The notes under the pieces were generated by a model. It was not told where the DNA came from and did not search any database. It worked only from the letters and a program-made list of their open reading frames with translations. The translations under genes and the position numbers were made by a program. Below, one piece after another: positions 1 to 32,560 of a DNA stretch of 32,560 bases. The stretch's first letter is position 1. Each line of letters starts with the position of its first letter. Source of the stretch: Acidobacteriota bacterium. GTDB lineage: Bacteria; Acidobacteriota; Terriglobia; Bryobacterales; Bryobacteraceae. The stretch covers positions 1 through 32,560 of the forward strand of contig VFZS01000001.1 of assembly GCA_016871095.1 (NCBI GenBank). The letters run 5' to 3'.

Positions 1-420
1 GACCGCCCCGGTGGCCAGCTTCGCCGCCGTCACCGCTAAGTCCGCCAGTTTGGTGCTGTCAACCGCCAGCCCGGCCAGCTTGGCCGTCGTCACTGCCGCC
101 TGCGCCAGCTTGTCCGTCTCGACCGCCTCGGTGGCCAGCTTCGCCGCCGTCACCGCTAAGTCCGCCAGTTTGGTGCTGTCAACCGCCAGCCCGGCCAGCT
201 TGGCCGTCGTCACTGCCGCCTGCGCCAGCTTGTCCGTCTCGACCGCCCCGGTGGCCAGCTTCGCCGCCGTCACCGCTAAGTCCGCCAGTTTGGTGCTGTC
301 AACCGCCAGCCCGGCCAGCTTGGCCGTCGTCACTGCCGCCTGCGCCAGCTTGTCCATCTCGACCGCCCCGGTGGCCAGTTGCGCCGCGGTCACTGCCAAG
401 TCCGCCAGCTTATCGGTGGT
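1..420 (-). repeat. 120-bp tandem repeat in tail fibre gene
   Basis: Three consecutive 120-bp blocks (1-120, 121-240, 241-360) are almost identical, differing at about one or two positions each, followed by a diverged half-unit (361-420). Each block encodes 40 residues made of four 10-residue subunits, so there is a nested 30-bp and 120-bp period. The near identity at DNA level indicates recent expansion or ongoing homogenisation, and the array runs off the left edge. Confidence 0.95.
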
Positions 421-1539
421 CACCCCTTTCCCGGCTATGCCCAACTGGCCCAGAGCCACCGCCAGCGAACCATGCAGCATGGCCGGATCCAGACGATTGG
501 CCGCGAGTGCTCCAGTCTGACTGGCCGGCTCAACCTCGGCCCATGCCTTGCCGCTCCAAGCCATCACCTGGAGCGTCTCCTGCCCCAGCCGGTTGACTAC
601 GTACAGCCGCAGCCGGATCTTCCTGTAACTCGACTCGGCCGGTGGAATGGTCCATAGGTCTATGGCGAACTCGTTGAGTTTGCCGGCTTCGGCATACTCA
701 CTCACCGTCCGTTCCACTCCGTCGTACTCCGGCGCCGGGTTCCCGTTGGCGTCCGTGCGCTGGACCGTCAGCCGCGTGTAATAGAACTCCGGGTCCTGGG
801 CAAAGCTCGGATTGGTGAACGCCACCCGGTCGATCCCCCAGTACCAGACCCCGTCCTCTGTTTTGCCGTACGTCAGCGTCCCGACTGTGGCGTCGGTGAT
901 ATCCAGCGCGTGGGGTGCCGATGGCGCAGGCAGCAGGAACGGCTCGGACTTCAACGCCGTGGCTTCGTCCAGCGGCAGGTAGTACTCCGACTTCCAGCCC
1001 ACCACGAAGATTACCGCCCATACGTCTTCCGCCGGACGGGCGACCCATAAATCGATGGAGTTCTCCTCCTCCCCCGCCCGGTGCTGCCCTTCGCATATCG
1101 CGGGCTCCTCGCCCCGCTTCAAGTAGAAGCTGACTATGTCCGCGTCCCAGTTCGCCGGCGGGTAGTACTTCACGCGTAGCCGTTGCTTGGGGATGCCCGT
1201 AACTGGATCGACTCCCACCTCCAGCACGCTGACCTCCACCGCCGTCGGTCGCGTCGGCGGGCTCAGACGCTGCGGTAGCGCGGCGAGTTCTCCGGGGACT
1301 CTGGCGGCAGGCACAACCGCGTGTTGGATGTAGTCGAGCGGCACCCCGTCGCCACTCAGTCGCGGCCTGCCCAGGTTGATGACGCGATGGCCCGCCATAT
1401 CCAGGTCGCCAGTCGCTTTCCCCTTGCGTAGTTGCTCCACCGCCTCCTGTATCCGCCGTAAAACGTCATTCAAGCGCGCCACGAATTCTGGCTCGGTGGG
1501 CTGCGCGGCCGGCGGCAACTCGAAGCTGTATCGAGCCAT
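1..1539 (-). CDS. Tail fibre protein with KLA-type tandem repeats (3' end outside window)
   Basis: The reading frame opens at ATG 1539 (MARYSFELPPAAQ) and runs without a stop to the left edge, so the C-terminus is missing; at least 513 residues are present. The N-terminal part contains DMAGHRVINLGRP, a motif common in phage fibres near the virion-attachment end. The middle looks beta-rich. From about residue 375 onward the protein is a run of 10-residue units such as AVTAAKLATE and AVDSTKLADL, typical of phage tail-fibre repeats. It should form an extended trimeric shaft for host recognition. It lies 6 bp after the stop of the preceding tail gene and is the distal gene of the late operon visible here. 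Fibre identity is well supported by repeat type and position; the receptor is unknown. Confidence 0.8.
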   Translation of the reverse strand, partial: MARYSFELPPAAQPTEPEFVARLNDVLRRIQEAVEQLRKGKATGDLDMAGHRVINLGRPRLSGDGVPLDYIQHAVVPAARVPGELAALPQRLSPPTRPTAVEVSVLEVGVDPVTGIPKQRLRVKYYPPANWDADIVSFYLKRGEEPAICEGQHRAGEEENSIDLWVARPAEDVWAVIFVVGWKSEYYLPLDEATALKSEPFLLPAPSAPHALDITDATVGTLTYGKTEDGVWYWGIDRVAFTNPSFAQDPEFYYTRLTVQRTDANGNPAPEYDGVERTVSEYAEAGKLNEFAIDLWTIPPAESSYRKIRLRLYVVNRLGQETLQVMAWSGKAWAEVEPASQTGALAANRLDPAMLHGSLAVALGQLGIAGKGVTTDKLADLAVTAAQLATGAVEMDKLAQAAVTTAKLAGLAVDSTKLADLAVTAAKLATGAVETDKLAQAAVTTAKLAGLAVDSTKLADLAVTAAKLATEAVETDKLAQAAVTTAKLAGLAVDSTKLADLAVTAAKLATGAV

Positions 1540-1545
1540 GATTAC

Positions 1546-2163
1546 CTACTCCACGATCGCCACCGGGAGGGTCACCCAGGTCCGGAGTTCACGCGTCGTC
1601 CGCATCGGCAGCGGCGCCGTCGCCCACCCCTCCGGCGTCGGCTCGATCGGCAACCGCACCTCGGCGAAGCCGTCCGGCGTTGGATCGATCGGCAGCCGCG
1701 CCTCCGCGAAGCCGTCTGGGGTTGGATCGATCGGCAATCGCGCCTCCGCGAAGCCGTCCGGCGTCGGCTCAATCGGCAGCCGCGCCTCCGCGAAGCTCTC
1801 CGGGGTCGGCTCGATCGGCAGTGCTGCCGTCCCGAACAACTCTGGTGTCAGTTCGACTGGCACCGGATACCAGGTCCACGGATCCGAGCTGCCCAGCACC
1901 CGCGCCAGCACCCGGGCTGCGAACAAGCGCACCTCCGCGGCGCCGCCGACCTTGAGTTGCATATACCGGCCTTTGATGGTGCCCGGCAGCCGGACTTCTG
2001 CCTTCCGCCGACCTGTGGTGGTTAGCTCGGTGTTGACCGTCTCGGAGTGCCGCAGCCGCATGTCCTCCCCGGGTAGGTCCGTGTAGACGTACACGGTCAC
2101 CTCGCCGCTGGTGTCCAGGTCGAGTGCCACGCGCCTGAATTCTTTGAGGCGTTCAAATCCCAT
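1546..2163 (-). CDS. Small tail protein with 14-residue repeats
   Basis: 205 residues. Residues 1 to about 95 form a domain beginning MGFERLKEF that resembles the N-terminus of the next gene upstream (MPLERVKEF) and the C-terminal domain of the 941-aa protein. Residues about 101-198 are seven units of 14 residues of the type LPIEPTPDGFAEAR. The repeats suggest an extended or beta-structured stalk. The gene sits between a small paralogous gene and the tail fibre, so a role in a fibre or tail-tip complex is inferred. Stop is TAG at 1546. No enzyme motif is seen. Function by position only. Confidence 0.75.
   Translation of the reverse strand: MGFERLKEFRRVALDLDTSGEVTVYVYTDLPGEDMRLRHSETVNTELTTTGRRKAEVRLPGTIKGRYMQLKVGGAAEVRLFAARVLARVLGSSDPWTWYPVPVELTPELFGTAALPIEPTPESFAEARLPIEPTPDGFAEARLPIDPTPDGFAEARLPIDPTPDGFAEVRLPIEPTPEGWATAPLPMRTTRELRTWVTLPVAIVE
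1570..1863 (-). repeat. 42-bp coding repeat (seven units)
   Basis: Seven units of 42 bp encode 14-residue repeats with the pattern LPIxPTPxxFAEAR; the central four are nearly identical and the two ends are degenerate. This is a coding repeat inside the 205-aa tail gene and may vary in copy number between relatives. Confidence 0.9.
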
Positions 2164-2168
2164 CCGAT

Positions 2169-2203
2169 CTTTGCCTTTTGCCTTTTGCCTCTTGCCTTTT
2201 GCC
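2169..2203 (-). repeat. 7-bp tandem repeat in tail intergenic gap
   Basis: Five copies of TTTTGCC-type units (plus strand: CTTTGCC, TTTTGCC twice, TCTTGCC, TTTTGCC) fill most of the 45-bp gap between two tail genes. On the coding strand it reads as GGCAAAA units directly upstream of the start at 2163, in place of a clear Shine-Dalgarno sequence. Confidence 0.85.
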
Positions 2204-2208
2204 TTGAC

Positions 2209-2532
2209 CTAAATCCCGAACCCCAGCTCCTGCGTCTCCCAGATCTCCCCGTTGGCCCCGTCGAAGTAGACCCCAATGGCGCGGAAGCGGATTACTCCGC
2301 CGTGCAGGCGCACCACGCCCGTGCTCATGGCCTTCAGCTTGATCAGGATCGCTTCCAGGCCGTCCAGCGGCGCCGTGTAGGTACGAACCCCGGAGGAGGC
2401 CGGGAAATTGATCGTCTGCCAGACTGTCAGCCCCGTCCCAGTCATGTACCGCTTGATTTCAAGCGCCCAGCCCGCCGGGGCGTCGTATTTGAACGTCGTG
2501 TCCTTGAACTCCTTAACCCGTTCAAGTGGCAT
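2209..2532 (-). CDS. Small tail protein, paralogue of neighbouring tail domains
   Basis: 107 residues from ATG 2532 (MPLERVKEF). This start is chosen over an upstream in-frame ATG at 2604 because AGGAGG lies 4 bases before it and the longer version would overlap the preceding gene. The C-terminus, RAIGVYFDGANGEIWETQE, matches almost residue for residue the C-terminus of the 941-aa protein upstream (RAIGEYFDGSKGEVWESAE). It therefore looks like a duplicated, stand-alone copy of that terminal domain. Likely a virion tail component; no catalytic motif seen. Confidence 0.8.
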   Translation of the reverse strand: MPLERVKEFKDTTFKYDAPAGWALEIKRYMTGTGLTVWQTINFPASSGVRTYTAPLDGLEAILIKLKAMSTGVVRLHGGVIRFRAIGVYFDGANGEIWETQELGFGI

Positions 2533-2570
2533 ATGCCCTCCTGCGGCGCATAGCCGCCCTGCCGCGGCGG

Positions 2571-5396
2571 TTAGCCGCCATAGCCCACCTCCGCGCTTTC
2601 CCAAACTTCGCCTTTCGAGCCGTCGAAGTACTCGCCGATGGCTCGCACGCGCACCCGAACGCCGTACGGCCGGAAGCCCTGCTCACTGCTCAGATACAGC
2701 CGCCCGCGCCGCGCCTCGACCACGGCGAAGCTCACCGGCACGGTCTTCCGGCCGCCGGTGGCCGGGAACGAGTCGGCCTTTCGCTGGTAGAGGTTGCCTT
2801 CCGGTAGATCGCCGTACAGCGAGTAGGTGACCGTGCCCTCGGCCTCGATGTCGAACTCGAGCCCGTCGATCTCCTTGACCTGGTCGGTGCCGCAATCGAA
2901 CACTCCGGAGTCCCAACTCCGCGCCACCCGCGGCTCCGGCTCGGCATGGATGGTGACCCCGTAGATCACCACCTCGCTCGTGGCATCGCCATCCAGCAGC
3001 AGAGCCACGTTGTAGGCTCGCCGGCCCTTACCGTACTGCCCCACCTGGAACGGCGTCCTGGTGCGCGTCGTGGACGAAACGCTGCCGATCGTCTGGACTT
3101 GCGCGCCGTTGTCCCACACCACCTTGACCGTGATGCTCGCCCCGCCGGTGTCGTGCTCGATCACCAGGTCCTCGTAGATCTTCTCGTTGTCGGGCAGCCC
3201 CTGGTTGTGATAGCCGCTCAGGTACCTCAGCGGAATCGCTTGCCCGGCATCCGTGGCGCCGTAACCGTAGGCATACACATGCCCCGAAGAACTGCCCGCC
3301 AGCAACTCGTTGCCTTCGCCCTCGTAGTAGAGCGCCGTAAATCCCTGGCCCAGCGCCGCCGCCGTCCGCATCGAGACCCACTGCTCGGTCGCCGGGTTGT
3401 ACACCACCGTGATGCTGGGCCACATCTGGCCCTCTTCCGGGTAGGAGAAGTAGAGCAAGTCATTGGCGTAGGCGAGCACCGCCCGGGCCCGGTACTGCGC
3501 CTGCGAGCTGATCGGCGGCACCCTGATCCCATCCGCCAGTTCCGTGTAGGCGCCCTTGAAGATCGGGTCCAGTTTCTCCGAGATCTTCCGTTCGCGGTCG
3601 AAATCGAAGCCGTACACGCCCTGGGGTCCCGCGAAATAGTCCAAGGCGCCGGCGTCCGCCACGGCGCGCGGGCCGAGAATGCCGATGTTCGCGTTGGTCT
3701 GCTCGATCGTGGCTGCTTCGTCGTTCGGATCGCCGAGCAACCGCCAGATGCTCCGCTCCTTGTAGAGGATGGCCAGGCGCTTGTGCGTCGTCACCCGCAG
3801 CAGCACCTCGCCATCGTCCCCTACCGGCTCATGGTGGCCCTCCTCCGTGCTCGATCCGGGCCAGCAGCTCGGCTGGTTGACCTTGCTCCACCACAGCCAG
3901 TTCGGATGCTCGTCGGATCCGTACGCCAGCAGTTGGCCGAAATACGGGCCCGCCAAGCCCATCGCCGGCGGTGGCCCGTCCCGATCAGTCTCCAGCATCT
4001 TCTCGTGGAGGGCATCCTGGTCCGGCAGCCGATCGACGTACGTCGTCGTCACGTTGTCCGGGATCGTGCCGACCCGATACGTTGCACCCAGCGTTCCGCC
4101 GCCGCGGTAAATGTGCCGCTTGGTGACCTGCCCGTCAGGGCTGGTCGGGATGCCGGTGAGAGTCACGGCCTGCTTGTTGGCGTGGATCTCACTCTCTGGT
4201 CCCGCGTTCGTCTCGTGGCCGTCCTCCGTGTCGAACGTCACGCAGTAACGGACGTCCCCCTCGATCGGAGCCTGCACTCCGCCGTAGAACTCCCACTGGT
4301 CGAAGTTCACGTCGCACAGGTCGCTGGCGACAACCTGGATCCGGATCGCGGCCACTGTGGACCAGTCCTTCCCTGGCGTCGTCCCCACTCGCCGGAAGGC
4401 CAAAGTCGCCTGCACCTCCTCAGCCAGCGCCCGCAGCCGGTCCCGGATCGCGTCCATGCGCTGCTGCTCCCAGCCGCTCGGGTCGCCGAGGTTCTGCGCG
4501 CGCTTCTCCAACTCCGCCAGTTCCGCCTGGAGCGCCGTGTACTCCGAGTTAGCCGCCAGCCCCGCCTGCGCGTCAAACTCCCGGTAAATCTCGACGCAGG
4601 TCCAGCCCCACCGCTGCTCGCTCAACTGCGCTGGCGTGATGCTCACCCGGTAGTAGTCCCGGTCGAAACTCGCATCGTTCACGTCGATGATCAGGTCGAT
4701 CTGGGTGATCTTGCTCGGGTCCGAGCAGTTGATCCAGATCCGGCACTTGTCGTCGGCGCGCTGCTGCCCGTCGATCCTCAGGTCCTTGGTCAGCAGCCGC
4801 TCCGCCTGCCAGGTCCCCGCCGGAGTAATCGGGATCCACAGCGAAGCGCTGCCTTCGATCTTGTTGTCTGTGTCCCAGTGGATCTCCGCCGCCTCGCCCT
4901 CCGGGTCCCAAACACTCCAGAGCCCAGTCTCCTGGTTGAACCCCGTGATGACGTTAGTCTGTTGCGCCCCGGCGCTAACCGCGGGCGCCGTCGTCGGCGC
5001 CGACGCCAGCCAGTCCGAGCAGCTCACCCCGTCGTCCTTCTTCTGTTTCGCGCGGTGCATGAACCAGGCGAATCCTTGGAAAGACGCTGCTCCGATCGGT
5101 TGCCCATCGTAGCCCGAAGCCAGCAGCACGGGGCTGCCGGCGGCCCCGGTCTGCCTCCATAGCTCCCCTCCTGAGCCGTAGTACCGATGCTCCGCGCGCC
5201 GCCATAGCGTGCGCACTGGCCCGCCTGCCGGGATGCTGGCCACCTCCTCGGATCCCGGCCTCGAACGCAGCGCCCCGGCCTGGTCCACCCGCCAGTTCTG
5301 TATCCACTGCGCGTCCGGCGGCTTCACCAGGTCCCCGGGCGGCAGCAGATTCCAGCTCCCGCTCAAGATCCGCTGTGGCTGCCCCTTGTAGCTCAT
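2571..5396 (-). CDS. Large tail protein, nozzle/stabilisation-like
   Basis: 941 residues. The N-terminus (MSYKGQPQRILSGSWNLLPP, then NWRVDQAGALRSRPGSEEV) has the layout of podovirus tail nozzle or DNA-stabilisation proteins (T7 gp12 or P22 gp10 type), which open with a binding segment and then 'removed parameters, RPG' and fold as beta-propellers. Residues about 280-330 form a short helical, coiled-coil-like insert (LQAELAELEKRAQNLGD). Repeated Y-x-G and W-rich segments follow, for example VYGFDFDRERK and FSYPEEG. The last 100 residues are the domain shared with the two downstream genes. The start overlaps the preceding stop by ATGA (5393-5396). Structural role is firm; the exact family is inferred from layout and position. 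Confidence 0.75.
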   Translation of the reverse strand: MSYKGQPQRILSGSWNLLPPGDLVKPPDAQWIQNWRVDQAGALRSRPGSEEVASIPAGGPVRTLWRRAEHRYYGSGGELWRQTGAAGSPVLLASGYDGQPIGAASFQGFAWFMHRAKQKKDDGVSCSDWLASAPTTAPAVSAGAQQTNVITGFNQETGLWSVWDPEGEAAEIHWDTDNKIEGSASLWIPITPAGTWQAERLLTKDLRIDGQQRADDKCRIWINCSDPSKITQIDLIIDVNDASFDRDYYRVSITPAQLSEQRWGWTCVEIYREFDAQAGLAANSEYTALQAELAELEKRAQNLGDPSGWEQQRMDAIRDRLRALAEEVQATLAFRRVGTTPGKDWSTVAAIRIQVVASDLCDVNFDQWEFYGGVQAPIEGDVRYCVTFDTEDGHETNAGPESEIHANKQAVTLTGIPTSPDGQVTKRHIYRGGGTLGATYRVGTIPDNVTTTYVDRLPDQDALHEKMLETDRDGPPPAMGLAGPYFGQLLAYGSDEHPNWLWWSKVNQPSCWPGSSTEEGHHEPVGDDGEVLLRVTTHKRLAILYKERSIWRLLGDPNDEAATIEQTNANIGILGPRAVADAGALDYFAGPQGVYGFDFDRERKISEKLDPIFKGAYTELADGIRVPPISSQAQYRARAVLAYANDLLYFSYPEEGQMWPSITVVYNPATEQWVSMRTAAALGQGFTALYYEGEGNELLAGSSSGHVYAYGYGATDAGQAIPLRYLSGYHNQGLPDNEKIYEDLVIEHDTGGASITVKVVWDNGAQVQTIGSVSSTTRTRTPFQVGQYGKGRRAYNVALLLDGDATSEVVIYGVTIHAEPEPRVARSWDSGVFDCGTDQVKEIDGLEFDIEAEGTVTYSLYGDLPEGNLYQRKADSFPATGGRKTVPVSFAVVEARRGRLYLSSEQGFRPYGVRVRVRAIGEYFDGSKGEVWESAEVGYGG

Positions 5397-6040
5397 TGCG
5401 CCACGCCCCAGTACGCCCGGATCACCTCTTCCATGAGCGCCAGGCGCTCGTCCAGATGCGCCGCCACCTCGGGCATCGCTGCCTCGCCCTCTTTCCGCCG
5501 CGCCTCCGCCAGAATCCCGTAGGTGAAGTACTCCGCCATCACCAGCGGGGCGCTCAGCCAGCGATTCGCCGGCGAAATGGTCGCCGGGTACCGGTGAAAG
5601 ATCAACGCCAGGGTGCCGTCCGCGATCGGCTTCGGGTACAACCGAAGTTGCCCCAACCCCTGCTCGCTCCGGGTGATCCGCTCCGGGGTATCGGCCGTCG
5701 TTCGCCAGGCGCTGTCGAGGCCTTCCAGCTCCTCCGCCGTGGCTTCGCGCAGCTCCCCGCCTCCCAGACTGGCGTGAACGGTTGAAATATGCCGCGCCGG
5801 CAGGTTGTAGGTCGGATTGTCTGCGGTGACCGAAACCGTGCTCCGCGCAACAAACAGGCCGGTGTTGCGCGCCAGACGTTGCACCAGCTCGTCCGCCAGG
5901 TCGTAGAGCTCGGTCTCCTCCCAGAAGACCAGGTCGGAATAGCCCGCCGCCCCGAGCGATGGAATCAGGTCTTCAATGACCTTCCCCACGTCCAAGCCAG
6001 GGGTGACCGTCCCCTGGCACATTAGGAACAGCAGCAGCAT
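5393..6040 (-). CDS. Neck/head-tail adaptor-like protein
   Basis: 215 residues. A mostly helical N-terminus (DVGKVIEDLIPSLGAAGY, YDLADELVQRLARN) leads into a beta segment with PTYNLPARHISTVHASLGG, LREATAEELEGLDSAWRTT and LRLYPKPIADGTL, then a helical C-terminus. The pattern 'hydrophobic P-A-R, G-G-x-L-R-x-x-x-x-E-E-L, W, then LYPxP' is what I recall from adaptor (T7 gp11/P22 gp4-like) proteins. It starts 2 bp after the preceding stop, with GAGGTG upstream. The first residues, MLLLFLMC, are unusually hydrophobic for an adaptor. Placed between a fibre-like gene and the nozzle-like gene. Confidence 0.6.
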   Translation of the reverse strand: MLLLFLMCQGTVTPGLDVGKVIEDLIPSLGAAGYSDLVFWEETELYDLADELVQRLARNTGLFVARSTVSVTADNPTYNLPARHISTVHASLGGGELREATAEELEGLDSAWRTTADTPERITRSEQGLGQLRLYPKPIADGTLALIFHRYPATISPANRWLSAPLVMAEYFTYGILAEARRKEGEAAMPEVAAHLDERLALMEEVIRAYWGVAQ

Positions 6041-6042
6041 CC

Positions 6043-7584
6043 CTACACCTCGTAGCCGTGGACGGTGATGTAGCCGGCTGCTCCCACGCCGGTGCTGTAC
6101 CGGAGTATCTGGTTGATCGCCGCGGATCGATTCCCGTTCGGGAACACGAACTGGAACGGGTTCCCGCCGGCTGGCGGCGTGCCCACGAAGATCAAGTTAC
6201 CTGCGACGTTCGTGTTGTCGAAGATGAACAAGTTCCCGGTGCCCGTGGCCGAGATGATGATCGACTCGATGACGAACCACTTCCCGCCGGCCGGCGTCCA
6301 GATTTCTACGGCTGTCTCGCTGGCCCCATACGTCACGTTCTTTCGCACGGGCGTCCGGCCGCCGCTCGTCGGCGCCACCGGCAACGGATTCGAGTCGCTG
6401 AAGGTAGTGCCGGCGCCGTCCACCACGCCGACCTTCTGCACGCCGGTGGCCGCGGTAACCACGTCGTTGCCGCCAACCTGCTTCACGTTCACATTCCAGG
6501 GCGTCGTGTTGGCGCTCCCCTGGTTCGCGGTCACGGTGCCGCTCACCGGCTGCGTCGTGCTCCCGGTCGGATCGGTCCGTACCGGGGCGCCGGCCGTGCC
6601 GATCTCCGTCCCGCTGGCGTTCCGCAAATTGACGTGCAGCGCGCGCTTCGCCGTGATCCGCAGCACCGCGATCTGGTCCTCGGTCGGATCGCCTGCCGGC
6701 GTCTCGTTGTAGACGCCCCCGATGGCATCCAGCGTCGAGGCTCCCTCGGTGAAGGCGCTCTTGTCCACCTTCGACCCGGCCCCCACGCTCTGGATCACAT
6801 CGACCTTGACGGCCTTCTGTCCGCCCACGTCGCTGATGCCCGCGGTCGCTGATCCATCGCTGATCTTCACCGGCCAGGCGTTCCCCACTACCGCCGCCGT
6901 GCCTTGGTTGCCCGTCACTGTCCCGGACACTGCGGCCGTGTTCCCGACGTTCACGTCCAGCCGCCCACTCACGAGCGCGGTCGGCAACTGCGCCGCCGTC
7001 GGGGCATCGTAGAACGCCGCGCCGGTCGTCAGTCGTGCCGCGTGCGGCGATACCGCCGTCACGTGCTCCTGGGCCGCCCCGCTCGGTAGCGGCAGGCTGG
7101 CCGCACTGATCGGCTGGGTATCGGTCGGCGTGGTGGCCTTGTAGAAACTCGACCCGTCCGTCAGGCGCGCTGCGTGCGGCGTAGCTGCCGCCACGTGCTC
7201 TTGTGCCGCGCCCGCCGGCAGCGGGAGACTCGCGGCGCTGATCGGCTGGGTATCGCTCGGCGTGGTGGCTTTGTAGAACCCGGCGCCGTCCGTCAGCCGC
7301 GCCGCGTGCGGGCTAGCCGCCGCCACGTGCTCTTGCGCCGGCGACGCCGGGATCTTGTCCGTGCCGGTCTTGATCCCCGCCAGCGTCGCCTCGCTGGCCA
7401 CCGTCGCCGGCAGCCGGGTGACGTCCACGTCGATGCCGTAAGTGGCGTCTGCCGGAATCAGTGTTTCGTCGCCGTCTGCGCTCACCGCCAGCTTCACGAC
7501 TTGCATGTGGGCGCCGCTGACGCCGCCCTGATCGGTCTTCGCCAGCGCGCCTACGCCTGGCGTGATTGCGAGGTTGTCTGCCAT
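6043..7584 (-). CDS. Virion structural protein with internal repeats
   Basis: 513 residues from ATG 7584, with AGGAGG 5 bases upstream. Residues about 75-175 hold three repeats of roughly 35 residues built on AQEHVAAAxPHAARLTDG then FYKATTPxDTQPISAASLPLP. Later come short segments such as VSGTVTANQGSAN and WNVNVKQVGGNDVV, a pattern common in phage virion proteins of unknown role. The C-terminal ~110 residues are beta-rich and end YITVHGYEV, again typical. It overlaps the upstream gene by 34 bp. Probably a tail or decoration protein exposed on the virion; no enzymatic motif. Confidence 0.7.
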   Translation of the reverse strand: MADNLAITPGVGALAKTDQGGVSGAHMQVVKLAVSADGDETLIPADATYGIDVDVTRLPATVASEATLAGIKTGTDKIPASPAQEHVAAASPHAARLTDGAGFYKATTPSDTQPISAASLPLPAGAAQEHVAAATPHAARLTDGSSFYKATTPTDTQPISAASLPLPSGAAQEHVTAVSPHAARLTTGAAFYDAPTAAQLPTALVSGRLDVNVGNTAAVSGTVTGNQGTAAVVGNAWPVKISDGSATAGISDVGGQKAVKVDVIQSVGAGSKVDKSAFTEGASTLDAIGGVYNETPAGDPTEDQIAVLRITAKRALHVNLRNASGTEIGTAGAPVRTDPTGSTTQPVSGTVTANQGSANTTPWNVNVKQVGGNDVVTAATGVQKVGVVDGAGTTFSDSNPLPVAPTSGGRTPVRKNVTYGASETAVEIWTPAGGKWFVIESIIISATGTGNLFIFDNTNVAGNLIFVGTPPAGGNPFQFVFPNGNRSAAINQILRYSTGVGAAGYITVHGYEV

Positions 7585-8276
7585 GGCCCCTCCTTTGCCG
7601 CGAGTTGAATCAGTCGCGACACATCGAACCGCTCGAGTTCGATCGGCGTCTTGTCGTACCCGCGCCCGATGTTCCGCGCCCGAACGTGCTTGCCCAACTT
7701 CGTGGCGTCCGCCAGGAACCGCCTGAACCGCGGCAAGGTCTTGGCGAGTTGCTGCGCGCCTTCCTTAAGAGTCAACCGCGGAATCGCGTAGTCGATCAGG
7801 CTGGCGTGGTACTCCGCGGGAATCTCCGGTACGCCGCTGGGCCAGGTCAACACCGTCGGCGATCGCGCGTAGATCACGTCCAGGCTGGTTCCCGCGCCAG
7901 CCGGCTGCGGCGTGATCGCCAGGAGGTCGAACCCGAGCGCCACGTATCGTTCGGGCGTCCCTGTGGCGCTCTGCCAGGTCGAAGACCTCGCGTCCAGTTC
8001 CGCCAGCCGCGCCGGCCGCACCCGCGCCTGCGTCGCATGCGCCCGGATCCGCAGCGCCACGATCCAGTCCACATACGTCGCCCCCATGCTGTGAAATGTC
8101 AACCCTGCGCCCAGGGCGTAGTTGACCTCGGTCTCCAGGCATAACGTCAGCAGCACAAGGAATCGCTGCGCCTCGTTGATGGCCGCCAGGAACTCGATGG
8201 GCGTCCAGAAGCGGGTGGTCACACCGGCCTCGTCCAGCCGGTCCATCGCCCGGGCATCGAGTTGCTCGACCGTCAC
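7551..8276 (-). CDS. Neck/adaptor-like protein 2
   Basis: 241 residues from GTG 8276, coupled to the previous gene by GTGA. Helical N-terminus (MDRLDEAGVTTRFWTPIEFLAAINEAQRFL), then WQSATGTPERYVALGFDLL and ITPQPAGAGTSLDVIYARSP, then PEIPAEYHASLIDYAIPRLTLKEG. The order 'W-x-x-A-T-G-T-P-x-R-Y ... P-x-P-x-x-G ... L-x-V-x-Y-x-R-x-P ... IPxEYH' is shared with head-tail adaptor-like proteins and, loosely, with the 5393-6040 gene, so the two may be related. No catalytic residues evident. Confidence 0.65.
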   Translation of the reverse strand: MTVEQLDARAMDRLDEAGVTTRFWTPIEFLAAINEAQRFLVLLTLCLETEVNYALGAGLTFHSMGATYVDWIVALRIRAHATQARVRPARLAELDARSSTWQSATGTPERYVALGFDLLAITPQPAGAGTSLDVIYARSPTVLTWPSGVPEIPAEYHASLIDYAIPRLTLKEGAQQLAKTLPRFRRFLADATKLGKHVRARNIGRGYDKTPIELERFDVSRLIQLAAKEGPWQTTSQSRQA

Positions 8277-9160
8277 AGCACAAACCTCCCCGTGCTCTGC
8301 CCGCGACCCTGCCGCCAGTGCCGCGTGAACCTCGGCGCCAGTTTGATCCGCGTCGGCCCCCGGCGCCGCGCGTCCGTCAGCGCCATCCCCGCCACCAGCG
8401 TCTCGAACCGCTTCTCCGCCGCTTGCGCTCCGGCGTAGTCCTCCTGGTGGTCGCGGATGTCAGCCTGCACGCCGGCGATCAGCGCCGCCGGCCGCAGCCA
8501 AGGCAACAAGCTGGCTGAGGTCGTCCCTGCCGAAAGCGCCGTCTTCTCGGCCACGTAAGTGATCAGGTAGCCCTTCGCCGCGTCCGGGATCGGGTAGAGC
8601 TCGACCTGCATCTTCGGCGGGTCGCTGGTGTCATCCATGCACGGCGCCCACAAGCCCGGGTCGCCCGTCGAGGGCCGCGCCGGGTAGCACGCATTCAACT
8701 CGCCCCGACTGAACCGCTTCAACTCCCCCGCTGGGTCCAGACTCCGAACGGTCTCCAGGATTCGGCAATCGCTCGGCAACGCATAGACGTTGGCGAAGAT
8801 CATGTAGCCCGCCGCCGTGTCGGTGTCGCCCTCATAAGCCCGGTCGAGGGTCCCTGTGGTGTTCCCGGTGCGCGTGAAGGTGTAATACTCGCTCCGGGCA
8901 GTCACGCGGAACCGCCGCCCGCTCATGGCCGCAGTCCACGTCGTGCCCGTCCCGGTGACCGCCGTGCTTGCGGCTGTCACCGCCACCGTCCCCGTCTCAT
9001 ACGGCGCCACGCTCAGCAGCGTGCCATCAACGTGCAGCCGCTCCCACTGAAGCCGGTCCAGGATCTCCAGGTACCTCCCGTCCATCCAGGCTTCGAGTAG
9101 ATCTGGGTCGATCCCCGGAGCCGATTTCGTCAGCAGGAATCTGAGTTGCCCGTACTTCAT
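8273..9160 (-). CDS. Neck/tail tube-like virion protein
   Basis: 295 residues starting MKYGQLRFLLTKSAPGID. A helical start is followed by a beta domain with the phrase VTGTGTTWTAAMSGRRFRV (residues about 68-86), a motif widespread in phage structural proteins, and TLDRAYEGDTDTAAGY. The second half has LYPIPDAAKGYLITYVAEKT and a helical C-terminus. It overlaps the next gene by 4 bp (GTGA). Three adjacent genes of this adaptor type suggest a multi-component neck. Exact role not resolved. Confidence 0.65.
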   Translation of the reverse strand: MKYGQLRFLLTKSAPGIDPDLLEAWMDGRYLEILDRLQWERLHVDGTLLSVAPYETGTVAVTAASTAVTGTGTTWTAAMSGRRFRVTARSEYYTFTRTGNTTGTLDRAYEGDTDTAAGYMIFANVYALPSDCRILETVRSLDPAGELKRFSRGELNACYPARPSTGDPGLWAPCMDDTSDPPKMQVELYPIPDAAKGYLITYVAEKTALSAGTTSASLLPWLRPAALIAGVQADIRDHQEDYAGAQAAEKRFETLVAGMALTDARRRGPTRIKLAPRFTRHWRQGRGQSTGRFVL

Positions 9161-9184
9161 CGCCTCACCACGAGCCTCCTCTCG

Positions 9185-9520
9185 TCACTCGGGCGTCGAT
9201 CTCGTCGGCGCCGTGCGCTGCGCCTCAGCGCACGACAATTTGTCTTCTACCTCGATCACCCGGCACCCCGTGCGCGCCTGTATGGCCCTGAGTAATCTCG
9301 TCAATTGCTCCTCATAGTCCGCTTGCCGTCTGAGCGATTCCGCCCGCACGCGATCTTCCCGGTAAATCTTCCGCTCCAGGTCGCGGATCGCCTCCCGGTC
9401 CTCCGCCGTAAGCGTGGCGGCGTTCGGCTCTGGCTTGGCCGGTCCCTGACCCAGGCTCGCGGGCAGCAATAGCGCCAGCCAGCACGAGGCGAAAATCAAG
9501 GCAGGCACCCAGCGTTTCAT
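9185..9520 (-). CDS. Exported coiled-coil protein (spanin-like candidate)
   Basis: 111 residues from ATG 9520, with AGGAGG 4 bases upstream. Residues 1-25 are a signal peptide or membrane anchor (MKRWVPALIFASCWLALLLP). Residues about 38-80 are a charged helix (EDREAIRDLERKIYREDRVR) likely to be a coiled coil, followed by two cysteines (TGCRVIEVEDKLSC) and a flexible tail. An inner-membrane spanin (Rz-like) has this outline, but no lysin is next to it, so a lysis role is only a candidate. Its 5' part lies inside the extended frame of the preceding gene. Confidence 0.6.
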   Translation of the reverse strand: MKRWVPALIFASCWLALLLPASLGQGPAKPEPNAATLTAEDREAIRDLERKIYREDRVRAESLRRQADYEEQLTRLLRAIQARTGCRVIEVEDKLSCAEAQRTAPTRSTPE

Positions 9521-10115
9521 TTGACCTCCTGGTAAGATGCCGGGCCTGCCAGTTGACGGCGACGCCCGTAAACAGGCTGACGCCCGTGAAGCTGCGGAAA
9601 CGGAGGACTGTCAATCCTCCGTGAATGGATACCCGTGCCCAGAGGTCGTAAGCCCAGCCGAGGCTGCCTCCGCGTCCGTGGTAGACGCTCCAGGGGTCGC
9701 GCAAGTGGGCGGTAGCCGTAACGCGCACTGGGCCGAAGGCACCGGACCAGCAGGCCGAGGGATACAGCGCCGCGCGATGCCACTGGCTGTTGCGTGTGTA
9801 CCGCAGCAGCGCCGCCGGGCCAAAGCCCTTGACTACCGGGGCGCACGCCTGCGCCCAGCCCGCCCAGCCGTTGCCGACGCTCTGCTTGCGGAGTGGCGCT
9901 ACCCAGGCGGTCGCTTGCAGGTGCGAGTTGACGGTCGAGACACCCGCCGCCGGGGCGGGGCGCACGTATCCCAGTCCTTCGGAGGAGACAGCCCCCACCA
10001 GCAGTCCGGTCTGGGCCTGCGCCGCGCCCGCCGCCAAGAGTAGAATCGCCCCATAGATGACGCCGAGTAGCAACGCCTGGTAGCGTCTGGACTGTTGAGG
10101 CCGCTTCCCGAGCAT
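9312..10115 (-). CDS. Exported beta-rich protein, outer-membrane-barrel-like
   Basis: Start ATG 10115 with AGGAG 6 bases upstream. Residues 1-35 form a clear Sec signal (LLLGVIYGAILLLAAGAAQA, cleavage after AQA). Residues about 36-200 are beta-rich with alternating hydrophobic strands and many aromatics (ALLRYTRNSQWHRAALYP, GGLTVLRFRSFTGVSLF, GVAVNW), like a small outer-membrane barrel. The frame has no stop there and runs 209 bp into the next gene; the last ~69 residues are low-complexity Arg/Gly/Ala and look like read-through of the wrong frame. The neighbouring frame ends with TGA at 9517, in ATGA coupling with the next gene, so a small frameshift near 9540-9570 is possible. Function unknown. 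Confidence 0.6.
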   Translation of the reverse strand: MLGKRPQQSRRYQALLLGVIYGAILLLAAGAAQAQTGLLVGAVSSEGLGYVRPAPAAGVSTVNSHLQATAWVAPLRKQSVGNGWAGWAQACAPVVKGFGPAALLRYTRNSQWHRAALYPSACWSGAFGPVRVTATAHLRDPWSVYHGRGGSLGWAYDLWARVSIHGGLTVLRFRSFTGVSLFTGVAVNWQARHLTRRSNETLGACLDFRLVLAGAIAAREPGSGTGQARAERRHAYGGGPGGDPRPGAEDLPGRSRAGGIAQTASGL

Positions 10116-10185
10116 TCCCGTCTCCTGCTCGATGATGTTGACCGGATGCGAGAGACATATGAGACCTGGTGCGACCAGCGTGGCC

Positions 10186-10542
10186 TTATTTGATGGCCCC
10201 TTCTACTGCTGCATCCTGTGCCACCTTCGCCGCGTCGATCTTGGCTTGCTCGTCAGCCACGGCCTTCAGGTATGGGCGCACCACTGACTTGACGAACCCG
10301 CCGATGACACGCTGCCACAGGCTCGCGGCCGTGGGGTAGGTCAGCACCGGGGGGTCGCCCGGATTCACGCTCGGCGTCGTCTGCGCAAGACGCCACTGGT
10401 TCAACGCCTGAAGAGCCGCATTGCTCGTGGTCAAGGTCACTGTGCTAACCACTGTGCCTGCATCGTTACGGACCACGATCTGGATTTCCGCAGCCGCCGC
10501 GAGGGTGGCCGCAATCAGAAGACCGAGAAGGATTCGTTTCAT
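10186..10542 (-). CDS. Small secreted protein
   Basis: 118 residues from ATG 10542, with GAGGAG 5 bases upstream. Residues 1-18 are a Sec signal (MKRILLGLLIAATLAAAA) with likely cleavage before EIQIVV. The mature part has one beta segment (VRNDAGTVVSTVTL), a short helix (ALQALNQWRLAQ), then SLWQRVIGGFVKSVVRPYL and a charged helical tail (DEQAKIDAAKVAQDA). It lies 9 bp after a fibre-like gene and 70 bp before the barrel-like gene. I do not recognise the family. Confidence 0.7.
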   Translation of the reverse strand: MKRILLGLLIAATLAAAAEIQIVVRNDAGTVVSTVTLTTSNAALQALNQWRLAQTTPSVNPGDPPVLTYPTAASLWQRVIGGFVKSVVRPYLKAVADEQAKIDAAKVAQDAAVEGAIK

Positions 10543-10551
10543 AGTCTCTCC

Positions 10552-12213
10552 TCAACACGTTGTCGCCGTCACGATCCCGTTGGTCACGGTGATAGTGCAG
10601 GCTCCCGAGTCATCGCCCTTGCGCACGCTGATTGCGCCGTTATAGCCCGCGACGCCGCCCACCGCGTAGCTCAGGGCATCCAGCGCGCCGTAGGCCGAGT
10701 CATCCGCCACGCGGATTTGCACGCCCGCCGCGTTGCGCTTGAGGGCGGGGAAGCTGGAGGTCGTGCCGCCGAGTTGGAGGAGGCCGAAGTCGGCACCGAG
10801 ATGGTTGGTCAATAGGATGTTACCGCTAGTTGGCGAAGTCATCAGGCTTCTGCTAGTCCAGCCCATTTCGCCACTAGCCGCAGCATATACACCCTCTGCT
10901 GCCGAGATTCTTCCCGATACCCCAGTAGGCGGTGTCCCAACACCAAGCGATTTCACTACTGCTAGATCACCGCCTTTCGTGATCGTCGCCGCCAACGTCT
11001 CCGTCCCGGCCCTCGTGGTGTAGAACTCAATCCGCCCGTCCTCACTCCCTGCTGTCGCAGTTGTCCACTTCGCTTCGATGCTCGCAGCGATGTGATTCGT
11101 GCTGCCCGTGGCCGTCTCAAGCTCGAACTCCAACCCCGCCCCGTCATTGGCCGCGCACCCTCCCGCTCCCGCGCAGGTGCGGGTAAGGCGCTGGACATAG
11201 CCGGTCGTACCGGAGGTGGCGAGGTCGTATTCGGCGTGGAGTGTACGGTCTGGTGTGCCTGACGGCAAGATACCCAAGAAGTTGCCAAAGTGAACAATCA
11301 CTGGCGTGTTGGCTTGGCCATACGCCAGTTCCAAGGGGTCACCCGGAGCGTGACTCTCTAAAGTGTCGAAGTAGGCCCTCCTCAACCACCCATCAATTAA
11401 CGTCTGGCCCGAGAGGTTCTTGACATTATTCGCGCTGACGCTTCCATTGGCCACCACGTTCCCGCCCTGCACTTCCTTCAGGCTCACGTCATCCAGCGTC
11501 ACCCCGCCGCTCGTGCTGGTGCAGGAGATCCCGAAGTCGGTTACCGTCCCGGCGCTCTTGAAATATGTCGTCTGCGCCCCGTTGGTCAACGTCAACGAGC
11601 GCGTTTCGCTGCCGTACTGCGTTGCAGCAGCCGCCGTCGTATCAATCGTGCAGGCCGGATCGCCGGACTTGCCGCTGACGGTGTAGGTGAAAACGTAATG
11701 CCTATTGGCAACCAGCGCCACGGCCAGATTCGCGGCGGTCTGGACCAGCGTACCTGCATGGGTCGCGTCGGTGTAGACGGCAGCCCCCCCGGTGTCATCC
11801 ATGTCACCAGTGACGTCCCAGTTGGCGTGGGTGGCGAAGCCGGTCTCGTTCAGCGATTCGCTGCCGAGGACGGAGCGGTTGAGCACTTCGAAATTCGTTC
11901 CCTCAACCTGCACGGGATTCGTCGAGCCGTAGTCATACAGCTTGCTCGGCCCCAGCACGCCCGCCGCGCTCACGCGCGGAATGACGGAGGCAGCGGTCAG
12001 CACAGAAGCCCCGGTCACCCCATCCAGTCCGCCGCGCCCAAGCACCGTGGGTGTCCACTGGCCGGTGGCAGAGAGGTAAGTCAACACCTCGGCGTCGTTC
12101 GGCGCCGTAGATGAGATCCGCCTCCCCTGAAGTGATCGCGCATTCGTGCTGGGTGGATACTGCGCACCCAGCACCGAAACGAAAGCCAGAACTGCAAGGA
12201 TTGTGTCTTTCAT
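10552..12213 (-). CDS. Fibre-like protein with signal peptide and jelly-roll domain
   Basis: 553 residues from ATG 12213; an upstream in-frame extension is rejected because it lies inside the preceding gene and the ATGA at 12210-12213 gives the usual coupling. Residues 1-17 (MKDTILAVLAFVSVLGA) look like a Sec signal, odd for a virion fibre. Residues about 110-250 form a beta jelly-roll like carbohydrate-binding modules (ANWDVTGDMDDTGG, VTLDDVSLKEVQGGNVV). Later sections (ISAAEGVYAAASGEMGW, YGALDALSYAVGG) are typical of phage fibre tips, and the end (CTITVTNGIVTATTC) closes a small beta fold. Either a fibre or an exported glycan-binding protein. Confidence 0.7.
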   Translation of the reverse strand: MKDTILAVLAFVSVLGAQYPPSTNARSLQGRRISSTAPNDAEVLTYLSATGQWTPTVLGRGGLDGVTGASVLTAASVIPRVSAAGVLGPSKLYDYGSTNPVQVEGTNFEVLNRSVLGSESLNETGFATHANWDVTGDMDDTGGAAVYTDATHAGTLVQTAANLAVALVANRHYVFTYTVSGKSGDPACTIDTTAAAATQYGSETRSLTLTNGAQTTYFKSAGTVTDFGISCTSTSGGVTLDDVSLKEVQGGNVVANGSVSANNVKNLSGQTLIDGWLRRAYFDTLESHAPGDPLELAYGQANTPVIVHFGNFLGILPSGTPDRTLHAEYDLATSGTTGYVQRLTRTCAGAGGCAANDGAGLEFELETATGSTNHIAASIEAKWTTATAGSEDGRIEFYTTRAGTETLAATITKGGDLAVVKSLGVGTPPTGVSGRISAAEGVYAAASGEMGWTSRSLMTSPTSGNILLTNHLGADFGLLQLGGTTSSFPALKRNAAGVQIRVADDSAYGALDALSYAVGGVAGYNGAISVRKGDDSGACTITVTNGIVTATTC

Positions 12214-12566
12214 CGCGCGATGTACCTCCGGGCGTGCAGGATGAGCGTCCGCGCCGCCGTCTGCGCCACCGGCACGCTGCTCGTGCCGCTGCGGATCTTG
12301 AGCCAGATCGCGCTCTTGAACTGCGAGCTGTCCACCTCGCGGAACTGGCCCGCCGTGACCGTGTTGGTCAACTCCGTCCCGGCGTCGTCCCGCAGGATGT
12401 GCCAATTGCTCCCGTCGAGTGAGACCTGGAAAGCGATCCCGGCGGCGTCCCACGCCGCCGGGTACTCGATGGCGATTAAACTGAACTCCCCGCCAATGAA
12501 GACCGCGCCGCTCAGGCTCTCGCCCAACGCGATCGTGGCCGTGATCTTGTGTAGGTAGCTGCTCAT
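12210..12566 (-). CDS. Small virion protein, beta-sandwich
   Basis: 118 residues from ATG 12566 with GGAGG 4 bases upstream. Pattern: ITATIALGESLSGAVFIGG, then LIAIEYPAAWDAAGIAFQVS, LDGSNWHIL, and IWLKIRSGTSSVPVAQTAAR. I recall this arrangement from many uncharacterised phage structural proteins encoded near tail fibres. All-beta prediction fits a decoration or tail-tip role. Overlaps the next gene by ATGA. Confidence 0.7.
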   Translation of the reverse strand: MSSYLHKITATIALGESLSGAVFIGGEFSLIAIEYPAAWDAAGIAFQVSLDGSNWHILRDDAGTELTNTVTAGQFREVDSSQFKSAIWLKIRSGTSSVPVAQTAARTLILHARRYIAR

Positions 12567-12586
12567 GGGCCCTCCGACGATTCGCA

Positions 12587-12606
12587 GGGCGGGGTCTCCC
12601 CCGCCC
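12587..12606 (-). terminator. GC hairpin between structural genes
   Basis: GGGCGGGG (12587-12594) pairs perfectly with CCCCGCCC (12599-12606) across a 4-base loop in the 54-bp gap between two virion genes. No U-tract follows on the coding strand, so it is more likely an attenuator or RNA-processing hairpin than a strong terminator. Confidence 0.4.
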
Positions 12607-12620
12607 CAGCCTGGCGCCCC

Positions 12621-13052
12621 TTACGGAATGCGCGTCAAACTCACGCGCAGGGTGACCGCGTCCACCGCGGTCAGCGTGCCCGTCGGCACCACCCCGAGGG
12701 CGTCCCCGATGGCCAGTCGCAGGTTCCCCGCCGTGCCGTGCAGCGTCCCGGCTTGGTTGGTGTTTGCGGCCGCCTTTAGGTTCAGCCCGCTGGCCAGCAC
12801 ATCATCGCCGCTGGCCTTCGCCGTGCCCGAAGGCACTTTCTTGACCATCAGCGTCACGCCTCCGGCGTCGGTCCCCGCCACCGCGTGCCGCTCCACCACC
12901 GCGGTCACCTCATAAGCGGCGTCCGCAATGAAGAACAGCCCGTCGTAGTCGGTGGCTGCGGCCCCGGCTGGCGTGTTAAAAACCGCCAACTGCGTCTTCG
13001 GCACCACACTGATGGTGCCTTCAATCTGGGTAACTCCTCTCGTGAGTCCCAT
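12621..13052 (-). CDS. Small virion protein next to major capsid
   Basis: 143 residues from ATG 13052, preceded by an almost ideal AGGAGGTGA. Beta-rich: LFFIADAAYEVTAVVERHAV, then VTLMVKKVPSGTAKASGDDV, LNLKAAANTNQAGTL and LAIGDALGVVPTGTLTAVD. This phrase order is familiar from phage proteins encoded beside the major capsid gene, usually annotated hypothetical. A capsid-associated or tail-associated virion protein is inferred. The strong ribosome site suggests a high-copy product. No catalytic motif. Confidence 0.7.
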   Translation of the reverse strand: MGLTRGVTQIEGTISVVPKTQLAVFNTPAGAAATDYDGLFFIADAAYEVTAVVERHAVAGTDAGGVTLMVKKVPSGTAKASGDDVLASGLNLKAAANTNQAGTLHGTAGNLRLAIGDALGVVPTGTLTAVDAVTLRVSLTRIP

Positions 13053-13068
13053 CCTTCACCTCCTGTCG

Positions 13069-13116
13069 GTGGGGCCGGCTTTAGCCGGCCGGCTGGCCGG
13101 CCGCCGTCGGCCCCAC
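13069..13116. repeat. 48-bp compound palindrome after the capsid gene
   Basis: GTGGGGCCG (13069-13077) pairs with CGGCCCCAC (13108-13116). Inside lies GGCCGGC-TTTA-GCCGGCC (13073-13090) and a second GGCCGGC block. On the coding strand it follows the major capsid stop, so the transcript would form a very stable hairpin between capsid and the next gene. The left half is shared with 15260-15282 and its core with 15899-15910 (CGGCTTTAGCCG), which marks it as a dispersed REP-like element. Confidence 0.8.
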
Positions 13117-13147
13117 ACGCTCTTTCAGTTGCCAGCTAGCCGTCGAT

Positions 13148-14077
13148 TCAAGCCCCGGGCACTCCGTACACGCCGTAGTAGCTCGACCAGCCGGAGCTGC
13201 ACCGGTACCACATCGCCGTCTTGATGGACCGGCTGTCGAAGTCCACGTCATGCACCGTGTTCGGCTTCTCGCGCCAGTAGAACCGCAACTGCGTGTCCTC
13301 CGGGTCGGCCGTCACGAACCAGGCATCCGGGTCGGTCACGAAGTCCCAGACGAACACCTCGTCGAAGCTCGGCAGCCCCACCCGGCGCTTGAAAGCGTTC
13401 GGCGTGTTGTTCGCAGTGTCCGAGCGCATCGTCGCCGTCAGCATCTCCTGCGCCGCGAACTCGAGCTCCGGCGGCACCACCAGCCTGGTCGGCCGCACAC
13501 GGATCTTCTTGCCGCTCGGTCCCTTCATGCGCCGGAAATCGGTCAGCACCAGTTCGATCGCCGGGATATCCAGGTCCATCGAAGCCGCCGGCCTATTAGC
13601 CTGGACGCCGCCGGCCTTCACCAGCGGATGCGCGGTCGAGAACAGCGCCACCCCATCCGGGCCGGCGTAGGCCCCGGCGGTGAAGCCATTGTTGAAGTGG
13701 CTGGCGACCGTCAGTTCGACCGTCTCCTTGGCCCCGTTGCCGAGGTCCGCCGCCAGGTTCGTCATGATCCCGAAGCGGTCGTCATCGACCATGACCTTCG
13801 TGATCTTGAACCCGAGCCCGAACTGCTCGTGCAGGTAGGTCTTGTCGAACCCGGGCACGGCGACGTCGTACCGCATCGGCCCGCCTTCCGGGATCACATG
13901 GAAGGTCCCCAGCCCGCTCGTCTCGCTGGTCTGCTCGATCGACCGGCCCGACGTCATCACCCGGAAGATCCGGCTGAACTGCGGAGGCCACCGGTCGAAC
14001 CGCTCGAAAATCACCTCGTCCAGCGCGGGTAGCATCGAGGTGAGGAAGAGATCAGGGAATTGTGCTCTGATAAGCAT
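13148..14077 (-). CDS. Major capsid protein (HK97 fold, Mu gpT-like)
   Basis: 309 residues from ATG 14077, with AAGGAG 8 bases upstream. The N-terminal half contains SGRSIEQTSETSGLGTFHVI and PGFDKTYLHEQFGLGFKITK; the middle has ELTVASHFNNGF and the phrase VALFSTAHPLVKAGG, a hallmark of the Mu-type gpT major head subunit. The second half has RRMKGPSGKKIRVRPTRLVV and VPPELEFAAQEML, the conserved 'P-x-x-L-V-V-P-P-x-L-E-x-x-A' segment of these coat proteins. Length fits the family. It lies directly after a decoration-type gene and scaffold, the normal order. Assembles the icosahedral shell. Confidence 0.85.
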   Translation of the reverse strand: MLIRAQFPDLFLTSMLPALDEVIFERFDRWPPQFSRIFRVMTSGRSIEQTSETSGLGTFHVIPEGGPMRYDVAVPGFDKTYLHEQFGLGFKITKVMVDDDRFGIMTNLAADLGNGAKETVELTVASHFNNGFTAGAYAGPDGVALFSTAHPLVKAGGVQANRPAASMDLDIPAIELVLTDFRRMKGPSGKKIRVRPTRLVVPPELEFAAQEMLTATMRSDTANNTPNAFKRRVGLPSFDEVFVWDFVTDPDAWFVTADPEDTQLRFYWREKPNTVHDVDFDSRSIKTAMWYRCSSGWSSYYGVYGVPGA

Positions 14078-14089
14078 GGTCGTCGCTCC

Positions 14090-14602
14090 TTACACCCCGA
14101 CCGCATCGCTAGCCATGCGGTGCTTGTTGATGAGGATTTCGAGGCGCGCATACGCCCCGTAGTCGTTGCCAGGGACGGCCAGCTTCTTGAGAAGGTGGAC
14201 GTCCAGGGTGGAGGTCACGTCCTCCGTCGCCGAGTTCACCTCGTGCCCGCTCTTCAGCGCCGTCGCGTCCCCGGCGTTGTAGATCAGGTTTGCGTTCAGC
14301 CCCATGTCGGCCTCGTCCAGGCTGCCGTCCGCCTGGCAGTCGAAAACCACGTCCGGACTCACCACCACCAGGTGGGTGGTGGCCTTCGAAGCCGCGCCCC
14401 AGTTCAAATTGACCCCGGTGATGCGCGTGGTCCCCGGGGTCGCTGGGGTCTCGATCGTGTTGTCGGCCACGCGCGCCACGGCGTCGCCGGGGTAGAGCGC
14501 GGTGCCGTAGCCGACGGCTTTGCTGAATTCCTCGTGTACCCACGGACCCCCACCGAGCGAGTAGAGCGGCAGGAGCCCATGGGGATTGTCAACGTTCGCC
14601 AT
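14090..14602 (-). CDS. Capsid-associated (decoration-type) protein
   Basis: 170 residues from ATG 14602 with AGGAG upstream. It starts MANVDNPHGLLPLYSLGGG, an opening I recall from proteins encoded just before phage major capsid genes. A small beta-barrel section follows (LYPGDAVARVADNTIETPA, RITGVNLNWG, THLVVVSPDVVFDCQADG), then a helical tail (YGAYARLEILINKHRM). Probably a head decoration or cement protein. Twelve base pairs separate it from the capsid gene, so the two are expressed together. Confidence 0.7.
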   Translation of the reverse strand: MANVDNPHGLLPLYSLGGGPWVHEEFSKAVGYGTALYPGDAVARVADNTIETPATPGTTRITGVNLNWGAASKATTHLVVVSPDVVFDCQADGSLDEADMGLNANLIYNAGDATALKSGHEVNSATEDVTSTLDVHLLKKLAVPGNDYGAYARLEILINKHRMASDAVGV

Positions 14603-14633
14603 AGACAGTTCTCCTGTGTCTGTTTCCGCTGAA

Positions 14634-14653
14634 TGACCCGGTTTGCCGGGTCA
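14634..14653 (-). terminator. Perfect 8-bp hairpin before decoration gene
   Basis: TGACCCGG (14634-14641) and CCGGGTCA (14646-14653) pair across a TTTG/CAAA loop in the 59-bp gap. With the hairpins at 12587 and 13069 it brackets the decoration and capsid genes, which could set transcript processing or partial termination. No U-tract on the coding strand. Confidence 0.4.
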
Positions 14654-14661
14654 GGGTGGGC

Positions 14662-15306
14662 TTAGTCCTCGATCTCGCGGGAGTTCCCGCGATGCAGAGA
14701 CAGACCAACGGAGGCGACCCGCTCGCGGTTTCGCGTGTCGCGCAGCACATCCCGGCGCTTGAGGGGGCTGACCCCTTCCACCTTGGCGTCGCGAATGGCT
14801 TTCTCCTGCTGCTCCTGTAGCGTTGACTCGGCCTGGCGCAGCGCTGCATTCCCGACTTCGCGGTAATACGCGTTGCGTTTTTCGGCGAGCTTCTTCGGCA
14901 TCCTCGCCAGAGTCATGCCCGCCATCTTGATCGTTTCGCCGCGCTTGTCCTTCGCCGGGTCCCAGCCGCGCATTCCGCGCCGCTTGACCACATTGTCGGA
15001 CAACGCCCGGTACTGCATGTCGGGCCGCTGATCGGCCACCTTGTCTATTGCTTCCTGCAACGGGTCTGGGGTGGACCATGGCTCGATCAGGTCATTGGCC
15101 GCTGCCTCACGCGCCTCGATAGCCCGATCGAACCCGTCCTTCACCCGCACCCGCACCTGGCTACGCGGCGCCGCCGCGTTAAACTCGTCGATGCCCTGAT
15201 CCGTGTAGCGGTGCGGGATGGCGTGCTCCAGATGCTCCGGAATGGGCTTCCCCTGCACCGTGGGGCCGGCTTTAGCCGGCCGCGCTTTGGCTGTTCGCTT
15301 CGCCAT
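14662..15306 (-). CDS. Conserved phage protein of unknown function (head region)
   Basis: 214 residues from ATG 15306; a GTG one codon earlier is possible, but ATG overlaps the scaffold stop as TGATG. The protein is basic and mostly helical. Residues about 8-16 (ARPAKAGPT) are encoded by an inserted palindromic repeat (15260-15282). A recognisable phrase is DMQYRALSDNVVKRRGMRGW, which I associate with phage proteins between scaffold and capsid genes; the C-terminal half is a long charged helix (AALRQAESTLQEQQEKAIRD). Function unknown; an internal head protein or assembly factor would fit its place. Confidence 0.65.
   Translation of the reverse strand: MAKRTAKARPAKAGPTVQGKPIPEHLEHAIPHRYTDQGIDEFNAAAPRSQVRVRVKDGFDRAIEAREAAANDLIEPWSTPDPLQEAIDKVADQRPDMQYRALSDNVVKRRGMRGWDPAKDKRGETIKMAGMTLARMPKKLAEKRNAYYREVGNAALRQAESTLQEQQEKAIRDAKVEGVSPLKRRDVLRDTRNRERVASVGLSLHRGNSREIED
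15260..15282. repeat. REP-like palindrome inserted in frame in a coding sequence
   Basis: GTGGGGCCGGC-TTTA-GCCGGCCG is identical over 22 bases to the left part of the intergenic palindrome at 13069-13090. Here it lies within the 14662-15306 gene near its 5' end and is read in frame as part of ARPAKAGPT. Its shared core CGGCTTTAGCCG occurs again in the scaffold gene at 15899-15910, read as PAKAD. Confidence 0.85.
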
Positions 15307-16190
15307 CACCGCCTCGGCAATCCACTCATCTGCACGCCGCTCTTAGCGCGCTTCCGGTAGGCCTCTTCCGTGATGCCAAACCTCGCCGCAATCCGCTTCT
15401 GGAGCGGCGTCAGTTCGTCATCGTCTGCGCCTTCCCGCGCCGAGCCCCGCCCCCGGCTGCCGGCCTGCGCCTGGACCCGGCGCACCCGGTCCGCCTCGGT
15501 CTCCTGGCCATCGTCGCGGTCCTCCTCATCGTCCAGGTCCGCGTCGCGTTGCCGGCGCCGATCGTCCTTCGATGCTCGCCGCAGACCCAGATCCCCTTCC
15601 GCCAGTTCCGCCGCCAATTCCATCAGCATGCCGGAATCCTTGATCCCCGGGTTCTGGCTCAGTCCCTCGTACCGCCGGGCCGTGGCCTTGAAGAAATCGC
15701 TGTTCTCGTCGCCCAGATCGGGGAATCGTCCCAGCAGCCGCGCATCCTTCGTCAACTGCGTGCGCGTCTTCTCGATCTTCGCGTCGAGCTCCTCCACCCG
15801 GGCGTATCCCAGCTTCTTCAGGACCTTGTCCAGGCCTTTGACGCCCTCGCTGGTCAGCGCCTCGATGACATCGAGCTCCGGCTCTTCCTCAGTGGCATCG
15901 GCTTTAGCCGGTGGCGTTTGACCCGCGTCACCTCTCCCCCGCGCCCGCTCCGCCCAGGCCCGTTCCGACTCCTCCAGTTCCCGGATCCGCTTGCGCTCGC
16001 CCCGGATCTGCCGGCGCAGTTCCTTCAACTCCTTGTCGCGGGCGTCCTCGGCTCCTTTCTTCTCCTCGCCTTCGCCCCCTTCGCGGAGCTCCGCCGGCGG
16101 CGTCTCCTCGCCGTCCTGATCCGGCGGCGCGATCAGCGTCACGTCGTCGTCGCGCTGCCCCGTGTCCTCGTCTCTGGCTGTCCTTGGCAT
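15306..16190 (-). CDS. Scaffolding / capsid assembly protein
   Basis: 294 residues from ATG 16190; GTG 16193 is an alternative. The N-terminal 100 residues are very acidic and charged with a coiled coil (KELKELRRQIRGERKRIREL). The middle is helical (VIEALTSEGVKGLDKVLKKL). Residues 200-255 are a highly charged, disordered stretch, and the end (LTPLQKRIAARFGITEEAY) is a short helical domain like the capsid-binding tail of scaffolds. Composition, length and position two genes before the capsid genes support a scaffold. It would be expelled or cleaved on head maturation. Residues PAKA come from a copy of the palindromic core. Confidence 0.75.
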   Translation of the reverse strand: MPRTARDEDTGQRDDDVTLIAPPDQDGEETPPAELREGGEGEEKKGAEDARDKELKELRRQIRGERKRIRELEESERAWAERARGRGDAGQTPPAKADATEEEPELDVIEALTSEGVKGLDKVLKKLGYARVEELDAKIEKTRTQLTKDARLLGRFPDLGDENSDFFKATARRYEGLSQNPGIKDSGMLMELAAELAEGDLGLRRASKDDRRRQRDADLDDEEDRDDGQETEADRVRRVQAQAGSRGRGSAREGADDDELTPLQKRIAARFGITEEAYRKRAKSGVQMSGLPRR

Positions 16191-16193
16191 CAC

Positions 16194-16574
16194 TCACTTC
16201 GCCCCGGCCAGCTTCTTGCGCCAGCCGTAAGGCGTTCCCGCGTACAGGTCCAAGCGCTTCCGCTCATAGGCGTCCGAGCACTCCTGGCACAGGAGTTGGT
16301 AGATCCCGTCTTTCGGGTGGACGAACATCCGAACGTTCTCCTCAGGCGTCTCCTCGCGGAGCTGATCCCAGGTCCGCTGGCACGGGCCCTGGCAGCCTGG
16401 CGGCAACTGGCCCGCCAGCACCGTCAGCGCCGCGATGTGCCATTGGTAGCATTCCCAGCACGGGGCGACCCTCGGATCGCCTATGAATTCCCGCGGGTGC
16501 CTGCCCTTGCCGCAGAACCGGCAGCGCACCCGCGGCTGGCTCACTGTCACACGCCTGGGTATGTCGGCAGCCAT
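16194..16574 (-). CDS. Small zinc-binding protein
   Basis: 126 residues. Four cysteine pairs are visible: CRFC (about residues 18-21), CWEC (39-42), CQGPC (61-65) and CQEC (95-98), with nearby histidines (GRHP, YQWH). This should bind two zinc ions in treble-clef or ribbon style. It sits in the packaging-capsid operon immediately before the scaffold gene (2-bp spacing). Role unknown; nucleic-acid or protein binding is likely from the fold. No good Shine-Dalgarno is seen before ATG 16574. Confidence 0.65.
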   Translation of the reverse strand: MAADIPRRVTVSQPRVRCRFCGKGRHPREFIGDPRVAPCWECYQWHIAALTVLAGQLPPGCQGPCQRTWDQLREETPEENVRMFVHPKDGIYQLLCQECSDAYERKRLDLYAGTPYGWRKKLAGAK

Positions 16575-16584
16575 GGCGCAAGCT

Positions 16585-16773
16585 TTAGACCGTCCTCTCC
16601 CTCAAGATGCCCGCCGCCTGCCTCAACCGCAGCGCCACTTCCTGCGCCAGCGTGTTGCTCAGGATGATCCACCGCGCCCCTTCCGGGCTGTCCTGGACCG
16701 CCCCCAGCCGCGGCGCCTAGTCCAGGGCCTCCGCCAGACTCTCCGCCCAGACGGCCAGGTCCTCGGCTTTCAC
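16585..16773 (-). pseudogene. Small gene interrupted by an in-frame amber codon
   Basis: A frame starts at GTG 16773, overlapping the preceding stop as GTGA, and reads MKAEDLAVWAESLAEALD. It then meets TAG at 16717-16719 and continues in the same frame for 43 codons (APRLGAVQDSPEGARWII, then NTLAQEVALRLRQAAGIL) to TAA at 16585. Both halves look like parts of one helical protein of about 62 residues: DSPEGARWIILSNTLA resembles a phrase I recall from small phage proteins. Without the TAG this would be one intact coupled gene. Point mutation, readthrough, a sequencing error or two separate frames are the options. Confidence 0.55.
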
Positions 16774-16958
16774 CGCTTCCGGCTCTTCCGCACGTCGCCG
16801 CGGATCCGGGCTATCACCGCATTTGCCGCCCGGACGGCCCGGCCCTCGCTGCCCGTGCGCGCGAGCGTCTGGTTAGCTACGTCGCTCCACAGCGCCCGCT
16901 TGCCGGCCGTGTCCGCCTTCCGCGTGTGCCTCGGCGCATCCCTCGCTTTCCATGGCAT
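16770..16958 (-). CDS. Small basic phage protein (MPWKxxDAxRHT family)
   Basis: 62 residues from ATG 16958 with GAGGAG 5 bases upstream. It reads MPWKARDAPRHTRKADTAGK, then LWSDVANQTLARTGSEGRAV and a basic tail. This opening and the 'W-x-x-V-A-N-x-x-L-x-R-T-G-x-E-G-x-A-x-R-x-A-N-A' pattern are very common in small phage proteins of unknown function, usually 55-75 residues. DNA or RNA binding is plausible from its charge. Confidence 0.75.
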   Translation of the reverse strand: MPWKARDAPRHTRKADTAGKRALWSDVANQTLARTGSEGRAVRAANAVIARIRGDVRKSRKR

Positions 16959-16967
16959 GCCGGCTCC

Positions 16968-17309
16968 TCAGATTTCCAAGTCTGCCCGGGCCGTCTCGAG
17001 TGCGTCCGCGACCGTCTCGATCCGCAGGACCTGGTCAGCCAGTGCGTTCCCTAGTTCCGTCCGCGGTGCAACCCGGTTCGCTCGCACCGGTCCCTTGCGG
17101 TCGGTTGGTGCCGATACTGCCGCCAACCGCTCGCGTAGCTGCGCGGCAGCGTTCTCCAGATCCGCCACTGCATCCTTGAGTTCGAGGAGGATCCTGGGAA
17201 TCTCCCGAAGTTCGTCCTCGACGGCGCCGGTGTCGCGTATCCCCGGCTGCCGCGCGATCGACCGCTCCACCGCCTCGAAGCCCGGATCGGCTTTACTGTG
17301 CTTTGCCAC
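16968..17309 (-). CDS. Small coiled-coil protein after portal
   Basis: 113 residues from GTG 17309, with GGAGGAG 5 bases upstream. Almost entirely helical: LREIPRILLELKDAVADLEN and QLRERLAAVSAP, then LADQVLRIETVADALETARA. No catalytic motif. It overlaps the preceding gene by 17 bp and ends 9 bp before the next start. The position after portal could suit a head-assembly or clamp role, but nothing specific is seen. Confidence 0.6.
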   Translation of the reverse strand: MAKHSKADPGFEAVERSIARQPGIRDTGAVEDELREIPRILLELKDAVADLENAAAQLRERLAAVSAPTDRKGPVRANRVAPRTELGNALADQVLRIETVADALETARADLEI

Positions 17310-17553
17310 GTTTCTCCTCCCTGGCCCGGATCTCCTTCGCCAGGATCCCGGGCACTTGCAGAACTCGGCGCAGGGCCGACATCTGGCCCTGCGCGCGGTA
17401 AAGTTCCGGCGGCTCCGCCGAGATCTCCAGCGTCCCCGCCACGGTTTCGAGCATCTCGCGCACGCGCTGCTCGATCATCTGCCAGCCGCGCGTCTCCAGC
17501 GTCTGCCGGAGGTGCTCCAGGTCGGTCTTGTCCGGTGGAACCCGGATCTTCAC
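17293..17553 (-). CDS. Small conserved phage protein after portal
   Basis: 86 residues: helical, LEHLRQTLETRGWQMIEQRV, then ELYRAQGQMSALRRVLQVPG and ILAKEIRAREEK. The phrase 'GW-x-x-I ... ELYRxQG-x-x-x-A-L-R-x-V-L-x-x-P' is familiar from short proteins next to phage portal genes. Coupled to the portal gene by ATGA (17550-17553). Function unknown. Confidence 0.65.
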   Translation of the reverse strand: MKIRVPPDKTDLEHLRQTLETRGWQMIEQRVREMLETVAGTLEISAEPPELYRAQGQMSALRRVLQVPGILAKEIRAREEKRGKAQ

Positions 17554-19682
17554 ATCTGCCCTTCAGCACCAGGCGGCGCCTGGCCGCCTCCGCCAGGCGG
17601 CATCCCCAGCATCCCGAGGAGTTGCTCGGGCGCCATCTGGCCCGCGCCCTTGACGGTCTCGGCCAAGCGCTCGGCCAAGCCCGCCATGAGGCGCTTCTGT
17701 TGGAGCTGCGCGATGTGGTCCAAGCAGTGCCGTGTCAGCCGGTGGTAAGCGTCTTCGTCGCGTTGTGGATCCACTCGCGCCTCGCGCAGACGTTTGTTGT
17801 GGTCCAAGAGGTGCAGCTCGTCGTTGTCCTCCGGATGCACGGCGACGTCCTCGCCCTGGAGGCACATCGTCCACTCCTCGCGCGGATTCCGCGGCAGGCC
17901 CAGGTCCGGCGGCTCGGGCACCAGGTCGGCGAAGCGGTCGTCCCCGAACGCTTGATGGACCCGCTGAGTGATCTGCCACAGCGCCCGCGCATTCTGGGCC
18001 ACCAGCGGGTTCTGTAGATCAAGCTGATACAGCGCAAGCTGCCGGTCACGCCGCGCCTCTTTCTGGAAGTAGCTGGTGGCAAACCGGATGTCGAAGTCGT
18101 ATCGCCCGCCGCGCTCGGCTTGCGTCATCTTCGCGCCGCCGTTCGCCGTCTCGAACCACCCGCCGGCGTCCTCCTCAGTCACCCGGAAAAACAGGCTCTG
18201 TGGCGCGTACATGGAATCGAGCAGCCACACGTGGCTGGCGATGCTCGCCCAGTCCTCCTTGAGCAGAGATGTGTCCAGACCGACGCGGTAATCCCCCTCT
18301 TCGAGCAGAGCCAGGGTCTGCCGCGCAGTCCGCGGCGCGTTCGGCTGTTCCGGGGTCCGCCCGAGGCTCATATCCGTCACGTTCGTGACTCGCTCTCCAT
18401 AACCCAAGCAGGCCCGCTCCTCCAGAACGGGATACTCCAGATTGGCCCGCACCTCCAACACCCTGACCCCTGCCGGATCCGCCGTCGGAATCGCCGTCTT
18501 CGGCTCGTACGTCAACTCCTCCGGATCGAACCCCTCCGCTGGCCGGTACAAGATTACCGGGCCCACGCTGAACATCCCGGCCTCGCTGCCCATGTTGTGC
18601 GCCGCTGAGGCCTGTTTCTCCAACCGCTCGAGCAGTTCGCCGAAACCTGGGGGCCAATAGCTCCCGTCCGCGACCAGGGCGCCCTCGAGAATCGGCCGCC
18701 GCTTGGCCATCAGGGGATACATCTGCGCCAAGTCCTGCACGCCGATCGTCCTCTTAAGGTCTGGCTGGTACCGCACTAGGAGCTCCCGCTGGAACCGTTG
18801 TCGGCGGTCGTAATTCCCCGCCCTGCCGTCGCCGGCGCCGCGCTTGAGCATCCGCCACTTGCCGCACCACTCCCAGACTCGCGCCGACCCGCGGGCGCTC
18901 AGATTGCTCTCGCGGTTCACGCCCTCAGCCAGGTCCAGGTCCCGCTTCAACTCGTCGCCTGGTGTGTCTCGCCCTGGCGCCTGCTCTGCCAGCGTGACCA
19001 GGTCGTCCCAGATCTCCCCGATCCCCTGGTAGAGCGTCCCCTCGCCGCGCAGCAAGTCATCCAGCGGCTCCTGATACTTGCGAATCACGAAGCTGAAATC
19101 GTGGATCGTCTGCGCGTCTTCACCCGGCACGACCAGGTCGTCGGGGGCCAGCGGCTCGAACCCTGGGCCTTCGAAGTCGATCAACTCGACTTCGCCGCCG
19201 TCCTCTGTGGGTGCGAAGAATGTCTCTCGCAGCCACGGTCCGTAAGCGTGGGCGCGCCCGAACAGGATCTGGCGGAAGATAAAGGTGGCCGCCTTCCGCC
19301 GGATCCGCATCGACTTGAACAGGCGCCAGTGCATGTACCGCCCGATCTTGCGCACCACCCGCTGATCGCTCGGCCCGGTCGGCTCAGCGATGATCTCCGC
19401 ATCGTCTCCGAACAGCGCCATGAACTGTTTCGACCACTTCCCGAAGACCTGCCAGATGGTCAAGGGAATGCGGAAATCGGGCGCATCCTCCTCGCCGGCC
19501 ACCGGCTCGTCTTTCAGGTCGCGCCACCGCCGCAGGTAGCCCCGGAAGCGCTCCATGCGCCGATCATGGTCGCTGACCGCGCTCTGGTAGTCCTCCTCGA
19601 CGCGATCCGCCAACCGCCCCAGTTCGTTGCGGCTGAGCTTGAGTTGCGGTGCGAACGCCCGTCGGATCCGTGGCTCGGTCAT
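17550..19682 (-). CDS. Portal protein
   Basis: 710 residues from ATG 19682, chosen over GTG/ATG 19703 because it overlaps the previous stop as ATGA. The protein has the size and order of a podovirus-type portal: an N-terminal helical region (ADRVEEDYQSAVSDHDRRME), then DFRIPLTIWQVFGKWSKQFM, a central alpha/beta body with WRLFKSMRIRRKAATFIFRQ and RAHAYGPW, and a C-terminal barrel-like helical part. The tail (GMPPGGGGQAPPGAEGQM) is Gly/Pro rich. It forms the ring through which DNA enters and leaves the head. It is separated from the terminase genes by four small genes. Confidence 0.75.
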   Translation of the reverse strand: MTEPRIRRAFAPQLKLSRNELGRLADRVEEDYQSAVSDHDRRMERFRGYLRRWRDLKDEPVAGEEDAPDFRIPLTIWQVFGKWSKQFMALFGDDAEIIAEPTGPSDQRVVRKIGRYMHWRLFKSMRIRRKAATFIFRQILFGRAHAYGPWLRETFFAPTEDGGEVELIDFEGPGFEPLAPDDLVVPGEDAQTIHDFSFVIRKYQEPLDDLLRGEGTLYQGIGEIWDDLVTLAEQAPGRDTPGDELKRDLDLAEGVNRESNLSARGSARVWEWCGKWRMLKRGAGDGRAGNYDRRQRFQRELLVRYQPDLKRTIGVQDLAQMYPLMAKRRPILEGALVADGSYWPPGFGELLERLEKQASAAHNMGSEAGMFSVGPVILYRPAEGFDPEELTYEPKTAIPTADPAGVRVLEVRANLEYPVLEERACLGYGERVTNVTDMSLGRTPEQPNAPRTARQTLALLEEGDYRVGLDTSLLKEDWASIASHVWLLDSMYAPQSLFFRVTEEDAGGWFETANGGAKMTQAERGGRYDFDIRFATSYFQKEARRDRQLALYQLDLQNPLVAQNARALWQITQRVHQAFGDDRFADLVPEPPDLGLPRNPREEWTMCLQGEDVAVHPEDNDELHLLDHNKRLREARVDPQRDEDAYHRLTRHCLDHIAQLQQKRLMAGLAERLAETVKGAGQMAPEQLLGMLGMPPGGGGQAPPGAEGQM

Positions 19683-19957
19683 GGGATCCCTCGCTTCGCC
19701 CACGCCCGCGCGATCCGCCGCCGCGCCCGCCGTGGGTCGTATGGAAAGCCCTCGGTCACGGCGCCCAACGCCGCGACGAACGCGGCTCGCCTCCGCTGCT
19801 GGCGGGTGTCAAGGTTGGCGCCCGCCAGCAGTTGCCGCTGGTCAGTTCCAGGCGGCCCCAGGCGACGTATCCTCCGCAGCGCCCGCTGGCCGCGCACCCG
19901 CCACCCGTGCGCCAGGCGCACGGCCGCCGGCGTAAAATCGCGCAATCCCGCCATCAT
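19679..19957 (-). CDS. Small basic protein before portal
   Basis: 92 residues, overlapping the stop of the preceding 55-aa gene (ATGATG at 19957-19952) and the portal start (ATGA). Very rich in Arg (RRARRRIARAWAKR), helical, with one phrase (LAGANLDTRQQRRRAAFVAA) that could wrap around nucleic acid. Not recognised. Tight coupling on both sides supports a real gene. Confidence 0.5.
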   Translation of the reverse strand: MMAGLRDFTPAAVRLAHGWRVRGQRALRRIRRLGPPGTDQRQLLAGANLDTRQQRRRAAFVAALGAVTEGFPYDPRRARRRIARAWAKRGIP

Positions 19958-20121
19958 TGCCGCTTCTTGGCGTCCGCCGCGGCCACTAGGCCCACCCCGG
20001 CAGCCACCAGACCGGCATCCTCGAGGCCCGGTGCCTGCCCGTTGAGCAGCGCCATCGCCATCTTCACGACAGCGCCAACCACCGTCAGGACCCCCAGCGC
20101 CGTAGTCTTCCAGTTCGTCAT
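19954..20121 (-). CDS. 55-aa membrane protein, holin-like
   Basis: A short frame from ATG 20121 (MTNWKTTALGVLTVVGAVVK) to TGA 19954. It has one hydrophobic helix at residues 8-24, a short turn (NGQAPGLEDAG) and a second hydrophobic helix at about residues 37-48 (LVAAGVGLVAAA), ending DAKKRQ. MxNWKTT openings with two membrane helices are common among small phage proteins that are often called holin-like. It overlaps both neighbours by ATGA. The lysis role is a guess; the existence of the gene is well supported by coupling. Confidence 0.65.
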   Translation of the reverse strand: MTNWKTTALGVLTVVGAVVKMAMALLNGQAPGLEDAGLVAAGVGLVAAADAKKRQ

Positions 20122-20522
20122 TTCGGCCTCCTTCCGAGCGGTGCCAGTTCCAGCTTGCGCGGGCCCCTCAGAGCTTCCTCGATGAATTCACCGCGCTCCG
20201 CCAATGGGATCTCGTCTTCGAGCGCCATCAGTCTGACCGAGCAGAGATCAAGGAACCGCTTCTTTCCCAGGCGGTCGAACAGCTTCTCCAGGTTCTTGAT
20301 CGTCCGCTGGTTCTGCTGCGGGCCCACTACCGCCACCCAGCGCTTCCCCTCGAATGTGCCCGTAGCCTCCGGCTTGCGCCGAGCCATCCAACCCACGATG
20401 GTCTCGCGAATCGCGCCCGCTCGTTTCTCCAGCGCCTTCAGCGGCGCCAATGCCTGCTGGATGGCGCCAAGCTCGTCGATCAGCTCGGCCGATGTCGCCA
20501 CTTTTAACGGTTCCTGTTTCAT
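20118..20522 (-). CDS. Conserved phage protein, coiled-coil start
   Basis: 134 residues. N-terminal helix (AELIDELGAIQQALAPLKAL) then EKRAGAIRETIVGWMARRKP, a beta segment (GTFEGKRWVAVVGPQQNQRT) and a helix with LEKLFDRLGKKRFLDLCSVR. This is a common phage pattern (a charged helix followed by a short domain with VxVGPxxNxR) of unknown role. A Gam-like nuclease inhibitor has a similar N-terminal coiled coil, but the rest does not match well enough to call it. Coupled to the next gene by ATGA. Confidence 0.6.
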   Translation of the reverse strand: MKQEPLKVATSAELIDELGAIQQALAPLKALEKRAGAIRETIVGWMARRKPEATGTFEGKRWVAVVGPQQNQRTIKNLEKLFDRLGKKRFLDLCSVRLMALEDEIPLAERGEFIEEALRGPRKLELAPLGRRPK

Positions 20523-21139
20523 GCGGCTGCTCCTATCGCCAGCCCGTTGTTCCTTCGCTTGCGCGCGTGGCTCGCCCCCTGCGGGATCTGCGAGAGAGAT
20601 ATGGCCTTCCCGTTGTAGTACTCTCGCGTCGGAAACAACGCATACGGCGCGGTCGTCAGGAAGGCTCGGCCGAGTTTGGCTTCCAGTCGGTACACGGCGT
20701 GGAAGAAGTTCCCGCGATCAATCGCCGGCAGGTCATGGGATCCGGCCATCCTGGCTATGTGAACAAAGCGGGCCAGCACGCGCACCGAATCGCGCCATTC
20801 CAGGCGATCCAAGAAGTGGGCCTTGAAGACCTGGAAGTGGAAATCGTCGAGCTCCCTTCGCGCGATGAGGACCACATCGGCTGCGAACTCGGCGTCCTTG
20901 TGGCCCGCCACCATCCCTCCGCGCTTGATCAACTCGATCGTCAGTCGGCCATTCCAGAAGCCGATGTCTCTGGCGTACTCATAACGGTTCCAGACGCTCC
21001 GGAACACGCGGCGCAATACGCACCGGCAAAAGTCTGCTGCGCCAGGTCGGCCGAAGCGGACCACCCCGAGACCGAAACAATGCACGCACCACCGACTGCC
21101 GTTGGCCAAACCCAAATCGCGGATCTGTTCCGCCGTCAT
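20519..21139 (-). CDS. Zinc-motif phage protein, possible transcription regulator
   Basis: 206 residues. Residues 16-45 hold a zinc motif: CVHCFGLGVVRFG, then CRC (C18, C21, C38, C40). The C-terminal half has RRELDDFHFQVFKAHFLDRL and DLPAIDRGNFFHAVYRLEAK, then LGRAFLTTAPYALFP. I recall this combination from uncharacterised podovirus proteins; the RGNFFHAVYRLEAKLG helix-turn-helix-like segment is similar to the HTH of sigma or antitermination proteins. Function not established. It ends ATGA on the next gene and begins 4 bp from the terminase stop. Confidence 0.55.
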   Translation of the reverse strand: MTAEQIRDLGLANGSRWCVHCFGLGVVRFGRPGAADFCRCVLRRVFRSVWNRYEYARDIGFWNGRLTIELIKRGGMVAGHKDAEFAADVVLIARRELDDFHFQVFKAHFLDRLEWRDSVRVLARFVHIARMAGSHDLPAIDRGNFFHAVYRLEAKLGRAFLTTAPYALFPTREYYNGKAISLSQIPQGASHARKRRNNGLAIGAAA

Positions 21140-22893
21140 AGGCGTAGGCGCGTCCCGCGCGCGCTACTGCCGGATTGTCGGCGCTGCCCGTACTTGGCTG
21201 CACCCCCGGTGCCCAGGTGAGGCGGTGGCTTCGGCTTCAGTCCGAGCAGCCGCATGTCTGGCGGGGCCTGCTGGAGCCCGATCACTCCCAGCCCCAGCGC
21301 GATGACCTCGTCGTCATGGCAGCCACTCTGCGCCGCCGGCTTGCCATCGGGATGCACGACGAAGGTCCGGCATTCCGCAATAGTGTTCGGGTCGCGGATC
21401 ACGACCGCCAGCTCCCGGATCGCCCCATCGAGCGTGCTGACGAGCTGGAGCCGTGTCACAGTGGTGGTCTTCCACCCCAGGCGCAGACGCGTGCTGGTGG
21501 CCTCCGGCGCATAGAGGTCGTCTGGATCTGGCTGCCGGTGGTAGATGAGCGCCGGCGGGTACGCCTCGTGCTGTAGCTCCGTCAGCAGCGCCAGGCCCGG
21601 CCCATTGGCCTCCGGCACCAGGAACGCCCAGTTGTACCAACGGCCGAGCACTGCCACGTAACGCCCCAGCGCCGCCGGCTCGATCCGTCCGCGCAGCTTG
21701 CAGACCTGCTCGCCGGTATCGCGGTCGAGCACCGTGGCCACGCTGAAATCCGGGTCCGAGGCCCCGATCGCGCCGCGCCCGGCTGCATCAATGCCCTCGC
21801 ACACGTCGATCCCAATCACGTACTGCCGGTGCTGCCCTGGCCGCTTGTACAGCACTACCGGCCCGCGCTCCCGCTGCACGAATTGGATGTGCTTCTTCGG
21901 CCCGATCTCGACCTCCTCGAGGTCGCCCGTCGGCGCATCCCGGATCACCGGCATCCGCGCCAAGTGCTGGTGGCTGAAGCGTGGCCGCCCGCTGAATAGG
22001 AACGCCTCCTCGGGGCAGCTTGGGTACTCCTGCTTGAACGTGTCCGGGTTGTTGTCGCACTTGACCCGGATGGCCCAGCGCCGCCAGGCGAGCTGCTCGA
22101 GGCTCAGGCCGTATCGCTCCGCGAGCTCGTACTCTTCGTCGCTCAGCGAGCGCTGGAACTGGTCCGCCGGCACGTCCAGTTCGCGCCGGTACTCGGGGTG
22201 CTCCCACCAGGCGCAGAAGATCGCCGTCCATTCGCCGTCGCCGTGCGGATCGCTGGCCCGCTGCCAGAGCTGGTAGAACTCATTGCCGATCCCGTTGGCG
22301 GTGCTCTCGACCACCACCATGGTGTCCAGATCGTCTGGGACCGAGTTCATCAGCGCCGCCATCAACGTTCGCGCGTCTCGCCAGAAGCCGTACTCGCTGA
22401 GGTGCAGGTAGCGGAGGGAATGCGCGCGGCCTTTGCGCACATTGTTCGCGGTGGCCACCTTGATGTAGCTCTTGTTCGCCCAGCGCAGGATGCCCCGGTT
22501 GTCCTGCTTCAGCCGCGGCAGCCCCACCAGACCGCGGAAGGGCCGGTAGGTGTCCTGGAAGAGTTTGTAGTACCCGAAAATCTCGGTGGCGGCGTCAAGC
22601 TCATGCGCCACCACCAGGCCTTTCTGCCCGGCTTGGAAGGGGATCTCGTGGAAGAAGTGCGCCGCCGTCGCCGTCGAGACGAATACCTGGCGCGCCTTCA
22701 GGTAGACGATCCTGATCGGTTTCCGCTTGCGGCGCAGTTCCTCGACCGCTTGGCGCAGCTTCTCCGGGGCTGGCGCAAAGCTGAAGGACAGGATCTGGCC
22801 TTGCTTGTTCTGAACAGAGAGGGACTCCTCCGCGAACTTACGGTGATCGTGGAAGTCTTCGTAGAGCTCGCGCAGCTCGCGCGTTATCCGCAC
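21136..22893 (-). CDS. terL: Terminase large subunit
   Basis: 585 residues from GTG 22893. Packaging ATPase: YLKARQVFVST (residues 64-74) is the Walker A region, with F71 where family members usually have Gly (KARQxGxST). RYLHLSEYGFW (161-171) is Walker B with E167, and VVVESTANG (193-201) is the coupling motif. The nuclease domain shows VIGIDVCEG (D363), FLVPEANGPG (E428) and CHDDEVIALGLG (D527, D528), the expected RNase H-like acidic set. It cuts and pumps DNA into the head via the portal. The 3' end overlaps the next gene by 4 bp and the 5' end overlaps the sigma gene by 10 bp. Confidence 0.9.
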   Translation of the reverse strand: MRITRELRELYEDFHDHRKFAEESLSVQNKQGQILSFSFAPAPEKLRQAVEELRRKRKPIRIVYLKARQVFVSTATAAHFFHEIPFQAGQKGLVVAHELDAATEIFGYYKLFQDTYRPFRGLVGLPRLKQDNRGILRWANKSYIKVATANNVRKGRAHSLRYLHLSEYGFWRDARTLMAALMNSVPDDLDTMVVVESTANGIGNEFYQLWQRASDPHGDGEWTAIFCAWWEHPEYRRELDVPADQFQRSLSDEEYELAERYGLSLEQLAWRRWAIRVKCDNNPDTFKQEYPSCPEEAFLFSGRPRFSHQHLARMPVIRDAPTGDLEEVEIGPKKHIQFVQRERGPVVLYKRPGQHRQYVIGIDVCEGIDAAGRGAIGASDPDFSVATVLDRDTGEQVCKLRGRIEPAALGRYVAVLGRWYNWAFLVPEANGPGLALLTELQHEAYPPALIYHRQPDPDDLYAPEATSTRLRLGWKTTTVTRLQLVSTLDGAIRELAVVIRDPNTIAECRTFVVHPDGKPAAQSGCHDDEVIALGLGVIGLQQAPPDMRLLGLKPKPPPHLGTGGAAKYGQRRQSGSSARGTRLRL

Positions 22894-23441
22894 GCCGGGT
22901 ATGTCGGCAAGACGGCGTCTCGTTGCATTGCGCGTCGGAGCCGCGCGACGGCGCGCTTGTTGAGCTGGCAGGCACGGCTCTCGTTCACTCCGATGCGCTG
23001 GCCCACTTGCCGGTGAAAGAGATCCTGGCCGTAGTACAGCAGTAGCACCGTCTGATCGCGCCTGGGTAGGCCCAGGAAGGCCTTGAGCATCTGAGCCATC
23101 AGTCGCTGATGGTCCAGGTCCTCCTCGGAGATCGACTCCTCGACCAAGGCCGGTAGTTTCTCATCGAGCGGCGCCGTCGCTCGCATTTCTAGTTGGAACT
23201 GCCGCCGCCGGTACTGCTCCCACAGTCGGCCTCGCATGATGCGCCAGGCGTACCCGAGGAACGGCGTGCCATGGCTCGGGTCGTAGCGCTCCGCCGCCTC
23301 CACCAGACCCAGGCACGCCCACTGCTCGAGATCTTCGATGTCGATCCAGGGCGGCATGTGCCGCTTCGCCTGGAGCGCCACCAACCGCGCCGCCGAGCGG
23401 TACTCCAGGATGAGTTTGTCCCGCTCACCTTGGTCTTGCAT
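22884..23441 (-). CDS. Phage-encoded sigma-70-family factor
   Basis: 185 residues from ATG 23441, with AGGAG 4 bases upstream; an earlier in-frame ATG at 23465 has no such site. Residues about 32-79 are sigma region 2: IDIEDLEQWACLGLVEAAER, then FLGYAWRIMRGRLWEQYRRR, the -10 recognition and core-binding helices. Residues 125-170 are region 4: LPRRDQTVLLLYYGQDLFHR, then VGQRIGVNESRACQLNKRAV, a helix-turn-helix for the -35 element. Region 1 is absent, and region 3 is a short acidic linker, so it is a compact alternative sigma. It lies between small and large terminase, overlapping both. Inferred to redirect host RNA polymerase to phage promoters. Confidence 0.8.
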   Translation of the reverse strand: MQDQGERDKLILEYRSAARLVALQAKRHMPPWIDIEDLEQWACLGLVEAAERYDPSHGTPFLGYAWRIMRGRLWEQYRRRQFQLEMRATAPLDEKLPALVEESISEEDLDHQRLMAQMLKAFLGLPRRDQTVLLLYYGQDLFHRQVGQRIGVNESRACQLNKRAVARLRRAMQRDAVLPTYPACG

Positions 23442-23901
23442 GGGACTCCTGCCGAAACACCGCATGCAGACGATCCATCAGCAACAAGCCCTCTTCGCCG
23501 CCCTGCTCTGCCGAGCCGCGTGGCCGCGCCGCCTCCAGGATCTCCACCAGCCGCTTGACCGCCTGAAGCCGCGCATAGTGATCCGGCCCGAGTGCTGCCT
23601 TGTTACCCTCCCGGTCCAGCGCCACCTTCTCCGCGGCCAGAGCGTCGTCAATCGCCTCGATCGAGCGGCCCACCAGCGCCTGTATCCGCGCTTGATGCGG
23701 CGCCAGCATCCCTGCCAGCAGTAGAGCCGTCTCTGGCTGCTGCGCTTCGTGCGATGCCCACTGGCGCGACAGGCCGGCTTCACGCGCAGCTTGCGCCAGT
23801 GTCTTGCCGGTCACGACCGCCGTCGCAATCTTCGCCCGCCGGACAGATCGCGCCGGACTCGCTGCCCGTGTCTTGGCTTGGCTCTTGCTCGGGCGCTTCA
23901 C
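23425..23901 (-). CDS. HTH protein, small terminase candidate
   Basis: 158 residues from GTG 23901. A basic N-terminus (MKRPSKSQAKTRAASPARSV) leads into a helix-turn-helix at residues 27-52 (IATAVVTGKTLAQAAREAGL, then SRQWASHEAQQPE), as in small terminases and related DNA-binding subunits. The rest is helical (ARIQALVGRSIEAIDDALAA, YARLQAVKRLVEILEAAR), suited to oligomerisation. It is the first gene of the late operon, before sigma and large terminase, which is the usual place. A transcription regulator is the alternative. Confidence 0.65.
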   Translation of the reverse strand: MKRPSKSQAKTRAASPARSVRRAKIATAVVTGKTLAQAAREAGLSRQWASHEAQQPETALLLAGMLAPHQARIQALVGRSIEAIDDALAAEKVALDREGNKAALGPDHYARLQAVKRLVEILEAARPRGSAEQGGEEGLLLMDRLHAVFRQESHARPR

Positions 23902-24015
23902 GCTTGCCGCCTTGCCGCCGCTTCACCTTGTCGGCATCACGGCGGTGTGACTGCATCCTGCGGTGGGGCGCCCACTCCTGACCGCAGGCCACCGGCCCCT
24001 TTGTCTTATTTTGTC

Positions 24016-24043
24016 AAAACTGTGGCAGATTCACCACAGTTTT
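24016..24043. promoter_or_regulatory. 10-bp inverted repeat upstream of late operon
   Basis: AAAACTGTGG (24016-24025) and CCACAGTTTT (24034-24043) form a perfect inverted repeat with an 8-bp spacer, about 115 bp upstream of the late-operon start at 23901. Size and spacing fit a dimeric regulator site; a hairpin terminator is less likely because both flanking operons point away. No convincing standard -10/-35 pair for the late operon was found around it. Confidence 0.55.
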
Positions 24044-24102
24044 CAACAGCAGCAGGTGTGTGAGTGGGTGCCTCCGGACTGACTCACCCACCCACGGAAA
24101 GC

Positions 24103-24137
24103 TCTTCTTTTACTTCTTTCTATAAATAATGATATAG
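24103..24137. other. AT-rich block next to palindromes
   Basis: About 35 bp with roughly 80% A+T in an otherwise GC-rich window, ending CTATAAATAATGATATAG (itself an inverted repeat CTATA/TATAG). It touches the first of three palindromes. It could be a DNA unwinding element or hold promoters for either direction. Confidence 0.5.
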
Positions 24138-24213
24138 CCGGAACTGGAGTTCCGGTAACACCGGAACTGGAGTTCCGGTATCGGTCTACGGGACACCGGA
24201 ACTGGAGTTCCGA
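24138..24213. repeat. Three upstream copies of a 20-bp palindrome (iteron/operator)
   Basis: Copies of CCGGAACTGGAGTTCCGG lie at 24138-24155, 24161-24178 and 24196-24213 (the last base of copy 3 differs). Copies 2 and 3 have A before the core (ACCGGAACT); copy 1 has G. Arms are perfect; only the central GG breaks symmetry. Start-to-start spacing is 23 and 35 bp. The same palindrome, in the other orientation (centre CC), occurs five times in the adjacent gene. They sit just upstream of the -35 at 24238, so they may act as origin iterons, autoregulatory operators or both. Confidence 0.8.
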
Positions 24214-24237
24214 TGTCCTGCCGACCTAAAAAATCCC

Positions 24238-24267
24238 TTGACAGCGCATCGTGGTTTCTGTTTGAAT
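24238..24267 (+). promoter_or_regulatory. Promoter for the replication operon
   Basis: A consensus -35 TTGACA (24238-24243) is followed after 18 bp by TTGAAT (24262-24267), with an extended TG two bases earlier; TTTGAA at 17 bp is the alternative -10. Transcription would begin near 24274, where an ATG occurs, giving a leaderless small ORF or the leader of the initiator mRNA. The third palindrome ends 25 bp upstream of the -35. Confidence 0.6.
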
Positions 24268-24273
24268 CAGAAC

Positions 24274-24513
24274 ATGCTGCGGGCTGCCCCCTTTTCTCGG
24301 GCATTGGCAGCCCGGATTCTACGCACTGGTCGCCCCAAGTCGAAGCGCAGCGCCGCCGCCCGTGTCCTCCGGGCATGTGTTCGTAACCGGCGCGGCGGGC
24401 GGCCACGCACCATCCAGCACGTCACTGGGCGCTACTGCCGGTGCCGGCGGTGCGAAATCCCGCGTGAGGCGGCCCGCGCCGCCGCCAAAGCGCGCTCCGG
24501 AGACCGCCGCTAA
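24274..24513 (+). CDS. Possible small basic Cys-containing protein
   Basis: 79 residues if started at ATG 24274, at the predicted transcription start (leaderless). Sequence is very basic (RPKSKRSAAARVLRACVRNR) with a cysteine cluster RYCRCRRCEIPR that could bind a metal ion. No Shine-Dalgarno and no recognised family. It may be a real small regulator or just leader sequence of the initiator gene, which starts 65 bp after its stop. I cannot decide between these. Confidence 0.35.
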   Translation: MLRAAPFSRALAARILRTGRPKSKRSAAARVLRACVRNRRGGRPRTIQHVTGRYCRCRRCEIPREAARAAAKARSGDRR

Positions 24514-24533
24514 CCGGCCCTTCCCCGGTCTCC
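24499..24533 (+). terminator. Hairpin in initiator leader
   Basis: GGAGACCG (24499-24506) pairs with CGGTCTCC (24526-24533) across a 19-base loop, 45 bp before the initiator start. It spans the stop of the small upstream ORF, so ribosome movement on that ORF could change folding. No U-tract follows; attenuation is speculative. Confidence 0.3.
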
Positions 24534-24578
24534 AGGGTATCTGTTATCGGAAGTTGGCCGGGAACGGAGGGAAAGCCC

Positions 24579-25736
24579 GTGGCAGTCCCAGCCCGGAAGA
24601 CCGTTGCTCCGGCAACTGAGCGGATCGAGCGAGGCGCAACGCCGCTTCCGGGCTGGCTCCTCGATCAGGGCTTCACACCACTGCCCCGCGGATTCTTCCG
24701 CGAGTTGGGACGGTGCTTGGAGTACGGCGCCCTCCTCTGCCTGGGCATCGTGTTTGAGGAGACGTTAGGCCGTCCACGGCCCGCAGGGAGCCCTGCCCCG
24801 GAAATGTCGGAGCCGATCCGGGAGGAGCAGTTCGCACGTTGGACCGGCTTGACGACTCGGGCCGTCCGCGAAGCGCTGGCGCGACTCGATGAAGTTGGCG
24901 TGATCGCTCGCGTGAAGCGTGGTCGCGCCTACTGCTACAAGGTCGTCCCAGAGCGCCTATTCCACCTGCCGGAACGCCCCACCCGGAAGCTCCAGCGTCT
25001 CCCCAAGCCCGCGCCAGCCCTCGCCCAACCTGTTCCGATAATTCTGTCGTGCCCCCTGGGTTCGGATTGCCCCGTATCAGAGGTGTACGACGGCGCCGAG
25101 GGGTTGACGAACCTCCGCGATGGCGAACAAACGGCGAAGGACACCGGAACTCCAGTTCCGGTTTCCGCCCGCGATACCGGAACTCCAGTTCCGGTTTCCG
25201 CCCGCGATACCGGAACTCCAGTTCCGGTTTCCGCCCGCGATACCGGAACTCCAGTTCCGGTTTCCGCCCGCGATACCGGAACTCCAGTTCCGGTTTCAAA
25301 AGGCGAAGAGAAGGCGAAGCCCGGCGAGAATGGGCAACTGGCTGCGCTGCGCGCGATGCTCGAGTTCGCCCTGGCGGGGCAACTACACAGCGTGCCGGAC
25401 GATGCCATGGTCACCCGGATCGCCCGAGCCCTTGGTGATGCGCCGCTGGCGGATCTCGCCGAGGCGATCAAGCAACGGCGCGCCAAGATCCGGAGCTGGG
25501 GCCTGGTGCATCTGATCGCCCAGGACTGCGGCAGGGCTTGGGCTACGGTCGGCTATCGCGTCTCGCTCCCGGACCTGGAGCGCCAGTTCCGGGAGGCCTC
25601 CGGGGGCATGGTACTCGAGCTCGCCCGGCAGTTGGTCGCTCATCCGGATCTCGCGGACTGGAAGCGCGAGCAGATCCTGGCCGTCTACCCGCAGTTGAAC
25701 TCACAGCGCTGCCACGGAGCCGCCGCCGGTGCCTGA
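24579..25736 (+). CDS. Replication initiator-like protein (winged helix, lambda O-like layout)
   Basis: 385 residues from GTG 24579, with GGAGGG 7 bases upstream. Residues 20-125 form a winged-helix domain: GWLLDQGFTPLPRGFFRELG, then IREEQFARWTGLTTRAVREA and LARLDEVGVIARVKRGRAYC, as in phage replication proteins of the O/RepA/DnaD kind. Residues about 186-240 are five copies of DTGTPVPVSAR, encoded by 33-bp repeats that each contain a palindrome. Residues 250-370 are helical and end in a small basic domain. Lambda O also carries its origin iterons inside its own gene. Inferred: binds the palindromes with its N-terminal domain and recruits replisome parts with the C-terminal domain. A self-regulating repressor is the alternative. 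Confidence 0.65.
   Translation: MAVPARKTVAPATERIERGATPLPGWLLDQGFTPLPRGFFRELGRCLEYGALLCLGIVFEETLGRPRPAGSPAPEMSEPIREEQFARWTGLTTRAVREALARLDEVGVIARVKRGRAYCYKVVPERLFHLPERPTRKLQRLPKPAPALAQPVPIILSCPLGSDCPVSEVYDGAEGLTNLRDGEQTAKDTGTPVPVSARDTGTPVPVSARDTGTPVPVSARDTGTPVPVSARDTGTPVPVSKGEEKAKPGENGQLAALRAMLEFALAGQLHSVPDDAMVTRIARALGDAPLADLAEAIKQRRAKIRSWGLVHLIAQDCGRAWATVGYRVSLPDLERQFREASGGMVLELARQLVAHPDLADWKREQILAVYPQLNSQRCHGAAAGA
25144..25293 (+). repeat. Five in-gene palindromes at 33-bp period (candidate origin)
   Basis: CCGGAACTCCAGTTCCGG occurs at 25144, 25177, 25210, 25243 and 25276, each 18 bp, with an exact 33-bp step (about three helical turns, so sites face roughly the same side). Each is flanked to ACCGGAACT and AGTTCCGGT, and the linker TTCCGCCCGCGAT is identical between copies. 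The repeats encode 11 residues in frame. An A-rich stretch (25296-25319) follows, much as the AT-rich segment follows the iterons in the lambda origin. The palindromes are in inverse orientation to the three upstream copies. Confidence 0.85.
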
Positions 25737-25875
25737 CACTACTACGCAGCCGTGGATGGACCCTGACGGGACGTGGTGGTTCTTGTGGGCTGGCCTCGCC
25801 CGTGGTCCGTTTGAAACAGAAGCTGACGCCGCCTCCGCCTTCGACTCCATCCTGGCTGAGGTGTACGGGGACTGA
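25729..25875 (+). CDS. Small acidic protein, 48 aa
   Basis: Frame from GTG 25729, overlapping the initiator stop by 8 bp, to TGA 25875. It reads MDPDGTWWFLWAGLARGPFE then TEADAASAFDSILAEVYGD: a beta hairpin with Trp residues and a helix. Acidic, no known family. Overlap with one gene and 4 bp spacing to the next support coding. ATG at 25756 is an alternative start. Confidence 0.5.
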   Translation: MPDTTTQPWMDPDGTWWFLWAGLARGPFETEADAASAFDSILAEVYGD

Positions 25876-25879
25876 GCCC

Positions 25880-26287
25880 ATGCCGATCCGGCGTGATCTC
25901 CGTCGCTTCTACGGTGCCGAGTGGCGCACCGTCATCCGGCCCCGCATCCTGGCGCGCGCTCGCAACCGCTGCGAACGATGCGGCGTCCCCGACCGCATCG
26001 AGACCATACGTGCGGGTTCGGCCTGGTTCGAGGCCCACTACTCCCGCTGGTTTGACCACCGTCGGCGGGTGGCATCTCCCTTGGCACGTGCCGTTCGGAC
26101 CGTGCGCGTGGTCCTCACCGTCGCCCACTTGAACCACGATCCCGCGGACAACCGCGACGAGAATCTTGCGGCGCTCTGTCAGTGGTGCCACCTGCACTAC
26201 GACGCGCCGCACCACAAGGAAACCCGGGCCACGCGCAAAGACGCGCGGCGCCCCTTGCTCCGAGGCCTAGCGCAAGCCTCGGCCTGA
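25880..26287 (+). CDS. HNH endonuclease
   Basis: 135 residues from ATG 25880; the longer open frame upstream overlaps the initiator gene and is rejected. Motifs: NRCERCGVPDRI (first zinc pair), LTVAHLNHDPADNRDENLAA (His of HNH and the central Asn) and LCQWCHLHYDAPHH (second zinc pair and final His). These are the canonical zinc-bound HNH elements. HNH proteins in phages act in packaging, replication or homing; lying in the replication operon it may be a nicking or homing enzyme. There is no intron sign around it. Catalysis is expected from the intact residues. Confidence 0.85.
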   Translation: MPIRRDLRRFYGAEWRTVIRPRILARARNRCERCGVPDRIETIRAGSAWFEAHYSRWFDHRRRVASPLARAVRTVRVVLTVAHLNHDPADNRDENLAALCQWCHLHYDAPHHKETRATRKDARRPLLRGLAQASA

Positions 26288-26303
26288 CTCTGGAGCGCAC
26301 GAC

Positions 26304-26612
26304 ATGGGACACACCAAATGGACTGAGGCGTCTCTCGCCGACGGGCAGTCCGTGGACTGCCTCGAAACGCGCGATATCCTGGAACTCCCCGCTGCTCTGT
26401 CTTCAGTCGGCTTCTGGCAAGCCGTCTGTGTTCACCTGATGGTCAAGTACCACGTCGAGGCCCTGGCCCTCAAGGGCGAGGATCTGGGCGGCTTGATCCA
26501 GTTGCAGATCGCGGGCCTGCCCAAGACGAACACGGTGGTGCTCTACAACCCCATCCACCGCCCCGACGTCAACGTTCTCGAGTTCTTGGCGCCCGCCGGG
26601 AGGCCCCTATGA
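26304..26612 (+). CDS. Hypothetical protein, 102 aa
   Basis: ATG 26304 with GGAG 8 bases upstream. Alpha/beta content: DCLETRDILELPAALSSVGF, then MVKYHVEALALKGEDLGGLI and LPKTNTVVLYNPIHRPDVNV. No known motif. Its stop overlaps the next start as ATGA (26609-26612), so it is translated as part of the operon. Function unknown. Confidence 0.6.
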   Translation: MGHTKWTEASLADGQSVDCLETRDILELPAALSSVGFWQAVCVHLMVKYHVEALALKGEDLGGLIQLQIAGLPKTNTVVLYNPIHRPDVNVLEFLAPAGRPL

Positions 26613-26866
26613 GCCGTCAACAAACGTCAACTCCGGACCCGGCCCTGCCGCGCGTCAAGGTCACCCCTCGCAGCGTCATCCTCGTCTACGGCCAGATACT
26701 GCACGAGCTCAAGCTCTTAAACGAGATGGCGAAGGCGCTGCCACACTCTGACCTCATCGTCGGCCAAATGCACGGGCGCCTCCAGGTGATGCGCAGTTCG
26801 ATCGCCCGCCTCCACGCCCACGTGGGGATGCTCCTCGACCTGGAGGAGGCCGCCCGCCATGTCTAA
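26609..26866 (+). CDS. Hypothetical helical protein, 85 aa
   Basis: Coupled to the previous gene by ATGA. Mostly one long helical hairpin: ILVYGQILHELKLLNEMAKA, then LIVGQMHGRLQVMRSSIARL and HVGMLLDLEEA. Such small helical proteins often dimerise. No known family. Confidence 0.55.
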   Translation: MSRQQTSTPDPALPRVKVTPRSVILVYGQILHELKLLNEMAKALPHSDLIVGQMHGRLQVMRSSIARLHAHVGMLLDLEEAARHV

Positions 26867-27089
26867 CCCCGTGGCCTGTCTGACCTGCTGGACTCGCCAC
26901 GCCCGCGAGGACGGCTATCGCGCCGGCCTGCGCGATCTGCACTCGACCCGCCATAACTACCGCACGAGCGAGGAGTGGCTCGCTTGGCTGGACGGCTGGC
27001 GCGCCGGCCAGGTCGAGCGCAAGCGCCGCCTAGCGGCCGGGCCCCGCTGGTATGACTGCGGCCGCCACCGCCGCCGGAGGGCCGCATGA
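26859..27089 (+). CDS. Ribosome-modulation-factor-like small protein
   Basis: 76 residues, overlapping the previous gene by 8 bp. DGYRAGLRDLHSTRHNYRTS then EEWLAWLDGWRAGQVERKRR has the layout of RMF-type proteins (GYxAG ... GWxxG, two short helices around a basic loop), small proteins that bind rRNA and are seen in several phages. Two cysteines near the N-terminus (CLTCW) could bind a metal. It may blunt host translation or simply be an uncharacterised RNA binder. The family call rests on the G-Y-x-A-G/W-x-x-G-W-R-A-G spacing only. Confidence 0.5.
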   Translation: MSNPVACLTCWTRHAREDGYRAGLRDLHSTRHNYRTSEEWLAWLDGWRAGQVERKRRLAAGPRWYDCGRHRRRRAA

Positions 27090-27145
27090 TCCGCGCCGCC
27101 GACGTCGTCGTCTGGCCGCGATTCGCCAAGAGGAAGCAGCCATGA
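27086..27145 (+). CDS. 19-residue coupled mini-ORF
   Basis: ATG 27086 overlaps the preceding stop (ATGA) and its own stop overlaps the next start (CCATGA at 27142-27145). It encodes MIRAADVVVWPRFAKRKQP. The two overlaps suggest that ribosomes pass through it to the next gene, so it may serve as a coupling peptide rather than a functional product. Confidence 0.4.
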   Translation: MIRAADVVVWPRFAKRKQP

Positions 27146-27408
27146 AACGCCACCTCGAGCACTGGCGCTGCGCCGTCTGCCGCGAGCGCGGGAGCGTCTC
27201 CGTTCAGGGTGTGTTCTACCGCCATCGACAGAAGGTCTTGCTCGAGCGCATCCTCGCTGACCACTTCAGGGTTTCTCCCCGCTGCCCATCGCTGCGAGAC
27301 AGTTTCCGAGCCAAGATCGCATTCGACCATGACGGCAGTGGCTGGGTGCTGCGGATTTCGCGCTTACCCTCGGGCGATGTGCGACTCTTAGTGCCCGATG
27401 TATCCTAG
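27142..27408 (+). CDS. Small protein with a CxxC pair, 88 aa
   Basis: Start ATG 27142, chosen because of coupling to the mini-ORF and an AGAGG-type site before it. It opens MKRHLEHWRCAVCRERGSVS with a CAVC pair and ends in beta segments (GSGWVLRISRLPSGDVRLLV). A second Cys (PRCPS) might complete a zinc site. Not recognised. Confidence 0.5.
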   Translation: MKRHLEHWRCAVCRERGSVSVQGVFYRHRQKVLLERILADHFRVSPRCPSLRDSFRAKIAFDHDGSGWVLRISRLPSGDVRLLVPDVS

Positions 27409-27414
27409 TTTCAG

Positions 27415-27672
27415 ATGCTCCACACCCGCCGCGACCTCTTCGCTCTCTTCCTCGGCGCCGCCGCGCGGCCTGCGGTGTGGTTCCACGCAAACCGCGAGTT
27501 CCACTGCCAGACGTACGGACTGGGCTTCAGCTTGAGCAAACGCTGGTGCGTCAAGAATCCCGTGCTCGGCGAAGTCTGCATGCAACTCGCCCCCCAGATG
27601 AACCGCACGATTGAAGCCATGGCTCTGGAGGTGATCGGTTGCGCCACACCCGCCGCTCGTGGTTCGGTTTAA
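27415..27672 (+). CDS. Small exported protein with twin-arginine-like signal
   Basis: 85 residues from ATG 27415. N-terminus MLHTRRDLFALFLGAAARPA has the twin Arg pair followed by a hydrophobic stretch, as in Tat signals (R-R-x-F/L-L). The rest has four cysteines (FHCQTYGLG, RWCVKNP, GEVCMQL, VIGCATP). Overlaps the next gene by 34 bp. No family recognised. The Tat assignment is by motif only and the hydrophobic stretch is short. Confidence 0.5.
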   Translation: MLHTRRDLFALFLGAAARPAVWFHANREFHCQTYGLGFSLSKRWCVKNPVLGEVCMQLAPQMNRTIEAMALEVIGCATPAARGSV

Positions 27673-28022
27673 TCGCCGGCGCCCTGTTCGGTCGCAAGGC
27701 CGCCGCCCATGTTGGCCTGGACGCGAGCCTGCCTGTTGCCAGGTACGCGAACACAGTCACTCCCGGCGCCGATCTGACACTCGAGGCTCTCCAGGCCGCC
27801 TGCGAACGCATCGTGGGTCTGCCGCAGCTACCGATCCTGCTCCTAGCCAACCCCGGTGGGCCGCGCCTGTGGGAGCTCTATCCAGGTGCCGTGGTGCCGA
27901 TCGACGAGCCGTTTTCCACCGAGCGCTGGTACGCGCTGGATCTCTGCCACTCTGTGTACGTCCCGGCTGGCGACGTGTTCACTGTGTACCCACCGACCAA
28001 TCCGCCGACTGATCGGTCGTGA
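27639..28022 (+). CDS. Second Tat-signal-like small protein, 127 aa
   Basis: TTG start at 27639, supported by a perfect GGAGGTGA ending 4 bases upstream. N-terminus MRHTRRSWFGLIAGALFGRK again has paired Arg plus a hydrophobic stretch, closely similar to the start of the preceding protein (HTRR). The body contains LTLEALQAACERIVGLPQLP, then VPIDEPFSTERWYALDLCHS and VYVPAGDVFTVYPPTNPP, a beta-rich small domain. Not recognised. The two neighbouring genes may be related by an old duplication of the signal region. Confidence 0.55.
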   Translation: MRHTRRSWFGLIAGALFGRKAAAHVGLDASLPVARYANTVTPGADLTLEALQAACERIVGLPQLPILLLANPGGPRLWELYPGAVVPIDEPFSTERWYALDLCHSVYVPAGDVFTVYPPTNPPTDRS

Positions 28023-28201
28023 ACGTCACCTTCATCGATCTCAAGACCGCTGGCGGTGCCGGCCAGCTCATCGTCAGCACACACATGCTCGACGCCCTGC
28101 CCGATCTGCTCATCGTGCGCTGGTCGGACGGCACGATCGGCACCATCACCTTCGCGCGCCAGCCGGCCCCAGCGCCGCCGCCAGCGCCGCCCGGGCCGTG
28201 A
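28019..28201 (+). CDS. Small protein with Pro/Ala tail, 60 aa
   Basis: GTG 28019 overlaps the previous stop as GTGA. It reads MNVTFIDLKTAGGAGQLIVS, then LPDLLIVRWSDGTIGTITFA, a small beta domain, and ends in a proline-rich stretch (QPAPAPPPAPPGP). No known motif; likely a virion accessory or small regulator. Confidence 0.45.
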   Translation: MNVTFIDLKTAGGAGQLIVSTHMLDALPDLLIVRWSDGTIGTITFARQPAPAPPPAPPGP

Positions 28202-28213
28202 TAAGCTGACGGC

Positions 28214-28405
28214 ATGACCATCGGCAGCCGGTATCAACTCGTGCATGACCTCCTCGGCATACCCGCAGGCACGATCTTCGAGCTCGAACCCGCCAATGGA
28301 GGAGAAGCCTATTTCGCCCAGGGCGCACCTCAGGGCACTGTGGCACTCCCTGCGCCCTGTGTCGAGCAGCAACCTGACTGGTTCAAGCCACTGCCGCAAG
28401 CGTGA
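28214..28405 (+). CDS. Small hypothetical protein, 63 aa
   Basis: ATG 28214. Beta-rich: GSRYQLVHDLLGIPAGTIFE, then LEPANGGEAYFAQGAPQGTV. It is the last gene of the rightward operon with clear coding character. Function unknown. No good Shine-Dalgarno, so the start is less sure. Confidence 0.5.
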   Translation: MTIGSRYQLVHDLLGIPAGTIFELEPANGGEAYFAQGAPQGTVALPAPCVEQQPDWFKPLPQA

Positions 28406-28439
28406 AGCCCCCTCGCGCGCACGTACCGCCGCGCCCGGT

Positions 28440-28463
28440 GCGGCGGGCGAACCAGCCCGCCGC
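28440..28463. terminator. Hairpin between converging operons
   Basis: GCGGCGGGC (28440-28448) pairs perfectly with GCCCGCCGC (28455-28463) around a 6-base loop, in the 144-bp gap where the rightward replication operon meets the leftward integrase gene. Location suits a bidirectional terminator; T-tracts are lacking, which may fit a GC-rich host. Confidence 0.5.
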
Positions 28464-28549
28464 CATCCGTCGGCTACACTGCGCAACCGCGCTTGCCGGC
28501 GAGTGCGCAATATACCTTCCGCATCGACATGGCGGTAGGCGCCGGCTAA

Positions 28550-29098
28550 TCACCGCCTGCCGAACACCTTCCGCGCGAACTCATCCCTCTGCGCGCTCGT
28601 GATCTGAGCGTAGATCGTCGTGTTCTGAATGTTCGCATGCCCAAGCCAGTCCTGCACCCGGCGGATGTCCGACTCGGGCCGCCCCATCAAGTACGTCCCC
28701 AGCGAGTGCTTGAGCACGTGGAAGTGCTGCTTCTCCGGGGCCAGGCCCGCCGCGGCGCCGTACCTCTTCATGAGCCGGTCGAGTTGATACCTGCTGATCC
28801 CCCGTCGGCGGCGCGACGGGAACAGCGGGCCCGGGTCATACCCCCGCACCCTAGACCACGCGCGGAGCGCCCGCAACTCCTCGTCCGACAGCAGATGCTC
28901 CCCGCTCCGGCTGCCCTTCAGGCGCCGCACGTAGATCCGGCCGACCTTCAACCGGACGTCCGCGAGCTGGAGCAGCCCGACCTCGCTGGCCCGCAACCCC
29001 CGCCAGAACGCCACTGTGAAGATCGCCCGGTCCCGGGCGCTCTTGATGGCTGAAAACAGCGCCCGTAACTCCTCTTCTGTCAAGTACTTAGGAATCAC
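28550..29098 (-). CDS. Short tyrosine recombinase (integrase)
   Basis: 182 residues from GTG 29098, chosen because GGAG lies 6 bases before it; GTG 29110 is an alternative. A stop lies two codons before 29110, so no longer N-terminus is possible. Only the catalytic domain is present, with no core-binding domain, like FimB-type enzymes of about 200 residues. Catalytic set: R36 (GLRASEV), K61 (RLKGSRS), H127 in HVLK, H154 (WLGHANIQ) and the nucleophile Y163 (TTIYAQ). The second Arg is replaced by Lys130 (HVLKHS instead of HxLRHS). It would act at an attachment site or invert DNA. Confidence 0.8.
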   Translation of the reverse strand: MIPKYLTEEELRALFSAIKSARDRAIFTVAFWRGLRASEVGLLQLADVRLKVGRIYVRRLKGSRSGEHLLSDEELRALRAWSRVRGYDPGPLFPSRRRRGISRYQLDRLMKRYGAAAGLAPEKQHFHVLKHSLGTYLMGRPESDIRRVQDWLGHANIQNTTIYAQITSAQRDEFARKVFGRR

Positions 29099-29233
29099 GC
29101 CGAACTCCACAGATCAGTCATTCTGTTGCGTTCGCGCCCCTGGCCGCACGCGGAATCAATCACTTAGAGGGTGTCGGCAGGAGGGCAACTTCACTGTAAT
29201 GTGGAATTGGGTGGTAAAACGTGGGAGGGCGCC

Positions 29234-29287
29234 GGCCGCCGCGGAGTCCGGACCGGTGGAAGCAGAGGACCACCGTCCGCGGCGGCC
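29234..29287. other. Long compound inverted repeat upstream of the integrase gene
   Basis: Outer arms GGCCGCCGCGGA (29234-29245) and TCCGCGGCGGCC (29276-29287) are perfect; inner arms CGGTGG (29254-29259) and CCACCG (29270-29275) stack on them, with GTCCGGAC (itself a palindrome) as an 8-base bulge. Sits between the integrase start and the previous gene of the leftward operon. It could slow transcription, be an RNA fold, or be part of an attachment region. The rest of 29111-29312 shows nothing else I can support. Confidence 0.5.
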
Positions 29288-29312
29288 TACTAGCGGCCGA
29301 GGGAGCGAGCCG

Positions 29313-29537
29313 CTATCTGACACGTCGGCGGCGGAGGCCTCCGCCTACACGGCTCTGCTCGGCCAGGGCGTGCAGCATCACCGCCCGGCTGAAGATCGCC
29401 TCGTAGCTGATCGACCGGCGGTACCGCGTCCCTTTCGGCCAGATCACCAGGAAGCCCGGGTGCAGCTCGACGCACAGCGGCCGACCCCGGTAGAGGTTCC
29501 GCGTCTCCCGCTGGATGACCCGCCGCAGGTCCGTCAT
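29313..29537 (-). CDS. Small phage protein, 74 aa
   Basis: From ATG 29537, coupled to the previous gene by ATGA. It reads MTDLRRVIQRETRNLYRGRP, then LCVELHPGFLVIWPKGTRYR, a small beta fold with 'P-L-x-V-x-L-H-P-x-x-L-x-x-x-P-K-G', known to me from many small phage proteins of unknown function. Basic tail (GGLRRRRVR). Probably nucleic-acid binding by charge. Confidence 0.65.
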   Translation of the reverse strand: MTDLRRVIQRETRNLYRGRPLCVELHPGFLVIWPKGTRYRRSISYEAIFSRAVMLHALAEQSRVGGGLRRRRVR

Positions 29538-29770
29538 GGCTCCCCCTCCGCCTCGAGCCGCTTCAGCCGCGTCTCGATCTCTGTCACCTTCGCCGCCAGC
29601 TCGTCCACCTTGCCCGCCGCTGACAGCGCCTGCTCGATCTCGATGTCCGCCTGCTCGGCGCCGTGATTGCCGTGGTTCACTCGACTGCTCACCTCCATCA
29701 GGATCTCGTCCACCACTTCGCGCAGGGTCGCGAATCGGCATCCTTCGCCCTGCTTGATCAGCACCTCCAT
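29534..29770 (-). CDS. Small coiled-coil protein, 78 aa
   Basis: Start ATG 29770 (MEVLIKQGEG) is preferred over ATG 29782 because GGAGG lies exactly 5 bases before it. It overlaps the previous gene by 13 bp. Residues 45-75 (AAGKVDELAAKVTEIETRLK, RLEAEGEP) form a coiled coil, preceded by REVVDEILMEVSSR. No known function. Confidence 0.6.
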   Translation of the reverse strand: MEVLIKQGEGCRFATLREVVDEILMEVSSRVNHGNHGAEQADIEIEQALSAAGKVDELAAKVTEIETRLKRLEAEGEP

Positions 29771-30018
29771 CCTAGCCTCCATTCCGCGACCTGCTCGGTC
29801 GCTTCCTGTTGCTCAGGTTTCTTGTGCTCTACCGGCCCCGCGGGTCCACCGACCAGCGCCAGCACCAGCGCCGCCAGCGCCAGCACCACCAGTACGGTCG
29901 CGCACGCCAGCCCAACCGCGTACCAAACGCACCGAGGGCGGCGGCACTCGCCGCCGCCCTCCAGAACGCGCAGGAAGCGTTCCTGCGCCCGTGGATCGTT
30001 CTCGCCGAACTCCATCAT
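29758..30018 (-). CDS. Small membrane protein, 86 aa
   Basis: Start ATG 30018 (MMEFGENDPRAQERFLRVLE) overlaps the previous stop as ATGA; the longer open frame to 30084 lies inside the nuclease gene and is rejected. A basic/Cys stretch (ECRRPRCVWY) precedes one clear membrane helix (VGLACATVLVVLALAALVLA), then a charged tail. A single-pass anchored protein, topology unknown. Confidence 0.6.
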   Translation of the reverse strand: MMEFGENDPRAQERFLRVLEGGGECRRPRCVWYAVGLACATVLVVLALAALVLALVGGPAGPVEHKKPEQQEATEQVAEWRLGWRC

Positions 30019-30803
30019 TCGTTCACCGTTCCGCCGAACTCCTGCTCGCACGCCCGCCAGAACGAGCAGTACTTCCGCGAGCAAACCCGGCAGGCCCGGT
30101 TCGGCATGTAGAGCCCCGCCTTGATGACGTCCCGCGCCAGCGGGTACATGGTGTCCACGAACCGCAGGTCGGCGTCGGTCACCTGGAATTCGACCGTATC
30201 CACCTTCGACGTCTTGAGCCTCCGCAGGATGTCCAGGCGGCCCTTGCCCGACGCTTGCGGCAACAGCCGCCGGTAGGTGGCCACCTGAAACACATCATCC
30301 TGCGTGACCTCGACTCGCCCCCGCGGGCCTTTGGTCTTGAGGTCGATCACCGTCCCGTGCTGATCGACCAGGTCCACGAACCCGCGTACGAGAACACCGC
30401 CGATCCGCCCGCTGACCTCCTGCTCCACCATCACCGGCTGAATCGCTGGCGCCTGCTCCTTCAGCCACAGACTCAGTAGCGCCTCCCCGCCGGCCTCCAG
30501 CTCCGCCGCGTCCTCGTCCTCGCGCAGTTCCGCGGTTCGGAACTCCCCGGCCAGCGAGTCCCGGTAGATCTTCAGCGCGTGCGCTGCGGGCAAGTCCAGC
30601 TTGGCCTGCTTCTTGAACTGCATCGCCGCTTGGACCGCCTTGTGCACCGCCCGGCCTAGCGCCAGGGCGCCGTCCGCGATCTCCGCAAGCTGCCGGATAT
30701 ACTTGAAGTACCACTTCGCCGGGCAGGTGACCAGCGTCTTGGTTTGGCTGGGGGAGAGCACCTCCCCCAGCTTGGCGATCGGAACTACTAGCTGTGCTGC
30801 CAC
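30015..30803 (-). CDS. RecB/Cas4-like Fe-S nuclease
   Basis: 262 residues. Residues 17-36 (LSPSQTKTLVTCPAKWYFKY) are the N-terminal phrase of RecB/AddB/Cas4-type nucleases with a cluster cysteine at C27. H54 (GRAVHKAV) is the usual His. Catalytic core: GFVDLVDQHGTVIDLKTKG with D144, D154 and K156; QVATYRR (173-179) is the QhxxY element. Near the end, CRVC-SRKYCSFWRAC (C238, C241, C246, C252) supplies the remaining cluster ligands, so a 4Fe-4S cluster is likely. Such phage enzymes are exonucleases that work with recombination proteins. Adjacent to the next gene with 16-bp overlap. Confidence 0.85.
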   Translation of the reverse strand: MAAQLVVPIAKLGEVLSPSQTKTLVTCPAKWYFKYIRQLAEIADGALALGRAVHKAVQAAMQFKKQAKLDLPAAHALKIYRDSLAGEFRTAELREDEDAAELEAGGEALLSLWLKEQAPAIQPVMVEQEVSGRIGGVLVRGFVDLVDQHGTVIDLKTKGPRGRVEVTQDDVFQVATYRRLLPQASGKGRLDILRRLKTSKVDTVEFQVTDADLRFVDTMYPLARDVIKAGLYMPNRACRVCSRKYCSFWRACEQEFGGTVNE

Positions 30804-31366
30804 GCCGCACCTCCCTCGCGTTTGTTGATGTACAACGTCGCAGCGACCGCACGCAGGTCCTCGCCGACGAACTGCACCGGCAATCCCTTCGCCGCCGCCT
30901 TGTCCCTCGCCTCGACCAGGACCTCGATAGCGTCCTCGTAGGCCCTCCGCAATTCCGTCTTCGGATCCCAGTACGGGATCCCGTTGTGCGTCGCGTGACC
31001 CCTTGCGGTCCGCTCCCCACCGTTGCTACCATGGGCCTGTGTTCCATTGCCCTGGGGATTCGCCGCGGGGCCCGTCCCGGTCTCCCGCGGCCCCCCAGGG
31101 ACGCTGAAATCCACCGCCCACTTCAAGCTCCGCCGGTTGCCGTCCCGGACCTCCTGCTTGCAGATCGAGAACGCCTCGCCCGGCCGGATCCGTAGCGCCT
31201 TGATTTGCTCCGCCACTTCGGGTTCGAAGTAGGCGATGCGATTCTCCGTGAGGTTCGCTCGCACCTGGTCGCCGTAGCGGCCCTCGACCCGCTCCAACTC
31301 CGGGAACCGCGGATCGATGGCGAGCACCTGCGGCACATTCGTGCTGAACTGCACCTTGTCTCTCAT
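30788..31366 (-). CDS. First gene of the recombination operon (OB-fold-like candidate)
   Basis: 192 residues from ATG 31366, with AGGAGG upstream. Residues 1-95 are beta-rich (VEGRYGDQVRANLTENRIAY, then FEPEVAEQIKALRIRPGEAF, SICKQE), an OB-like pattern I associate with single-strand-binding-type phage proteins near RecB-like nucleases. A Gly/Thr/Asn linker (about 96-130) precedes a helical C-terminal part (TELRRAYEDAIEVLVEARDK, VGEDLRAVAATLYI). It is the first gene after the promoter at 31403-31431. Its 5' portion has a truncated copy at 31688-31807. The ssDNA-binding role is inference. Confidence 0.55.
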   Translation of the reverse strand: MRDKVQFSTNVPQVLAIDPRFPELERVEGRYGDQVRANLTENRIAYFEPEVAEQIKALRIRPGEAFSICKQEVRDGNRRSLKWAVDFSVPGGPRETGTGPAANPQGNGTQAHGSNGGERTARGHATHNGIPYWDPKTELRRAYEDAIEVLVEARDKAAAKGLPVQFVGEDLRAVAATLYINKREGGAAWQHS

Positions 31367-31386
31367 CTAAGCCTCCTGTACGTAAA

Positions 31387-31471
31387 CCGCTTACGCATCC
31401 CTATTATGCCCGAGCCGCTTACGCATGTCAAGCCCCCTCCCCTTGACTTTGTGCGTAATCGGCTTTAGAAT
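31387..31471. promoter_or_regulatory. Divergent promoters with three operator-like sites
   Basis: Leftward promoter: TTGACA (plus positions 31426-31431) and CATAAT (31403-31408) with a 17-bp spacer, 11 of 12 consensus bases. Rightward promoter: TTGACT (31443-31448), 17 bp, TAGAAT (31466-31471). CCGCTTACGCAT occurs at 31387-31398 and 31415-31426 (direct, 28 bp apart) and in inverse form CCGATTACGCAC at 31451-31462 (10 of 12). One site meets the left -35, one covers the left start, and one lies in the right spacer. This is the layout of a repressor-controlled switch. Confidence 0.75.
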
Positions 31472-31477
31472 GTTGAT

Positions 31478-31642
31478 GTGCAAGGAAATAAAGTTCCCAC
31501 CGAGTACCTTGCCGAGATCGGTCGCCGCGGCGGCAAGAAGGGCGGCAAAGCCCGCGCCCAGCGTTTGACGCCAAAGCAACGAAGCGACGCCGCGCGGGTT
31601 GCTGCACGGGCTCGTTGGAAGAAGCATCTCAAAGGTGCCTGA
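31478..31642 (+). CDS. Small basic KGG-type DNA-binding-like protein 1
   Basis: 54 residues from GTG 31478, exactly at the expected transcription start (leaderless mRNA). It reads MQGNKVPTEYLAEIGRRGGK, then KGGKARAQRLTPKQRSDAAR and VAARARWKKHLKGA. GGKxGGKARA and 'LTPxQRSxxARxAAxARWKK' are repeat-like motifs of small basic proteins that probably bind DNA (a KGG-type repeat). It may repress the divergent promoters. A second such gene lies at 31928-32131. Confidence 0.6.
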   Translation: MQGNKVPTEYLAEIGRRGGKKGGKARAQRLTPKQRSDAARVAARARWKKHLKGA

Positions 31643-31687
31643 TCGTGTTTGTCCAATGCTCATGTGGTGAGGCCTATTCCGGTTGTC

Positions 31688-31807
31688 GGTCAGATTCACC
31701 CTGACCTGGTCCCCGTAGCGGCCCTCGACCGGCTCCAACTCCGGGAACCGCGGATCGATGGCGAGCACCTGCGGAACATTCGTTGCGAACTGCACTTTCT
31801 CTCTCAT
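31688..31807 (-). pseudogene. Truncated duplicate of the 192-aa gene
   Basis: The frame from ATG 31807 (MREKVQFATNVPQVLAIDPR) matches the first ~40 residues of the 30788-31366 product, and the DNA is about 90% identical by eye over 31690-31816, including the AGGAGG region. Homology stops near 31684; beyond it the frame runs into the neighbouring small gene in antisense. It keeps a good ribosome site and promoter, so a short peptide could still be made. Confidence 0.8.
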
Positions 31808-31845
31808 CTGAGCCTCCTTTCTGCTCAACAACGCACTACAAAGGT

Positions 31846-31918
31846 ATTCTCGCATACGCAAGCGAGCATGTCAAGAAAAAAATAGTTCTTGCTCTCTTCC
31901 GCAAGAAAGGTGTATCCT
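31846..31918. promoter_or_regulatory. Second divergent promoter module
   Basis: Leftward: TTGACA (plus 31869-31874) and GAGAAT (31846-31851), 17-bp spacer filled by the near-palindrome CTCGCATACGCAAGCGAG. Rightward: TTGCTC (31889-31894), 18 bp, TATCCT (31913-31918); TTCTTGC (31886-31892) and GCAAGAA (31901-31907) form an inverted repeat over the -35. GCATGTCAAG is shared with the first module, but the operator sequences differ. It seems a diverged duplicate of 31387-31471. Confidence 0.65.
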
Positions 31919-31927
31919 TTCAAGTAG

Positions 31928-32131
31928 ATGGCTCGCCAGTCCAAGACCTCCTCTGCCGCCGCCGAGCTCGCCCGAGCCCGCGCCGCCGCCCTGACTCCAG
32001 AGGAACGAACCGCCATCGCCCGCCGCGCGAACGCCGCGCGCCAGACCGCACTCAGCCCCCAGAAGCGCTCTGCCATCGCGCGCCGAGCCGCGACCAAACG
32101 CTGGGCCAAAAACACCCCCAAAGAAGCCTGA
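31928..32131 (+). CDS. Small basic KGG-type DNA-binding-like protein 2
   Basis: 67 residues from ATG 31928, about 10 bases after the -10, so nearly leaderless. It reads MARQSKTSSAAAELARARAA, then LTPEERTAIARRANAARQTA and LSPQKRSAIARRAATKRWAK: two copies of 'L(T/S)PxxRxAIARRA', related in pattern to the 54-aa protein (LTPKQRSDAARVAARARWKK). Strongly basic, so nucleic-acid binding is likely. Each of the two sits on its own divergent promoter, suggesting paired regulators of the same duplicated switch. Confidence 0.6.
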   Translation: MARQSKTSSAAAELARARAAALTPEERTAIARRANAARQTALSPQKRSAIARRAATKRWAKNTPKEA

Positions 32132-32157
32132 GAATTTCTCGGCCCGTTTCCCACTAC
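32127..32157 (+). promoter_or_regulatory. Shared upstream motif, copy 1
   Basis: CCTGAGAATTTC (32127-32138) then CACTAC (32152-32157), start codon 6 bases on at 32164. The same layout (CCTGAGAACTTC 32402-32413, CACTAC 32427-32432, same 25-base offset) precedes the next gene at 32440. TGAGAA and CACTAC could be -35/-10 elements 17 bp apart of a non-standard promoter. Confidence 0.45.
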
Positions 32158-32163
32158 AAATGC

Positions 32164-32352
32164 ATGGATACAGCCGCAACCCTTCTCCTTCTGCATGAAC
32201 TCCAGGAGCTCCTCGAAGGTGTCGAAGAGTTCGGCTCCATGGACTGGGCCGTCACAGGCTCGGAGGCGACACCCGAATACAATCGTGACACCGAGTCCCC
32301 GAAACGCGCCCGCAGCATCGTCGCCGATCTCATCGCGCTCGTTTACGCCTGA
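32164..32352 (+). CDS. Small acidic protein, 62 aa
   Basis: ATG 32164: MDTAATLLLLHELQELLEGV, then EEFGSMDWAVTGSEATPEYN and RARSIVADLIALVYA. Acidic helix followed by a flexible part and a second helix. No Shine-Dalgarno, start directly after the putative promoter motif. Not recognised; might be an antagonist of a neighbouring basic protein, which is only a guess from charge and place. Confidence 0.45.
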   Translation: MDTAATLLLLHELQELLEGVEEFGSMDWAVTGSEATPEYNRDTESPKRARSIVADLIALVYA

Positions 32353-32401
32353 CCTCACGCCGCCGCCCTGGCCCGCTGGGCCCGCCGCCCGCGCAAAAAA
32401 C

Positions 32402-32432
32402 CCTGAGAACTTCCCCACCCCCGGCGCACTAC
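32402..32432 (+). promoter_or_regulatory. Shared upstream motif, copy 2
   Basis: CCTGAGAACTTC (32402-32413) and CACTAC (32427-32432) repeat the 32127-32157 arrangement at the same spacing, 7 bases before GTG 32440. Between motifs the sequence differs, so the shared parts are likely the functional ones. Confidence 0.45.
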
Positions 32433-32439
32433 TTCTTCT

Positions 32440-32560
32440 GTGCGCATTCACACCCGCCATGCCATTCGGCTCCCTGTTGACCTCTACGATAGAATCAAGG
32501 TGATGGCAGAACAGCAAGGCTCCACCGTCCAAGACGTCGTAGAGGATGCCGCCCGCGCAT
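32440..32560 (+). CDS. Partial ribbon-helix-helix protein (3' end outside window)
   Basis: GTG 32440 to the right edge; 40 residues visible. HAIRLPVDLYDRIKVMAEQQ then GSTVQDVVEDAARA fits the ribbon (alternating I-R-L-P-V), helix 1 (LYDRIKVMAEQQG) and helix 2 (TVQDVVEDAAR) of CopG/Arc-like repressors. The type is common in phage regulators and in antitoxins. It probably binds operators in this control region. Start: no Shine-Dalgarno, consistent with the leaderless style of the neighbours. Confidence 0.6.
   Translation, partial: MRIHTRHAIRLPVDLYDRIKVMAEQQGSTVQDVVEDAARA

Follow-up and report, generated by a model that had tools for sequence, protein, structure and literature searches.

The window (the whole stretch of 32,560 nucleotides analyzed here) is part of a tailed phage, with a terminase and a major head protein among its encoded products. 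An independent viral contig, IMGVR_UViG_3300020109_002313, carries the same phage at 100% identity over 10,924 bases, which makes an assembly artefact an unlikely explanation for the palindromes discussed below. The features of interest, listed in Table 1, comprise a cluster of three palindromes beside an AT-rich block, a promoter, a small open reading frame, a dif-like attachment site, and a gene for a 385-aa protein that contains five more copies of the palindrome. Elsewhere in the window, a sigma-70-like protein with regions 2 and 4 is encoded at 22884-23465 (- strand) beside the terminase gene, and the first 115 bases of positions 1-355 are repeated exactly 240 bases downstream, so that the end of the contig carries a direct repeat.

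Table 1. Positions of the features discussed in the text; L004, L333, and L338 are relatives.
Feature	Position	Strand	Sequence	Basis and remarks
AT-rich block adjoining upstream site 1, candidate unwinding element	24103..24136	none		base composition
Upstream palindrome 1	24137..24156	none	GCCGGAACTGGAGTTCCGGT	centre GG, one outer-base mismatch; homologous site in L004 and L338
Upstream palindrome 2	24160..24179	none	ACCGGAACTGGAGTTCCGGT	centre GG; 23-bp step from site 1, also found in L004 and L338
Upstream palindrome 3	24195..24214	none	ACCGGAACTGGAGTTCCGAT	centre GG, one outer-base mismatch; homologous site in L004 and L338
Sigma-70-like promoter	24238..24267	+	TTGACA, 18 bp, TTGAAT	TTGACA at 24238-24243, TTGAAT at 24262-24267
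Small basic CxCxxC protein, 79 aa	24274..24513	+		between promoter and attP; conserved in L004, L333, and L338
dif-like attP	24527..24554	-	ACTTCCGATAA-CAGATA-CCCTGGAGACC	XerC-type arm, centre, divergent XerD-type arm
Replication-initiator-like gene, 385 aa	24579..25736	+		O-like PHROG matches (weak), winged-helix model, BFVD fold matches
Predicted winged helix-turn-helix, residues 82-122	24822..24944	+		AlphaFold model
In-gene palindrome 1	25143..25162	none		pattern match, centre CC
In-gene palindrome 2	25176..25195	none		pattern match, centre CC
In-gene palindrome 3	25209..25228	none		pattern match, centre CC
In-gene palindrome 4	25242..25261	none		pattern match, centre CC
In-gene palindrome 5	25275..25294	none		pattern match, centre CC
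Tyrosine recombinase, catalytic domain only, 186 aa	28550..29110	-		PF00589, E 1.3e-31

The palindrome GGAAC-N4-GTTCC occurs eight times in the window, five times within the 385-aa gene and three times upstream of the TTGACA promoter. Dinucleotide shuffles gave a chance expectation of 0.01 copies, and eight copies were reached in none of 100 shuffles. The five in-gene copies, all perfect apart from the two central bases, follow one another in frame at steps of exactly 33 bp and encode the peptide DTGTPVPVSAR. The eight palindromes, the period, frame, and peptide of the gene copies, and the TTGACA at 24238 are thus all present as the preliminary description of this DNA had given them. A search of the whole 5.9-Mb host assembly found the exact form CCGGAACN4GTTCCGG confined to the window; CCGGAACTSSAGTTCCGG was matched at one site each by 64 genome stretches, and we took these matches as chance.

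The AlphaFold model of the 385-aa protein shows a single winged helix (pLDDT about 90), followed by a long disordered linker that holds the repeats (residues about 185-250) and a helical C-terminal domain. Matches to O-like initiation PHROGs are weak (phrog_678, E 0.0021; phrog_391, E 0.0062), and the fold matches are winged helices, the best in BFVD including one annotated as GpO N-terminal (E 2.6e-4). In Pfam, the protein matched neither PF04492 (Phage_rep_O) nor a plasmid Rep family of two-winged-helix initiators. No full-length relative was found among named phages or plasmids, and only two matches came from the host genomes, one at 33% in G031 and the other, marginal, in G119. The open reading frames scanned downstream include no helicase loader of the P/DnaC type; an HNH endonuclease and proteins of no assigned function lie there instead. 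The proposal that this gene is initiator-like gains support from the winged-helix model, the weak PHROG matches, and the HTH_36 and O-like genes with the same palindrome described next.

A tblastn search with the window protein led to gp54 of Mycobacterium phage phiGD21-1, whose gene contains five copies of GGAACN4GTTCC, four of them at 33-bp steps and encoding TGTAVPV. The DNA was also searched with no protein information, by looking through 2.9 million viral contigs for two GGAACN4GTTCC sites 5-35 bp apart; this returned 88 stretches, compared with 14 for the reversed control pattern. Such clusters lay within open reading frames of at least 150 aa in 67 of 81 cases, as against 25 of 85 for the SOS-type pattern CGAACN4GTTCG. 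Some of the stretches encode plain repeat proteins (PTPTGTPVPP). From the tandem-palindrome stretches, 45 initiator-sized open reading frames were picked by eye, with long repeat proteins left out. HTH_36 was present in 22 of these genes, at least 27 matched phrog_270, annotated as a replication initiation protein, and others matched Phage_rep_O, DnaD_N, or DnaT. The clusters mostly begin at residues 86-159, past the winged helix, and site spacing falls mainly at 22-24, 32-34, 44-47, and 54-57 bp, or about two to five helical turns, with peaks at 22-24, 33, 44-47, and 56-57 bp; it is periodic, with 11 bp the strongest among the periods tried. The array in the window shares the features that define this group, namely an initiator-like gene of the winged-helix type whose linker holds at least two GGAACN4GTTCC sites, two to five helical turns apart.

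In 32 of the 45 genes the sites use more than one reading frame, which, together with the helical spacing, indicates that the shared feature is the DNA site and not the peptide. In several actinophage-type members, including phiGD21-1 gp54, DnaA boxes (TTRTNCACA) adjoin the palindromes, most often immediately 3' of the right arm; the loci concerned are L075, L124, L079, L087, L093, L142, L090, and L100. The boxes number 2.1 per kb in the arrays and 0.04 per kb elsewhere, with some of these loci being close relatives, so that the events are not independent. For the family as a whole, the use of several frames, the helical spacing, and the DnaA boxes that adjoin the sites in some members all argue for selection at the level of DNA, as had been supposed for the window. 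More speculatively, one palindrome specificity may have been kept, or repeatedly reached, by many divergent phage initiators, each within its own coding sequence.

The upstream cluster has a much narrower distribution. It was seen only in the window, L004, and L338, and was absent from about 30 other loci for which 500 bp or more before the gene could be examined (up to 1.5 kb). The L004 protein is 49% identical to the 385-aa protein, and its gene is preceded by three palindromes that can be aligned with those of the window and then by the same promoter; L338 has the three sites and the promoter, and its contig stops just inside the initiator gene. The TTGACA and an A+T-rich -10-like element are conserved in both, as is an AT-rich stretch beside site 1. 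Some of the three sites in L004 and L338 have one arm mismatch, and their start-to-start spacing is 23 and 26 bp in L004 and 23 and 34 bp in L338, compared with 23 and 35 bp in the window. The two-cluster layout is therefore a real feature of this lineage, conserved in L004 and, for its upstream half, in L338.

The orientation assigned to the two clusters did not hold up in the same comparison. The CC and GG centers that were thought to make the clusters face each other differ in the two central bases only, the rest of the site being symmetric, and the upstream centers vary among relatives (TGGA three times in the window; TCCC, CCCA, and TCCA in L004; CCGG, TGGA, and CCGG in L338). We therefore rejected a functional meaning for this orientation. 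When the two clusters of the window are aligned, the upstream one matches the in-gene one as an inverted copy whose flanks (AGGACA, CGATA) agree too, and this would explain its center bases; the spacer alone is not significant, since 8.7% of shuffles do as well.

The in-gene array is variable in the lineage, with five copies in the window, one in L004 (GATACCGGAACCCGGGTTCCGGTATC, a 26-nt perfect palindrome), and one decayed copy in L333, whose protein is 79% identical to that of L004. In L333 the peptide DTGTPVPVS is kept and the palindrome is broken by synonymous changes (GATACAGGGACTCCGGTACCCGTATC). Retention of the peptide without the palindrome, which the preliminary description had named as evidence against its proposal, was thus found once. 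The recognition-helix region of L333 has changed as well (TVWGIRKAL, compared with STRGVRQAL and TTRAVREAL), so the loss of the site there does not refute binding. A palindrome lost when specificity changed would fit these data, with the caveat that this is a single case noticed after the fact. The L333 and L004 initiators have nearly identical C-terminal halves and diverged winged-helix halves, making the gene a mosaic.

The sequence comparisons leave the reading of the palindromes as putative iterons well supported. The palindromes themselves, their conservation, mixed frames, and spacing, and the place of attP are observations; binding by the 385-aa protein, origin function, regulation, handcuffing, and excision gating are inferences. 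The model that we consider quite probable is one in which the 385-aa protein is an O-like initiator whose winged helix would bind GGAAC-N4-GTTCC as a dimer, with both clusters as its putative binding sites. The placing of iterons in the linker part of the initiator gene itself is the widespread arrangement, as in lambda; in this lineage the upstream cluster is the better conserved of the two. The upstream trio, which lies beside the AT-rich block and upstream of the promoter without covering it, would be the likelier core origin and/or control site of the operon. The five copies in the gene would have arisen recently, by tandem expansion from a single ancestral site there, and they probably provide additional binding sites for origin enhancement, titration, or cluster pairing. 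Promoter and initiator would be joined only in the excised circle, via the dif-like attP between them. In lambda, the minimal unwinding unit consists of two iterons and an adjacent AT tract (PMC7466680); by this standard, and for this lineage, the trio with its adjoining AT-rich block is more like an origin core than is the array in the gene. Positions 24111-24140 are 73% AT, against a window mean of 34%. No GC-skew switch was seen at the clusters, and 23951-25750 contains no DnaA box within one mismatch. An inverted repeat of the GTGGGTG/CACCCAC type, conserved in L004 and L338, lies upstream of the AT-rich block at 24056-24095.

Alternatively, the in-gene array could be the origin, as in lambda, and the upstream trio merely an autoregulatory operator of the operon formed by the small open reading frame and the initiator. 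We regard this as possible but rather doubtful. The other family members examined carry the in-gene cluster only, lambdoid origins sit in the middle of O (PMC7466680), and the upstream sites lie at about -126, -103, and -68 relative to the expected start site. However, these sites do not overlap the -35 or -10 elements, and the AT-rich tract is found upstream, with none beside the in-gene array. Moreover, just one in-gene site exists in L004, and the one in L333 is decayed, whereas the upstream trio, AT-rich block, and promoter are kept in all three loci where they can be compared (the window, L004, and L338).

It is improbable that the palindromes are operators of another phage protein, such as a lysogeny repressor or the small CxCxxC protein, instead of sites for the initiator. 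The small protein, 57-60% identical in L004, L333, and L338, is conserved together with the upstream cluster, and no repressor was identified. Against this, the palindrome tracks initiator genes across many unrelated phages, and in L333, the one such case, an altered recognition helix accompanies the lost site. This small basic protein may act in recombination or in regulation.

Slightly less probable again is that the gene array is a recent coding minisatellite, produced by 33-bp duplications in a Pro-rich linker, with DTGTPVPV palindromic by chance and the DNA without function. The near-identity of the five gene copies had been taken as a sign of selection on the DNA, a point that we do not retain: recent tandem duplication yields near-identity for free and is the better explanation. 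Of the 11 arm pairs in the extended palindrome, 8 are dictated by the peptide itself; the peptide is also kept without the palindrome in L333 and has its counterpart in the plain repeat proteins among the pattern hits. Yet when the gene was recoded synonymously at its own codon usage (20,000 trials), at most two sites arose for the window, never five, and the same number of trials on L004 never produced its single in-gene site. The palindrome also persists three times in non-coding upstream DNA, in the window and in two relatives, and all three frames are used across the family, so that the encoded peptides differ. The core GAACN4GTTC is that of Gram-positive and actinobacterial SOS boxes, and LexA/SOS-type operators coupling phage replication to DNA damage would account for it, but we rejected LexA as the binder and consider this very improbable, given that the host's own lexA locus (L187) is without GAACN4GTTC, that CGAAC-type pairs are distributed differently, mostly outside long open reading frames and with scattered spacing, and that five in-gene copies at 33 bp are unlike an operator.

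The position of the attachment site adds a further aspect to the model of an O-like initiator acting on both clusters. The attP core, TATCTGTTATCGGAAGT, lies at 24538-24554, between the small open reading frame and the initiator. A second contig of the same assembly (C536, L184) marks a phage-host junction: it matches window 24237-24559 at 98% identity before passing into a HAD-phosphatase gene, a host gene present in 31 of 41 genomes searched. A dif-like 28-mer occurs once each in 22 of the 41 genomes (the reversed control in none), and in several it is close to the HAD-phosphatase gene. A dif-like attP of a tailed phage at host dif near the HAD-phosphatase was seen at window 24527-24554, in L184, and at 1084-1101 of L073, and the TATCTGTTATCGGAAGT core is common to eight further viral contigs. 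The 186-aa tyrosine recombinase may act at this site, and since the phage encodes such an enzyme we do not claim dependence on host XerCD alone.

With attP between promoter and initiator, integration should cut the initiator off from both its promoter and the upstream sites. In the integrated prophage, the promoter and the three upstream sites would then lie at the opposite end from the initiator and its in-gene array, and excision would rebuild the promoter-initiator unit and bring both clusters within 1.2 kb. We tentatively propose that replication is gated by excision in this way, the integrated prophage lacking initiator transcription from the 24238 promoter and excision rejoining the unit and switching replication on.

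In sum, this work links an uncharacterized phage protein to a specific DNA site and shows that dozens of divergent phage initiators carry the same 14-bp palindrome in their linkers, whatever the reading frame. It offers a way to find phage origins from sequence alone and a natural data set on the co-evolution of an initiator and the sites inside its own gene, and an attP between promoter and initiator provides a simple, testable mechanism coupling prophage excision to replication. In the open-access literature searched, we found no description of GGAACN4GTTCC iterons, of a specificity shared over divergent initiators, of a second upstream cluster, or of a dif-like attP between promoter and initiator.

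In-gene iterons are already known from lambda. The O proteins of lambda and Stx phages are winged-helix initiators with four to six inverted-repeat iterons inside their own gene, extra iterons lengthening the protein (PMC7466680), and the window initiator resembles them in its modeled N-terminal winged helix and five iteron-like inverted repeats within the gene. It differs in iteron sequence, in having the AT tract beside a second, upstream cluster, in the missing Phage_rep_O match, and in the lack of a P-like loader next door. The HTH_36/phrog_270 initiators are closer in site, sharing the palindrome in the linker after the winged helix, a common 33-bp step, and the TGT(A/P)VPV peptide, although phiGD21-1 gp54 is only about 25% identical to the window protein in alignment; they have no upstream cluster, and some have abutting DnaA boxes, unlike the window. 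ORF016 of Staphylococcus phage 77 (L355), 41% identical to family member L114, likewise has short inverted repeats in the linker at about residue 100, but these are of a TTGAC/CAATA type, about 270-360 bases into the gene, which suggests that the site changes along with the initiator protein. In iteron plasmids (F RepE, R6K pi, RK2 TrfA), which regulate by handcuffing, the initiator gene has binding sites in two groups nearby. The window is similar in its two groups of putative sites near an initiator-like gene and in possible autoregulation, whereas the plasmid iterons lie outside the gene as direct repeats and act with proteins of other families. Finally, the attP of TLC-phi combines a dif-like XerC arm and center with a divergent XerD arm (PMC5357621), and the window attP has this same structure in common with the IMEX phages (TLC-phi, VGJ-phi, CTX-phi); the window phage differs from them in being tailed, in encoding a short tyrosine recombinase, and in having its attP between promoter and initiator.
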